Shown here piece after piece: positions 1 through 52,202 of a DNA stretch of 52,202 bases (its first letter is position 1; each line of letters begins with the position of its first letter). The DNA is from a virus. A program made the translations under genes and the position numbers. The stretch is from IMG/VR virus record IMGVR_UViG_3300047550_001373, positions 1 to 52,202 of that record; one strand, given 5' to 3'. Under the pieces are notes generated by a model. The model ran no database searches, was not told the DNA's origin, and worked only from the letters and a program-made list of their open reading frames with translations.

Positions 1-171
1 CGGAGCGGCGGAGAAGCCAGACAGTTTGGTTTCCTCTTCAAACGAACGCTCGGAAGTCTCGGTCTCGTAGATTTCCTTGTGCTCTTCGCCATAGCGAGCG
101 TACTCCAAGCCGAACAATGCGTTCAGGCCGGGGAGAAGCTCTTTCAATAGTTGTGCGCGTGAAATAGCCAT
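1..171 (-). CDS. Probable major capsid protein, N-terminus (cut by window)
   Basis: Only the first 57 codons lie in the window; the gene runs off the left edge. It starts at an ATG preceded by AAAGGGG. The visible part begins MAISRAQLLKELLPG and continues with a charged stretch rich in Glu and Tyr (LEYARYGEEHKEIYETE), ending in a Phe-Glu-Glu segment and LSGFSAAP. This looks like the N-terminal arm of a phage major head protein as I remember it. Position supports this: it is the last visible gene of the order terminase, portal, scaffold, structural protein. The gene is about 13 bases downstream of its neighbour in the same operon. The fold cannot be judged from 57 residues, so another virion protein remains possible. 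Confidence 0.6.
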   Translation of the reverse strand, partial: MAISRAQLLKELLPGLNALFGLEYARYGEEHKEIYETETSERSFEEETKLSGFSAAP

Positions 172-183
172 TTAGTTTCCCCT

Positions 184-1071
184 TTACGCAAGCGCCGTTG
201 CGAACTGATAGCTATGCCAGCCTTGGTTCCACTTAACGAGAACTTCAGGGAATCCAACAAAGGAAACCTGTGAGCCACTTGCTAGAGTGATTGCCGAAGC
301 CAACGTAACCGTAGTTCCGTTAACGTTAGTAACGTAGTTAAAACTGCCCGGAAAGTAAGCACCAGCCGAAGCGTCTGGAGCAACAACTGCCATACCTGCT
401 TGAAGGCCAGTAATAGCTGCATCTAACGTCAAAGTGGTTGAAGAACCAGAAGTACCACCTGTACCGGTTACGGTATAAGCAGTTTCAGGAACAAGCGCAA
501 CTACGCGGAAAGGCAGATCAGACGAAGCAACACGTTTAACACCAGTACCGCTGGTAGCAGGGTAAGTACCTGATACAGCCATCTTGGAATTACCTGTGGT
601 CGTACTACCAGCAACGCCAGTAATTGCATACACGTTAGTTCCAATAAGCGACTGGTTAGCGTAGCCAATTGTAGACACTGTATTAGAAATCGTGTTGTAC
701 GCTTGCCCAACTACAGCAACTTTAAACACAGCAGACGGATCATCGATGACAAATGCCAGGATGTCGTTTGCAGCAGTGCTAGCAGGATAGTACTGCGAGA
801 ACTGAAGCTGCTTAGTCGTTGGGTTCGTAAACTGACAACCAACAAACACGCCAATTGCACCAGCGATAGGTGTAGTAGGGCTGGAAGCGGCGGAGTAGGA
901 CGTTTTAATAAGAGTTCCGTCTGTCGTTAGCTGCACCAAATCCCCGTAAAACAGGTTCGTGTTGTAGCTTCGGGCAATAGGGAACTGTCGCGTTGCTCCA
1001 GCGTACGGTAGACCGTTAAGTTCATTAACAGCTTTAAAACCGTAAGGAGCATCAATGACAGGATAAGCCAT
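184..1071 (-). CDS. Virion structural protein, possibly head decoration
   Basis: This 295-residue protein is rich in Ser, Thr, Gly, Ala and Val and has almost no charged clusters, as expected for a beta-rich virion protein. It starts MAYPVIDAPYGFKAVN and has an early FPIARSYN...FYGDLVQL segment, the kind of start seen in small head proteins encoded next to the capsid gene. The middle contains several Thr/Ser-rich repeats, and the C-terminus ends with a Trp/His/Tyr-rich stretch. The ATG start has GAGGT 6 bases upstream. It lies between the scaffold region and the capsid gene, so head decoration or stabilisation is the best guess. The family is not identified with certainty. Confidence 0.6.
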   Translation of the reverse strand: MAYPVIDAPYGFKAVNELNGLPYAGATRQFPIARSYNTNLFYGDLVQLTTDGTLIKTSYSAASSPTTPIAGAIGVFVGCQFTNPTTKQLQFSQYYPASTAANDILAFVIDDPSAVFKVAVVGQAYNTISNTVSTIGYANQSLIGTNVYAITGVAGSTTTGNSKMAVSGTYPATSGTGVKRVASSDLPFRVVALVPETAYTVTGTGGTSGSSTTLTLDAAITGLQAGMAVVAPDASAGAYFPGSFNYVTNVNGTTVTLASAITLASGSQVSFVGFPEVLVKWNQGWHSYQFATALA

Positions 1072-1088
1072 TTTTGACCTCGTTTAAG

Positions 1089-1538
1089 TTAAGTTCCTTT
1101 ACCGAACGAAACCTTGGTACGCTTCTCTGCGAAGAGTGGCATACGGGAATCGCTCTCTTTCATAAAGTTGTTGTCTACAGCGTCCATGTTGGATTTGGCA
1201 ACATTGTTGAAGTGATCGGTACGTTGTTTAACGAACTCTTCAGGCATCTTGCAGAGCAACAATCCGTCAATCTCGATGTTGTCTTTGAACCGGCTGTTCT
1301 CATCGCGCATAAACATAAGGTTTGGCTGCTCTTCAACCCTTACCGGCTCCCAACCTTCTCTGAGTTTGGCAGAGATATTCTTGGGGTCAGCCTTACCAAG
1401 CGAGGACACACGCACCCAGCGGGGTACATATCCAGGCATTGGATCGACTTCAGGTAGGACATCCGCACGCTTCCATTGTTTAGGGCGAGCTAACTTCTCA
1501 CGGTTCTCAACTTCTCTGGATAAACGATTTTCAGCCAT
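1089..1538 (-). CDS. Hypothetical head-operon protein
   Basis: A 149-residue charged protein between the scaffold and structural genes. I chose the ATG with GGAG 8 bases upstream (reading MAENRLSREVENREK); it overlaps the end of the scaffold gene by 8 bases, and a GTG two codons earlier is also open. The N-terminus is basic and helical. The middle has WKRADVLPEVDP and GYVPRWVRVSS segments, followed by KLREGWEPVR. The conserved-looking GYVPRWVR and GWEPV segments suggest a globular virion or assembly protein. I do not recognise the family. Its place in the head cluster suggests a role in capsid assembly. Confidence 0.6.
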   Translation of the reverse strand: MAENRLSREVENREKLARPKQWKRADVLPEVDPMPGYVPRWVRVSSLGKADPKNISAKLREGWEPVRVEEQPNLMFMRDENSRFKDNIEIDGLLLCKMPEEFVKQRTDHFNNVAKSNMDAVDNNFMKESDSRMPLFAEKRTKVSFGKGT

Positions 1539-2448
1539 TTGCACGCTCCAATTTCATTTGTTCCCTTACATATTGCTCAGGAGTTATTCCCATCTTTTTG
1601 ATGACGTTAAGCTGGGATTGATTAAGTTTGACTTTTTTGGAAGTCGTACTACGAGAAACGGGAGCTACAACAGTAGCTGGTCTTTCTGTACGTGCTGGAG
1701 GTGATTTTGTCTCAGGCTCAGCAGGTTCATCGCCCCATTCATACTCGGGGAATCTTTTACGCATCGTCTTATCAACGATTTCCCAGTACTCGTCAGTGCC
1801 CTCAAATGCTGCACCGCGTTCCCTAAGCAGTTTGTTGTTTAGGCCAAGTGCGGCAGCGGTCATTTCGTCATCTGATCCAAACCACGTATTTTGTCTACGC
1901 CATGAATCAGTTTTTGGGTCCAACCTCGGAGCCTGTGGCTGCGAATTTGGTAAATTTACTTCAGTTTCTTGCGGTTGTACAGGGGGTTTGTATCCTTTTA
2001 ACCGCTCAAGTTTATAAGATGCTTCAGTTAATTGCTTTTGGGCTTCTAATAATTTATCAGAATCTCCCGCTTCATAAGCTTCTTTGTAGGCTTTCTCAGC
2101 GTTTTTGAGTTCTAACTCCACAGCATTTTTAGCTGTATTTACTAGATGCCCTTCGTTTTCAGTCACTTTAGAACGTAGCGTTTTAATCTCGTTTTGCAAC
2201 TGCTGCGCCATTTCAATCGCAGTTTGCTGCTCACGTAACGCACGTTCTTTCTCACGACGCTCGTCGTGCCAGACTTTCTTCATCTGCTTGAGGCGAGTTT
2301 TGACTTTCTCGGAATACTCTTCAAGCTCGTCTTCCTCAAGCTCCTTGACTAGCTCTTTGGGTAAGGGTTCCCGCCCACGATCTTCGGGAGGAGTGTCGTC
2401 TTCGATCTCGATTTCAAACTCGGTGTTGGCATTTTCTTGCTCAGCCAT
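1531..2448 (-). CDS. Scaffolding-like protein
   Basis: This 305-residue protein is very acidic at the start (long Glu/Asp runs in residues 8-50) and then strongly heptad-like and charged from about residue 40 to 150, consistent with a long coiled coil. A Pro-rich middle follows, and then a basic C-terminal helix (residues about 280-300, KVKLNQSQLNVIKKMGI). Acidic N-terminus, coiled coil and basic C-terminal helix are what phage scaffolding proteins look like, where the basic end binds the coat. The gene sits between the co-chaperonin and the head proteins. Start ATG has AGGGG 7 bases upstream. Assignment rests on composition and position, not on a recognised motif. Confidence 0.7.
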   Translation of the reverse strand: MAEQENANTEFEIEIEDDTPPEDRGREPLPKELVKELEEDELEEYSEKVKTRLKQMKKVWHDERREKERALREQQTAIEMAQQLQNEIKTLRSKVTENEGHLVNTAKNAVELELKNAEKAYKEAYEAGDSDKLLEAQKQLTEASYKLERLKGYKPPVQPQETEVNLPNSQPQAPRLDPKTDSWRRQNTWFGSDDEMTAAALGLNNKLLRERGAAFEGTDEYWEIVDKTMRKRFPEYEWGDEPAEPETKSPPARTERPATVVAPVSRSTTSKKVKLNQSQLNVIKKMGITPEQYVREQMKLERANG

Positions 2449-2459
2449 TTTTAAACCCC

Positions 2460-2861
2460 TTATGCGCGACTAATACCGCGAGGATCTTCTACAACCCCCT
2501 CGACAGAGTCATCGTTAATGATGCGAAACTCACGACCGTGAATCTTCAGTCGTGTGCCCGCGTGCGGACGTACCAATACAAAATCACCCACTTTGCAATA
2601 CGGCCCAGACGGGAATCGCTTCTCATCTTTGTACGCATCCGGCCCCATCTTGATGACAAAAAGCACCGTCGTCAGTAATTCTTCGTGGTGCATCGTGACA
2701 TCGGCTTTAATCAAGCCATTATCAAACTTATCGTCAATCTCGGGGATCGTGCATAAGATTCGATAACCTGATGGATCAGGAAGTTGTCGCGCTTTTTCTT
2801 CGGCGGTTTCAGGCAATACCGTCGCAGAGCCGCTTGTAGACCCTACTAGGAGCTCACTCAT
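2460..2861 (-). CDS. GroES-like co-chaperonin
   Basis: A 133-residue protein with the layout of a Cpn10 subunit. An N-terminal strand (YRILCTIPEIDD) is followed by a flexible polar segment where GroES has its mobile loop. Then come LFVIKMGPDAY, a CKVGDFVLVRPHAGTRLKI block matching the GroES VGD-V--- -G- core, and a C-terminal IINDDSVEGVV strand that corresponds to the GroES end (E-DILAIV). Phage co-chaperonins such as T4 gp31 help host GroEL fold the major capsid protein. A location between portal and scaffold/capsid genes fits that job. The start is the ATG inside the overlap with the upstream small gene; a GTG three codons earlier is an alternative. Confidence 0.75.
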   Translation of the reverse strand: MSELLVGSTSGSATVLPETAEEKARQLPDPSGYRILCTIPEIDDKFDNGLIKADVTMHHEELLTTVLFVIKMGPDAYKDEKRFPSGPYCKVGDFVLVRPHAGTRLKIHGREFRIINDDSVEGVVEDPRGISRA

Positions 2862-3054
2862 CGTCGTCACTCATCCTTTCTAACATATCGGCAAGATATC
2901 CTTGCACCACTGAAATTCCACGCATCACACCGCACTGAAAGCGATAATCCGCGTGGTCCTTTGCCAGCCCTTGCGCTAGAACTTCGGCTAAATGCCTCTG
3001 CTCATCACCGCAACGACTAATCAAATGCCGTAAAACTTTCTCGGTTTCGTTCAT
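2854..3054 (-). CDS. Small hypothetical protein after the portal gene
   Basis: A 66-residue helical protein with three Cys/His-containing segments near the start (HLISRCGDEQRH) and an amphipathic C-terminal half ending in an acidic DDDE tail. It overlaps the portal gene by an ATGA junction and overlaps the co-chaperonin start, so it is translationally coupled in the head operon. No domain is recognised. Confidence 0.6.
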   Translation of the reverse strand: MNETEKVLRHLISRCGDEQRHLAEVLAQGLAKDHADYRFQCGVMRGISVVQGYLADMLERMSDDDE

Positions 3055-5567
3055 TTAGCCCCCTTCTTTGGCTCAACAGCCTTAGCGGTTACCTGTTCGC
3101 GTTGTTGCTGCATTGCAGCAATATTCCTAGCGATATCAGCACCAATTCGTGTGCCCTCTATCTCATTACGAACAGCTTCGACACCTGCTTGGAACTCCTG
3201 CTCCATCTGGTCTTTGACGATCTGAGCACCCAGTCGGGCACCGTCCATCTCCATCTGTGACTGAATCCGCATACGCTCGGTCTCGATCTGGGCTGCTTTA
3301 AGTTGGGCATCCGTCTGATCTTTAGCTGCTTTGCGCTGCAATTCTTGAGCCTGAAGCTGAAGTTCTTGTTGCTGCATCTGCACAATCGGATCTTGTGCCT
3401 GCTGCTGTGCTTGGGCTTGTTGTACCATCGCCTGATTAGCTTGCAAGAGTTTCTGTGCTCCTGCGGCTGCAAGTCTGGAGATCTCGACCTCCATCTCTTC
3501 GGGCAGTTCTTCGTTGGGTGCAGGGTAGGGAACCCCGAGTTTGTCTTCGATGTTTTTACGATATTGAAAGGCAAAGTGTTGGGCAATGTGCGCCATAAAT
3601 GCTGCTTGCATAGCCTGAGCGTTTGGACTCTGACCAAGAACTTGAGCAGTAATTGGATCTTGCAGTGCTGACATATGCACTGTGATGTGTGCGGCGTGAT
3701 CTTGATAGATAAACGCCTTGACCGGCTTGCCTTGGAACATGTCCATGTTCTCAGATACTGGGTCGGTCGGTTTCATATCGTCTTCCATTGGCACGAGCTT
3801 CTCGGCGTTTTTGATACCAAGAACCTCTAACATCTGCCTGTGAAGATAGGGTAAGTCGTATAACTGCGGCGCAGTAGCAGCCAACTGCATAACTGCTTGG
3901 TACTGCACAACCTTCTGACTCATTGTCGCTGCGTTTGGATCACTGACCGGTATTACATCGACGTTGTCGTAGTCTGACTTCTTAGCCCTGGGACGACCAT
4001 CAATCGGCTCGTAGTCATAACTCTCAGGTGTGTAATCAGCAATGATGGTCTTTAAGAGCCGGAACTCCTGCTTCATCGAATAGTGAATCCGCGCCTGAAC
4101 AGCCGACATCACCTTCAGTGTGCGTTCTAGTATCGCTAGCGTAGTCCCAACCGGAGACTGAGCCGACATATCAGAGACTTTAAGATCAGCAGCAGAGGCA
4201 AACCTACGACCTTCATCAATAATTTTATCCATGAGTGCAGCCAACACCTGCGACGGCTCCTTGTACGGAAGCGGCATGATGTTGTCTTTGAGAGCACCCG
4301 AGGCTATGTCCACATCGCGCCATTCAGCCGGAGCAAACGGGGTGTCATCACCCTTAGTCCGCATCCCCTTGGTCTTAAATCCGCCGGGAAGATTAGATAA
4401 CGTACCTGCATCGACAAGCTGTCGAAGGATCGACGTTCCCGACTTAGCAAATCCACCGATCAAGTGGATAAGCCCGAAGGCATAAAAGCCAAAGCCTGGA
4501 ATATATGGGTAGTGGACAAAGTGCTGGCGTTTTCTCTTTAACTCGTCGTCAGGGTTCCAATTACGTCTAATCGCTAAGATCTTACTGTTTGATTTCTCAA
4601 TGGTAATAACGTACGGAACAGCCAGCCCAGTCTCTTTACCATCTTCATCTTTGTCAGGAAAACCTGGGAGATCTAAGGTGACGTGCATTTCTAAGAGCTT
4701 GTACCGGTTATCGGTAGTTGCCCTGAACCCCATCTTTTCTGCAATCTTTTTCTCTACTTCATCAAGCGAATCGCTAGGATCTTCAAGCTCTACATCAACG
4801 TAGAACCCACTGTCCATTAACCGCTCCAGCTCGTTTTTAGTCTTACGCATAACATGCGTAACACGCTCGGCTGTCTCAATATTCGCAGCCCCATAAGGAA
4901 CTACAAGATCATCAGCGGAGACATACATCGCCGTCTGTCTATCAAGCCCTGGGTCAAAGTAGATTTTCTTAAACGCATTACCCGCCAGCCCCAGCCCCCA
5001 CAGCATCTTCTCGTGCTCAGGTCTGTACTCGATCATCACATCAGTGAGCTGGTGGTTCATATCTGCCTGCACACGCATAGCAGACTCTTTCTTCTCTTTA
5101 GTTTCTTCGCCAATAATCTTGGTACGCACCGGACCTTGCGCTGGAAATGTCTCCATGATGGTCTCGGCCTGAAACTTCACAACAGCCTCTGTCAGCAAGG
5201 GGTGGTACACACCACAAGCCCCCGGCCAAGGCTCCGTGCGGTCCTCAACTTTTAGTCCTAATAGATCCAGCCCATCAACGTAAGTCTGCATCCAGTCTTT
5301 GCGGGACGAGATGTCGTCTTCAAAATCACTACACAGATCTTCGGCAAGGGTGGCTAACTCCTTGGGGTCCATGTCTTCGGCAAGGTTGTCGTTAAACCCT
5401 TCCTCTTCTTTTTCTTTGCCGATCACAATCTCTAGACCACCAAGACCCACTGATACTGACTCAGGATCTTCAATCTCAATCTCGATGTCTGGCTCCATGA
5501 CCAGACCTTCGTTCTGCAACCCAAGGGGTGCTTGATTTAGTGCTTTGTCAAAAAAGCTTGTAGCCAT
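3051..5567 (-). CDS. Portal protein
   Basis: At 838 residues this is the size of a large podovirus-type portal. After an acidic N-terminal region it has the segment WPGACGVYHPLLTEAVVKFQAE (about residues 118-140), then METFPAQGPVRTKI, a pattern typical of the portal clip/stem entry region in this type of phage. It is the first large gene after TerL. The last 170 residues are a long Gln-rich, Ala-rich coiled coil (about residues 680-830), an extension that could form a crown or barrel reaching into the capsid. ATG start with AAGGAT 7 bases upstream. The gene is separated from TerL by only 9 bases. Identification is by pattern and order; confidence is high for portal, lower for the type. Confidence 0.85.
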   Translation of the reverse strand: MATSFFDKALNQAPLGLQNEGLVMEPDIEIEIEDPESVSVGLGGLEIVIGKEKEEEGFNDNLAEDMDPKELATLAEDLCSDFEDDISSRKDWMQTYVDGLDLLGLKVEDRTEPWPGACGVYHPLLTEAVVKFQAETIMETFPAQGPVRTKIIGEETKEKKESAMRVQADMNHQLTDVMIEYRPEHEKMLWGLGLAGNAFKKIYFDPGLDRQTAMYVSADDLVVPYGAANIETAERVTHVMRKTKNELERLMDSGFYVDVELEDPSDSLDEVEKKIAEKMGFRATTDNRYKLLEMHVTLDLPGFPDKDEDGKETGLAVPYVITIEKSNSKILAIRRNWNPDDELKRKRQHFVHYPYIPGFGFYAFGLIHLIGGFAKSGTSILRQLVDAGTLSNLPGGFKTKGMRTKGDDTPFAPAEWRDVDIASGALKDNIMPLPYKEPSQVLAALMDKIIDEGRRFASAADLKVSDMSAQSPVGTTLAILERTLKVMSAVQARIHYSMKQEFRLLKTIIADYTPESYDYEPIDGRPRAKKSDYDNVDVIPVSDPNAATMSQKVVQYQAVMQLAATAPQLYDLPYLHRQMLEVLGIKNAEKLVPMEDDMKPTDPVSENMDMFQGKPVKAFIYQDHAAHITVHMSALQDPITAQVLGQSPNAQAMQAAFMAHIAQHFAFQYRKNIEDKLGVPYPAPNEELPEEMEVEISRLAAAGAQKLLQANQAMVQQAQAQQQAQDPIVQMQQQELQLQAQELQRKAAKDQTDAQLKAAQIETERMRIQSQMEMDGARLGAQIVKDQMEQEFQAGVEAVRNEIEGTRIGADIARNIAAMQQQREQVTAKAVEPKKGAK

Positions 5568-5576
5568 GATCTATCC

Positions 5577-7103
5577 TTAATAGTAGGCGTACTGCTGACG
5601 CCCCTTGAAGTAAACAACAGGATCTGCTTCGTCGGAAGGCAAACGCAAAAACCCGCCATTTCTAAATCGCATTAACGCAAGTGTCGTAGCATCCACCAAA
5701 TCGTCATGCTCGCCCGACGGAAAACTGGCTATTTCATCGACAAGTTCATCAGCCCATCGAGTATTTGGCACCCATACTTTCCCAGATGCAATAATGTCAG
5801 ACACTGCGTTCAGCCGTGTGATCTTATCGTTACCCTTACTTGGCGTAAACTCTTGAACCGGCACGCCCATTCTACGTAATTCTTGATACAACGATATACC
5901 AGAAGCTTTTTTCTCGACAATTAACGAGTCTGGCTCCCATTCGTTGTACTCTTCAAGCACCTTTTTCTTAAGCTGGTGAAACTCCATCCGGTCTTTAATG
6001 ACATTCAACAATATGATGTTGTTTATGGCGTTGTCTTCTTCGTTAACCCACACACCCCACGTTGTACATGCAGAAAAGTCTGCGCGGGTGGTCGTTTCAA
6101 ACGCAGTATCCCAAGATTGGATGATGTAATCGCACCTTGGCGGCTCATCTTTATCCCAACGCTTCCACCATTCGCGTTTAACAATAGCGCCTTCTTCAGC
6201 CGTTGGGTTTTGCTGGTACTGAGCCTGCCATTTACTATTAGGCAGTTCTTCCCGAAGCGCAGAAAGCTCGTCCAACGACCAAAATTCAGGCCAAAGCGGG
6301 TTCCCAGAGGGCAAAATCGCTGGAAATTCGATGACTTCCCAGTCATCTCCACCCCTTTGAGTGCTTGATTTGACAACTTGACCGGTTAAGTCACGCAAAC
6401 CCCATCGAGTCATCACTACAATAATAGAACCACCCGGTTGTAGACGCTGTCGCGGGCCTGACGTGTACCACTCGTACACCTTATCGTATATTTCTGGCGA
6501 AGATGCAGCTAGTGCTGCCTCTTGTTCTGAGTGCGGGTCGTCAATAATCAGCAAATCGGCACCCTTACCGGTCACCGCACCCCCTACACCAATAGCAAAA
6601 TACTCACCCGCCTTGTTTGTGTTCCATCTACCGGCAGCTTTTGAGTCTGCTTGCAGTGAAACACCGGGGAAAATGTCTGAATAAACGTCGGAATCGACAA
6701 GATTTCGCACTTTTCGACCAAATCCGACCGCTAATTCAGCCGTATGGGCCGTTTGGATCACTTTTTTGTTGGGGTATTTACCTAAAAACCAAGCTGGCAG
6801 CAGATAAGAAGCGAACTCTGACTTGGTATGCCGAGGTGGCATGTTAATAATAAGGCGTTTGATCTCACCTTTTGCTACTTTTTCAAACGCTCTAGCCATC
6901 CTCTTGTGGTGCTGACCCTCAATAAATGTAGGCCATACCCGCTTTACGAAGGTCATAAAGTTGGATGAAGCAACTTCCCTAGCCTTTAACCTTTCGTGCT
7001 GAGTCAGATCCGCAAGCAGCGAACGTAACTGTGCTTCAGGTAAGTTCGGTAAGTTCTTTAACAATAGCTGTAGCTTCTGAACTTCTTGTGGGTTCGTCTG
7101 CAT
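5577..7103 (-). CDS. terL: Terminase large subunit (ATPase-nuclease)
   Basis: The motor that drives DNA into the prohead and cuts the concatemer. The ATPase part has a variant Walker A at about residues 88-96 (NMPPRHTKS) and a Walker B at about 184-190 (LLIIDDP). The C-terminal RNase H-like nuclease shows SWDTAFETT around residue 330, an Asp-bearing strand, and the closing acidic motif GEHDDLVDA near the end. I chose the ATG at 7103 (508 residues; GGA 8 bases upstream), which overlaps the small-subunit gene by 68 bases. An in-frame TTG 18 codons earlier would give 526 residues. The variant Walker A, with His-Thr where Gly-Lys is usual, is common in this terminase type. Confidence 0.93.
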   Translation of the reverse strand: MQTNPQEVQKLQLLLKNLPNLPEAQLRSLLADLTQHERLKAREVASSNFMTFVKRVWPTFIEGQHHKRMARAFEKVAKGEIKRLIINMPPRHTKSEFASYLLPAWFLGKYPNKKVIQTAHTAELAVGFGRKVRNLVDSDVYSDIFPGVSLQADSKAAGRWNTNKAGEYFAIGVGGAVTGKGADLLIIDDPHSEQEAALAASSPEIYDKVYEWYTSGPRQRLQPGGSIIVVMTRWGLRDLTGQVVKSSTQRGGDDWEVIEFPAILPSGNPLWPEFWSLDELSALREELPNSKWQAQYQQNPTAEEGAIVKREWWKRWDKDEPPRCDYIIQSWDTAFETTTRADFSACTTWGVWVNEEDNAINNIILLNVIKDRMEFHQLKKKVLEEYNEWEPDSLIVEKKASGISLYQELRRMGVPVQEFTPSKGNDKITRLNAVSDIIASGKVWVPNTRWADELVDEIASFPSGEHDDLVDATTLALMRFRNGGFLRLPSDEADPVVYFKGRQQYAYY

Positions 7104-7680
7104 TAACTGATTCCAGTAGACCAAGCTCTTCGGTGATGCTAACCGGCTGTACGTCAATCACGTCGTTACCGAGCATTCTGTGAATTTTGTCCTCGATAGC
7201 TTTACGCAAATCATCGGACGTACGGTGGGTAATCGTAATTTCTGATTTTTCAGTGAATGCACCGACATCAGACATTTTGCCAAGCAGCTCTAAGGCACGC
7301 AGCTCATCTTTAGCTACGCCGCAACTAGAAAGCTCTAGAAGACGATTAGTTATAAACGTACGGACTTGAACTGCATCAGTTACTACTTGCTTATCATAAG
7401 CATCAAGTAACGCTGCTAATTTAATAGACACCGCCCCGTCGTATAGAGCAGGTGGGTTATGCCCGTCCTTTTCTTCGCCTTTCTTTTTGTCAAACTCTTG
7501 AAAAAGCTTTCTAGCTTCCTCTTCGTCGCTCTCAGTCATTTCAAAGGGCATACCCAGCTCAACCATCAAAGACGCTGAATTTGCAGCCGCCCTTGCGTTT
7601 TCACGCAACGTATCTGCATTCTGATCCTTAAATGATTTAGGTACGGGGTGCTCTTTGTTTGGCGTAATAGTAATAGGCAT
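7036..7680 (-). CDS. terS: Probable terminase small subunit
   Basis: A 214-residue mostly helical protein. Residues about 80-165 contain LAALLDAYDKQVVTDAVQVR and a LELLGKMSDVGAFTEKSEI segment, a pattern I associate with small subunits in this phage type. It is the first gene of the leftward late operon and its 3' end overlaps TerL, the usual TerS-TerL arrangement. The ATG start lacks a Shine-Dalgarno sequence: the bases just before it are CCTCC, the complement of one. A sigma70-like promoter lies about 50-80 bases upstream. Function is inferred from position and helical pattern; no catalytic motif is expected. Confidence 0.7.
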   Translation of the reverse strand: MPITITPNKEHPVPKSFKDQNADTLRENARAAANSASLMVELGMPFEMTESDEEEARKLFQEFDKKKGEEKDGHNPPALYDGAVSIKLAALLDAYDKQVVTDAVQVRTFITNRLLELSSCGVAKDELRALELLGKMSDVGAFTEKSEITITHRTSDDLRKAIEDKIHRMLGNDVIDVQPVSITEELGLLESVNADEPTRSSEATAIVKELTELT

Positions 7681-7714
7681 GGAGGAAACGGGACTCCAAA
7701 AATATATAGGGGGT

Positions 7715-7759
7715 GCGTTTCTAAACGCGGATCATATAAGCAAGTATATAAAAAGACAA
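7715..7759 (-). promoter_or_regulatory. Promoter and palindrome upstream of the terminase operon
   Basis: Read leftward, TTGTCT (7759-7754) and TATGAT (7736-7731) are separated by 17 bases, a good sigma70-type promoter for the late head operon. Just downstream of the expected start point is a perfect palindrome, GCGTTT-ct-AAACGC (7715-7728), which could be an operator or an early leader hairpin. This palindrome is unrelated to the 27-bp family further right. Confidence 0.55.
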
Positions 7760-7880
7760 GGGGGTGGGGGGTATTTTGAAAAATGTGGATTGACTGTGCA
7801 AAACAGTGTGCGTAGTGCGAGGCAGCTTGTATGGTCGATTTTGGGGGGTGTGGGGGTGGTGGGCCCAGTCATCCGGGCAA

Positions 7881-7908
7881 TAAAAAACCCCAGAGGGTTA
7901 GTCTGGGG
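7881..7908 (-). terminator. Rho-independent terminator
   Basis: Read leftward: a CCCCAGA/TCTGGGG stem (7 bp, 7-base loop) followed directly by six T. It ends the transcript of the two genes at 7929-8838. The stretch from here to 7700 has no gene; it holds the TerS promoter and several runs of 5-6 G on the plus strand. Confidence 0.85.
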
Positions 7909-7928
7909 CTGATCGGATTAAGACTGGG

Positions 7929-8171
7929 TTAGTCTAGCGGAATATGATCCGGTTGAAAGTAAGCATGAAAGTGTGGAAGCTTATCTAGCTTTGGGTTAGC
8001 TGCAATAAACTCCCTGAAAGCTTCCAATGCGGAACCATACGATAAACCCCTAACCGATAACAGCGTTACTTTCTTAGAGTACCGTTCACGGCCATGTTCA
8101 TCGAACATCCCGCACACTATTGTTTTAATAATTAGCGTACCGTAAATCTCTTCATCGTTTAGTTTTAACAT
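7929..8171 (-). CDS. Hypothetical small protein
   Basis: An 80-residue protein. The start is set by GAGGAG 7 bases before the ATG at 8171 (MLKLNDEEIYG); a longer reading frame from 8201 would overlap its neighbour and lacks such a site. It begins 5 bases after the stop of the upstream gene region and shares its transcript. A Tyr/Arg-rich centre (DEHGRERYSKKVTLLSVRG) and a Pro/His-rich end (KLPHFHAYFQPDHIPLD) are visible. The middle GSALEAFREFIAANP looks like an amphipathic helix. No family is recognised. Confidence 0.65.
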   Translation of the reverse strand: MLKLNDEEIYGTLIIKTIVCGMFDEHGRERYSKKVTLLSVRGLSYGSALEAFREFIAANPKLDKLPHFHAYFQPDHIPLD

Positions 8172-8175
8172 GATC

Positions 8176-8838
8176 TTACTCCTCACTATCGGTATCAACA
8201 TACTGGCTCAGGCAGTCATGTACTTCACGTAACACTTCCACGTTACGCTGGGCAGATAACATGCTCCTTATCTCCTCCTTCAATTGCTTTATCTCCTCTG
8301 CAAGCTCAGCCTTTTCTCCACTGGCTTTAACTCTTGCTATTTTCTTAAGCTCCTTGATTTTCTTTTCAGCAGCCTTATCACTGGGGGCTTTTGCGAGCTT
8401 CTCATATTGCCTTTCGATCTGCTGCATGATCTGGGGCAGATCCTGATCCTGATACTTCTCCTCCAGTTTAGCTAACTGAGCTTTTCTCTCCTCAGCCTTC
8501 TTCACTGCTGCTGCACTAGTACTCTTGGGTTTATCGATACCGTAAAGCTCACTGAGATACTTAGCAAAACTGTTAAAAGCTTTATCTCCCGCATTGGCCG
8601 TGGTATCGGGCTTAATCGAGTGATACCCTTCAACCCATTTCACTCGCATGCTTTCCCACTGGATGAAAGTAGGATTAGTGCCAAGCGCTTTTGCGTAACT
8701 CTCAGCACTGCTAAGTCTATCAAGACTAGTGCGAGCTTCTTTTGCTCCCGCATCAAAAGCGGCAGCATTCTGATCCTCTGAGAGGATCAGGGCGGGGGCT
8801 GCAACCACTGGGGCTGCTACAACAGGCTTTTTACCCAT
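8176..8838 (-). CDS. Lysine-rich coiled-coil protein, paralogue A
   Basis: A 220-residue protein. After an Ala/Pro/Val-rich N-terminus (residues 5-18) it has a small folded part and then a long Lys/Glu-rich coiled coil from about residue 105 to 205. It is a paralogue of the protein at 9043-9609: both share, in order, a W/F-rich segment with GYHSIKP or AYVSRKP, a conserved DxAxxxFxxxL-x3-Y-I-x2-P block, an AAxKKxExRxA block, RQYExxAKxP and xKxIxELK. I do not recognise the family. AGGAG lies 7 bases before the ATG. It has its own promoter, a palindrome at the start point and an upstream 28-bp repeat, all matched in the other copy. Charge and coil suggest a nucleic-acid or scaffold role, which is a guess. 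Confidence 0.75.
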   Translation of the reverse strand: MGKKPVVAAPVVAAPALILSEDQNAAAFDAGAKEARTSLDRLSSAESYAKALGTNPTFIQWESMRVKWVEGYHSIKPDTTANAGDKAFNSFAKYLSELYGIDKPKSTSAAAVKKAEERKAQLAKLEEKYQDQDLPQIMQQIERQYEKLAKAPSDKAAEKKIKELKKIARVKASGEKAELAEEIKQLKEEIRSMLSAQRNVEVLREVHDCLSQYVDTDSEE

Positions 8839-8869
8839 GTGATAACTCCTATAAAGTTATGGGACTAAC

Positions 8870-8896
8870 GACAATCTGAGCCGATCTCAGAAAGTC
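8870..8896. promoter_or_regulatory. 27-bp palindrome, site 1 (diverged copy)
   Basis: Left arm GACAATCTGAG and right arm CTCAGAAAGTC are separated by 5 bases. It has the exact 11-5-11 geometry of the family but the inner C/G pair is swapped (GAG/CTC). It overlaps the start point of the promoter for paralogue A, an operator position. Confidence 0.6.
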
Positions 8897-8902
8897 AAAG
8901 CA

Positions 8903-8930
8903 ATTATAGCAAATGGGATTTTTCTATCAG
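8903..8930 (-). promoter_or_regulatory. Sigma70-like promoter of paralogue A
   Basis: Leftward reading shows CTGATA, a 16-base spacer and a perfect TATAAT preceded by TGC (extended -10). The predicted start is near 8896, inside palindrome site 1, leaving a leader of about 58 bases before the gene. Confidence 0.7.
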
Positions 8931-8975
8931 CGTAGAGAGTCTACTAATGACTGGGAAAAAACCAGGAAATCCAGA

Positions 8976-9003
8976 GGGAACGGTCATGTCAACGAGGTAG
9001 CCT
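8976..9003 (-). repeat. 28-bp direct repeat, copy 1
   Basis: Identical over 28 bp to 9724-9751. On the minus strand it contains TTGACATGACCG. It lies 138 bases upstream of paralogue A; the second copy lies 115 bases upstream of paralogue B. No good -10 follows TTGACA in either copy, so it is more likely a protein-binding or phage-specific element than a plain sigma70 promoter. Confidence 0.8.
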
Positions 9004-9025
9004 AAAAAACCCGCTTTCGCGGGTT
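9004..9025 (-). terminator. Rho-independent terminator of paralogue B
   Basis: Leftward reading: AACCCGC/GCGGGTT stem with a 4-base loop followed by six T (the inner A/T pairs extend it). It sits 18 bases after the stop codon of the gene at 9043 and abuts the 28-bp repeat of the next unit. Confidence 0.85.
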
Positions 9026-9042
9026 CGCTGGGTTTCGCTTGG

Positions 9043-9609
9043 CTACTTGAGCAGACTGATCGCCTTGCGAAGTTTCGCTGGGTCGTCGCATGCCTTGACC
9101 AACTTTGATACGTCGGCACGAAGCGACTTGAGCAAAGTCGCCTGCTCTGCTTGTTCGTCCTTGGTTTTCGCCTTGAGCACTGCTTTGAGTTCGTTGATCT
9201 TGCGATCATCAAGCGCAGGGTTTTTTGCTTGCGCCTCGTACTGCTTGCGAAGCATGTCCGTCAGTTCGGCTGGCGTCGCATGCTCGTACTGCTTGAGCAG
9301 TGCTTCGTGCTTTGCTGTCCTTTGCTCACGTTTCTTGGTCGCGGCTTTGCTTGGTGCTTGTGGCACTGTGATTGCATACTTGGCGACCAGTCGGTCCTTG
9401 AATCGTTTCCATGCTTGGTCGCTCGCGTCGCCTTTGGTGTTCGGCTTGCGGCTGACGTACGCATCAACGAACACAGTCCGGCATTCAACGAAATGCTCGT
9501 ACGTCGGCTTGTCGCCAATATGACGTGCGCCGATTTCGAGTGCTTCGTCGGCACTGGTTTCGCTGTCAGCGAACAGTTTACCTGCTTGAATCATCGCTTC
9601 GTTTTTCAT
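9043..9609 (-). CDS. Lysine-rich coiled-coil protein, paralogue B
   Basis: A 188-residue paralogue of the protein at 8176-8838, matching it from about residue 40 to the end (same order of segments: AYVSRKP, DQAWKRFKDRL, KYAITVPQ, AATKKREQRTA, LRKQYEAQAKNP, KINELKAVLKAK). It lacks the Ala/Pro/Val N-terminal stretch and the acidic tail of paralogue A. I chose the ATG with AAAGGG upstream; the frame stays open 13 codons further but without a ribosome site and through the operator. Heavy use of Ala, Lys and Glu indicates a helical, probably oligomeric protein. Family unknown. It has its own promoter, 27-bp palindrome and terminator, so it is regulated alone. Confidence 0.75.
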   Translation of the reverse strand: MKNEAMIQAGKLFADSETSADEALEIGARHIGDKPTYEHFVECRTVFVDAYVSRKPNTKGDASDQAWKRFKDRLVAKYAITVPQAPSKAATKKREQRTAKHEALLKQYEHATPAELTDMLRKQYEAQAKNPALDDRKINELKAVLKAKTKDEQAEQATLLKSLRADVSKLVKACDDPAKLRKAISLLK

Positions 9610-9627
9610 GCTGTTTCCCTTTAGTAG

Positions 9628-9654
9628 GACACTATGACCCCATGTCATAATGTC
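9628..9654. promoter_or_regulatory. 27-bp palindrome, site 2
   Basis: Arms GACACTATGAC and GTCATAATGTC with a 5-base centre; 10 of 11 positions are complementary. It overlaps the expected start point of the paralogue B promoter, so it is well placed as a repressor operator. Confidence 0.7.
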
Positions 9655-9659
9655 CTTAA

Positions 9660-9665
9660 ATTATA
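9660..9665 (-). promoter_or_regulatory. Extended -10 promoter of paralogue B
   Basis: Leftward reading shows TATGG-TATAAT, a perfect -10 with a TG one base upstream. The -35 region is only T-rich (no good hexamer), as in extended -10 promoters. Start near 9653, within palindrome site 2. Confidence 0.6.
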
Positions 9666-9723
9666 CCATACGCTGGTATCAAGAAAAAACAACAAAAAAC
9701 GGAAAAACGAAGAATTCTCTGGG

Positions 9724-9751
9724 GGGAACGGTCATGTCAACGAGGTAGCCT
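9724..9751 (-). repeat. 28-bp direct repeat, copy 2
   Basis: Same 28 bp as 8976-9003, upstream of the paralogous gene. The flanks also match weakly (a short A-rich run and a G-rich step), which suggests that the whole unit including its control region was duplicated. Confidence 0.8.
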
Positions 9752-9770
9752 TTGTCGCCCAGTTTGTTCG

Positions 9771-9802
9771 GCGTTAAGCTGCGTGGCAGCTTAACGCTTT
9801 TT
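9771..9802 (+). terminator. Strong hairpin with T-run, left copy
   Basis: A perfect 12-bp stem (GCGTTAAGCTGC and its complement) with a 3-base loop followed by five T, oriented rightward. No rightward gene lies to its left, so it would end an unannotated rightward transcript or insulate the control region. It is nearly repeated at 10174-10203. Confidence 0.75.
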
Positions 9803-9820
9803 CGCTCGCGTGTCAAGCAC

Positions 9821-9847
9821 GACAAACTGACGCGCCGTCAGGTTGTC
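9821..9847. promoter_or_regulatory. 27-bp palindrome, site 3
   Basis: Arms GACAAACTGAC and GTCAGGTTGTC, 5-base centre. It lies between the left hairpin and the dyad of short repeats, in the non-coding divergent region. Confidence 0.7.
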
Positions 9848-9853
9848 CCGACC

Positions 9854-10139
9854 TATTGTATGAATGTAGTGAAAAAATAGATAATGTAGTACGTAATTGT
9901 AGTGTCGTAAGTACTTGATTTTAAATAATGTATGTTTTGTAGTGCGTTTTTGGCCGAAAAAAGTCGTTTAGGCAAATTATTTGAGAAGACGAGCAAGCTC
10001 GGCACAATCAAAGCAAAAATCGGTTTTACCCCCGTAGGTCGTTAAAACGCACTACATCGTCTACATTCTCTACAAAGCCCGTAGATCAAGGGGTCCAGCT
10101 ATATACTTTATAATAAATATTTACTACATTCATACAATA
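9854..10139. other. Dyad of short repeats; candidate replication origin or control region
   Basis: A 286-bp A/T-rich non-coding region with mirror organisation about position 9997. A perfect 17-bp inverted repeat forms its ends (9854-9870 and 10123-10139). A second inverted pair of 13 bp lies at 9938-9950 and 10044-10056 around the same centre, and a GAGC-aa-GCTC hairpin sits at the centre. TGTAGT occurs four times on the left (9865, 9885, 9898, 9938). On the right, four reverse-orientation copies (ACTACA or TCTACA) start at 10051, 10060, 10069 and 10123. Repeats of this kind with an A/T-rich flank and at a transcription divergence are typical of origins. There is no coding sequence of useful length. 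An origin is an inference; a multi-site regulator region is the alternative. Confidence 0.55.
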
Positions 10140-10140
10140 C

Positions 10141-10177
10141 AAAAAATAAAAAACGCCGGACTCGGAAGTTCGGCGTT
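10141..10177 (-). terminator. Leftward terminator
   Basis: Leftward reading: AACGCCG/CGGCGTT stem followed by a long T-rich run (TTTTATTTTTT). It overlaps the rightward hairpin next to it, so the pair blocks transcription in both directions. No leftward gene is known to its right. Confidence 0.7.
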
Positions 10178-10203
10178 AAGCTGCGAGCAGCTTAACGTTT
10201 TTT
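10174..10203 (+). terminator. Strong hairpin with T-run, right copy
   Basis: An 11-bp perfect stem (CGTTAAGCTGC and complement) with a 2-base loop followed by six T. It shares the preceding GTTCGG and the following TTTTTCG-TCG and TGTCAAGC with the left copy at 9771. TATTGTATGAA follows about 85 bases downstream of both copies, so the whole module is duplicated. Confidence 0.75.
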
Positions 10204-10274
10204 CGTTCGTCTGTCAAGCGTCTTTTCGCCCCTTTTTTCAAGGCTTTTTGTATTGTATGAAATTGGACACTAAC

Positions 10275-10303
10275 TTGACTTTGTTAAGAAAGTATGGTAT
10301 CAT
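10275..10303 (+). promoter_or_regulatory. Main rightward early promoter
   Basis: TTGACT, a 17-base spacer and TATCAT with a TG upstream of the -10: a strong sigma70-type promoter. An imperfect palindrome (ATTGATGC-gta-GCATCGAT, 10302-10320) covers the start point and could be an operator. It is the best candidate to drive the rightward early genes. Confidence 0.75.
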
Positions 10304-10309
10304 TGATGC

Positions 10310-10405
10310 GTAGCATCGATGAACAGAACACAACAACTCCAACTTACAACATCCCCGAAAGGGGGTGAGTCGGTGCTCGTCCACACGTCATCAACCGGAG
10401 TTCAT
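10310..10405 (+). promoter_or_regulatory. Structured leader that can mask the ribosome site
   Basis: In the leader of the first rightward gene, AACTCC (10335-10340) can pair with GGAGTT (10397-10402), which holds the Shine-Dalgarno of the gene at 10406. Inside lies a CCCC-gaaa-GGGG hairpin (GNRA-type loop) and a CGGT/ACCG pairing. The arrangement would let folding control translation. I do not recognise it as a known riboswitch. Confidence 0.4.
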
Positions 10406-10675
10406 ATGCAACAAGACACCAAGCAAGACAAACTGACGGTCAGTCAGAATGTCGCCAAGAACGGCTACTGCCGTATCTGCCGAGTCAACGGCATCGGTAA
10501 GAAGCGAGCCAAGTACGGACACCTCATCTGCAAACCATGCGGTGAGCGCAAATCCCAAACCGACCGCAAGTCGTGGTGCGTAGTCCAGCCCTACGGCAAA
10601 GGTGGCTACCAGTTTGTCACTGCAACCTCAGCTTTTGAGGTCGTGCGACAAACCAACCAGAAGCACATCAGATGA
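10406..10675 (+). CDS. Small zinc-ribbon-like protein
   Basis: An 89-residue basic protein with two Cys-X2-Cys pairs (CRIC and CKPC, about residues 22-45), the usual sign of a zinc ribbon or knuckle. The C-terminal half is basic with a Tyr/Gln-rich stretch (YGKGGYQFVTA). I chose the ATG with GGAG 5 bases upstream; the frame is open to an ATG at 10319 without a ribosome site. It is the first gene of the rightward early region. Its first codons contain 27-bp palindrome site 4 (DKLTVSQNV is encoded by it). A nucleic-acid-binding role is likely; the exact function is unknown. Confidence 0.65.
   Translation: MQQDTKQDKLTVSQNVAKNGYCRICRVNGIGKKRAKYGHLICKPCGERKSQTDRKSWCVVQPYGKGGYQFVTATSAFEVVRQTNQKHIR
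10427..10453. promoter_or_regulatory. 27-bp palindrome, site 4
   Basis: Arms GACAAACTGAC and GTCAGAATGTC, 5-base centre, inside the first codons of the zinc-ribbon gene, about 120 bases downstream of the promoter start. Confidence 0.65.
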
Positions 10676-10722
10676 AGTGGAGTTTTTGTCTTTTTTAATG
10701 TTGTTTAACTAGGAGCGTATCA

Positions 10723-10776
10723 ATGAAGATCAAAACGAGTGAGTTACTAGTGGTGAAGAAGGGGGTGAAAGAATGA
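10723..10776 (+). CDS. Mini-gene of 17 codons
   Basis: Reads MKIKTSELLVVKKGVKE. AGGAG lies 8 bases before the ATG, and its stop overlaps the next start as ATGA, so it may be a real peptide or a leader that couples translation to the next gene. It is too short for a functional call. Confidence 0.4.
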   Translation: MKIKTSELLVVKKGVKE

Positions 10777-10997
10777 GAATCAAAAAGACGTTCTACAAAG
10801 CTAGGCGCAGAACAGTGCGCCAAATATTCGCGTGGGCGTTAGCCAAACCCAAGCGCGAGTACCCAAAGAATAGGCGCGACAAAGAGTGGCTGAAGTTATT
10901 GCCCAAACCTACACGCCGACAGACAGTGGGTTACGTGCGAGCGTTCGTCGGTCCGCATTTCTTTGCGGGGTGCTACGACGGTGCAGAGTTTGATTGA
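10773..10997 (+). CDS. Small basic hypothetical protein
   Basis: A 74-residue protein, very rich in Arg and Lys in the first 50 residues (KARRRTVRQ, KPKREYPKNRRDKEW), ending with a Gly/Phe/acidic tail (HFFAGCYDGAEFD). The basic part is suited to nucleic-acid binding. GGGGGTG precedes the ATG, and the mini-gene before it ends within its start codon. No family is recognised. Confidence 0.55.
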   Translation: MRIKKTFYKARRRTVRQIFAWALAKPKREYPKNRRDKEWLKLLPKPTRRQTVGYVRAFVGPHFFAGCYDGAEFD

Positions 10998-11008
10998 GGA
11001 GAACGACG

Positions 11009-11194
11009 ATGAAGAAGTACAGAGCAGTTGTCGAACTGCGAACCAAGGACAACAAGACTACGGTTTTGAGGTTCCACAGCCTCAGCTTTTCTGAAGCTAA
11101 GGCATTCCAGAAGTTGTTTGATAAGTTTGACCACATCTACAGCGATGCAGATCTGGTCATGCACATGTGGGAGCAAGTCGGTGAAGATAACTGA
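11009..11194 (+). CDS. Small hypothetical protein
   Basis: A 61-residue protein (MKKYRAVVELRTKDNK start) with beta-strand-like N-terminal half and a helix (SFSEAKAFQKLFDKF) followed by an acidic end. GAGGAG lies 7 bases before the ATG; a TTG further upstream is in frame but lacks a ribosome site. It overlaps the next gene by 14 bases. No function is recognised. Confidence 0.55.
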   Translation: MKKYRAVVELRTKDNKTTVLRFHSLSFSEAKAFQKLFDKFDHIYSDADLVMHMWEQVGEDN

Positions 11195-11450
11195 CGTGCC
11201 GAACGATGCGTTCAACGCTGAACCTACACCAGTACCGACAAGGGTGGTGCCTGACTGGGACGCGTTGTTAAAAGTGCTTGAGGTCAAAGGCTTTGTGGTG
11301 CTTGAGTCCGACGATCTACGCATCACAGCTACGGGCGAGGAAGCACCGCCAGTAAAAAACTTCAACAACTTTGTGCGTACGACTCGGCGTAAGAAGTTGT
11401 TTACCAAACGAATAACCCGCACACGTTGGGTGTGCGTACTAGGAGAGTGA
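11181..11450 (+). CDS. Small hypothetical protein
   Basis: An 89-residue protein that I start at the GTG with GGGAG about 7 bases upstream, inside the end of the previous gene. It has a helical segment (DWDALLKVLEVKGFVVLE), a short strand and a very basic C-terminus (TRRKKLFTKRITRTRW). Basic tail and size suggest nucleic-acid binding, but no family is recognised. Confidence 0.5.
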   Translation: MKITDVPNDAFNAEPTPVPTRVVPDWDALLKVLEVKGFVVLESDDLRITATGEEAPPVKNFNNFVRTTRRKKLFTKRITRTRWVCVLGE

Positions 11451-11451
11451 A

Positions 11452-11682
11452 ATGGAACTGAGAGATCACTTTGCAGGACTTGCCATGCAAGCCATGATGG
11501 AAATGTACCGAGAGATGTACGAGGAACACAACATCTTTGAAGGTTGGGTCGAGGATGCTATGCCTTCACTTGCCATGCAAGCCTACGAAATGGCTGACTT
11601 CATGCTGATTGCACGAGGGAAACGACGAACCTTTGCAAGTAACCGTGGAACAGAAATAATTTTTGGGGAGGGCGAAGAATGA
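11452..11682 (+). CDS. Small phage protein with internal LAMQA repeat
   Basis: A 76-residue acidic protein starting MELRDHFAGLAMQAMMEM. The LAMQA segment recurs at about residue 40 (SLAMQAYEMADFMLIARG) and is encoded by the same 16-base run in both places, an internal duplication. This start and the YEMADFMLIARG helix are familiar from small proteins in many phages and prophages, of unknown function. ACTAGGAG precedes the ATG. Confidence 0.65.
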   Translation: MELRDHFAGLAMQAMMEMYREMYEEHNIFEGWVEDAMPSLAMQAYEMADFMLIARGKRRTFASNRGTEIIFGEGEE

Positions 11683-11759
11683 ACGACGAGCATGTGTTTG
11701 TAGCAATCGTGGCTTGCGCCTGTGCGCTTGCCGTACTCATTGGACTAGGAATTATTTAA
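11679..11759 (+). CDS. 26-residue membrane peptide
   Basis: Reads MNDEHVFVAIVACACALAV then LIGLGII. It is almost entirely one hydrophobic helix, so a single-span membrane peptide is likely. GGGGAGGG lies before the ATG; it overlaps the previous gene by ATGA, and its stop touches the next ATG. Function unknown. Confidence 0.5.
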   Translation: MNDEHVFVAIVACACALAVLIGLGII

Positions 11760-12014
11760 ATGAACAAGATAGATATGCTTCGTAAGTACAAAGCCATCAT
11801 CAAGCAGATGGCAGATTTCGAAGAAAACATGAAGAAAGTGCTCGCGCATCCAGACGCGACCGAGCAGCAAGTAATGCAAGTTGTACATCAATGGCGCGAC
11901 ATTATGACAAAGCGTCAGATTGTCGAGAACATGATCAATAAAAAATGGGGCAACACAGTGAAGGACGGAAAGATTGTTTCTGTCCACTCATCATACTTAT
12001 CGTTTCTAAACTAG
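11760..12014 (+). CDS. Small hypothetical helical protein
   Basis: An 84-residue helical, charged protein (MNKIDMLRKYKAIIKQMADFE) with a Lys-rich C-terminal part. It starts directly at the stop of the membrane peptide gene; an ACTAGGA lies upstream. 27-bp palindrome site 5 lies within its coding sequence. No family is recognised. Confidence 0.55.
   Translation: MNKIDMLRKYKAIIKQMADFEENMKKVLAHPDATEQQVMQVVHQWRDIMTKRQIVENMINKKWGNTVKDGKIVSVHSSYLSFLN
11898..11924. promoter_or_regulatory. 27-bp palindrome, site 5
   Basis: Arms GACATTATGAC and GTCAGATTGTC, 5-base centre, inside a small gene and about 100 bases upstream of the next start. Confidence 0.65.
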
Positions 12015-12023
12015 GAGATAGTC

Positions 12024-13004
12024 ATGCAATTAGGTGGTGCTAATTTACCAACGCTCACGTCATACGACCAAGCCGAGCGTTGGTTTGAGAAGATCAAGCC
12101 GTTCACTAATGCCAGTAAGTTGTACGCTGGCATGCGTCCACTCGGTGCTCGCAGTTACACACAGTGTTTGATCCGCAAAGATGCAGTGACAAATGCCATT
12201 GTGCTAACGCTGTATGGATACCCTGTCGTTACATTCAGGACCGATGGAACTATCGTGATGAACGCACACGCCTATCACACGGCGACTACGGTGTCGTTCT
12301 TTCAACGGGTACTGCAAGGCCGACAACTGCGTGGTTTTGCGAAAGTCAGGAGTGTCATCCATGTGCTTGTGAGTGCCGGAAGCGAAGGCACACATTGGTT
12401 CCCTCTACCCACGTCGGGGGATCTGGTGTTTGATACGGGAACCGAAAGGATTCTTGATGTTAAGCCGATACACAAGTATCGAGCGAACGTAAAAGAAACG
12501 AAAAGGATGCTCGGTAACTACGAAGCGTTTCTGTCGTACTGCAAGACAGCACTGGCACTCTTGGCTGACCACAAAGGAAGGTGTGATCAAGTAGAGGCTC
12601 ACGTCAAGCTATCTAAAGCTATGCTTGATACGAGCTGTGACTACACAGATACAGACGAGTTCTGTAGGTTCTATTCGTTTGATATCAAACGAGATCCACA
12701 GAACGCAAGAGTCCGTCGAACACGTTTCTTCAATACGCTAGACAAAGCACTGGTTACCGACAACCACGAGATGATCTATCTATTGTTCATTCGGCTATGT
12801 GCCTCGATGGAGATGCGGTACTTTAGATACGACGATTTGAAGCAGTTGTTTATAAACCTACTGAAGTTTCAGTATCCCCATTTACTTTTCAGACTAGAGG
12901 AGGTTCAACCAACAACACACGTAGTACACAACCACAACGCCGTATTCGTACGCTACTGCGGTGATAACGCTCTTATCGAACAGATCAACAATGGGACAAA
13001 CTGA
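12024..13004 (+). CDS. Conserved-looking phage protein ahead of the MoxR/VWA genes
   Basis: A 326-residue protein with a mixed alpha/beta N-terminal half (segments LYAGMRPLGARSYTQCLI and VVTFRTDGTIVMN) and a helical C-terminal half (about residues 160-290). ACTAGGAG precedes the ATG. It is directly upstream of the MoxR-type ATPase gene, so it may serve the same module. No catalytic motif is visible and I do not recognise the family. 27-bp palindrome site 6 covers its stop codon. Confidence 0.65.
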   Translation: MQLGGANLPTLTSYDQAERWFEKIKPFTNASKLYAGMRPLGARSYTQCLIRKDAVTNAIVLTLYGYPVVTFRTDGTIVMNAHAYHTATTVSFFQRVLQGRQLRGFAKVRSVIHVLVSAGSEGTHWFPLPTSGDLVFDTGTERILDVKPIHKYRANVKETKRMLGNYEAFLSYCKTALALLADHKGRCDQVEAHVKLSKAMLDTSCDYTDTDEFCRFYSFDIKRDPQNARVRRTRFFNTLDKALVTDNHEMIYLLFIRLCASMEMRYFRYDDLKQLFINLLKFQYPHLLFRLEEVQPTTHVVHNHNAVFVRYCGDNALIEQINNGTN

Positions 13005-13021
13005 CTCATCGTCAGAATGTC
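12995..13021. promoter_or_regulatory. 27-bp palindrome, site 6
   Basis: Arms GACAAACTGAC and GTCAGAATGTC, 5-base centre, over the stop codon of one gene and 39 bases before the ATPase start. Confidence 0.7.
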
Positions 13022-13059
13022 TACAACAATTACACATCAACTAGGAACTAGGAAACAAA

Positions 13060-14121
13060 ATGGAAATCAGACTCAACACCGAAGTATCCCTTCAACAAGC
13101 CGAGGAGTTGATCCTCGCTATCGGCAACACAAACGCTGTCCACTTAGTTGGTCAGCCAGGCATCGGCAAAACAGCTATGGCTTCTCGCCTAGCAAAACGC
13201 ACAGGGTTTCGCTTGGTCTACATCGATACGCCGACAACAGATCTAGGCGATCTGGGTGTGCCGATGCCTGACCGCGAAACGCAGACTACCATGCTGTACC
13301 CCAACCAACACTGGGGATTCCACACAGGCGAGCCGCTTGTGATATTCATCGACGAGTTTTCCAAGCCGTCGTCCCAAGCTGTGCAAAACATGTTGCATCC
13401 GCTCCTTCATGAGCGGCGGATCGCTGGCTTTAAACAGCACAAGGATACCATCGTAGTCACAGCAGGTAACAACTCCACCGACGGGGTTGGTGACATGATG
13501 AAGTCACACAGCATCAACCGCATGACGGTGGTGCCCATCGCTAACCCGACAGCCGAGAGCTACATCGAGTACGGGGCTGAAAAGGACTTTGCACCTGAGC
13601 TTCTTGCATGGGTCAAGGCATATCCACACTGCTTGGCATCGTACAAAGATCCGACGCAAGCGGAGAACCACATGATCTTTAATCCGAAGTACCCGCAACG
13701 GTCATACTTCTCCCCGCGCTCGGGCGAGAAGGCAAGCAACATCATCAAAGCGCGGGCCATGTTTTCGCGCGATACGCTGATATCCGCGCTGTGCGGGACC
13801 ATCGGTGATAACGCAGGGCGTGACTTGGTTGCTTACGTCGAGGTTGCTGACTCGCTCCCAAGTTGGGAGTCGATACTGCATGATCCTGCGACAGCAAAGA
13901 TCCCCACATCCCCTGCGGCTCTGTGCATCATGGCTTACGGTGCAGTGCAGAAAATTGATCGGGGCAATATCAACAAGTGGTTTACGTATCTGAAGCGCAC
14001 ACCGAAAGAGTTGCAGTCGGTGTTCAGTATCACAGCAGCAAAGAACAAGGACAAGCGCGACATCCTGTTCACAAGCGGCGCATTCGTCCAGTGGATGCGT
14101 GAGAACCAGTACCTTTTCTAG
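13060..14121 (+). CDS. MoxR-type AAA+ ATPase
   Basis: A 353-residue AAA+ protein. Walker A is at about residues 31-38 (GQPGIGKT) and Walker B at about 93-99 (VIFIDEF), followed by a sensor-1-type Asn (TAGNNSTD) and an arginine-bearing helix (SINRMTV). In the MoxR/RavA/CobS type such ATPases act with a VWA partner, and here the VWA protein is encoded two genes downstream. These pairs remodel or insert cofactors into target proteins; the phage target is unknown. AGGA precedes the ATG, and the preceding palindrome (site 6) could control it. Confidence 0.85.
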   Translation: MEIRLNTEVSLQQAEELILAIGNTNAVHLVGQPGIGKTAMASRLAKRTGFRLVYIDTPTTDLGDLGVPMPDRETQTTMLYPNQHWGFHTGEPLVIFIDEFSKPSSQAVQNMLHPLLHERRIAGFKQHKDTIVVTAGNNSTDGVGDMMKSHSINRMTVVPIANPTAESYIEYGAEKDFAPELLAWVKAYPHCLASYKDPTQAENHMIFNPKYPQRSYFSPRSGEKASNIIKARAMFSRDTLISALCGTIGDNAGRDLVAYVEVADSLPSWESILHDPATAKIPTSPAALCIMAYGAVQKIDRGNINKWFTYLKRTPKELQSVFSITAAKNKDKRDILFTSGAFVQWMRENQYLF

Positions 14122-14130
14122 GAGGAAAAC

Positions 14131-14337
14131 ATGGAGAAGGAAAGGCGAGTACTCAGCGAGATATACGACATCTTGGATTCAAACGGCATAGAGCTAGATA
14201 TGCAAGTACACATACTTGCATCAATCATATGCGCTAACGCTCAGGCTGATGGCGTGCCTCTCAATGACTTGATTAGCTTCTTTAGTACCAAGGCAACATT
14301 ACTTTATTCAAACGAGGGTAGTAAACATGCAAAATAA
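14131..14337 (+). CDS. Small hypothetical protein of the MoxR/VWA module
   Basis: A 68-residue helical protein between the ATPase and the VWA gene, with AGGAGG before the ATG and an overlap of 11 bases with the next gene. A Gly/Leu-rich helix (VHILASIICANAQADG) is visible. Coupling suggests that it works with its neighbours, but no family is recognised. Confidence 0.6.
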   Translation: MEKERRVLSEIYDILDSNGIELDMQVHILASIICANAQADGVPLNDLISFFSTKATLLYSNEGSKHAK

Positions 14338-15628
14338 ACTAACCGTCGAGCAACGCATCGAGCGTTGCCATGTCCAGTTGATGAAAGACAAGAACTACTG
14401 TCTTTTCTCTGGCATCTTTATGATCGGCAAAGTATCCGTGACGGATGATCCGTTCATGACTGCGGGGACCAACGGACGCGATGTTGTCTACGGTCGCCAG
14501 TTCATGGAGCGGCTCAACGATAAGCAGATCAACTTCGTGGTTATACACGAGGCTATGCACAAAGCATATCGTCATATGACAACGTGGAAAGCGTTATCTG
14601 ATGAGAATCATGCACTTGCAAATGCGGCGATGGACTACGTGATCAATCTACAGATCGCTGATGCCGACACCGAGAGCAACATGGTGGAGTTCCCGACAGA
14701 TGAGGACGGTAACAAGATCGGTCTTATCGACGAGAAGTATCGTGGTATGGACACCAAACAAGTGTATGAGCTTTTGAAGAAAGAGTTCAAAGAGATCGAT
14801 GGTGACAAGCCGCGACGTGGAGAAGGCGGGTCGGGGGGTAGTGGACAACCTGACAATCCGTCAGATCGTCGCCGCAGTAAGCCTTCGTCGGGTGATGGTG
14901 GCGGCAAAGAAGAGATGGAGCGCAGACAGCACGACAAGCATGACTGGGAGAATGCTGAGAAGCTCGACGAGGAGGAGAAGAAAGAGCTTGAGCGTGACAT
15001 CGACCATGCCTTGCGTGAAGGTGCTATCTTGGCAGGGAAGCTCAAAGGCAACGTGCCACGCGGCATCGATGAGCTTCTGCATCCCAAAGTAGACTGGCGT
15101 GCGGCACTGCGTGAGTTCCTCAAGTCTGCGATGCTAGGCCGAGACCAGACTTCTTGGCGTAGGCCGAACCGTCGCTTCATCGGTATGGATATCGTCATGC
15201 CCATGCTCATCAGCGAGAAGGCGCACACCTTCGTCAACGGCATCGACACATCAGGTTCTATCGGTGGCGAGCCACTGAACCAGTTCGCCTCTGAGGTGAA
15301 GTCGATCTGTGATGAGCTGATGCCTGAAGCAATGGAAGTTCTGTACTGGGATACGGCAGTCGCACAGCATGAGACTTATCGCGGTGCAGAGATCGCTAAC
15401 TTCTGGACTGATACTAAGCCCAAGGGTGGTGGCGGGACTGATCCTGATTGCGTACCAAAGCACATCAAGGAGAAAGATCTTAAACCACAAGCGATCATCA
15501 TGCTGACCGACGGTTACTTCTACAAGCATGACGCGCAAGCGTGGGAAGGATCTGCACCTGTGCTGTGGTGCGTGATCGGTAACAAGAACTTCCAGCCCAA
15601 AGTAGGCTCGGTTGTTTACGTCGAATAA
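14327..15628 (+). CDS. DUF2201-like VWA/metallopeptidase-like protein
   Basis: A 433-residue protein with two parts. The N-terminal part has a zincin-like motif (HEAMHKAYRH, about residues 73-82), then NAAMDYVINL and DEKYRGM, an order known from the DUF2201 family. The C-terminal part is a VWA domain with the MIDAS sequence DTSGSIGG at about residues 307-314 and MLTDGYF near residue 397. A Gly/Ser/Pro/Arg linker (about residues 165-200) joins them and contains 27-bp palindrome site 7. This is the partner expected for the MoxR-type ATPase; together they should form a chaperone-like or insertase complex. GAGGG lies before the ATG. Confidence 0.8.
   Translation: MQNKLTVEQRIERCHVQLMKDKNYCLFSGIFMIGKVSVTDDPFMTAGTNGRDVVYGRQFMERLNDKQINFVVIHEAMHKAYRHMTTWKALSDENHALANAAMDYVINLQIADADTESNMVEFPTDEDGNKIGLIDEKYRGMDTKQVYELLKKEFKEIDGDKPRRGEGGSGGSGQPDNPSDRRRSKPSSGDGGGKEEMERRQHDKHDWENAEKLDEEEKKELERDIDHALREGAILAGKLKGNVPRGIDELLHPKVDWRAALREFLKSAMLGRDQTSWRRPNRRFIGMDIVMPMLISEKAHTFVNGIDTSGSIGGEPLNQFASEVKSICDELMPEAMEVLYWDTAVAQHETYRGAEIANFWTDTKPKGGGGTDPDCVPKHIKEKDLKPQAIIMLTDGYFYKHDAQAWEGSAPVLWCVIGNKNFQPKVGSVVYVE
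14844..14870. promoter_or_regulatory. 27-bp palindrome, site 7
   Basis: Arms GACAACCTGAC and GTCAGATCGTC, 5-base centre. It sits within the low-complexity linker of the VWA gene, where a change of coding sequence would be tolerated. Confidence 0.6.
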
Positions 15629-15644
15629 GAAAGTTTTTAACCAC

Positions 15645-15671
15645 GACAATCTGACATCCCGTCAGATTGTC
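15645..15671. promoter_or_regulatory. 27-bp palindrome, site 8 (perfect)
   Basis: Arms GACAATCTGAC and GTCAGATTGTC are exact inverse complements with a 5-base centre. It lies between genes, 16 bases after one stop and 20 bases before the next start. Confidence 0.75.
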
Positions 15672-15691
15672 TCAACTAGGAGTAGTACATC

Positions 15692-16555
15692 ATGGAACAC
15701 ATAGGTATTGAAACAAGCGCGATGCTCATCGAGTTGAACATCTCCACTTGGACGGCTCGTAAGCTGGATAAGAAAGTATCACAAGAAGTTGATCAACAGA
15801 ACGAAACGAAGATCAACGCTGGCAACTACCACAAGAACTTGCTTGCTGGTCAGAACGCACTCGATGCGTGGAACAAGTACTCGGCTCGCATCCGGCTTTG
15901 GTATAACCAGCAGACACTTCCTTGGGCCGACAAGGGTCCACGGCTTCTTACATCTCAAGTATTCATGGACGGCTTCAAGGTTAGACTCGACGAGCATCAT
16001 CAGAACTGGCTTCGCCTGCGAGACAACTTCGAAGTTAGCTACGAGGATATGGTCTCTGCGGCGGCGTTCTCGCTCGGCAAGTTATTCAACCGTGAGGACT
16101 ACCCACCGCTAGAGGATGTGATGCAGAAGTTTTCGTTCCGCTACGCCTTCTCGCCTGTGCCGACATCGGGGGACTTTCGCATCGACATAGGCCATCAAGC
16201 TCGCAAAGAGTTGGAAGCCATGTACGCGCAGACTACTACTAACCGTGTCAACACCGCGATGCGTGAAGTATGGGATCGGCTTCACGAGTGCCTGACACAC
16301 ATGTCCGAGCGGCTTGCTGATGATGAGGACGGCAACCGCAAAGGCTTTCACTCTACGTTGATAACAAACGCAGTAGAGCTTGTGGATATGTTGGACAAAC
16401 TAAACGTCACACGAGATCCGCAGTTGACCCATGCTCGCAAGGAGTTGGAGCGGTCGCTGTACAACATCAACGCCGACACGGTTAAAGAAAGCGATCAAGT
16501 GCGTGAAGGACTCAAGAAGAAAGTCGATGACATTCTGTCACGCTTTGACTGGTAA
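15692..16555 (+). CDS. DUF3150-like protein
   Basis: A 287-residue helical protein. The N-terminal LIELNISTWTARKLDKKV segment, followed by a NYHKNLL region and a long helical part, resembles DUF3150 proteins, which I recall beside MoxR/VWA pairs in phages; the match is from memory. The Leu/Arg/Glu-rich C-terminal 90 residues are coiled-coil-like. TAGGAG precedes the ATG. It sits directly downstream of the VWA gene behind a perfect 27-bp palindrome, so it may be co-regulated with that module. Exact function unknown. Confidence 0.55.
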   Translation: MEHIGIETSAMLIELNISTWTARKLDKKVSQEVDQQNETKINAGNYHKNLLAGQNALDAWNKYSARIRLWYNQQTLPWADKGPRLLTSQVFMDGFKVRLDEHHQNWLRLRDNFEVSYEDMVSAAAFSLGKLFNREDYPPLEDVMQKFSFRYAFSPVPTSGDFRIDIGHQARKELEAMYAQTTTNRVNTAMREVWDRLHECLTHMSERLADDEDGNRKGFHSTLITNAVELVDMLDKLNVTRDPQLTHARKELERSLYNINADTVKESDQVREGLKKKVDDILSRFDW

Positions 16556-16565
16556 GGAGATAAAT

Positions 16566-17462
16566 ATGTTTAAGATCAAGATCGATACGAAAGTAGGGGC
16601 AGCTCAAATGGAAGTGGCGCCCCCGCTTATAAATGTGCTGTTACGCGCATACAACCAGATCCCTTCGCTACAGTTTGAGGTGTTGCGTGAGAACACTGAT
16701 GAGCTAGTGGAGGTAGATGGCGATAAGTACTACCGCACAGTAACTGTTATCCAAGGCTTTCAACAGCTTGGCACAGTGTCGTACAAACGCCGACACCACC
16801 GTGGCGAGGATAAGCTGACGTTTGCTGTTTCTTGCGACAACATCAAGAAGAAGCGCGGCAACAGAAACGCAGTGGTAACTGAGCATGCTAGCACTGCTAC
16901 CAAAAAGATCATCGAGTTCTTCAAGCCTAAGCAAGTTGATCTGCTTGGTAAGGAGGTATACGACGACGTGCGTGCCGCTATCCATGATATTCACTGGAGA
17001 GCACAACGCGACATGCTCTATTCGTACAACCGACAAGATGAAGTAACCCCGCTAGCCGTTGGCTTCATCATCGATGTTATGGATAGCAACGGTTCAGAGT
17101 TACCAAAAATTCCTGAGCTATTCAAGAGTATCGTCACTGACAAACTACGCGAGTCATGGCATACCTACGAGATCGTCTACGATCTGTTCGAATCGTTTGC
17201 GAAGTGCCATGCAGTAGCTATCAAGCACATGCGCGACGGTTCGTATCTGCTAGTAGACAAGATGGTTCACGGTAACTCGAAGCAGTACATCACAAGTCAC
17301 TTTCCTAGTAGGGAAGATATTGTACAGCCGTACATGGACAAGGTATCTATGCTTCAGTTCACTGAGGTGAATCAAGCAGTACGCAATGTAGGCATCCGCA
17401 TGAAATGTGGCGACGGAGATCTTTACGTCATCGTAAACGGTGATATAATCACAGACTCCTAG
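16566..17462 (+). CDS. Hypothetical protein at the end of the early cluster
   Basis: A 298-residue protein. AAGGAG before the ATG at 16566 sets the start (MFKIKIDTKVGAAQ); the frame is open further upstream but overlaps the preceding gene. It has a mixed alpha/beta first half and a helical middle with the basic stretch KRRHHRGEDK. No domain is recognised. A terminator-like hairpin (site 9) follows about 45 bases downstream. Confidence 0.65.
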   Translation: MFKIKIDTKVGAAQMEVAPPLINVLLRAYNQIPSLQFEVLRENTDELVEVDGDKYYRTVTVIQGFQQLGTVSYKRRHHRGEDKLTFAVSCDNIKKKRGNRNAVVTEHASTATKKIIEFFKPKQVDLLGKEVYDDVRAAIHDIHWRAQRDMLYSYNRQDEVTPLAVGFIIDVMDSNGSELPKIPELFKSIVTDKLRESWHTYEIVYDLFESFAKCHAVAIKHMRDGSYLLVDKMVHGNSKQYITSHFPSREDIVQPYMDKVSMLQFTEVNQAVRNVGIRMKCGDGDLYVIVNGDIITDS

Positions 17463-17507
17463 TTGAGACAAGTGAGCAGAGCACTCTAACTCTGCGTTTC
17501 CTTTCGG

Positions 17508-17544
17508 GGGACATTCTGACCATTCGTCAGTTTGTCCCTTTTTT
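17508..17544 (+). terminator. Terminator formed by the 27-bp palindrome, site 9
   Basis: The palindrome (17510-17536, arms GACATTCTGAC and GTCAGTTTGTC) is lengthened to GGGACA...TGTCCC and followed by six T, so as RNA it is a stem with a T-run. It ends the rightward cluster that starts at 10275. This is the only copy with a clear T-run, so terminator function is specific to it. Confidence 0.7.
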
Positions 17545-17557
17545 ATTGGGGTTCTAC

Positions 17558-17586
17558 TTGCGTTCCTCCAAACATTAGACTATACT
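17558..17586 (+). promoter_or_regulatory. Promoter of the replication cluster
   Basis: TTGCGT, a 17-base spacer and TATACT lie about 25 bases upstream of the nuclease start, just after the terminator-like palindrome. A moderate sigma70-type promoter for the genes that follow. Confidence 0.6.
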
Positions 17587-17608
17587 AAGTCAACTTTTGG
17601 AGAGATAC

Positions 17609-17995
17609 ATGACCCCTGAAGGCAAAGTAAAATCGAAGGTAACCGATCTACTGCTCAAGTACTGCGCTTACTACTTCAAGCCCACTACCGGTGGTTACGG
17701 TAGAAGCGGCGTTCCTGATATCGTCGGGTGCGTGAACGGCAAGTTCTTCGCTATAGAATGCAAAGCGGGAAACAATCAGCCGACACTGCTACAAACAACC
17801 GAGATGGAAAATATAAGGTTACACAAAGGGGTAGCCTTTGTTATCAACGAAAATAACCTTCAGCTTCTTGAGGACTGGCTTTTAGAACAGTCCAAGGATA
17901 ATTCACAATATGTGCCGACCGAAAAAATGACCGTTCCCGCGATAGGAAAGCTCCATTCCAAGCGCATAAAGGTTTACTATGATCCTAACGATTGA
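17609..17995 (+). CDS. VRR-NUC domain nuclease
   Basis: A 128-residue protein. The motif GVPDIVGCVNGKFFAIECKAG (about residues 36-56) holds the PD, E and xK residues of the PD-(D/E)XK superfamily in the VRR-NUC arrangement, and the size matches stand-alone VRR-NUC proteins. These cut branched DNA such as Holliday junctions. GGAG lies 7 bases before the ATG. It overlaps the start of the DNA polymerase gene by 17 bases, so it is coupled to it. It probably resolves replication or packaging intermediates. Confidence 0.8.
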   Translation: MTPEGKVKSKVTDLLLKYCAYYFKPTTGGYGRSGVPDIVGCVNGKFFAIECKAGNNQPTLLQTTEMENIRLHKGVAFVINENNLQLLEDWLLEQSKDNSQYVPTEKMTVPAIGKLHSKRIKVYYDPND

Positions 17996-19847
17996 TTTTG
18001 AAACGTTCTATGATAAAGAATATTCTTTATCTAAGATCACAACCGAAGAGTACGTGCGCGATCCACGCTTTGAAACCATCGGCGTTTGCGTAAAGGTGGA
18101 CGACGAGCCGACTGAATGGTTTAGTGGTACGCACGAGCAGACAGCAAAGTGGTTGGCACAGTTCCCGTGGGAGGATGCGTTCGTGTTAGCCCACAACATG
18201 TTGTTCGACGGTGCGATACTTAGCTGGCGCTACAACATCAAACCCTTTGTGTACTTGGATACGCTGTGCATGGCGCGAGCAGTGGACGGCATCGAGGCAG
18301 GTAACAGTCTGTCAAAACTGGCCGAACGTTACAACCTTGGTCAGAAAGGCAACGAGGTAGTCCTAGCACTTGGCAAACGGCGCAAAGATTTCACATCGTA
18401 CGAGCTAAGTAACTACGCTCGGTACTGTGCTAACGACGTGGACATTACCTACAAGTTGTTCGACGTGTTCAAGGAGTCGTTCAACAAGAACGAACTAAAG
18501 GTAATCGACCTTACGTTACGCATGTTCACCATGCCAGTGCTGACCTTGGACTCTGCCTTCTTACAGAAGCACCTCGACGAAGTGATAGCGCAGAAGGAAA
18601 CGCTTCTTGAAGAAGCAGGTGTCACCAAAGAAGTTCTGATGTCTAACCCAAAGTTTGCCGCGATGCTTGAGTCTTGGGGCGTTGATGTGCCGATGAAGAT
18701 GAGTCCTACAACGAAGAAGATTACGTTTGCACTAGCAAAGAATGACGATGGGTTCAAAGCCTTAGCTGAGCATCCTGATCCTCGCGTCCAGTGCGCTGTT
18801 GCTGCTCGCTTAGGCACAAAATCAACTTTGGAAGAGACAAGGACGCAGAGGCTACTTGACATATCGTTTCGGGGTAGCCTCCCCGTTCCCCTTCGCTATT
18901 ACGCCGCGCACACTGGTCGTTGGGGTGGCGACGACAAGGTGAACCTCCAGAACATCCCTCGCAAATCAAAGATCAAGCAAGCCATTTGCGCCCCTCATGG
19001 GCATGTGCTTGTCGAAGCCGACTCCTCTCAAATCGAGGCGCGGATACTTGCATGGCTAGCTGGCGAAAAATATTTGGTTAATGCGTTTGAGAAAGGTGAA
19101 GACGTATACAAGATCATGGCCGCTGCGATGTATCACTGCGATGTGTCGGAGGTGACTGAAGCCCAACGCTTCATAGGCAAAACGGTTGTGCTCGGATGTG
19201 GTTACGGCCTAGGGGCTGAGAAGTTCATGAAGCATATGAACTCGGTCGGCGTACATATGGGCATCGATAATGCTCGGTACATCATCGGTACATACAGGGG
19301 CAGAAACGGATTCATTACTAACCTATGGGAAGAAGGACAGCGGTGCTTGGAAGCTCTTGCATCAGAAGAATTAAAAACCACTGAGTTTGGCTTTCAACCA
19401 CAGGCAGTAAAGCTTATGCCGGGAGTTGGGTTTGACATGCCGAGCGGCATACCCTTGAAATACCCCAAGATCGAAATCGATACTGAGGCTTCGTTGCGAA
19501 GGGCAGCAAAACTAGGGAGGCCGTTACAAGACACTATTCAGTACCGTTACGCAACCAAGCGTGGATACGTGAATATCTACGGCGGTAAGGTTGTGGAGAA
19601 CGTCTGCCAAGCATTGGCTCGCTGTGTAATAGCACAGCAGATGCTAAAGGTTGCAGCAGTGTATCCGGTGGTCCTCACAGTTCATGACTCGATTGTTTGC
19701 ATAGCACCAGAGCGTGGATGGGAAGCGGCTTGTGACTACGTGCAAGAGTGCATGAGATGGCGACCCTCATGGGCAAGTACGCTTCCTTTGAATTGCGAAG
19801 TCAAATACGGAAAGACATATGGAACAACAGTCAAATACATCGGATAA
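17979..19847 (+). CDS. Family A DNA polymerase with 3'-5' exonuclease
   Basis: A 622-residue polymerase. The N-terminal exonuclease shows DFETF (residues 6-10), AHNMLFDG (about 70-77) and YCANDVD (about 149-155). Polymerase motifs follow: motif A DSSQIE (about 348), motif B R-x3-K-x3-L-G-x2-Y-G (about 397-409) and motif C VHDS (about 568). The residue at the position of E. coli Phe762 is Leu. Motif C has Ser where Glu is usual (VHDE). No 5'-3' exonuclease domain is present. It starts within the end of the VRR-NUC gene and is the replicative polymerase of the phage. It overlaps the next gene by 29 bases. Confidence 0.93.
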   Translation: MILTIDFETFYDKEYSLSKITTEEYVRDPRFETIGVCVKVDDEPTEWFSGTHEQTAKWLAQFPWEDAFVLAHNMLFDGAILSWRYNIKPFVYLDTLCMARAVDGIEAGNSLSKLAERYNLGQKGNEVVLALGKRRKDFTSYELSNYARYCANDVDITYKLFDVFKESFNKNELKVIDLTLRMFTMPVLTLDSAFLQKHLDEVIAQKETLLEEAGVTKEVLMSNPKFAAMLESWGVDVPMKMSPTTKKITFALAKNDDGFKALAEHPDPRVQCAVAARLGTKSTLEETRTQRLLDISFRGSLPVPLRYYAAHTGRWGGDDKVNLQNIPRKSKIKQAICAPHGHVLVEADSSQIEARILAWLAGEKYLVNAFEKGEDVYKIMAAAMYHCDVSEVTEAQRFIGKTVVLGCGYGLGAEKFMKHMNSVGVHMGIDNARYIIGTYRGRNGFITNLWEEGQRCLEALASEELKTTEFGFQPQAVKLMPGVGFDMPSGIPLKYPKIEIDTEASLRRAAKLGRPLQDTIQYRYATKRGYVNIYGGKVVENVCQALARCVIAQQMLKVAAVYPVVLTVHDSIVCIAPERGWEAACDYVQECMRWRPSWASTLPLNCEVKYGKTYGTTVKYIG

Positions 19848-20502
19848 GTACACATGGTCGTACAGCAGCATGTCACTGTTTCAGCAGTGCCCGCGCAAGT
19901 ACTACCGGTTACGTGTCACCAAAGATATTGTTGAACCCCCGCAAGAACATTTGCTTTACGGTACGGCGGTACACAAAGCTGCTGAGGACTACATCAGTCT
20001 TGATAAGCCGCTTCATCCTGACTACGAATTTATGCGCCCACAGTTAGATGTACTCAAGAAGCTGCCGGGGACTAAGTATTGTGAATATGAGATGGGCCTA
20101 ACGAAAGAGTTTGAGCCTTGTAAATTTAACGCTCCTAACGTGTGGTTAAGAGGGATTGCTGATTTGCTCGTAGTAAACGATAACAGAGCACGTATCGTGG
20201 ACTACAAAACGGGCAAGAGTCGGTTTGCCGACACTAAGCAACTTGAGCTTTTGTCGTTGCTGGTGTTCAAGCATTTCCCTTACGTCACCCACGTAAAAGC
20301 GGGGTTGGTTTTCGTGGTAGCCCACGATCTGGTAACGGCTGACTATGCACAAGAAAAGTCAGACGAATACTGGATGCGGTGGTTGCCCGAGATCGACCGA
20401 TTAGAGCAGTGTTTTGCTTCCAACACATGGAACCCGAAGCAGAACTTTACCTGCAAGAAGTTTTGTCCTGTAACTGATTGTGAACATAACGGAAGGAGTT
20501 AA
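19819..20502 (+). CDS. Cas4/RecB-like PD-(D/E)XK nuclease
   Basis: A 227-residue protein. It has a Cys in QCPRKYYR (about residue 24), a GTAVHKAAEDY helix, then GIADLLVV (about 110-117) and VDYKTGK (about 125-131), which supply the D and the ExK-like residues of the RecB family. Near the C-terminus is a Cys cluster (CKKFCPVTDC, about 214-223). One N-terminal Cys plus three C-terminal Cys is the iron-sulphur pattern of Cas4/AddB nucleases. It overlaps the polymerase gene, so it probably works in recombination or end processing. No other CRISPR gene is near. Confidence 0.8.
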   Translation: MEQQSNTSDKYTWSYSSMSLFQQCPRKYYRLRVTKDIVEPPQEHLLYGTAVHKAAEDYISLDKPLHPDYEFMRPQLDVLKKLPGTKYCEYEMGLTKEFEPCKFNAPNVWLRGIADLLVVNDNRARIVDYKTGKSRFADTKQLELLSLLVFKHFPYVTHVKAGLVFVVAHDLVTADYAQEKSDEYWMRWLPEIDRLEQCFASNTWNPKQNFTCKKFCPVTDCEHNGRS

Positions 20503-20506
20503 TCAC

Positions 20507-20911
20507 ATGCGTAAGTCTATGTATGACGATAAAGTTGTAAAGATGCTAGAGAAGTCTGGCGGTATGAAAGCCTCGGCGGTTGCTAAGCAATTGGATACCA
20601 GAGCATCCACTATTTATAAGGTGCTAACACGTTTGGTCGAGCAAGGCCGCATCATAAAAGACGGGCAATTTTTTAAAGCCCATCAGGATTTTGTTACGAA
20701 GATGGTTTCAGCAGCCTCGTCTATTGCTTCATTGCCAGTAATCGAAAAGAAAAGAGAAATGTATGAGTCTTTGGAAAGGGACGCAATTAAGTCTACGATT
20801 AAACACGAAATTGAGGAAGTTGGTAAAGAGATAGGTCAGCTCACTCGTGAGATGCACGTCTTACGCCAGATCCAAGATCGTTTGGTTTCAATCCTTGAGC
20901 GCACTAAGTGA
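20507..20911 (+). CDS. Winged-helix protein with coiled-coil tail
   Basis: A 134-residue protein. Residues about 5-50 (KVVKMLEKSGGMKASAVAKQL...ASTIYKVLTRLVEQGRI) form a winged helix-turn-helix of the MarR/IclR-like type. The last 55 residues form a charged helix likely to dimerise. GGAGG lies before the ATG. The stop overlaps the next start (GTGA). It could be a phage regulator and is a candidate binder of the 27-bp palindromes, but there is no evidence for that. Confidence 0.65.
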   Translation: MRKSMYDDKVVKMLEKSGGMKASAVAKQLDTRASTIYKVLTRLVEQGRIIKDGQFFKAHQDFVTKMVSAASSIASLPVIEKKREMYESLERDAIKSTIKHEIEEVGKEIGQLTREMHVLRQIQDRLVSILERTK

Positions 20912-21099
20912 GCAATATGGAAGACATAAGCAAACATCTCATGCACGCACACACTGCACTCAAATCTGTGTACGAGTGTGTTAACGAGCAGCGTTATGAG
21001 CATGCACTGCACCACGCAGAGGAAGCCTTGTTTCACTCACGCTGCTGCATCTTGTGGTTGAAGGAGAGAACCGATGACCCCACAGCCCCTGACCGATAA
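20908..21099 (+). CDS. Small Cys/His-rich hypothetical protein
   Basis: A 63-residue protein beginning at a GTG that overlaps the previous stop, with an ATG three codons later as an alternative. It is His-rich (HLMHAHTALK, HALHHAEEALFHSRCC) and helical. Its end overlaps the next gene by 26 bases. No family is recognised. Confidence 0.5.
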   Translation: MSNMEDISKHLMHAHTALKSVYECVNEQRYEHALHHAEEALFHSRCCILWLKERTDDPTAPDR

Positions 21100-21505
21100 G
21101 CAGATCAAAGTTCTCAAGTACGTGAAGAAGCGGGTGACGCCGCCCACTGTCAGGGACATAGCCTTGCAGACGAAGCTCGATAAGAGCACTGTTTACGCTG
21201 TTATGACCAGACTTGTGAGGTGGGGTTGTGTTGAAAGCTTTTTGAAGAAAGACCCTAACAGGCCGTACATCACGGCAGAGCGGCATTACAAATTCATAAC
21301 GATGGAACCTACAAAACAGGAGAAGCTATTCCAGAAACAAGAAGATCGTTTGTATTCCAGAAAGTTTGCCAAGGCAAGGGTGACCATACCCGAGCCTTTT
21401 TTCAGTGATCCATTCAACATAACAGGAGAAAGAGATGCAAATAAAGACAACAAGCGAAAGCACAAACGTACTCGAAACGTTCAAACGGCAGTGGCGGCTT
21501 CTTAA
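21074..21505 (+). CDS. Second winged-helix protein
   Basis: A 143-residue protein. Residues about 7-50 (TDKQIKVLKYVKKRVTPPTVRDIALQTKLDKSTVYAVMTRLV) form a winged helix like the N-terminal DNA-binding part of LexA/MarR-type regulators. A long basic tail (KDNKRKHKRTRN) follows. AAGGAG lies before the ATG. It resembles the winged-helix protein two genes upstream, which may be an ancient duplication. No LexA-type protease part is present. A transcription role is likely. Confidence 0.65.
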   Translation: MTPQPLTDKQIKVLKYVKKRVTPPTVRDIALQTKLDKSTVYAVMTRLVRWGCVESFLKKDPNRPYITAERHYKFITMEPTKQEKLFQKQEDRLYSRKFAKARVTIPEPFFSDPFNITGERDANKDNKRKHKRTRNVQTAVAAS

Positions 21506-21635
21506 ACAACCTTATCCGTGGAAAGACCCCAAGGTGATTGCCGAGCGTCGGAGAATAGCCGCCCTTGATCGGGCAAGGATTGATCTTAGGTTCGGATACC
21601 CAAACAATGTAAGTTCTAAAACTATTGAGGATTAA
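21435..21635 (+). CDS. Small hypothetical protein overlapping its neighbour
   Basis: A 66-residue basic protein in a different frame from the previous gene and overlapping it by 71 bases. AGGAG before the ATG and a clean end make it plausible. It is rich in Arg (ERRRIAALDRARIDLRFGYP). No family is recognised; the long overlap lowers confidence. Confidence 0.45.
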   Translation: MQIKTTSESTNVLETFKRQWRLLKQPYPWKDPKVIAERRRIAALDRARIDLRFGYPNNVSSKTIED

Positions 21636-21640
21636 AAATC

Positions 21641-22408
21641 ATGGCTACAAAGAAAGTAACAGAAGATACGATTCAAATCGTTGAGATGGAAACCCAAACG
21701 GTTACGTTCCATGTACTAGGAACTACACCGATGATCTGCAATCGTATGCCTGAGAAGGCATGGCAGCAACTGCTTCTTCCTTCCGGTCGCAAGACTGCTG
21801 CTGAGAAAGCAGGATCAATGAAGCACGATCCTTTGACTGAGTATCGCTCATCGCCATACCGTATGCCGCAAGGTGATCATGCAACTGAGTTGTCTGTGTT
21901 AGCTACGCAGTTTAAAGGTGCGCTACGCAATGCTGCACTGGATATGCCTGGAGCTAAGAAGTCACAGATTGGTCGCCTGACAACGGTTGAGAATGAACGT
22001 CTTGAGTTGTTCGGTGTTCCTAAGATCTTCTCAAGTATCACTCGGTCAGCAGACATCAACAAGACCCCTGATGTACGCACTCGCGCCATCGTACCGAAGT
22101 GGGCATGTAAGGTTGACATCACTTATGTGCGTCCGGTTTTGAACCATACAGTTATCTCTAACCTTTTCGCTACAGCAGGTATAACGATGGGCGTAGGTGA
22201 TTGGAGACCTGAGAAAGGTTCAGGTAACTACGGTCGTTGGAAGATTGTCGATGCTGATGATTCTGACTTCTTAGAAATAATTAAGACAGGTGGCAAGGCA
22301 GCGCAACTTGAAGCACTGGAGAACCCAGAGGCTTATGACGATGACACTGAAGAGTTGCTATCGTGGTTCAACACAGAGACCAAACGTCGTGGTTTGAAAG
22401 TAGCTTAA
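21641..22408 (+). CDS. Conserved phage protein, possibly RAMP-like
   Basis: A 255-residue protein. LGTTPMICNRMPEKAWQQLL and a KTAAEKAGSMKHDP segment open it, then LATQFKGALRNAA (about residues 86-98) and GITMGVGDWRPEKGSGNYGRWKIV near residues 183-206. I recognise the general sequence as a protein common in phages and of unknown function. The FKGALR motif and the late Gly-rich GxGxW-GxGrw block resemble the pattern of RAMP/Cas7 RNA-binding proteins, which is a weak hint. It lies in the replication cluster, directly upstream of a conserved small gene and the pentad array. Confidence 0.6.
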   Translation: MATKKVTEDTIQIVEMETQTVTFHVLGTTPMICNRMPEKAWQQLLLPSGRKTAAEKAGSMKHDPLTEYRSSPYRMPQGDHATELSVLATQFKGALRNAALDMPGAKKSQIGRLTTVENERLELFGVPKIFSSITRSADINKTPDVRTRAIVPKWACKVDITYVRPVLNHTVISNLFATAGITMGVGDWRPEKGSGNYGRWKIVDADDSDFLEIIKTGGKAAQLEALENPEAYDDDTEELLSWFNTETKRRGLKVA

Positions 22409-22418
22409 GGAGATAAAC

Positions 22419-22883
22419 ATGGATAGAGCCGCAATAGCTAAAAGATTAGAGGAGATTGCGGCCCTCCACGGAGGGTCGCTTACACCAGACATCGTAGTGG
22501 CAGATGCTAAGAACCCATCAAGTCCTTTACATAGCTACTTTGACTGGAGTGTTGAGAGCGCAGCACATAAGCACTGGATTGATACCGCACGTAATCTAAT
22601 TGCTTCTGTGCGCGTGATTGTAACCACAGAGAAAGTTGTTATTAAAGCACCTTTCTATCTACGTGATCCAAGCAAAAAAGGTAACGAGCAAGGCTACACC
22701 ACACTTACCAAAGTACGTAGTAATAAAGATCTTTCAAGGGAAGTTATCAATAATGAAGTTGCACTCATTGTTGGTGCGCTAAGAAGAGCAAAGAACGTAG
22801 CACAAGCCCTTGATATGGTGGATGAGATGGAAGCACTGCTTGAACAAGTCTTAGTCCTACGCAACAAGCTAGAGAAGGTTTAG
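22419..22883 (+). CDS. Conserved phage protein upstream of the G-rich array
   Basis: A 154-residue protein. It opens with MDRAAIAKRLEEIAA, and the next segment, VVADAKNPSSPLHSYFDW, is familiar from phage proteins of unknown function. A helical C-terminal half (about residues 95-154) is coiled-coil-like. AAGGAG lies before the ATG. It is the last gene before the array; its TAG stop contributes the first G of the array's first GGCA. No catalytic motif is visible. Confidence 0.65.
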   Translation: MDRAAIAKRLEEIAALHGGSLTPDIVVADAKNPSSPLHSYFDWSVESAAHKHWIDTARNLIASVRVIVTTEKVVIKAPFYLRDPSKKGNEQGYTTLTKVRSNKDLSREVINNEVALIVGALRRAKNVAQALDMVDEMEALLEQVLVLRNKLEKV

Positions 22884-23323
22884 GCAGGCCGGGTACGGTA
22901 AGGTCAGGCTTGGTGCGGTGGGGTTCGGCAGGCAAGGCGCGGCTAGATTAAGCAAGGTGGGGTATGGCGACGTGAGGTAGGGCAGGCTCGGTTCGGTAGG
23001 TTGCCTTTGGGTATGGTTCGGCGCGGTTCGTTTTGGCAGGCAAGGATTGATCCGGCATGGACAGGCGCGGCAACGCGGGGTGCGGTGAGGTATGGTATGG
23101 CAGGCGTGGTGAGGTCGGGTGAGGTGAGGTCGGGTCGGGTTTGTTGTGGCAGGCTAGGTGAGGTCGGGTTAGTTGTTATATGTAAGGTCTTATCAGGCAG
23201 GCTAGGTAAGGTTCGGTTCGGTTTTATTCAGTGCGGTTTGTTAGGGCAGGCACGGTGGCGTTAGGTAATACAAGGTGTGATGGGTTTTGATGAGGCAGGT
23301 AATTTAATTAAGAAAGGAAAACT
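22883..23323 (+). repeat. G-rich array of pentads in GGCA-headed units
   Basis: A non-coding 441-bp stretch between two genes in which GG recurs about every 5 bases (GGYNN pentads). GGCAGG starts units at 22883, 22927, 22981, 23035, 23099, 23148, 23196, 23245 and 23294. Spacings are 44, 54, 54, 64, 49, 48, 49 and 49 bases. All but the 48 equal 4 plus a multiple of 5, as if each unit were GGCA plus 8-12 pentads; the 48 is one base short. The last unit decays into A-rich sequence and the ribosome site of the next gene. G is much more frequent than C on the plus strand. I do not recognise this element. It could be a structured RNA, a G-quadruplex-forming tract or a protein-binding array. Confidence 0.75.
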
Positions 23324-23563
23324 ATGAGTATGATGAATTTAAACAAACCAGCAGAAACGGAAACACAACCTGTGTTCATTCTGCGCGGTGTGCCGTATCT
23401 GCCCCATTACAGTTTTAAACATACATGGATAAGTCCCGGCAGAGAACATGAGTGTAAGAAGTACAGCACCACTGAAATGGTTGAAGTAGGCGCACGTCTT
23501 ACGACGATGCAGTTATGGAAAAGATTTTGGACAAATGAGGTGAAGGGATGGAAGATACTTTGA
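23324..23563 (+). CDS. Small hypothetical protein after the array
   Basis: A 79-residue protein with the ribosome site AAAGGAAAA placed at the decayed end of the array. Central segment PHYSFKHTWISPGREHECKKYS has several aromatic and basic residues. It overlaps the next small gene by 16 bases. No family is recognised. Confidence 0.55.
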   Translation: MSMMNLNKPAETETQPVFILRGVPYLPHYSFKHTWISPGREHECKKYSTTEMVEVGARLTTMQLWKRFWTNEVKGWKIL

Positions 23564-23691
23564 TATGGGGATTTGGGTTCTTGGTTGGCTTCATGCTCGG
23601 TGTGATCAGAGGTAGACGAAGCATCGTGCGTGAGGCCCAAGCGTTAGTGGCTGAAGCTATTATGAGAATACGAGAGGGGCACAAGGTATGA
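23548..23691 (+). CDS. 47-residue membrane protein
   Basis: Reads MEDTLIWGFGFLVGFMLGV then IRGRRS... and a charged amphipathic tail. There is one hydrophobic helix (about residues 5-20) followed by basic residues. GAGGTG precedes the ATG; the start overlaps the previous gene's end and the stop overlaps the next start (ATGA). A single-span phage membrane protein of unknown role; it is below the usual length cut. Confidence 0.55.
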   Translation: MEDTLIWGFGFLVGFMLGVIRGRRSIVREAQALVAEAIMRIREGHKV

Positions 23692-23930
23692 ATGACAACG
23701 TCAACCACCCAAAACATTATACGAACCACCCCTCGGGGGTGGAGTGTATAGAGATTACCGAGCACATGAATTTCTGTATAGGCAATGCTGTTAAATATCT
23801 TTGGAGAGCTGGACTCAAAGGTGAGCAGGTTGAAGATCTGAGAAAGGCACGTTGGTATATCGACCGTGAGATCGCTCGCATACTGAACAACCAAAAAGAT
23901 CCACCGTTTATGAGGAAGGCAGATGAGTAG
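23688..23930 (+). CDS. DUF3310-family protein
   Basis: An 80-residue protein with NVNHPKHYTNHPSGVECIEITEHM followed by a segment with YLWRAGLKG and RKARWYIDREI. This order of motifs is characteristic of DUF3310, a small phage family (sometimes labelled nucleotide kinase-like) of unconfirmed function. It overlaps the previous gene at ATGA and the next by 8 bases, so it is translated in a coupled chain. Confidence 0.8.
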   Translation: MNDNVNHPKHYTNHPSGVECIEITEHMNFCIGNAVKYLWRAGLKGEQVEDLRKARWYIDREIARILNNQKDPPFMRKADE

Positions 23931-24111
23931 CCAACTGTGGAAGTTCGCCATGCTAGCCGCATGGCTTGAAGGCTACGCCGAGGGTTTGCCTGACTATTGC
24001 ACAGCAGAGAAGTTCAAGATCAAAGAAGCTGCTGAGTTGTTAATGGAAGTTTACGAAGAACGTATGAAGGAGAGTGAAACATGGAAGATGAACACAAGCG
24101 ATCAGGCATAA
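23923..24111 (+). CDS. Small hypothetical protein
   Basis: A 62-residue helical protein (LAAWLEGYAEGLPDYCTAEKF). It overlaps the neighbours on both sides (8 and 31 bases). No family is recognised. Confidence 0.5.
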   Translation: MSSQLWKFAMLAAWLEGYAEGLPDYCTAEKFKIKEAAELLMEVYEERMKESETWKMNTSDQA

Positions 24112-24563
24112 GGTGTAGTGAACATCCCGACGCACCGCACGGATTCATGCGTGACGCATCTCATAGCGCAGGGCGATATGTGTGTGAGTGTGAGAGTTGG
24201 GAACCGCCGAAAAACAAACCGATGACAAGAGATGAATGGAAGGAATGGCTTGCAGAGTCTTGGGACGAAGCACAAGCGCGAGCCCACACACCAGACGACA
24301 TAAAAAAGATTAAAAGTAGATGGGAGCCTGTGGCGTACACAACGGGCTTTTATAACGGGCATTGCGTCATTGAACCGATTGATCGGGTTACCGTATTGCC
24401 CGTTGATACGGCCTTGTACCGCGCACCGACAGAGTGGGTTGGGCTGACGGATGAGGAGGTGTCAGAAATTATTGATCGGGAGATTGGGTTTAACAGTTGT
24501 TGGGGTCCGGAAGAAAAGTTTGCCCGAGCAATTGAGCAAGCCTTGAAGGAGAAGAACACATGA
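24081..24563 (+). CDS. Hypothetical protein with a zinc-like N-terminus
   Basis: A 160-residue protein. The first 40 residues hold several Cys and His (CSEHPDAPHG, CECESW) that could bind a metal. The second half has an EPIDRVTVLPVDTALYRAP block followed by WVGLTDEEVSEI. That LY-P then WVGLTDEE ending is a common feature of small phage proteins with unknown roles. AAGGAG precedes the ATG. Confidence 0.55.
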   Translation: MEDEHKRSGIRCSEHPDAPHGFMRDASHSAGRYVCECESWEPPKNKPMTRDEWKEWLAESWDEAQARAHTPDDIKKIKSRWEPVAYTTGFYNGHCVIEPIDRVTVLPVDTALYRAPTEWVGLTDEEVSEIIDREIGFNSCWGPEEKFARAIEQALKEKNT

Positions 24564-24802
24564 GCGAAAACAAAAACGCAAAGACACCAGCAGACGGAGA
24601 GCCTTTGCCCATAGCAACAAGCGCCATGACGCTAGAGCAAACACGACAGTGGATTGCCGACACATGGAAAAGGTGTCAGGACGAAGTTTGGCGGGAGCCA
24701 ACCACGCCATCCGTGGTGGTGTACCTAACCGCTGGTAGCTACAGTCTTGAAACGCTTGAAAATCTGGTTAAGTTACTTAGAAAGGTGGCTAACGATGACT
24801 AG
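24560..24802 (+). CDS. Small hypothetical protein
   Basis: An 80-residue protein with a disordered-looking start and a helical Trp-rich middle (LEQTRQWIADTWKRCQDEVW). It overlaps the previous gene by ATGA and the next by 8 bases. No family is recognised. Confidence 0.5.
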   Translation: MSENKNAKTPADGEPLPIATSAMTLEQTRQWIADTWKRCQDEVWREPTTPSVVVYLTAGSYSLETLENLVKLLRKVANDD

Positions 24803-25046
24803 AGAAGACATTATCAAGATGGCGCGGGAGGCCGGGTTAGCTTACGGGTCTGACGAAAAACCATTGAATTCTGTAACACGCTTCGCTGCCCTTGTTGCCG
24901 AGCATGAGCGAGAGGCGTGTGCAAAGGTGTGTGACGTGCTTGGGGTGCATCCGGCATTGAATGTATTTAATGGTGGTCCTGAGTGGTACAAGCATGGAAA
25001 AGACTGCGCCGCTGCCATACGAGCAAGGGGTAACCATGCAGCCTGA
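24795..25046 (+). CDS. Small phage protein of the EREACAKVC type
   Basis: An 83-residue protein that begins MTREDIIKMAREAGLAYG and contains FAALVAEHEREACAKVC and an AAAIRARG end. This layout is common in prophages and phages, where the role is unknown. I use the ATG with AAGGTGG upstream; a longer frame start (24747) overlaps the previous gene. It overlaps the next gene by 11 bases. Confidence 0.65.
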   Translation: MTREDIIKMAREAGLAYGSDEKPLNSVTRFAALVAEHEREACAKVCDVLGVHPALNVFNGGPEWYKHGKDCAAAIRARGNHAA

Positions 25047-25245
25047 TACTAGAGTACGAGTGAAATCCACGGGTGAAATCGGCTACGTGGTGAATGAGGA
25101 TGAGGACGGTATGCTGTGCATACGTATCCCATCGGATAACAACTGGCCTTTCCCGCACTACGCTTTTATTTCTAAGCGGGATGTGGTAATGGTAAGGGTT
25201 GCTAAATCCGCTGTTCCTCTGGACATAGAGGAAGCCCCCTTCTAG
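25036..25245 (+). CDS. Small hypothetical beta-rich protein
   Basis: A 69-residue protein starting MQPDTRVRVKSTGEIGYVV. RVRVKSTGEIGYVVNEDEDG reads like a small SH3/KOW-like beta barrel. AAGGGG lies before the ATG. The function is not known. Confidence 0.55.
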   Translation: MQPDTRVRVKSTGEIGYVVNEDEDGMLCIRIPSDNNWPFPHYAFISKRDVVMVRVAKSAVPLDIEEAPF

Positions 25246-25254
25246 GAGCCTACC

Positions 25255-25560
25255 ATGCCCTACGTCAACAAGCCCCGCCCATACAAGAAAGAATACGAGC
25301 AGTACGACGGTACTGAGAAGGTCAAAAAGAAACGCGCCGAACGTAACAGAGCGCGAGCGATCATGATGAAGAAGGGTCTGGCACACAAAGGCGACGGCAA
25401 GGATGTACACCACAAGAAGGCACTATCAAACGGCGGTTCATACAAAGACGGGTTGGCTGTAGTCAGTGCAGCTAACAACAGATCTTTTGACCGCGATGGC
25501 AAACATAAGCTGATCTCTGAGGTCAGTCCACGAGAACGGAAAAGCCGTGCAAATCGTTAA
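25255..25560 (+). CDS. HNH-type endonuclease-like protein
   Basis: A 101-residue basic protein. The core is GDGKDVHHKKALSNGG (about residues 47-62) followed by LAVVSAANNRSF, the HH...N...H/N pattern of small phage HNH proteins, where the paired His and Asn sit in the active site. The long Lys/Arg-rich N-terminus would bind DNA. CTAGGAG precedes the ATG. It overlaps the helicase gene by 14 bases, so it probably acts in the replication/packaging set; free-standing homing activity is the alternative. Confidence 0.65.
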   Translation: MPYVNKPRPYKKEYEQYDGTEKVKKKRAERNRARAIMMKKGLAHKGDGKDVHHKKALSNGGSYKDGLAVVSAANNRSFDRDGKHKLISEVSPRERKSRANR

Positions 25561-27097
25561 CAATGAATTACTACTCATAAAAACGCAGTTCCCTAGCAGG
25601 ATAAAAGAAACCATCAAAGGCAGTCAGGTTGTAGCGCAGCAAGGCGACGTGTATGAGGTAGCGGTCAACTGGGGTTTAGCTGAGGCTCAGACGCTTCGCC
25701 AACTGAATATCAAGAACGTGCCTTCGCCCATTGTCAGGGACTATGACTGGCCGGGGATATATAAGCCGATGGATCATCAAAAGACCACGGCTTCTTTCCT
25801 AACGCTGCACCGACGGAGCTTCTGCTTCAATGAGCAGGGTACTGGCAAGACAGCTTCTGCAATCTGGGCTTCCGACTACTTAATGAAGCTGGGCGTCATC
25901 AAACGTGTGCTTGTGGTATGCCCGCTATCGATTATGCAGTCGGCGTGGCAAGCAGATCTTTTTAAGTTCGCCATACACCGCACGGTGAGTGTCGCGCATG
26001 GCACAGCCAGCAAACGCAGGGACATTATCAACAACGCTGCCGAGTACGTCATCATTAACTACGATGGCGTGAATGTGGTGAAGGACGAGATCAAAGGTAA
26101 GTTCGACCTCATCATCATCGACGAAGCAAACGCGTACAAGAACAGTCGCACCCAACGGTTCAAGACTATGCGGGGACTGCTTAACGAGCATACGTACCTG
26201 TGGATGATGACAGGCACACCCGCCGCGCAATCGCCGCTTGATGCTTTCGGGTTAGCGAAGCTTTGCGTGCCAGGACGTACCCCACTGTTATACACTGAGT
26301 ATCGTGATAGCGTGATGTTCCAGATATCCAGGTTCAAGTGGATACCCAAACCATCCGCTATCGACGTAGTACACAAGTTACTGCAACCAGCCATCAGGTT
26401 CTCCAAGGCCGAGTGCCTTGATTTGCCAGAAGTCACAAACGTTTCGCGGTACGCTCCGATGACTTCGCAGCAGTTGAGCTACTACAAGCAGATGAAGAAG
26501 GACTTCATCATGCAAGCGGTGGGCGAGGATGTTAGTGCAGTTAATGCTGCTTCTAACCTGACGAAGCTGCTACAGATAGCTTGTGGTGCTGTCTATACCG
26601 ACGCAGGAAACGTTATTGAGTTTGATGTATCCGACCGGATGAATGCAGTACAGGAAGTGATCGACGAAGCGACTAACAAAGTTCTTATTTTTGCACCGTT
26701 CACGCACACACTAGCACTCATCAAAGATCACCTTACCAAGAACGGCGTGACATCAGAGATCATCGACGGAAGTGTGCCCGTTAACAAACGCACTGCCATC
26801 TTCCAGCGGTTTCAGGAAACCGACAACCCCAGAGTTCTCATTATCCAACCGCAAGCAGCAGCACATGGCGTGACGCTCACTGCGGCTAACGTAGTCATAT
26901 GGTACGCACCTGTGACTTCTATCGAGTCTTACCTACAAGCTAACGCTCGTGTACACCGACAAGGGCAGCGCAATCCTGTGACGGTTGTGCATATCGAAGG
27001 TAGTCCTGTAGAGGCTAAGCTCTACTCCATGCTGATGAGCAAGCTCGACTTTCATTCGAGAATAATCGATCTCTACAAACAAGAAATAAATACTTGA
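25547..27097 (+). CDS. SNF2-type DEAD/H helicase
   Basis: A 516-residue superfamily 2 helicase. Motif I (Walker A) is NEQGTGKTAS (about residues 95-104), motif II is IIIDEAN (about 189-195, DEAN), motif III is TGTP (about 221-224). The C-terminal lobe has FAPFTHTL, SEIIDGSVP, PRVLIIQPQAAAHGVTLTAA and NARVHRQGQ (about 466-474), the motif VI of SNF2 helicases. It starts at GTG inside the HNH gene end. It is probably part of replication or recombination. The promoter of the next cluster overlaps its stop. Confidence 0.87.
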   Translation: MQIVNNELLLIKTQFPSRIKETIKGSQVVAQQGDVYEVAVNWGLAEAQTLRQLNIKNVPSPIVRDYDWPGIYKPMDHQKTTASFLTLHRRSFCFNEQGTGKTASAIWASDYLMKLGVIKRVLVVCPLSIMQSAWQADLFKFAIHRTVSVAHGTASKRRDIINNAAEYVIINYDGVNVVKDEIKGKFDLIIIDEANAYKNSRTQRFKTMRGLLNEHTYLWMMTGTPAAQSPLDAFGLAKLCVPGRTPLLYTEYRDSVMFQISRFKWIPKPSAIDVVHKLLQPAIRFSKAECLDLPEVTNVSRYAPMTSQQLSYYKQMKKDFIMQAVGEDVSAVNAASNLTKLLQIACGAVYTDAGNVIEFDVSDRMNAVQEVIDEATNKVLIFAPFTHTLALIKDHLTKNGVTSEIIDGSVPVNKRTAIFQRFQETDNPRVLIIQPQAAAHGVTLTAANVVIWYAPVTSIESYLQANARVHRQGQRNPVTVVHIEGSPVEAKLYSMLMSKLDFHSRIIDLYKQEINT

Positions 27098-27122
27098 CAC
27101 ACTTTAGTTTGTTAGGTATATT
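27094..27122 (+). promoter_or_regulatory. Strong promoter for the late replication genes
   Basis: TTGACA, a 17-base spacer and TATATT. The -35 box overlaps the stop codon of the helicase gene. It drives the gene at 27142 and probably the ssDNA-binding and primase genes; GGAGGTG lies before the first ATG. Confidence 0.75.
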
Positions 27123-27141
27123 TAAAACTCGGAGGTGAAAC

Positions 27142-27531
27142 ATGGATATACAAGTCGAGAAAATTATCAGTACGTTCTTAAAAATTCGCAGCACTAAAGA
27201 AGAACTCACAAGAGAATACGATGCTAAGGTCAGTGATCTTGATAGACAGATGACCGTTCTCAAGCATAAGCTGCTTGAGGTATGCAAAGAGTCTGGCGTG
27301 ACTTCTCTCGGCACAGGTAATGCGATTGCGTATCGTACAGTCAAAAGCCGCTACTGGACGAACGATTGGTCAAACTTCTATGACTTCTTGAAGGAACAAG
27401 GGAAGCTAGAGTTGCTGGAGAAGCGGATTCATCAAAGTAACATGAAGGAGTTTTTGGAAGAGAACCCTGACACACGCCCGCCCGGATTGAACATAGATTC
27501 AGAGTACGACATCACCATTAAACGCAGATAG
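27142..27531 (+). CDS. Gam/Gp157-like phage protein
   Basis: A 129-residue protein. A helical, heptad-like first half is followed by GVTSLGTGNAIAYRTVKSRYWTNDW and EKRIHQSNMKEFLEENPD..PPG. The order of a coiled coil, a YRTVKSRYWTNDW strand and a PPG near the end resembles phage Gam or Gp157-type proteins. Gam protects DNA from host nuclease. The match is partial, so another role is possible. It is directly behind the promoter at 27094. Confidence 0.45.
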   Translation: MDIQVEKIISTFLKIRSTKEELTREYDAKVSDLDRQMTVLKHKLLEVCKESGVTSLGTGNAIAYRTVKSRYWTNDWSNFYDFLKEQGKLELLEKRIHQSNMKEFLEENPDTRPPGLNIDSEYDITIKRR

Positions 27532-27540
27532 GAAATAGCC

Positions 27541-28398
27541 ATGTCTAATGTAACGCTTTTTGAACAATCAGTACCCGACTACCTCAAAGAAGTTGAGATG
27601 GACGAGATGACTCGTAAGTACGCCGGAGGTAACGGCGGCAAGAGGATATCGATTCGTGGTCGTGTATTCCGTCTTGTCGTAGGCGGCAAAGAAGTATCTA
27701 AAAACGAGAACAACGCAATGAACGTTGTGATTGTTGCAGGTGGTAAAGATATCACACGGTACTACCATGCTAAGTCTTATAACCCCGGTGACACGTCAGC
27801 ACCGGACTGCTTCTCTAACGACGGTGTTACACCTGACGCATCTGCTTCTTCGCCACAAAGCGATAAGTGCGAGTCATGCCCCATGAACGTCAAGGGTTCG
27901 GGTGTTGGTGAGTCTCGCGCTTGCCGGTTCCAGCAGCGTCTGGCTGTAGTGCTAGCTGAGTATATTGATGGTGATGTGTATGAGCTGGCTTTGCCATCTA
28001 AGTCTTTGTTTGGTCGCGGTGATACCGACAAGATGCCATTCCAGCAGTACATGAAATATCTTGGATCACAAGGGCGCAACGTCAATACGCTTGTAACCGA
28101 GATGCGGTTTGATACCGACAGTGACACACCGAAACTTGTGTTCAGACCTGTGCGGTATTTGAGCCGCGAAGAGTGGCTTGAAGCTAAGAAGCAGGGCGAA
28201 ACTCCAGAGGCACGTAACGCACTGCGTATCTCAGTCGGCGCTCCAGTTGCCAAGCAGATTGCGCCGCCTTCTGCCGAAGTGCATACTGTGGTTGAGCCGG
28301 AACCCACCAAGCGTACGGCCAAGAAGAACGCCGAGCCGCCCCCTGCCAAGAAGGGCTTCTCTGACATCATGAGTGATTGGTCTACGGACGATGAATAA
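27541..28398 (+). CDS. Candidate single-stranded DNA-binding protein
   Basis: A 285-residue protein. The first half is beta-rich with RISIRGRVFRLVVGGKEV. It is followed by a Cys cluster (CESCPMN and a later CRFQ) that may bind zinc. A Pro/Ala/Lys-rich linker leads to an acidic C-terminal tail (DIMSDWSTDDE), like those of SSB and T7 gp2.5, which contact partners. Its place between a nuclease-protection-like gene and the primase gene fits. No sequence family was identified, so this is inference from layout. Confidence 0.5.
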   Translation: MSNVTLFEQSVPDYLKEVEMDEMTRKYAGGNGGKRISIRGRVFRLVVGGKEVSKNENNAMNVVIVAGGKDITRYYHAKSYNPGDTSAPDCFSNDGVTPDASASSPQSDKCESCPMNVKGSGVGESRACRFQQRLAVVLAEYIDGDVYELALPSKSLFGRGDTDKMPFQQYMKYLGSQGRNVNTLVTEMRFDTDSDTPKLVFRPVRYLSREEWLEAKKQGETPEARNALRISVGAPVAKQIAPPSAEVHTVVEPEPTKRTAKKNAEPPPAKKGFSDIMSDWSTDDE

Positions 28399-28634
28399 TG
28401 GATGCCCGTGGATACTCATTGAAGTTAGTTGAAGCTATCCGAGGGGGAGACCCCTCAGACCCTGTTATCAGGTTAGGAAAGTACTGCATCGACAACCAAG
28501 TGCCCGTCAGTGATCTTGCAAAGTATTTTGGTGTAAGTAGGCTTACCGTATACAACTGGATGTTCGGTAGGATGAAACCAAGAAAAAGCCGACTTCAGCA
28601 ATTGCAAGACACTTTGGAGCGACTTGGGGTTTAG
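28398..28634 (+). CDS. Small helix-turn-helix protein
   Basis: A 78-residue protein. Residues about 36-57 (VPVSDLAKYFGVSRLTVYNWMFG) form a clear helix-turn-helix with the typical spacing; the rest is a short basic tail. Its start overlaps the previous stop (TAATG). It is a candidate regulator, and by size and position also a candidate for binding the 27-bp palindromes; that link is untested. Confidence 0.7.
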   Translation: MDARGYSLKLVEAIRGGDPSDPVIRLGKYCIDNQVPVSDLAKYFGVSRLTVYNWMFGRMKPRKSRLQQLQDTLERLGV

Positions 28635-28642
28635 CAAGCTAC

Positions 28643-28696
28643 GGGGCGTCTAGCTCGACGGAGTGAAAGGAGGTACGCCGCACCTCTTGACGCCCC
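28643..28696 (+). ncRNA. Candidate structured RNA between HTH and primase genes
   Basis: GGGGCGTC (28643-28650) pairs exactly with GACGCCCC (28689-28696). Inside are a GAGGT/ACCTC hairpin (28670-28686), which masks an AGGAGGT Shine-Dalgarno-like sequence, and a possible small hairpin around CTCGACGGAG. The fold would be a branched stem of about 54 bases. It lies between a stop and the start of the primase gene; there is no T-run, so it is not a terminator. It may regulate primase translation. Confidence 0.4.
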
Positions 28697-28727
28697 TATT
28701 TACACTGCGGCTGGTTGAGGAGCGGCT

Positions 28728-31553
28728 ATGACCATCAAAGCATTGCTTACCGCACTGCTACCCACAACAGGGTACTACTGCGTGGTAGGCTTAAAACCCG
28801 AAACAATTGCAATACAAAAGTTTGTAACAACAATCGAAGAAGTTGAGCAGGAAGCTGCTGATTTAGTTAGCAACGAATACAACGCTTATTTTGGTTGTGC
28901 TAAGTACACAACCGACAAGAACCGTAAAGCGAATAACGTTGAGTCGGCACAATCATTTTGGCTTGATATCGACTGCTACGCTGATAAGCCTTATGCAGAT
29001 CAGCACGAAGGCATAGAAGCACTCAAAGAGTTTTGCCACACATTGAAGTTACCAAGGCCGACTATCGTAGATTCAGGGCGTGGGCTCCATGTTTACTGGC
29101 AATTGCAAGATCCTATAACGCCTGATCAGTGGCGTCACACTGCTACAAAACTTAAAAAGCTTTGCCACGAACACAATCTAAAAGCAGACCCATCTCGCAC
29201 TGCTGACATCGCATCTATCTTACGATTGCCAGATACCAAGAACTTTAAGACAGACCCAGCGCTTGACGTAAAACTCATAACAACTGGCAAGCCCATAGCC
29301 TACGATGACTTTAACAACCTACTCGGCGTAGACATCCAATCGCCTACGCCGACACCGACCTACGACACAGGCGGGTTGAATGAGTTGACTAAGTCATTGA
29401 TGGGTAATAAGCAGAATAAGTTTTCATTGATACTAGAGAAGTGCGATAAAGGGGAAGGGTGCGCTCACATTAAGCATGCGGTTGATCATCAGGATCAGAT
29501 CGAAGAACCGCTGTGGAGGGCCGTCTTGTCAGTTGCGACACGTTGCATAGACGGCGCGACAGCTATCCATGATATCTCCCGCAAGCACCCGGATTACGAC
29601 GCTCATAAAACTGAAGAGAAGGCTGCACTTACTAAAGGCCCGTTTTTTTGCAGTACCTTTGAAGAGATAGATGCCACTCGATGCCAGAACTGCCCGAACA
29701 AAGGGAAGATCAGCAGTCCCATTGTTCTCGGTCAAGTAGTCGTGGAAGCCGATGAAGGCAAGGTGCTTGGGTTCATCGAGAACAAACCAGATACCATATC
29801 TGAGTACACCATACCCCCGCTACCGTTCCCATACTTTGCAGGTAAAAAAGGCGGGATCTACCGCAAATCGTCAGATGACGATGAAGATCCTTCGCTTGTA
29901 TATGAGCACTATCTGTATGTCGTGAAGCGGCTGCGAGATCCTAAGAGAGGCGAAGTGATATGGCTTCGACTACATACCCCCAAAGATGGTGTTAGAGAGT
30001 TCGCGCTGCCCGCTGACGAACTTCTGGTTATAGAAAAACTTAGAGCGAGGTTAGCGTGGTTCGGTGTTGTCGGCTTGAAAAAGCAGATGGACAGCATCAT
30101 GCAATACATCGTGTATTTCGTTAAGGAATTGCAATGCTCAACGGAGGCAGAACTTATGAGAAATCAGTTTGGTTGGACCGAGAACAATAAGTCGTTCATC
30201 ATAGGCGACACAGAAGTACGAGCGGACGGGGACAAGTATTCACCACCATCGAGTTATACCAAGCAGTACTGCCATGCGTTTGAACCTGTGGGTACGCTAG
30301 AGAATTGGAAGCAAGTCATCAGCGTCTATGAGCGCCAAGGGTTTGAGCCCCACTCCTTCGGTTTTTTCACTGCTTTCGGCGCACCGTTGATGAAGTTCCT
30401 GAACCAACCGGGGGCTATCATCAACATGGTCAACAGTGCATCCGGCACTGGCAAAACAACATCGTTGAAGTGCATGCACAGCGTGTACGGGCACCCTGAA
30501 GAGATGATGCTTGTTGAGCGTGATACAGCAAACACACGGCATCACCGCCTTGGCGTTATGAATAATCTTGGCCTCGGTTGCGACGAGATTACCAAGATGA
30601 CCAACAATGACTTCTCTGATTTTGCTTACAGCGTATCGCAAGGTCGGGGCCGTGGTCGCATGCAGATGAACGATAACGCCGAGCGGTTTAACTTCGCTAA
30701 GTGGGCAACCATCCTGCTATGCAGCTCTAACGCATCAGTGGTAGACAAGCTAAAGAGTATGACAAGCTCCGATGCTGAGCTTATGCGGGTCTTGGAATTT
30801 TCAGTACCTGAGTCCAAGCTACTGCAAAAAGAAGAAGCCGACGAAATCTACAGCAAGCTGTACACGAACTATGGACACGCCGGAAAGGTCTACATCCGAG
30901 ATCTGGTTGCCAACATAGAAGAGCGTGTGGGCGAGGTCAAAGAACTTCAAAAATTCATTGATAAGAAAGCAAAATTTACCAACCGCGAACGGTTCTGGTC
31001 GGCAGTTATTGCATGCAACATCGCAGGTGCCCAGTTTGCTAAGCGGTTAGGACTGCACAACATCGACGTGGGTCGTGTGTTGCGTTGGGTTATCGGTGAG
31101 ATGTCTCAGATGCGCGAGGACATAAAACCTCCTGCAACCGACCACGCTGGTGTCATCGCAGACTTCTGGAACCACTACGCTCGGCATACGCTAGTCATCA
31201 ATGGTCAAGCAGACCGACGCACAAACGTCGAGTCATTACCGATACGCGAGCCGTTTGGTGAGCTGATAGTACGCATGGAACCGGACACGCAGAAGCTTTT
31301 TATCGACTGCAAGTTCTTCCGTAAGTTCTGTCAGGATGCACGTATCACGATGAAGGATGTTATCAACGATCTTACTGCCGACGGCATATGCCAAGGCATC
31401 GTGCAAAAGCGTATGCACAAAGGCACAAAACTTAGCAGTGTGCCGCCTGTCATGGCTTATGTGTTTGATTGCAGCAAGGGTGGGTTCATCGACACTGAGC
31501 AGTACTACGATCCCGGCATGGACTTAGAGGAAGCCAAGCAGGATGCGGATTGA
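28728..31553 (+). CDS. AEP-like primase fused to a helicase/ATPase
   Basis: A 941-residue protein. The N-terminal third resembles an archaeo-eukaryotic primase: SFWLDIDC (about residues 79-86) carries the acidic pair and SGRGLHVYW (about 115-123) the His motif. A Cys-rich region follows (CDKGEGC, CQNC, about 240-330). The C-terminal half has Walker A SASGTGKTTS (about 569-577) and GLGCDEITKM (about 614-623), the layout of DUF927-type helicases. This is a primase-helicase in one chain, as in many phages and plasmids. GAGGAG precedes the ATG. It overlaps the next gene by 11 bases. Confidence 0.85.
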   Translation: MTIKALLTALLPTTGYYCVVGLKPETIAIQKFVTTIEEVEQEAADLVSNEYNAYFGCAKYTTDKNRKANNVESAQSFWLDIDCYADKPYADQHEGIEALKEFCHTLKLPRPTIVDSGRGLHVYWQLQDPITPDQWRHTATKLKKLCHEHNLKADPSRTADIASILRLPDTKNFKTDPALDVKLITTGKPIAYDDFNNLLGVDIQSPTPTPTYDTGGLNELTKSLMGNKQNKFSLILEKCDKGEGCAHIKHAVDHQDQIEEPLWRAVLSVATRCIDGATAIHDISRKHPDYDAHKTEEKAALTKGPFFCSTFEEIDATRCQNCPNKGKISSPIVLGQVVVEADEGKVLGFIENKPDTISEYTIPPLPFPYFAGKKGGIYRKSSDDDEDPSLVYEHYLYVVKRLRDPKRGEVIWLRLHTPKDGVREFALPADELLVIEKLRARLAWFGVVGLKKQMDSIMQYIVYFVKELQCSTEAELMRNQFGWTENNKSFIIGDTEVRADGDKYSPPSSYTKQYCHAFEPVGTLENWKQVISVYERQGFEPHSFGFFTAFGAPLMKFLNQPGAIINMVNSASGTGKTTSLKCMHSVYGHPEEMMLVERDTANTRHHRLGVMNNLGLGCDEITKMTNNDFSDFAYSVSQGRGRGRMQMNDNAERFNFAKWATILLCSSNASVVDKLKSMTSSDAELMRVLEFSVPESKLLQKEEADEIYSKLYTNYGHAGKVYIRDLVANIEERVGEVKELQKFIDKKAKFTNRERFWSAVIACNIAGAQFAKRLGLHNIDVGRVLRWVIGEMSQMREDIKPPATDHAGVIADFWNHYARHTLVINGQADRRTNVESLPIREPFGELIVRMEPDTQKLFIDCKFFRKFCQDARITMKDVINDLTADGICQGIVQKRMHKGTKLSSVPPVMAYVFDCSKGGFIDTEQYYDPGMDLEEAKQDAD

Positions 31554-31740
31554 TGGGATCGACTACAACATAGACTTCACCAAGTTCAGAGTAGGCAGTT
31601 CGTTTTTTGTGCCGTGCATTCACCCAAAGATAGCCAAGGACGACGTGAAAAAACGAGCTAAACGGCTTGGGTTTGAGGTTAAATCGAAGTCTGTGATTGA
31701 AAATGGGTTCAGGGGCTTGCGTGTTTGGCGAATAGCGTAG
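31543..31740 (+). CDS. Small hypothetical protein
   Basis: A 65-residue basic protein (VGSSFFVPCIHPKIAKDDVKKRAKRLGFEV) that overlaps the primase end. The pattern of a short strand, helix and strand followed by VWRIA resembles small phage proteins that bind DNA, but I cannot name a family. It is the last rightward gene before the terminator. Confidence 0.55.
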   Translation: MRIDGIDYNIDFTKFRVGSSFFVPCIHPKIAKDDVKKRAKRLGFEVKSKSVIENGFRGLRVWRIA

Positions 31741-31794
31741 TATGATTCGCTCAGTTTGATGGTGTTCTCCTCCTGTTGATTCATGACGACTTTA

Positions 31795-31820
31795 CCCCCG
31801 CCTGTGTGCGGGGGTTTTTT
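31795..31820 (+). terminator. Rho-independent terminator, end of the rightward genes
   Basis: CCCCCGC/GCGGGGG stem (7 bp) with a 6-base loop followed by six T. Its T-run overlaps the stop codon of the leftward giant gene, so the two transcription blocks converge here. The gap from 31741 holds no gene. Confidence 0.9.
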
Positions 31821-34800
31821 ATTTCAGGGGGACAAATCGATATTCTGGTTCTTTAGATTTTGGTTGCCCGTACTCAAGCATAGGAGCTAAGCGTTCACGC
31901 AACCGTTTATCAATCCTTGCTCCGTAGGCTTCAGCTTCAGCGATTTGCTCTGCTCTTACCTCAAACGATGTCATAAGTTTTTCTGAGAAGTCCCCATCCT
32001 CTGGCAACATGTCAGGGTACTTTTCGTAAAACTGGAGTGCTCTGTCTAGGGCCGCATCAAAACCCTTATCGTTATTACGCTCAAGCCACAAACGATTAAG
32101 AAGCCCAGTCTCTTTGGCAAGGACTTTTTGTTCATACTCTTTAGCTTGAATAACAGACTTTTGTTTTAGAGCTAGCTCTTCAGGCTGCAAACCTACGGCT
32201 TGCATAACTAGCATCCACTCGGAAAACTTCTCCGCTGCCAGTTGCTCTTCACCGGATCTGGTGGTGGCACCCTCAGTACCATAGCGGTATGCTTGCAAAG
32301 GTTTAGCAAACAAAGCAGGCAGTATCTTTTCCCAAGCTCGGCTGTACTGACCTTCACCAAACAACTTAGCAGCCTCGGCCCAGTTCATAGCAAGACCCAC
32401 CACAGGACCAGCATTTGCTATAACGTCTTGGATTAGCCCTTCGACAACATCAGGGGAGTAGCGTCCATCTCGATAGAACATGCTTAATGGGTCAAGGCTG
32501 ACACGTTCAGATAGTGAACCACCAATGAGTTGGCTTACTGGCCCACGAGCAAACGACATGCCACCTAACCGTTCATCAGCCCAGTTGCGGAACCAGTTCA
32601 AATAGCTAAGCTCTTCATCCTCTTTATCGTCATCAGAAGCCAACATCAAAAACATAGCGGGCAGCAGAATCCAGAAAAACGGCATCGCTTCCACACCACC
32701 AAATAAGAACGTAACGCCTAAGATACCTAAAAGCTCTTTCCCAGATTGTTTAGCTATATCGCGTCTGAACTGCTTGATGTCCTTCATCCTCTGATCTATC
32801 TCGGCTTGAGGGATTTTTTCTTGAACTAACCTATCCCGTATATCGTCTAATTCTTTTTTATCGAACAGAGGGCTGACCGAAAGCTGCAATGCACGCAGGT
32901 AGTTATACGTTGCCATAAAAGCGTACTGTTTGAACTTTAAGAGCACGCTCAGTGGAACATTAGAAAACAACCGAGACTTCATCTGTCGGCTAAAGTCACC
33001 AAGCGTTAGTCCAGCAATTTGTTTAGCCTCTTGGATAGCTTCTTCAAATGCTTCATCAGGAGTGTAAGTTACTGGATTTCCATTGGCATCACGCTCTATA
33101 GCGCCAAGGGTATCCCGCTTAGGAGAGTTAAGAAGACGATTATACTCAAGCTCAAAAGCCGACATCAGTGCAACTTCACGGTTAGCACGTTCGGACTGAT
33201 GGAAGAGACCACCTAAAATTTTCTTAAGGATGTTGTACCGCGTGGTGTATAGCTCAGACGGTCTTTCGGTCAAATCAAAAATATCGTTTGTCAGGCTTAC
33301 GTTGATCTGACCTTCCGCAATAAACCGGTCAGCAGCACGCTGCAACAGAGGAGAAAGCTTGCCCCCTTCAACAATTGAGGGGAACTGCATTTGGAACATC
33401 AAACCTTTTGCAGCAGGCTTGAGCATACGCCCAGGTGCTGTTTGCCAGTACCTTCCCATGTTTTTAAGCATGACTTCACTGGCTTCGGTGTAGCCATACT
33501 TACCACCGAGTTTAGAGCCAGTAAACACAGCAAAACCTAGTGTGTTTAACAGAGCAGTAAAAGGCGAAGACAGCATCGAGAAGAATACAAACGTACCCGC
33601 AGTTCCAGCAGCTTTTGCTAGGAACGACTTATCCTCTGCGCTTAGAACCGTCTTAGTGCGTGCCTCTAATTCTTTAATAAAATCGTCGTATACAGCGGCT
33701 GTATCAGACTTAAACGCACCTGCAACATACTCACGAGCCCTGTTGATGTTGTTGATAAAAGTTTCACCGTACTTAAACCGAGCCATCTGATACGCACTGT
33801 GTACAGCCACGTCGGTGAAGACCCGCAGCATATCGCCGCTTGCACCCTGAACAGCATTACGATTGATGAACATCTTCCGCATGCTTTGCTGCGGCAGCAT
33901 GATGTAAATCAGTTGATTCAAACTATCCTGCAATTCTTTACGAACTTCCTGAGCAGTCTTAGTTGACGTAGCACCGGTAGGAGGCACAATAGAGTCGATA
34001 AGGTCTTGTACATCTTGCAGTATTTGCGTAGATGCTAAATTTTTAGAATAAAGCTCTGATATACCTGCGCCATGACGAACAGTTTCGGCCAAAGCTCTTT
34101 GTTGCGCGTTGCCCTTTTTCAACTCATCGATACGCGCCAACCGTGAAAGCTCCCGAGTAACTTCGCTTTCAAACTCATAGAACTCTTTGAAATTACCTTT
34201 ACCGACTTGAAACCAATATTCACCAAAGCGGCGTAATGGGAAATACGGGTATATCAGTTTATCGGGGCCAAACTGCTCATTAATTTTACGAAGAGCAGCC
34301 TGACGTTCGGCTTTGGGGAGATGTATAACCCGCTTCTTCATCTCGCGGATCATTTCTTTCAAATTATTATGAAAATAGTCCCTGACCCTGCGGTATATAT
34401 CTTGGAACTCTGGGTCAAGGCTAGCCCACGCAGCATCAAGTTTAGCTAGCCCTGTTGGGCCTTTGTCTGGATCTTTGCCGTTGATGGTGGCATCCAACAT
34501 AATTTTGCCAGTCAACGTAGACTGCTCTGGCTTTTTGTTCTGCGCGTCAAGCCAGTCCTTCGCAATTATCTGAGCTTCACCGAGTTTGCTCAAACGGAAA
34601 GAAGTCATATTGTCTACGATGTTAATCGCAGCTAGCAATTGAGGGAATTTATAACGTGTGACATCTGCAAGCTGGCGCAGCGTTGCAGAGAACAAAAACG
34701 CCCTACGTAGTTTATTGTTTGCAGAGTTCCAAAGCGAAGGTACTAGATTACCAACTCCTTTGCCCCAAGGCATGCGCGTCTTTAACGCATTGTTTAGCGT

Positions 34801-37800
34801 ACCAACCAACGTGTTCTTTACGTCTTCAGCAGTTCTCCAAGGCGACTTACCACTGATAGGACCGCGAGCAGCACGAGGTCTTTTCTTACCCGCCACTATC
34901 GGTGGTTGACCGCCGGGAGGTGTTGGGGGTGGCTGGTTAAACGGCACACCTGTAGTTGGCGATACGCCCGGAGGCGAAGGCTTGGGGAACTGCGGTTGTT
35001 GCGGTTGTTGCGGTTGTTGTCCTGATGGCGGTCCAGCTAATGCTAAAGACTCGCCTTTAATACGTGCTACATTTTTTAGTTCTTTAATATCAGCGTTAAA
35101 CAACTCATCAGAAACCTGCAAAATTTCAGAAAGCGCTGTATCAGCAGTATCAGGCAAATTTAGCAATTTGCGTATAGCAACTACAAACGCACCCCATAGA
35201 GACCTTTTCGTATTTTTATACGGTATGCTGTCTAAATACTTTTGCATTTCGGGCCATGTTAACGCCCAAGATATTATTTCATCGGGATCATCAAACGCAT
35301 TGTTCCCGTTTTTTATAGCTTCTTGTTCTATCTCAGTTAACTGATCGAACGGTACTGTCTTTTTTCTGTTGTTTATGTGGGTTATTATCGCCCCATATAC
35401 ATCATAAAGAGCTTTTACTGACCTATGCAAATCTGTATTTTGCAGATCAACGTTATTGATTGATTTTAGTCGGCCTAATCTAATAGTGGACATCATAGCG
35501 GCATGAATGAGTTCATGCAGGGCTACATAAAAAGCCACACCAGATCTGCCTGTTACATCAGAGCCATTTATATATACGTTAGTAGTACCTTTGTTTACAC
35601 CACCAAACATGGTGTGTGTATAACCTCTACCTGAATAAGCAAACCCTGGCGGAACCATATCCCCGAGATGCACAATTTTAAAACCAAAAGTTACACCAGC
35701 TCTTTGCATTTGGCGTAGCTTGCGTGTAGCTGCTCTGGCTATCATCCTATAAGCAGCGTTAGGTCCGTTATTGGTTAACCAGTCCCCGACTTGAATTAGC
35801 GTTTTGTTCTCAAGATTACTTTCTATAAGCGCCGCTTCAGCAGGATCAGGTTCATACTTAGACGATGCGGCTTGTGCGGCTTGTGCGGCTTGTGCGGACT
35901 TTACTCCTACAGCAGACTTAACCGGAGTTCCCCTACCGAGAGCATAAATATCACTAGGGTAAGAAAATAGTTTTTCTGGGTCTACCGTATATGCCTCAGA
36001 AGCCATAGGCCCGACATCCACAACCTGCCTAGCCACAAGAACTTCACCCGGACCAAGAAATCTAGCGCGACGATCAAACTCTACTTTGTCGAATGTGCGC
36101 GAGCCGTTGCTATTTACAGTTACGGGGAACTCAATTAATTTATCTGCTTTGACGTAGATCGGAACAATTGATCCAGGTATACCGTGAAATTCATCAGGCA
36201 TACCGTAGGTAGCAGAAACATTTGGGCTATCTGATGCAAATACGTTATACCCTTCTCGGGGTTCGGCATTAAGTGCGCCTTCTGCATTGCCACGAATTCC
36301 CCGATATAAAACTAACGGGTTACCGTCCTTGTCAACTATTTTGCTATCACCAAACCATTGTCTAAGCGTTTCTGGGGATTCAACCGCAGTAATAGGAGCA
36401 AAATCTGATTCGTTAGCATCGTTAGCACCGCTAACAATTGACTGATAACTTTCTAAATTTTTAGCTAGTAGGTGCTCACTCTTATAAGAACCGTCGGCTT
36501 TGGCTAGGCTATCTAAAGCGCGTATAAGTGGAGCGTTAGAAGGCAGCGCAAACAACTCCTTAGCTTTTTCTACAAGTTCGCTAAGCCATTGCTTGATCCG
36601 AGCTATTACAGAGAATGTGCCACCGTATCTGCCCTTTACGATTTCGGTAGCATTAACCGCCCAAAACTCAGAGGGGTTTATGTACTGGTACATTTGATAC
36701 GGTATTTGCCCCTTGCTGACCATCTCCATAGCTTGTTTTAAGGCTTGGGCATCTCCCCCGCCCATCTCATGCTTATGGATCAATGCTAAATATCTGCGTT
36801 CAGCATCAGGGATATTGCGTTTTAACCTATCAACCAATGACGTTAGCCACATCTTTCTTATTGCGGATTGAGCTTCTTCTGGCATCAACCGCTCAAGATG
36901 GTGCAATATTTCGTGAATAATAGTCGTGTCTTTTACACTACCGACAAACAAACGCACGATTCGTGGTAGCGGTAAATAGACTCCAGCCGCGCCAGCAAAC
37001 GGGCCTTCTTTTTTAGCCTGCTGTATGGATATAGCAAGATCGTTTATTAGGCTTGGGTTTTGGCTTATAAACCATTCAGCAAGTTCTACGCCTACTCGTG
37101 GCAGTTCTCCAAGACGTAAAGCACGCAGCATACGTTCACGGAAGTTGTACTGCCCACGTACAAGATCAGTAGCCTCTTTGTCTTGTTTGGTTTCTTCGTA
37201 TATGCGATTTACTTCTTCAGCATATTGCTCAGCGGTAATCTTACCGGCCTTTAACTGTTTATAATATTTTGCTACGGCTCTACGCAACGAAGGGTTAGTA
37301 ACGAGCACGTTACCTATATACTCACCTTGGGAGTTATATGCCCCACCAACATTATCGATGTAGGCTCGTTTCTTAGACGTACCTGATTGAAACTCATCGC
37401 CGCCGAGCAATATCTCTACGATATCTAGCAAACCTTCTTCACGCTGTGCTTCGATTTTTTCGCGCAAATCAAGTTGTGCGTTTTTAAGATCTTTTTCTAA
37501 AGCATCAAGTTTATTCTCTAGCGCCTCAATGCTGCCATCTTCAGTTGCCGCAGCTAATTCAGCTTCGGTTTCAGCTATGCTTTCTTTTATAGCAGCTACA
37601 CGGTCTTGAAGGTCTTTCGTTGTAACCTCTTCAACCTTTATAGGCTCTTTAGGGGTTAGCCTAAGTTCTTCATCATAAAGCTGGTTAATGCGTTCCGTTA
37701 AGGCATCGTATTTTCTACGGGCAGGTGAACGCACAGCAGGGGGTTTACCTGTGGATGTACGTAGCGTTTGTTGCTCAGCTAGTAGTGCATCCCTTTCTTG

Positions 37801-40374
37801 TTTAACCTGTTCAATAGTACGTTTGCCTGTGGCTAACTCTTGTAGTTTTGCTTGGGCTAACGCTATATCGTTCTGTAGGCTATCAATAGACTTTTGAAGT
37901 TTATCTTGAGAGAAAGTTTTATATTGCCTGTCCTGTGCTAGACGTTGCGCTACTACGTTATACCCACCAGCATAAAGTTTGGTAAGCAGATCGTTTAAAT
38001 CAACCACATTTTGAGGCGCACCCGATTTACGACCGGCATTGTCAGGCGAAAAACCTGCCGCACGTATACGCTCAAACAATTGCCCAATCAGATCGTTTAC
38101 TGTATTAAGCACCCCCGACGCAGGGCCACTGTTTTTAATTTCGTTACTATACTGCCGCAGTAATGCAGCTTCCTTTGCTGAAGTAGTACGGAACGTATCA
38201 GCCAGCGTACCTTTTAACTTTGACTCAGTAGTTGCTGGAGCTTCAAAAGCTTGCAGTTTTTGAGTAATAAAATCGACAGACTTTTGATCGCTTTTAACCT
38301 TACCCCGCAGTGGACCTTGCAGTCTGTTTAATATACCTTCACCAAAAGCTACAGCCTGTGGGTTTGGTAGGGCTATAAGGCGTTGCGCTAAGTCATACTC
38401 TTGCTGTTCAAACTCATTAAAAGGTTGCGCGACTTCAGTAGGAGGAGCTTCAGCAGGTTTTTTAGCGGCTCTTTCAGTGCGGTCGGCTTTAGCCCACTGC
38501 CCCATAAGCGTATCAATCTGTTCGCCAAGTGCGTCGTATTTAGCACGGGCTTTACTTTTGACAGCAGGGACTCTGCCGTTCTTCGTTAGCAAAGCTAGTC
38601 TTTGCTGCTCAAGGTCTCTTATTTCGTCTTGTAGTTGATCGGCAGTTTTGGCGGCAGGGGTAGGGGCACCTGCCACTTCTGTTCCTTCAGCAGGCGCTGC
38701 TGCTCCCTCTTCTTTTGCTTGCTGGGCTTCGGTGGCTTCAGTGGCACTGGGGGTTTCCTCTTCCTTTAATCTACGTGCGTCGTTAACAATTTCACGCACA
38801 ATATCAACATCATCTTGGGTGTATGTTGCGTTGGGGTCTACGAATAATGTACGGAACTCACCCGCAGCTACAGGATCAATCGTTGCGTATTCGTCGAGTA
38901 GAGTATCGATTTCCTTGCGTACATCTAATGCAGGAGGCGGTGCTCCCTCTCCCTGTACAGGCTCCACAGCAGGAACCGAAGGCACTCCCACTGAAGGTGG
39001 CTCAGCTCCTGCAACTCCTTCGGGGGCAAGTGTTCGTTCGGGTCTTCCAGAAATTGGAATGCCCTCTCCACTAATCGTAGGGGAAGGTCGTTGACTAGGT
39101 GGTATGGTGACATCGCGTTCTCCTGCACCAATCTTTGGTATGGCTTTCCGTGCTTCACTAGCAACAAATGAAGCACCCCCAAGAGTGCCCGTTTGAAGTA
39201 TTGTTTGTATAACAGTATCCGCTAACTGCTTAACAAGATCAGTCGCGGTAGCATCGGGGGTAAGACCTATACCGGGGGTTGTTTCAACACCAAACTGTGC
39301 TGTCGTAGTCGCCATTTCTGCGGGGACTTCTTTGGCTATAGCTTTACCAAAATATTCCGCTAGCTTGCTAGTAGGCACACCTTTAGCAGCGGCACGTATA
39401 CCTGCTAAAGTTTCCCCTAGACCATACCGTTCAAACACAACTTCTGCTGCGGCCATTAGCCCAGCGCGAGCAGCAGCCTCTTGAGGACTAAGTTCTGCAC
39501 GCTTACCTGCGGAATATTCTTGTCCAAATACAAGATTACCCATGTACATTAATGCAGGTGCTGAACCCCCCAATACCCCAAGCACTAACCCCGGTGCTTG
39601 TTGGACAATTGAGTTAACCGCACCTTCAAACCCAGCCGCTAACGTAGAACCTTTAGGGTCGCCTAGCTGTTTTAAAAAGGTGTCGGATTGACGCCCTATA
39701 CGTTCATAGTATTTAGAAGCTTCTGTATCTCCAGTTAAATCAGTTACTGCCTCCGCAGCCCCCGCAAATCCTTGCTTGATGCCAGTAACGCCACGAACGC
39801 CAGCCCTAGCAAGAAGTCCTTCTGTAGCTAATAGCTTGCGTGTCTCTATAGCTTCAGTTGTTTCAGGTGGGGTCTCTTGAGCAACCGCTAAAGGCGTAGG
39901 TGGTAGCCCTAGCTCCATCTCCTGTTGCGCTCTGAGCTGTGCAACTTGGTAATCGGCACCTCGCCGTATAAGTTCTTCAGCTCTTGCTTCTCGTCTAGGG
40001 TCTAATGATTTAGTTGAAGGTGCAGCAGGCTTAAACCGACGGTACTCTTCATCAATAGCGCGAGCTACGCTACCAACATAGTCGTCACGCCCCATTAGTT
40101 CAAGCCGAGCTTCTGGCGTAGAAATGTCGTACAGACTACGAATTTTGTCGTATTCACCTCGGCTAACAGGAGCGCCCATCGCTTGAATCAACGGTGTCGG
40201 CTCAGCTTTGTAACCCTCCATTACCGAACGTTTTCGCTTCGGGCCTTCTGTCGGTGCAGTCGGTGCAAACGCCGACTCCATGCCAGTGATAGGTTCAGGT
40301 TGAGCAAAAGACTCCAAAGGTACAAACGTGTACTTTTGCTCTTCTTCCTCTAAAGGTACGAACCTATATTTCAT
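31819..40374 (-). CDS. Giant polyvalent internal virion protein with ART and HExxH domains
   Basis: A 2851-residue protein. Residues 1-330 include Ala/Gly-rich, weakly hydrophobic stretches; about 480-1040 is heavily charged coiled coil. A zincin motif (HEILHH) begins at residue 1154. An ADP-ribosyltransferase-like domain spans about residues 1325-1480 (segments QWFGDSKIVDKDGNP, VLYRG and FASDSPNVSATYG). A second zincin (HELIH) begins at residue 1620. The C-terminal third is helical with a hydrophobic region near 2545-2580. This layout matches phage polyvalent proteins thought to be injected with DNA to act on the host. Both ends carry YRFVPL-type motifs (residues 3-8, a second YTFVPL at 15-20, and the last residues). 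ATGA overlap with the previous gene. The domain functions are inferred. Confidence 0.75.
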   Translation of the reverse strand: MKYRFVPLEEEEQKYTFVPLESFAQPEPITGMESAFAPTAPTEGPKRKRSVMEGYKAEPTPLIQAMGAPVSRGEYDKIRSLYDISTPEARLELMGRDDYVGSVARAIDEEYRRFKPAAPSTKSLDPRREARAEELIRRGADYQVAQLRAQQEMELGLPPTPLAVAQETPPETTEAIETRKLLATEGLLARAGVRGVTGIKQGFAGAAEAVTDLTGDTEASKYYERIGRQSDTFLKQLGDPKGSTLAAGFEGAVNSIVQQAPGLVLGVLGGSAPALMYMGNLVFGQEYSAGKRAELSPQEAAARAGLMAAAEVVFERYGLGETLAGIRAAAKGVPTSKLAEYFGKAIAKEVPAEMATTTAQFGVETTPGIGLTPDATATDLVKQLADTVIQTILQTGTLGGASFVASEARKAIPKIGAGERDVTIPPSQRPSPTISGEGIPISGRPERTLAPEGVAGAEPPSVGVPSVPAVEPVQGEGAPPPALDVRKEIDTLLDEYATIDPVAAGEFRTLFVDPNATYTQDDVDIVREIVNDARRLKEEETPSATEATEAQQAKEEGAAAPAEGTEVAGAPTPAAKTADQLQDEIRDLEQQRLALLTKNGRVPAVKSKARAKYDALGEQIDTLMGQWAKADRTERAAKKPAEAPPTEVAQPFNEFEQQEYDLAQRLIALPNPQAVAFGEGILNRLQGPLRGKVKSDQKSVDFITQKLQAFEAPATTESKLKGTLADTFRTTSAKEAALLRQYSNEIKNSGPASGVLNTVNDLIGQLFERIRAAGFSPDNAGRKSGAPQNVVDLNDLLTKLYAGGYNVVAQRLAQDRQYKTFSQDKLQKSIDSLQNDIALAQAKLQELATGKRTIEQVKQERDALLAEQQTLRTSTGKPPAVRSPARRKYDALTERINQLYDEELRLTPKEPIKVEEVTTKDLQDRVAAIKESIAETEAELAAATEDGSIEALENKLDALEKDLKNAQLDLREKIEAQREEGLLDIVEILLGGDEFQSGTSKKRAYIDNVGGAYNSQGEYIGNVLVTNPSLRRAVAKYYKQLKAGKITAEQYAEEVNRIYEETKQDKEATDLVRGQYNFRERMLRALRLGELPRVGVELAEWFISQNPSLINDLAISIQQAKKEGPFAGAAGVYLPLPRIVRLFVGSVKDTTIIHEILHHLERLMPEEAQSAIRKMWLTSLVDRLKRNIPDAERRYLALIHKHEMGGGDAQALKQAMEMVSKGQIPYQMYQYINPSEFWAVNATEIVKGRYGGTFSVIARIKQWLSELVEKAKELFALPSNAPLIRALDSLAKADGSYKSEHLLAKNLESYQSIVSGANDANESDFAPITAVESPETLRQWFGDSKIVDKDGNPLVLYRGIRGNAEGALNAEPREGYNVFASDSPNVSATYGMPDEFHGIPGSIVPIYVKADKLIEFPVTVNSNGSRTFDKVEFDRRARFLGPGEVLVARQVVDVGPMASEAYTVDPEKLFSYPSDIYALGRGTPVKSAVGVKSAQAAQAAQAASSKYEPDPAEAALIESNLENKTLIQVGDWLTNNGPNAAYRMIARAATRKLRQMQRAGVTFGFKIVHLGDMVPPGFAYSGRGYTHTMFGGVNKGTTNVYINGSDVTGRSGVAFYVALHELIHAAMMSTIRLGRLKSINNVDLQNTDLHRSVKALYDVYGAIITHINNRKKTVPFDQLTEIEQEAIKNGNNAFDDPDEIISWALTWPEMQKYLDSIPYKNTKRSLWGAFVVAIRKLLNLPDTADTALSEILQVSDELFNADIKELKNVARIKGESLALAGPPSGQQPQQPQQPQFPKPSPPGVSPTTGVPFNQPPPTPPGGQPPIVAGKKRPRAARGPISGKSPWRTAEDVKNTLVGTLNNALKTRMPWGKGVGNLVPSLWNSANNKLRRAFLFSATLRQLADVTRYKFPQLLAAINIVDNMTSFRLSKLGEAQIIAKDWLDAQNKKPEQSTLTGKIMLDATINGKDPDKGPTGLAKLDAAWASLDPEFQDIYRRVRDYFHNNLKEMIREMKKRVIHLPKAERQAALRKINEQFGPDKLIYPYFPLRRFGEYWFQVGKGNFKEFYEFESEVTRELSRLARIDELKKGNAQQRALAETVRHGAGISELYSKNLASTQILQDVQDLIDSIVPPTGATSTKTAQEVRKELQDSLNQLIYIMLPQQSMRKMFINRNAVQGASGDMLRVFTDVAVHSAYQMARFKYGETFINNINRAREYVAGAFKSDTAAVYDDFIKELEARTKTVLSAEDKSFLAKAAGTAGTFVFFSMLSSPFTALLNTLGFAVFTGSKLGGKYGYTEASEVMLKNMGRYWQTAPGRMLKPAAKGLMFQMQFPSIVEGGKLSPLLQRAADRFIAEGQINVSLTNDIFDLTERPSELYTTRYNILKKILGGLFHQSERANREVALMSAFELEYNRLLNSPKRDTLGAIERDANGNPVTYTPDEAFEEAIQEAKQIAGLTLGDFSRQMKSRLFSNVPLSVLLKFKQYAFMATYNYLRALQLSVSPLFDKKELDDIRDRLVQEKIPQAEIDQRMKDIKQFRRDIAKQSGKELLGILGVTFLFGGVEAMPFFWILLPAMFLMLASDDDKEDEELSYLNWFRNWADERLGGMSFARGPVSQLIGGSLSERVSLDPLSMFYRDGRYSPDVVEGLIQDVIANAGPVVGLAMNWAEAAKLFGEGQYSRAWEKILPALFAKPLQAYRYGTEGATTRSGEEQLAAEKFSEWMLVMQAVGLQPEELALKQKSVIQAKEYEQKVLAKETGLLNRLWLERNNDKGFDAALDRALQFYEKYPDMLPEDGDFSEKLMTSFEVRAEQIAEAEAYGARIDKRLRERLAPMLEYGQPKSKEPEYRFVPLK

Positions 40375-42206
40375 CGCTGCATATAACCTTTTAAAGCCCC
40401 ATCAGCGCCATAAACTTCCCACCCTTTATCTGGAACATATGCACCTAATTTAGTATTGGCAGGTAGGTTAGTAGGTTTGGGAGGCGTAACGGCAGGTTTC
40501 TCTGATGACGCAGAAGCTAAAATTTTAGGTAAATCTTTATCAACTTTTTGTGTAAGATACTGTTCAGCCTCGGCAGTTTTCCCCTGCTTTATAAGATCCT
40601 TATACTTTCTATCCATCAGGCGTATTCTATTTTCAAGCTTACTTCTTTTGTCTTCCCTTTCAGTATCAGCACGAGAAGCAGCAGCCCCAGCGATCATCTC
40701 TCTCGGCGCTGCTTGACGCATCTGCCTCTGCGTCTTATCACTAGCCATAACCATAAGCTCAGTGTCGGACTTGTCAGCGTACTCAGGATCACCTGCATCT
40801 CTTAGCCGTTTAAATTCAGCATAATTTGTATCGGTAGCACGCGCATACTCAGAACGACGGTCGCCGCCATACGCCGCAGTTGTACGCTCAACTTGCTCAA
40901 GACTTCCCAATGTAGAAGCAATCTGTCGTAGGTTCTGTCCAGCTTGTTGCGCCTTTTCACGTAAGCTACCGTACTCGCCGTTTACAAGCGAGTTAAACGT
41001 AGAGGCACGACGATCAAGCACTTTCTGCTCAGCAGCTTCTTTGCGAGCCAAGGCATCGCGGTACGCAGCTTCGGTCTTGTCAGATCTCTGCAAAGCATCC
41101 TGATTAGCTGCACGCTCAAGCGCCTGCTGCTCTTTCTTAAGCTGCATGCTTAGTTTCTGGATCTCGCGGATATCTTTACCAAACTCTTGTGCCGCTTCGC
41201 TACCACCTTTACCTATGTTGACGAAGGCATAAGGTGACGTACCACCAAGGATGTTAAGACCTGCTTTGAGTATCGCCATATCAGCAGCTTCTTTACGCTG
41301 CGTTTTTAGCCCTTCACGTTCAGTCTCATACTCTGCCTTTTGCGTAGCTGTCAGGTTCGGGTCATAACCAAACTTTTTAGCAGCTTCTAACTGTTCAGTA
41401 GCAATCTTATCCCTATCAGGCGCTTCTATATTAACATCTGGATACATCTCTTTAGCTTGAGTTCGCAAAGCTGCGTAGTCTGGCTTTGAAATATCTATCG
41501 GTTGGTTTAGTTGCTGTAATGCGTTTTGGAGGCTTATACCCGGTCCGCGCACACCTTCTCCCGTAGCGGGAGGCGTCGCTGTCGGCGTAGCGGCAGGTAA
41601 AGCGGCGGGTGCAGCCGTCTTACCACTAGCAGCGTTTAATGCAGCTTGAATTTCCGCAATCTTTTCTGGACGTTCGCCATTAGCTATCGCAGACTGCAAC
41701 AACCTTTGCAGTAAAAATACTTCTGTGGGTGCTTGTACGGGGTTACCTGTCTGAAACCGCTGCACATCACCGCCACCAGCAAATGCAATCATGCCGCCAT
41801 CAGCATAGTCAAACATGTTGTCAGGCACGGGTAGGCCGGAGATGCCACGCTCCATCGCAGGTGACGGCACTTGGTTATTACTAATAGCAACTTGACCGCC
41901 GTAGGCCATACGTGTTGGGGGTTGTTGCGGCGCGGCTTGGGGGGCCATAGCAGACATGCCCATCGGTTGTGGAGGCGGTGCCATCCCAACATCCTGAGCT
42001 ACGGTAGAACCGGACGGTGGTTGAGTGTTTGCAGCAACAATCCGTTGGATCGTCATCATTGCCATAAGCGCCGTCGTGGGGTCAATCTTTCCCGCAGCAG
42101 CGTCCATCTTTAGGCGTTGCACGTTAGATCCATAGGTAGCAACAATATCGCCAACCGTACGATCTGCGGTCCTATTAACGGCTTTTTCTAGTGTCCGAAG
42201 GCTCAT
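40371..42206 (-). CDS. Internal virion protein
   Basis: A 611-residue protein. The N-terminal 160 residues are Ala/Pro/Gln/Met-rich and contain YADGGMIAFAGGG. The middle (about residues 200-470) is a charged coiled coil (ATQKAEYETEREGLKTQRK). The GGxIAFAxG motif recurs in the 941-residue protein downstream of the tail genes. It overlaps both neighbours (ATGA on each side), so it belongs to the internal-virion operon. Similar proteins sit in the core or are ejected with DNA; no enzyme motif is visible. Confidence 0.6.
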   Translation of the reverse strand: MSLRTLEKAVNRTADRTVGDIVATYGSNVQRLKMDAAAGKIDPTTALMAMMTIQRIVAANTQPPSGSTVAQDVGMAPPPQPMGMSAMAPQAAPQQPPTRMAYGGQVAISNNQVPSPAMERGISGLPVPDNMFDYADGGMIAFAGGGDVQRFQTGNPVQAPTEVFLLQRLLQSAIANGERPEKIAEIQAALNAASGKTAAPAALPAATPTATPPATGEGVRGPGISLQNALQQLNQPIDISKPDYAALRTQAKEMYPDVNIEAPDRDKIATEQLEAAKKFGYDPNLTATQKAEYETEREGLKTQRKEAADMAILKAGLNILGGTSPYAFVNIGKGGSEAAQEFGKDIREIQKLSMQLKKEQQALERAANQDALQRSDKTEAAYRDALARKEAAEQKVLDRRASTFNSLVNGEYGSLREKAQQAGQNLRQIASTLGSLEQVERTTAAYGGDRRSEYARATDTNYAEFKRLRDAGDPEYADKSDTELMVMASDKTQRQMRQAAPREMIAGAAASRADTEREDKRSKLENRIRLMDRKYKDLIKQGKTAEAEQYLTQKVDKDLPKILASASSEKPAVTPPKPTNLPANTKLGAYVPDKGWEVYGADGALKGYMQR

Positions 42207-43330
42207 TTAGCACCCCCGCCAAGCATGTTATACAGCCCAATCCCTGTCAAGCCCAAGCCAGTCAATTGACTAGCAAAGCTCGGTGGGGGCGTTGTCGTTG
42301 TCTGCGTTGCCGCACTCAGTGGTATACCACGCAGTAGGTTAGAAAGTTGACCAACTTGTGTCTGCCCGTACTGTGCTTGGTCGATAAGTGACTGTCTCTG
42401 GGCATCCATCTGCTGCTGTTGAAGCGCACGCTGTAAGTCACCAAAGGCACCCTGCGTTTTAAGTACGTCAAGCTGACCTGCAAGTTGTTGTGTGCCAAGC
42501 TGACCAAACGTACCTGCCAACCCACCAAGTCCTTGAGCTGCACCCATCCTAGTCTGTGCGGCCTGCTGCTGCGCTGCCTGATTAGCAAGTTGCGCCTGTA
42601 GAGACTGACCAGCACCAAGTTGTTGAACACCAAGTGCAGCTTGTAAGTTCTGTCCACCAACACCCATCTGTGCCGCACGATCTCGCTCAAACTGGGCTTG
42701 AGCGTTTTCAAACGCAGACTGTAGACCTCTAGCCTGAATATCCCCAAGTTGTGATTGCAGTCCAGACTCACGTTGGCCTTGGAGTAATGTTTGTCGCGCA
42801 CCCCCATAAGTGCCTTGACGCGCCGCAGCAAGATTTTGTCCTAACTGTGCTTCTTTAGCTGCTTTGATTGCTGCCGCTTGCTGTCGATCAACCACCGACT
42901 GCATGTAAGGTGACATGTACTGTTTGGCAATATCGCTCGAAAACGTTTGCGGCCCAGCCATCTGATACGTTGTTAGGTCAGGCGCGGCAACACCTTGTGC
43001 TTGAAACCCTTGCAGCCCTTGCAGACCAGCAGCGGCAGCTTGCCCCGCCTGTACTCCCAACCCGTACTGGTCAGGTATACCCATCTGGCTAACAGTCTGT
43101 CCGACTTGCTTTTGGAGTGGAGAAAGCCCCGCAACAGAGCCAGCACCCATTAACCCCGCTTCAAATACAGGAGCGTACTGTGCAAGGTAGGCTTCTTGTC
43201 CTGAATACCCACCAGGATAAATAGCACCAATGCCCCTTGCAATTAACCCCGTGTCTGGCGTTGTGTAAAACGGCTCAAGGACTTTGGGAATATCTGGGGA
43301 TATATTTTGGACTGTAGATGTAGTAGACAT
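42203..43330 (-). CDS. Ala/Gln-rich internal virion protein
   Basis: A 375-residue protein with about one third Ala and Gln. The segment from residue 85 to 320 repeats short GxQ/AQx patterns, like a long amphipathic helix. It ends with a Gly/Leu-rich hydrophobic stretch (LTGLGLTGIGLYNMLGGGAK) that could enter a membrane. GAGGAA precedes the ATG. Between two internal-virion-like genes, it is likely an ejection protein; there is no enzyme motif. Confidence 0.6.
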   Translation of the reverse strand: MSTTSTVQNISPDIPKVLEPFYTTPDTGLIARGIGAIYPGGYSGQEAYLAQYAPVFEAGLMGAGSVAGLSPLQKQVGQTVSQMGIPDQYGLGVQAGQAAAAGLQGLQGFQAQGVAAPDLTTYQMAGPQTFSSDIAKQYMSPYMQSVVDRQQAAAIKAAKEAQLGQNLAAARQGTYGGARQTLLQGQRESGLQSQLGDIQARGLQSAFENAQAQFERDRAAQMGVGGQNLQAALGVQQLGAGQSLQAQLANQAAQQQAAQTRMGAAQGLGGLAGTFGQLGTQQLAGQLDVLKTQGAFGDLQRALQQQQMDAQRQSLIDQAQYGQTQVGQLSNLLRGIPLSAATQTTTTPPPSFASQLTGLGLTGIGLYNMLGGGAK

Positions 43331-43340
43331 AATGCGTTCC

Positions 43341-46166
43341 TCAAGCAGGCATCATACGGCCCATATTGATTTCGGGCGGTTGTCTTGTTGTGCCATGTCG
43401 TGCTTTTCTAACTCGATCCATCATGGCGTAAAGTTTCTTAGACCCAGCGTTACTGGAGCCGTTACCTAGATCTGCAACAACATCGGCAGGGATCACAAAC
43501 TCTCCATCGGCAAGACGAGCCTCTTGAACACCCTCGATGGTAGCAGGCACACTATCACTCATGCCATCCCCTGCGCCATTTATTGTGCGAGGTTCGTTAG
43601 CAGGCCCAGTGGCACCTCCAGCAACCATAGCGGCAATCTCACCGCCCCCAGCGACATTGACACTACCTAATGTACTAGCGAATAGTTGACGGTACTGTTC
43701 CTCACGTTTCTTTCTTTCATCTTCTTCAGCTTGAATCTGCATCTGTTGACGTGTAGCTTCATCCATACCACTGATAGACATCGTTGGTAAAAACGTAGTG
43801 GCTGCTGCTTGGAATGGAGTCATACCGGCTGCGGCTTTAAATGCTTCTCCTGCACCGGGGGCATTGGTGGCTAGGTTTTTAGCACCTTCAAATAAAGTCG
43901 TTCCTCTATCTGCTATGGCACTCATACCCCTTGATACTATATTTTCGGCAGCAGGTACTGCTGTTTGCGCGGCAGTTTGCCCTGCGTTTTGAAACATAAT
44001 AGATTTAGCAGCGTCCCCAGCGATAGCTGGTGCAGTTTGTGTAGGAATATTTTTAGCAACTTCTCCTGCTATATCAGTAGTAAGTCCCTTAGCAACCTCG
44101 CCAGGAACAGTGCTAGTAGCCGCTGCACCTGCATCAGCAGCACCCGTTAAACCTTTGCCTAACTGTCCTAACCCGTAGGAAGCAATACCCGTTAACAGCC
44201 CACGCTTCCAGTTAAATTTTTCGCCTGGACCCCCCATACCACCAGAGATTCCACCGACAAGCGCACCGGCTAACGGCCCACCAAGTAACGATGCAGCAAT
44301 ACCCAAAATAGGGCCAGCTTTCTTAAATAACTTTCTCCAACTGAAGTACTCAGGCAAGCCAGTCTGTGGATTTATAGTCCCCGCACCACCCATCGCTTGT
44401 AGCATCTGAGCTTCTTCGGGACTGATGTGGGCTAGCATCGTGTCGCCAAACCGACCTTTCTGCGCCATTTCTTCTGCGTAGCCCTTCATGGCAATACTAC
44501 CTAGCCCACGACCGACACCACCACCTTCGGCGTATTGGTATAGAGGACGAATTCTATTACCGCGCTCATCAAACATTGTTGCCGGAGCTGTACTCTCAAA
44601 CATAGAAGCTGGGAAATACTCAGCACCTGTACGACCCTGTCGCACCATCAGCATACGTTCTGCTAACGCATCAATACCTTTATCCCTAGCCTCACGTTCA
44701 GCAGTTTCTAGTAGCGGATTGAATACGACATTTCGTGGTAATGATTCTCTGTAGCCAGCTAATACTTTTTGTACGGCTGGTGTGAACATATAGTTTTCGT
44801 CAACGTATTCTGGCAATCCAAAATCGCTCAACGAATACTTAGCCATTTCTTTAGGTGCAGTAACTTCTTTCCCTTCTGCAAATGCAATTGGCCCACCCAT
44901 GTTTTTTGTTACAGGAGCGATAACTGAATTACCCGCAGCTAACTGACCAAGATTTCCAAGATCCCGTGGAGCTTGTATCACATCAAGCGTATCAAAAGTA
45001 GTCTTTAAAGTAGGCGCAGTAGCGGTTGATACATACGACGGCAAAGTTGTAGATGCTCCTGCAAGCATCGTAGAGCCTGGAGGTTTGTAGCCTATACTTT
45101 GTAGATAGTTAAGGTTTGCGTCTGTTAGCCCAATCGAAGCTAGCTGTGTTGGAGTTACACGGTTAGCATTTGCCCAAGCAACTTTTTGAGCATCACTAAA
45201 GTTTGCAAAATTAGGGGGGAGTGCCGTATTAATACCTACATCCAAAGCAGCCTGTAGCCCAGACTTTGTAAACGGCTGCGCCGCAATTGCGGCTCTTGCA
45301 GCAGCAAGTCCTCTTTCAGCAGCAGGTCGTGCAAGCAGTTGAGGTTGGTTAGCTTGGAAAACAGCGTTGGCTTGCGCCCTTGCCGCAAAATCTTCCATTG
45401 ATATTTGAGGAACAATACGCCCTTCGTTCTTACCGATATTGTTGTAATGCCATTGAGCATACGATTCGACGGTAGGGAAACGCGGGTCTTGAAACTGATT
45501 CTTTAACTTCTCCCACTCAGCCTGCAACCCAGGCACCATCTTCCCGTACGCCGTCCAATCAGGGACAGTGTTTGTTGTGGCCGTAGTGGTTGTAGTACCC
45601 CCTGTACCCCCTGTAGTGGTTGTAGTACCCCCTGTACCCCCTGTAGTGGTTGTAGTACCCCCTGTAGTACCCCCTGTAGTACCACCTGTAGTACCACCTG
45701 TAGTACCACCTGTAGTATCACCTGTAGTACCCCCTGTAGTACCCCCTGTAGTACCCCCTGTAGTGGTTGTAGTACCCCCTGTAGTACCCCCTGTAGTGGT
45801 TGTAGTACCCCCTGTAGTACCCCCTGTATCCGCAGGCTCAATATACCCAGGTATACCCTCTTGTTGAACTTGTGCGCGGACTTCAGGGGGAGAGAAATCC
45901 CTACCCGCTAATGCTGCTTGGATTGTATTAGCAGATAATTGCCCACCAAAAGCTTGTGAAATTGTTTCAGCAAGCTCAGTATTTGTTAGAAGCGGATTTC
46001 CAAGGATAGCTCTAAGTCCCGCAGCTTCTTGTAGCGTCACACCAGAACCAGACCAATAGGCTTGTGCTGCGGCATCGGCTAACTGTTTGAGTTGCGACTG
46101 AGTATATAAAGGAGCGTCTATTGGATCACCTTCAATAGCACGTCTGTCTGTAGAAGTTATAGCCAT
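43341..46166 (-). CDS. Large structural protein with a Thr/Gly tandem repeat
   Basis: A 941-residue protein. Residues about 112-195 are almost entirely Thr and Gly (GGTTGGTTTTTGG units) encoded by a DNA tandem repeat. Before it is a helical N-terminus. After it come mixed segments, MGGPIAFAEGKEV (about 430-442) and several Gly-rich blocks (about 650-700). The GGxIAFAxG motif also occurs in the 611-residue protein. Near the end is a helix with KKREEQYRQLFAS. It is probably an internal virion or tail protein; the flexible Thr/Gly linker may allow passage or reach. GAGGT precedes the ATG. Confidence 0.6.
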   Translation of the reverse strand: MAITSTDRRAIEGDPIDAPLYTQSQLKQLADAAAQAYWSGSGVTLQEAAGLRAILGNPLLTNTELAETISQAFGGQLSANTIQAALAGRDFSPPEVRAQVQQEGIPGYIEPADTGGTTGGTTTTTGGTTGGTTTTTGGTTGGTTGGTTGDTTGGTTGGTTGGTTGGTTGGTTTTTGGTGGTTTTTGGTGGTTTTTATTNTVPDWTAYGKMVPGLQAEWEKLKNQFQDPRFPTVESYAQWHYNNIGKNEGRIVPQISMEDFAARAQANAVFQANQPQLLARPAAERGLAAARAAIAAQPFTKSGLQAALDVGINTALPPNFANFSDAQKVAWANANRVTPTQLASIGLTDANLNYLQSIGYKPPGSTMLAGASTTLPSYVSTATAPTLKTTFDTLDVIQAPRDLGNLGQLAAGNSVIAPVTKNMGGPIAFAEGKEVTAPKEMAKYSLSDFGLPEYVDENYMFTPAVQKVLAGYRESLPRNVVFNPLLETAEREARDKGIDALAERMLMVRQGRTGAEYFPASMFESTAPATMFDERGNRIRPLYQYAEGGGVGRGLGSIAMKGYAEEMAQKGRFGDTMLAHISPEEAQMLQAMGGAGTINPQTGLPEYFSWRKLFKKAGPILGIAASLLGGPLAGALVGGISGGMGGPGEKFNWKRGLLTGIASYGLGQLGKGLTGAADAGAAATSTVPGEVAKGLTTDIAGEVAKNIPTQTAPAIAGDAAKSIMFQNAGQTAAQTAVPAAENIVSRGMSAIADRGTTLFEGAKNLATNAPGAGEAFKAAAGMTPFQAAATTFLPTMSISGMDEATRQQMQIQAEEDERKKREEQYRQLFASTLGSVNVAGGGEIAAMVAGGATGPANEPRTINGAGDGMSDSVPATIEGVQEARLADGEFVIPADVVADLGNGSSNAGSKKLYAMMDRVRKARHGTTRQPPEINMGRMMPA
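45585..45832. repeat. Tandem repeat within the 941-residue protein gene
   Basis: A tract of about 250 bp built of CCTGTAGTACCC-type 12-mers and GTAGTGGTT variants (plus-strand reading), which encodes the Thr/Gly linker. It is likely to vary in copy number by slippage. Confidence 0.85.
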
Positions 46167-46174
46167 GATTTACC

Positions 46175-46942
46175 TCAAGCAATAGTCACAGTTGGCGCAT
46201 AGCCAGCTAGTGTAAGAGACTTTGTTGGATTAATTACGAAGCGATTAGGAATAGCAGAAACCCATGACAGCGTTGCAATTACAGAAGGAATGGCGGGCCT
46301 GCTTGGACTAGACGAAGTAGGTAACGCTTGGATACTAACAGCGACATCGTCAGTTTTCCACATGATTTCTATGTAGTCTCTAGCGTTTAACTCTGTAAAA
46401 AAATTAAGCGCGGCAATTAGATGCCCATCTATACCACCATGACTGTTTGGCACGGAGTACCTAGAATTTGAGTTCGCTATGTTTGTACCGTTTTTTCTAA
46501 ACCAAATATCTATGTCATGAATTTGTGAATCAGTATTAACTAATTGAATACTAAATTGAAGATTATATAAACCGCTTATATAAGGAGTAATTCTTGAACT
46601 ACTCTCAACAAAAACTCCATTTGAATAATCAGTCGTGTTGTACGTTACTGGATAAGCAGTTGTTGTATTCGCAGCAATTTGATCAGTGCTATCTTGAAAC
46701 GCGCCGTATGGCACAACCAGTCCAGATCCAAACCCCGAAAGCGTGCTTGCGGTTACACTGACCCCATTAAATGACCCACCAATAAATTGATTCGCACGAT
46801 AAGACTGTGCCTCGTTAGGAGACAACGAATCCAGTCGGTTAAAGTACAAACGCAATGCACGATTAAGCTCGTTTTGCTGACGTACGTCGTACTGCGGAGG
46901 CGGTAGCGGTAGCGCAGGTGCCCTGAACCCAACAAGCGCCAT
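46175..46942 (-). CDS. Tail protein with a C1q/TNF-like domain
   Basis: A 255-residue protein. The N-terminal part has PLPPPQYDVRQQNELNRALRLYFNRLDSL, a common anchor in phage tail proteins. The C-terminal 150 residues are beta-rich. A GLYNLQFSIQLVNTDSQ strand precedes IDIWFRKNG and DYIEIMWKTDD, the layout of a C1q/TNF-like jelly roll used in tail-spike or receptor-binding ends. It directly follows the beta-propeller tail gene in the operon. A receptor-binding or adaptor role is likely. Confidence 0.65.
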   Translation of the reverse strand: MALVGFRAPALPLPPPQYDVRQQNELNRALRLYFNRLDSLSPNEAQSYRANQFIGGSFNGVSVTASTLSGFGSGLVVPYGAFQDSTDQIAANTTTAYPVTYNTTDYSNGVFVESSSRITPYISGLYNLQFSIQLVNTDSQIHDIDIWFRKNGTNIANSNSRYSVPNSHGGIDGHLIAALNFFTELNARDYIEIMWKTDDVAVSIQALPTSSSPSRPAIPSVIATLSWVSAIPNRFVINPTKSLTLAGYAPTVTIA

Positions 46943-46944
46943 GA

Positions 46945-48867
46945 CTATCTCTTACCATCCGGGCGTACGTCAAGACGAAGCGAACCTAGCTGCCATTGCA
47001 CTCCTAACTCAGTAGACTCAACCTTAAGCGCCATCTGCCTACCACGGGCACGTATAAACACCTGCTCTGTATACTGGTCAATCGTTGCGCTGCTAGACGT
47101 TACACTCTGAGTATCTGACGCTGTGTTTGCGTAAGCGCTTCCTGAGAACCTCTTAGGACGCATAGTCATCGTTACGGTCGGTGAAGCGGCTGTTGACTCC
47201 GTGAAGTTAAAGTCAGGCAACAACCGACGGGTAAGCATGAACTGCTCACCATCACCCAAGTCAAAGTCCGAAGATTGGATATATGAGGTCATTGGAGCGC
47301 CGTCATCATTGACTCCATCTTCGTGCGCGTAGACATAACCTACATCTTCATCCTCACCTGTTTTACAAGCGATTGGATTACTACGAAGTGCCGTATCCAG
47401 CCAAGCCGTACGCACAATCTCACCGTAGTACCAAGCGTTTTCTAAGTGGTTAAAGATGACATACCGATTATTCCAATTGGAATCCGCACTAGGGTAAAAC
47501 CACCAAATCTCAGTAAACCCCTCATTTGTGCCGCACACAATAGAATCGGCTTGGGCAAAATTTATATCTTGATAGACATACTGGCGTAGTGTGCAAGGTA
47601 ATGTCTGCACCTGACCTGAATACACATAGAACTTGTCCTGCCCCATCCAGTACGTGACGTTGTTAGCCGTGGTTACCGCACGTGGCCCGATAATGGATAT
47701 GTTGTCAGCTAATTCTTGAATACCAAACACATCGGTTGTACCCAGATACTGCATCGAATAAAGGCTGGAGTTTGTCCAAACTAAAATTTCTTGGCGTGTT
47801 GCTAACGCACGGACAATCTTAGACCCCCTAGATACGCGAAGAAACCCAGCAGAGTTAGTCGTATTAGGTGCCCAGTTTTGTGGTTCGTCTTGATTTGCCC
47901 AACGGATAAGAAGCGGATCAAAATCTGTTGATGCCCCACCATAAGGCTGGCAACCAAAGGCTAGAAGATGTTTATCATTTTGGGATACCAGCACTTGCAT
48001 GGCTGTAGTAGGAACACTCGCGGCACCGGTAAGTGAGGATAATAAAACAGCACGAACTCCTAACGCTGTTGTTGGGTTACTAATTGACCCACGCTCCCAG
48101 TAATAAATAGCCCCGTTACGAATATTCATCACGAGGTCATTATCAAAGTTATCAAACCACCAATCACGTTGTTGCAAAGCAATAGGATTACTACCGCCAT
48201 AACTCCAAGCAAACGACCCAAAACCTCCTACACCCCAACCATACCCATAAGTTGTAAGCGGGTAACCAGAAGATATACCGTAGACCGCTGTTACGGCGCC
48301 GCCCCCACTACCAGAGTCCGAACTGTTAGCGAGCACCGGTACGATAGTATTCAGGTTTGCAGATCTAGCAGATATTTTATAAGACGTTGCATTAACAATT
48401 TCTGTTATTTCGTAGTCTTGGTTAATCACAGCAGCCGTAATATTCCCACCAAGACTTGCCGCCCCACTAAAGGTAACAAAATCACCTACAGCACGATTTG
48501 CTGGACAGCTACTATCTACAACTGTAATCGTGGAAGAACCGTTAGTGGCGGCAAACGTCGTCGTATTTACTGTAGTGCCTGAAGTTTCTATAGGCGTTAT
48601 GTTGTAGTAAAACCCACCAACTTCTATATAAACGTGACTGTCGGTCCCCAACGCAAGCATGTTGTCGTTGTATGAGGTAATCCAATTAAATAACTGTCTG
48701 CATACCCCAAAAAAGAAATACGAAGTAGCTTTCTCCCACCCACCGATTTTTTGTGGATAGCCTGAAAAGAATCGGATCTTGTCGCATTCGTACCAACCAC
48801 CTTCGCCGGAATAGCTCGTTTGATCGCGGTTGACCCCAGGTCTAAAATTGAGCTTGAGGAATGGCAT
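46945..48867 (-). CDS. Tail tubular / DNA-stabilisation beta-propeller protein
   Basis: A 640-residue beta-rich protein. The N-terminus (NFRPGVNRDQTSYSGEGGWYECDKIRF) and the end (WQLGSLRLDVRPDGKR) are typical of podophage tail-hub or tubular proteins such as those related to P22 gp10 and T7 gp12. The middle has repeated strands with Trp and Tyr (DWWFDNFDNDLV, YYWERGSI, NWAPNTTNSA) consistent with a beta-propeller. Its ATG overlaps the stop of the lysozyme gene (TAATG). It likely closes the head and forms the tail tube. Assignment is by pattern. Confidence 0.75.
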   Translation of the reverse strand: MPFLKLNFRPGVNRDQTSYSGEGGWYECDKIRFFSGYPQKIGGWEKATSYFFFGVCRQLFNWITSYNDNMLALGTDSHVYIEVGGFYYNITPIETSGTTVNTTTFAATNGSSTITVVDSSCPANRAVGDFVTFSGAASLGGNITAAVINQDYEITEIVNATSYKISARSANLNTIVPVLANSSDSGSGGGAVTAVYGISSGYPLTTYGYGWGVGGFGSFAWSYGGSNPIALQQRDWWFDNFDNDLVMNIRNGAIYYWERGSISNPTTALGVRAVLLSSLTGAASVPTTAMQVLVSQNDKHLLAFGCQPYGGASTDFDPLLIRWANQDEPQNWAPNTTNSAGFLRVSRGSKIVRALATRQEILVWTNSSLYSMQYLGTTDVFGIQELADNISIIGPRAVTTANNVTYWMGQDKFYVYSGQVQTLPCTLRQYVYQDINFAQADSIVCGTNEGFTEIWWFYPSADSNWNNRYVIFNHLENAWYYGEIVRTAWLDTALRSNPIACKTGEDEDVGYVYAHEDGVNDDGAPMTSYIQSSDFDLGDGEQFMLTRRLLPDFNFTESTAASPTVTMTMRPKRFSGSAYANTASDTQSVTSSSATIDQYTEQVFIRARGRQMALKVESTELGVQWQLGSLRLDVRPDGKR

Positions 48868-49388
48868 TACGCACCCCGTAGATACAAAGCTTTTTCAGCT
48901 TTACGGCGGCGCACCAATCCTGGTAATTCCTTGCCCCCGCCCTTAGTCCACATCATAAACGCTTCTGCCGCACCTTCATAGTCGGCACGGTTGTTCTTCA
49001 TTCTTATTGTAGACCGCTGGTAATTACCGACCCCGCAGTTGAACGCAAAACAAACCACAGCGTCGAAGCGTGACTGATTGCCAGCAAGATTAGGAGACAT
49101 TCGCAAAACACCGCGTTCAAAACTGACGAGATCATCCTCAAAAAGGCGATCAACCTCCTCCTGCGTCCAAGCACGATTATCTTTGGCTGCGAGCGGGTAC
49201 TCCTTGCGAATAATGCCGGTATAACCATCTTTCCTCACTACCGGTAATTTGATCTGATCTTGGTACAGCACATGGCCGTATCCTATGGTCCACAGGTGAG
49301 CAGGGCAAAGATAAGGCCTGAGCTTGCGTCCCTCAAACTGGTGCATCAACTCAATACCGGCTTGCCCTGTCTTCACTTTTTGTTGCAC
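48867..49388 (-). CDS. Endolysin, GH24 lysozyme with an E-C-T triad
   Basis: A 173-residue lysozyme that cuts the peptidoglycan glycan strands at lysis. The signature FEGRKLRPYLCPAHLWTIGYGH (about residues 18-39) has the catalytic Glu at about 19, then Cys where Asp is common, then Thr at about 34; E-C-T is an accepted variant of E-D-T. Downstream NCGVGNYQRST and FMMWTKGGGKELPGLVRRR match the family. The start is uncertain: a GTG at 49388 without a good ribosome site, or a GTG four codons later. It overlaps the GIY-YIG gene upstream, which may have changed its start region. No signal peptide is seen. Confidence 0.85.
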   Translation of the reverse strand: MQQKVKTGQAGIELMHQFEGRKLRPYLCPAHLWTIGYGHVLYQDQIKLPVVRKDGYTGIIRKEYPLAAKDNRAWTQEEVDRLFEDDLVSFERGVLRMSPNLAGNQSRFDAVVCFAFNCGVGNYQRSTIRMKNNRADYEGAAEAFMMWTKGGGKELPGLVRRRKAEKALYLRGA

Positions 49389-49855
49389 TTATCAAAATGA
49401 TAGCGACGCATATTGCCGCCTCCGCCTGAAAGGCCACAATGAGGGCAAGTTATAACTTCTCTTTTTCCTTTGCACGCTTGGCTCAAGCGCGACGTAAAAT
49501 CTGGATCCGCAAGGCGTTTAGCCGCTCCTTTTTTATAAACTTCTGGGTCGCGTTTAACTCCAGAAGATCCGTTCGCGTCTGGTGATTTGTTGTATAGCTT
49601 ATCTAAAAATAGTTCCAAAAAAGCCTCTTCCAACTCTCTCGCCTCTTGTATAGTTTCCGTTTCCTTCAATAATTTGAAGTCAAACGCATCAACACCGTAT
49701 TTTTTTGCATCCTCTTCAAAACCTTGATAGTGAAGAAACAATCCTGTTTTTATGTATGACTTATGATGGATAAGCCTTAGCTCTACCTGTTTCGAGCTTC
49801 CAACATAAGCCTTCCCGTTGATTTTGTTAACAACTGCGTATACGCCGATAGTCAT
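49373..49855 (-). CDS. GIY-YIG homing endonuclease-like protein
   Basis: A 160-residue protein. It has the GIY-YIG motif GVYAVVN-x-INGKAYVGSS (about residues 4-20) and a C-terminal zinc-finger-like segment (CPHCGLSGGGGNMRRYHFDKC) used for DNA binding in phage seg-type enzymes. It sits between the holin-like and lysozyme genes, overlapping both (ATGA at its start, 16 bases at its end). Such free-standing genes spread between related phages. A mobile origin is inferred; it is a neat fit to the operon. Confidence 0.85.
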   Translation of the reverse strand: MTIGVYAVVNKINGKAYVGSSKQVELRLIHHKSYIKTGLFLHYQGFEEDAKKYGVDAFDFKLLKETETIQEARELEEAFLELFLDKLYNKSPDANGSSGVKRDPEVYKKGAAKRLADPDFTSRLSQACKGKREVITCPHCGLSGGGGNMRRYHFDKCNKK

Positions 49856-50355
49856 TTTTTACCCCAACTCCTAGAGCCAAACCAAAACCCTAGTATAGTA
49901 CCTATCATTGCCATCTCATCGTCCGAGAAGATAATCTCGGCAACTTTGATCAGGTCGTCCATAGATTGGACAAGGTGTGGGTGCTGCCAGACGTAATACG
50001 CAAGCACAGCGTTGATAGCGATCAGTTCCAAGATGAGCAAATAAGTGACATTAGGCCGCACCGTACCAATGTAATTCACCACCCACTTGCTGGATTTCTC
50101 AATGATCTGCTTGTCGTGATCCAGCGCCGCCACTGTCATTTGAGCGTCAGTCTGCATGGCAATCTGGTCGGTACGGATCTCTTCTACACGCTGCTGGGCA
50201 ATGTAACCTTCCTTGGCTAAGGCTAGCTCTCGCTCCGATTGCATCCTCGCAAGCTCAAGCTCATGGGCTTGGTCGGCTTTGTTTTGGAAGTAATCAAGCA
50301 GTTTGGGCAGGCCCGAGATCAGCAGCCCACCGAGTGTGGAGAGGAGTGAAAGCAT
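49852..50355 (-). CDS. Holin-like membrane protein (3TM type)
   Basis: A 167-residue protein with three hydrophobic segments: about residues 3-22, 104-124 and 149-163. A long charged helix separates the first from the others. GTVRPNVTYLLILELIAI and AMIGTILGFWFGSR are typical of GTA-holin-like 3TM proteins. Holins time lysis by permeabilising the inner membrane. AAGGGG lies before the ATG. It is adjacent to the lysozyme but for the inserted endonuclease gene. Confidence 0.7.
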   Translation of the reverse strand: MLSLLSTLGGLLISGLPKLLDYFQNKADQAHELELARMQSERELALAKEGYIAQQRVEEIRTDQIAMQTDAQMTVAALDHDKQIIEKSSKWVVNYIGTVRPNVTYLLILELIAINAVLAYYVWQHPHLVQSMDDLIKVAEIIFSDDEMAMIGTILGFWFGSRSWGKK

Positions 50356-50357
50356 AA

Positions 50358-50774
50358 TTACCCCTTAGCCGTTACGATGTCGGCACCTTTCTTAACCGTT
50401 ACCTTGGAGCCTTCAACATCCACTTGCATAGGCGGCTCGGCACGGTCCAGTTTGTCAAGGCGTGTGATCAAGTCCTTGATGACTTCAAATTCGGGCTTTT
50501 CTTGCTTGGGCGCGGTCCCGGCGATGCCATTTAACATCTGGATAAGTGCAGTAAGTGAAGCGCCAAGAAGACCCATAACAGCAGCAATTTTTTCGCCTTC
50601 CAAAAAGAGGGACGCACCAACACCCACAAGTACGATCAGGAAGATGTAAAGCAGCCCATCTTCACCGATAGCCTTACCAGCAACCTCTTTGGCTGAGTCC
50701 TGAGCCTTGAGTTCCTCTAGCTTGATTCTGGCTTGCGCCTTGAGAACGGCTAGCTCGTGGGCTTTATCTTCCAT
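50358..50774 (-). CDS. Membrane protein of the lysis region
   Basis: A 138-residue protein with a charged N-terminal helix, two membrane segments (about residues 41-58 and 63-84) and a soluble C-terminal tail with KVTVKKGADIVTAKG. Its ATG overlaps the previous stop (TAATG). The layout fits a second holin or an accessory membrane lysis protein; no spanin lipobox was seen. Confidence 0.6.
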   Translation of the reverse strand: MEDKAHELAVLKAQARIKLEELKAQDSAKEVAGKAIGEDGLLYIFLIVLVGVGASLFLEGEKIAAVMGLLGASLTALIQMLNGIAGTAPKQEKPEFEVIKDLITRLDKLDRAEPPMQVDVEGSKVTVKKGADIVTAKG

Positions 50775-50914
50775 TACGCCTCTTCCAACTGAGGCTTGGC
50801 TTGTTCACGCAGCTTGTCCACTAAGGCTGATACCTGTGCATAAGGTAAATTGCCCAATGCCTGCATGATCAGATTAGCCTCTTCCACGGTCAGGTTAAAG
50901 TCTAGTGTTTTCAT
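50774..50914 (-). CDS. Small hypothetical protein
   Basis: A 46-residue protein (MKTLDFNLTVEEANLIMQAL...). The pattern NLTVEEANLIMQALGNLPYAQV resembles short phage proteins near tail-fibre genes with a YAQVSALVDKL helix. The start overlaps the previous stop (ATGA). A longer frame upstream is open but overlaps its neighbour. Confidence 0.55.
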   Translation of the reverse strand: MKTLDFNLTVEEANLIMQALGNLPYAQVSALVDKLREQAKPQLEEA

Positions 50915-51147
50915 GCTTGGGAAGCCTGATAAGCCGCAATGACATCCGCAGTCCACGCTGCTTGAGCTATAGCAATCACTTTGTCGGGTTGCCCTGTGAG
51001 ATCCTGTCCGGGTGTCAGTGAACTACGATGGTAAGTCTTTGTGAGTTCTACACCATCCTCAATGATCTTGGTTGCTTCCCGATACAGGATGATGCCATTC
51101 TCAGTGACTGTGATTTGGTCAATTACTTTTACTTTCTCGATTGCCAT
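50911..51147 (-). CDS. Small tail-region protein
   Basis: A 78-residue protein (MAIEKVKVIDQITVTENGIILYREATKI). It has a beta-rich start, a YHRSSLTPGQDL segment and a helical end. Proteins with ENGIILYREATKII and HRSSLTPGQD are common next to phage tail-fibre genes and may be adaptor or chaperone-like. AAGGAG lies before the ATG. Confidence 0.65.
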   Translation of the reverse strand: MAIEKVKVIDQITVTENGIILYREATKIIEDGVELTKTYHRSSLTPGQDLTGQPDKVIAIAQAAWTADVIAAYQASQA

Positions 51148-51195
51148 TTAATGCTCCTTGTTAAAAGTCCGTCTACACTAGTCCGGTGTAGGTAG

Positions 51196-52202
51196 TTAAA
51201 CAAAATAAGTCAAGGTAAAAGCAATATCAGCCGAAGTGTTATCTGCTAAATCTGCCGCAGTCCATTGCTGACCGTTGGTATTGCCATCTGTGTTCCAAAA
51301 TAAATATAGTGTTGTTGGCAAAGAGCTATAATTTGGTATGTTTGCGTAAGGGCTACCAATTCCTGCCGGTATATCTATTCTATTAAAAGCAATTGCTCCG
51401 GAAATAAATCTGTCGTTGGCTGCATTCGCAGAAAAGGGCAGACCAGTAATTGATAAGTTGCCCGAACCACTTTTATTTATATCTTGTATGTTTATCCAAA
51501 CTGTTACTTGATTACCAATCTTTGTATAATATCCACCATTAGTTCCAGCAGTTAATGTATTAGTTCCTTCTTTTAATGTCGGTGTCCAAGTCCCCTCCTC
51601 ATAATCATCCAGCGTATTAGCGTTTGAGGATGCAGATTGCGTGGCGGGGAAGGTGATGCCGGTGCCGGTTTGAGTTGATGCACCCTCAAGAGCAAGCGTT
51701 TTTGCGCGATCTACAGAAAGAACTTGCGTGAACGTAATCGCATTGCCCGCAGTGCCGGAGGGGGCTACGCTCCAAGAATGTAGACCGTTAGGGTCTTGAC
51801 GATACTGCTGCGCATAACCGTTGTATTTATAGGTTGATGTTCCTCCAGAGGCAACATAGGCATTTCGGGAAATATCCATATACCCGCTGCTTGTGATTTG
51901 CCACGAGGCTTGGGCTGTCCCTGCGGAACCCAATTCATACGCCTTAGATGAAGATTGCCAAGCACTCGGCGTCACCCCCAAGCCGAGGTTGCCCGACGAA
52001 TCAACCCTCATCCGCTCGCTACCACCCGTAGCAATCGCAGCCGTATCCGCAGCAGGGAAGAACACACCCGTATTAGTGTCGCCTGTGGTGGTGATAGATG
52101 GGGCTGATACCGATCCCGCTGGGAAGGTCTGCACTCCCGTGAACGTATTAGCATCCGTAGAAGCTAGTGTTGCCGTTGCCGTGGGCAGGGTAAGCGTTTT
52201 AT
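51196..52202 (-). CDS. Tail-fibre protein, C-terminal part (cut by window)
   Basis: The frame is open to the right edge of the window, so the N-terminus is missing. At least 334 residues are visible. The region is rich in Ser, Thr, Gly and Asn, with SGNLGLGVTPSAW (a motif typical of phage and bacterial fibre repeats), a TLDDYEEGTWTPTL segment (about 140 residues from the end), then strands such as GGYYTKIGNQVTVWINI. The DYEEGTWTPTL block and following strands form the common C-terminal knob of fibres. It should bind the host surface. Confidence 0.8.
   Translation of the reverse strand, partial: KTLTLPTATATLASTDANTFTGVQTFPAGSVSAPSITTTGDTNTGVFFPAADTAAIATGGSERMRVDSSGNLGLGVTPSAWQSSSKAYELGSAGTAQASWQITSSGYMDISRNAYVASGGTSTYKYNGYAQQYRQDPNGLHSWSVAPSGTAGNAITFTQVLSVDRAKTLALEGASTQTGTGITFPATQSASSNANTLDDYEEGTWTPTLKEGTNTLTAGTNGGYYTKIGNQVTVWINIQDINKSGSGNLSITGLPFSANAANDRFISGAIAFNRIDIPAGIGSPYANIPNYSSLPTTLYLFWNTDGNTNGQQWTAADLADNTSADIAFTLTYFV

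Follow-up and report, generated by a model that had tools for sequence, protein, structure and literature searches.

A GGCA-separated array of five-base repeats in an uncultivated phage is a probable VIPR guide array with one unit matching family-A DNA polymerase genes

The intergenic tract of five-base repeats that follows a gene of 154 codons in this uncultivated phage is, with a probability that we put at roughly 85%, the guide array of a VIPR system carried by the phage, with its fourth unit directed against a DNA polymerase and the system probably repressing competing phages. That the locus belongs to VIPR, whether active or not, is close to certain. The window analysed is an entire virus record of 52,202 bases, which may itself be a fragment. 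VIPR was first described in a 2026 preprint, in which the RAMP-fold protein Vipr works with guide RNAs of about 9–16 repeats, each made of a constant GGY and a hypervariable NN (PMC13142463). The NN letters pair with double-stranded DNA, one base being skipped between pairs, and natural guides aim at competing phages and satellites (PMC13142463). For the SUSP1 system, RNA expression and co-purification with Vipr have been shown, the skip rule holds both in vitro and in cells, and repression was demonstrated in E. coli (PMC13142463). A literature search on VIPR with vrRNA returned nothing beyond this preprint.

By analogy, we infer the following mechanism for the window. The array would be transcribed on the strand that it shares with vipr and the second gene, and cutting at GGCA would yield one guide RNA per GGCA-to-GGCA unit. 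Within each pentad the constant GGY would be held by a Vipr subunit, with subunits stacked along the array RNA, and NN would pair with target DNA, leaving one target base unread between consecutive NN pairs. The complex would probably bind genes of competing phages and block their transcription. Unit 4 would be directed at rival family-A polymerase genes, and placing the skip at wobble positions would let one guide serve against many polymerases.

Results

Array layout and five-base periodicity

Nine GGCAGG heads begin at 22883, 22927, 22981, 23035, 23099, 23148, 23196, 23245 and 23294 (Table 1). Their spacings (44, 54, 54, 64, 49, 48, 49 and 49) are exactly those originally predicted, and all except 48 equal 4 modulo 5, as had also been claimed. 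The head at 22883 shares the last base of the TAG stop codon at 22881-22883, and the array as a whole sits between the 154-aa gene that ends there and a gene starting at 23324. Units U1–U5, U7 and U8 hold 8–12 pentads, with U1 (8) just under the length of about 9–16 given for VIPR, and U6 is irregular.

The periodicity is strong. GG pairs at lag 5 number 44, against a mean of 15.2 (sd 3.6, maximum 27) in 2000 dinucleotide shuffles, of which 0/2000 reach 44. Pairs at lags 10, 15, 20, 25, 49 and 54 also exceed every shuffle, and any other 440-base segment of the record (20-base steps, both strands, overlaps with the array excluded) has at most seven lag-5 pairs. A pentad-periodicity scan of the whole window scored the array at 148.6 and the sole other segment above 12 at 12.2. 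Elsewhere in the window, a tandem repeat at 45583-45828 (12- and 30-base units) encodes a Gly-Thr-rich stretch within a 941-aa open reading frame on the minus strand (43341-46166).

Table 1. Features of the VIPR locus in the window (+, strand as given)
Feature	Coordinates	Strand	Description	Basis
vipr	21641..22408	+	255-aa Vipr, RAMP fold, glycine-rich stretch GVGDWRPEKGSGNYGRW	PHROG, profile, hhalign, predicted structure
probable vap (VIPR accessory protein)	22419..22883	+	154 aa, phrog_15946	PHROG; homolog in 103/135 array loci
vrRNA guide array (putative)	22883..23299	+	nine GGCA heads separating eight GGYNN-pentad units	
unit U1	22883..22926	+	8 pentads, letters CG AC AA CA TT GC GG TC	read directly
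unit U2	22927..22980	+	10 pentads	
unit U3	22981..23034	+	10 pentads; orthologous unit in L023, L029	
unit U4	23035..23098	+	12 pentads, letters AA TT CC AT CA GC AA GG GC GA AT AT	
unit U4 guide (putative)	23035..23098	+	vs family-A DNA polymerase motif N-F-P-M-Q-A-N-G-A-E-M-M	
unit U5	23099..23147	+	9 pentads	
unit U6	23148..23195	+	irregular, 48 bases; common to relatives	
unit U7	23196..23244	+	9 pentads; orthologs in L020, L023, L029, L046	
unit U8	23245..23293	+	9 pentads; orthologs in L018, L021, L023, L029, L042	
closing head GGCAGG	23294..23299	+	then leader of gene at 23324	

The tract had been described as GG recurring every five bases over 22883-23323, and as a non-coding sequence that is under selection without being a simple tandem repeat. 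The period, the start and each of these three properties are borne out. The unit of repetition is GGY plus NN rather than GG alone, and the array ends at 23299, with 23300-23323 forming the leader of the next gene. An 87-aa open reading frame that spans the tract was rejected as coding because units of 44–64 bases rotate the reading frame, and an Rfam match to the array (17.1 bits; gathering score 70) was dismissed as a chance lncRNA match.

Three structural explanations had been offered for the strict frame. A repetitive RNA fold fails, as the 440-nt tract has a minimum free energy of -120.8 versus -126.1±4.8 in shuffles (z=+1.10), and 88 of 100 shuffles fold equally well or better. Two-tetrad G-quadruplexes, or an R-loop-forming G-rich tract used for example in replication priming, would draw on the GG with three-base loops that runs over most of the tract; we regard them as highly improbable, since GG is missing from several pentads and such structures leave the GGCA resets unexplained, as they do the NN conservation, the linkage to Vipr and the unit 4 match described below. 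Periodic binding of a protein comes close to our best account, which follows the published model of Vipr subunits along the RNA (PMC13142463).

The Vipr gene and its neighbours

The second gene upstream of the array, vipr, belongs to PHROG phrog_4652, which also holds a Felixounavirus gene found 97.9% identical in SUSP1. The profile of the family matches the SUSP1 Vipr chain in the PDB (36pp) at E=1.1e-18, and hhalign aligns the window protein to the SUSP1 gene with a probability of 98.8 and E=5.5e-17. Its AlphaFold model (pLDDT 89.9) resembles type III CRISPR subunits of the Csm/Cas7 type (best Foldseek E 6.8e-07), with Z of about 10 against Csm3/Cas7 subunits; for example, Csm3 5yjd_B gives Z 10.3 and an rmsd of 2.8 over 134 residues. 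Residues G180, G184, R189 and G198 are invariant in a 75-row alignment. The window vipr is thus a RAMP homolog with a G-loop, as VIPR calls for, and the layout likewise places an intergenic tract beside it. In a phage collection, 30 records (25 Mycobacterium, 5 Gordonia) contain Vipr homologs at E up to 1e-5, all of them annotated as ‘hypothetical protein’.

The second gene, probably vap, lies between vipr and the array. In its family, phrog_15946, H38, W43 and A48 are invariant in 42 sequences. The protein model reaches a pLDDT of 82.1 and a pTM of 0.48, and a PDB fold search gave no significant match (best E=1.5). No relation to the second gene of SUSP1 was detected, the two falling in different PHROGs with an hhalign probability of 0.1. 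Neither Vipr nor the second-gene protein found a match in PADLOC or NCBIfam. Shortly upstream of vipr, at 21074-21505, a 143-aa helix-turn-helix protein (HTH_IclR) is encoded, a possible regulator of the operon. Between 20400 and the array, the + strand showed no sigma-70-like site.

Unit 4 and its polymerase target

Six units of the window (U2, U3, U4, U5, U7 and U8; U1 is too short, and U6 was left out) were each written as a nine-dinucleotide pattern with one-base skips, and viral contigs were searched for exact matches. The 18-letter core of U4 is present at 12 loci. When extended to 24 letters, five of the 12 agree at 24/24 and four at 23/24, with one each at 22, 21 and 18. In the 11 loci with 21–24 of the 24 letters, the match is in frame within one kind of gene, the base skipped is the wobble base of the codon, and the target peptide always contains NFPMQANGAE. 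L290 and L298 contain an identical target stretch, so distinct targets number at most 10. Pfam identifies a family-A DNA polymerase above cut-off in 10 of the 11, with the short open reading frame of L290 scoring below it. The named relatives of these polymerases are distant, with best identities of 21–28% among the matches listed. The twelfth locus (L287, 18/24) encodes a Ref-like endonuclease; its core match does not extend.

The phage's own family-A polymerase (17979-19847) differs in sequence at the U4 site, the site is absent from the phage's own genome, and the seven regular units match that genome no better than chance. Checked by eye, the U4 match spans the whole unit and stops at both GGCA heads, which suggests that GGCA marks the ends of guides. 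Compared with its own target loci, U4 scores 24/24 at skip 1; other skips give no more than 17 and 300 order shuffles no more than 20. This test is partly circular because 18 of the 24 letters served to fetch the loci. As judged from these sequence matches, unit 4 is a putative guide against a conserved family-A DNA polymerase motif of other phages, and because its skipped base lies at the wobble position, one such guide fits many polymerases.

Other units and a wider test of the skip rule

Matching other mobile elements by a one-base skip is expected of VIPR guides, and U4 does so as the one convincing case among the six scanned units. The scans with U5 and U7 found no matches in viral contigs. 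U8 matched a single sequence, present in two copies and out of wobble phase, which is not convincing, and U2 found two copies of one sequence that lie within no open reading frame longer than 60 aa. For U3 there were 10 core matches in several unrelated genes, with a recurring AEIQALE-like peptide; eight of the 10 are in wobble phase and five reach 19/20, with none at 20/20.

The skip rule was also tested on guides from other arrays, by comparing 746 unique guides (8–16 pentads, at least six distinct dinucleotides) with 2.64 Mb of DNA in which arrays were masked. Window-family guides were not compared with loci fetched with window patterns, which removed 10 circular rows at skip 1, two at skip 0 and one each at skips 2 and 3. 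E-values were simple binomial (p=0.27) for the best match of each guide only. At E<0.01, skip 1 gave 5/736 matches, and skips 0, 2 and 3 gave 0/744, 0/745 and 1/745; at E<0.1 the counts were 15 for skip 1 and 2, 5 and 2 for the others. These rates are not generalisable, since the DNA compared is a small set gathered around VIPR genes and targets.

Several of the matches have recognisable targets. At E<0.01, a guide of L243 matches the polymerase gene of L296 (21/22, motif QEIGIAAALSN) and one of L005 matches an SNF2 helicase in L107 (23/26), each with the skip at wobble in the longest open reading frame. A guide of L240 matches RecT in L109 (20/22), with the skip at the wobble position of the RecT frame, which was picked by its Pfam match, the longest open reading frame there being on the opposite strand. 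Also at E<0.01, an L014 guide matches L278 with the skip at the wobble position of a 133-aa open reading frame without a Pfam family, and an L035 guide matches L293 in GC-rich sequence, out of wobble phase. Another match of L014 is to the polymerase of L295 (18/20, E=0.03, skip at wobble). In composition, NN correlates with codon positions 1-2 (r=0.59 sense, 0.30 antisense), compared with -0.03 and 0.12 for positions 2-3 and negative values for positions 3-1.

An earlier version of this test (920 units, 2.37 Mb) gave 27 matches at E<0.1 for skip 1 against 8, 11 and 8, and was redone because its top rows were long low-complexity runs. Of the 19 earlier skip-1 matches at E<0.01, 14 were circular, pairing window-family units with loci fetched with their own pattern, and were discarded.

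Array evolution among relatives

Seven contigs of the window lineage contain Vipr, the second gene and an array (L018, L020, L021, L023, L029, L042 and L046). L029 has the units of the window unchanged. Other relatives have some units in common, partly reordered, in arrays of up to about 1 kb. The related phages checked at this locus have the same kind of array with different guides, and not the unrelated sequence that would have told against the original prediction. The U3 guide has an extra 5′ pentad (AC) in L018, L021, L042 and L046, and from such comparisons guides seem to gain or lose terminal pentads.

Orthologous units were compared in nine groups, all of the window family, with 85 columns at each pentad position. 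The 31 variable columns divide over the pentad as 8 at the first G, 13 at the second G, 6 at Y and, for the N positions, 0 at the first and 4 at the second. Only 4/31 lie at NN (binomial p=0.001 against 40%), which argues that NN carries selected information and that single scaffold changes are tolerated. Unit pairs outside the window family looked mostly like unrelated units sharing GGC and were not used.

These data bear on the possibility that the array is a decaying, inactive relic in this phage lineage. GG is absent from 17 of the 67 pentads in the seven regular units, as counted by eye, so the window array may be partly decayed; substitutions between orthologous units fall mostly at GGY (27 of the 31 variable columns), and a convincing target was found for only one of six scanned guides. 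Simple decay, however, would not keep NN better than GGY, and the unit 4 pentads that lack GG (GATCC and CGCGG) retain their target letters. The reading frame of Vipr is also intact, with 96–98% identity to the window protein in four aligned relatives (L018, L020, L023 and L046), and arrays are longer in relatives. We consider a relic unlikely, though the least unlikely of the alternatives.

The same conservation weighs against a protein-binding leader RNA without guide function. TRAP, the trp RNA-binding attenuation protein, is a ring protein bound to triplets every five bases. A leader of this type shares the logic of equally spaced triplets bound by a protein multimer, here in units of 8–12 pentads. 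TRAP sites differ in having no guide letters, and the protein is unrelated; the gene family next to the array here is Vipr, whose fold is RAMP. If the spacer letters had no function, they would neither stay conserved at NN nor spell a 24-letter polymerase motif, and there is very little chance that this explanation holds. A VIPR guide array remains our preferred reading.

Spread of pentad arrays and linkage to Vipr

A search of viral contigs with the pattern GGCAGGCNNGGTNNGGTNNGGTNNGG returned 43 stretches. A clear array is present in 41 of the 43 GGCAGGCNNGGTNNGGTNNGGTNNGG stretches (scores of at least 51.8), in DNA of 37–73% GC, and no array in the other two (L007 and L012). A looser pattern gave at least 120 stretches in viral contigs. 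Altogether, 118 of at least 162 viral-side loci score 60 or more in the pentad scan; three of these viral-side loci (L001-L003) came from outside the pattern scans. For bacterial genomes, 17 of 119 loci among the matches listed have an array scoring 60 or more, and the remainder are presumably mostly chance matches in GC-rich DNA. Among the frame-resetting four-base steps in the first 46 loci, GGCA is the commonest with 557 occurrences, followed by GGTC with 102. Head-to-head units of at least six pentads mostly have 7–12, with a mode of 9.

Linkage was assessed in 135 array loci with a score of 60 or more, excluding L003, which is the window's own copy. Vipr homologs are encoded in 112 of the 135 and second-gene homologs in 103. 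All arrays with a Vipr neighbour share its strand (121/121), at a median gap of 449 bases, and Vipr lies upstream in 108 of them. No Vipr gene was found in 23 of the 135 array loci. In 12 of these the available sequence runs out no more than about 95 bases upstream of the array, and in six it does so only downstream, within about 110 bases, a weaker explanation because Vipr is usually upstream. Five loci (L006, L017, L070, L090 and L271) have no Vipr despite room on both sides of the array. Two arrays each are present in L271 (7626-8310 and 11163-11526) and L090 (699-997 and 1791-2045), with flanks of more than 600 bases; a diverged Vipr, or a protein encoded elsewhere, could serve them.

Among named phages, the only DNA matches were to a 65-base array stretch, in three phages. 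The two of these three that were examined are both Felixounavirus, and they provided the route to the SUSP1-type loci.

Discussion

Relation to known systems

The window encodes a new VIPR member whose array, GGCA-separated and without tails, is unlike that of SUSP1, the one form compared. Both have a protein of the Vipr family, GGY/NN pentads, an intergenic site beside vipr and a second gene, and a reading with one base skipped. In SUSP1 (type II), each guide forms a tract of its own that ends in a conserved 3′ tail, whereas the units of the window abut, are tail-less and have GGCA between them; no structured 3′ tail was found after the guides of the window array, and the second genes show no relation. 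As a control, the pentad scan of SUSP1 marked one segment upstream and one downstream of vipr, in agreement with the one upstream and three downstream guides described (PMC13142463). The preprint distinguishes seven VIPR types and ‘staggered’ arrays (PMC13142463). What the window adds to known VIPR is a decoded polymerase target, unit boundaries and cassette-like turnover.

The original prediction that the tract is not CRISPR-like is true of the sequence and misleading for the system. Long near-identical repeats with unique spacers are absent from the array, its constant part being only GGCA/GGCAGG, and the proposed reading is not contiguous, unlike that of class 1 type III CRISPR-Cas. The partner protein has the Csm3/Cas7 fold of the type III backbone, and the RAMP fold and an array of guides are common to both.

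Beyond uncultivated phages, the gene 19 locus of Gordonia phage ODay (MW534375) encodes a Vipr homolog with 30.2% identity, followed by GGCAGG-headed pentads. It differs in belonging to an actinobacterial phage and in its short array (3628-3787 of L283). ODay is cultured and is a possible laboratory model.

Implications

We rate it an even bet that arrays with GGCA separators and without tails form a VIPR architecture of their own, a very common one, made of whole guides that act as broad-spectrum weapons and turn over as cassettes. If so, the skipped base would be aligned to wobble positions of protein-conserved motifs in the replication and recombination genes of rivals, with family-A DNA polymerase, helicase and RecT as the named targets. 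Units would be gained, lost and reordered as cassettes, and selection would hold NN more than the scaffold. The same array form in the cultured phage ODay makes the VIPR reading testable.

The VIPR code could here be read from raw sequence, which provides evidence independent of the authors of the preprint: a guide of an uncultivated phage decodes to the polymerase motif of about ten other viral contigs. Pattern searches pick out pentad arrays easily, so a large number of guides could be decoded and the network of attackers and targets among uncultivated phages charted. A single guide that is blind to the wobble base would also offer phages a possible means of attacking entire groups of rivals.
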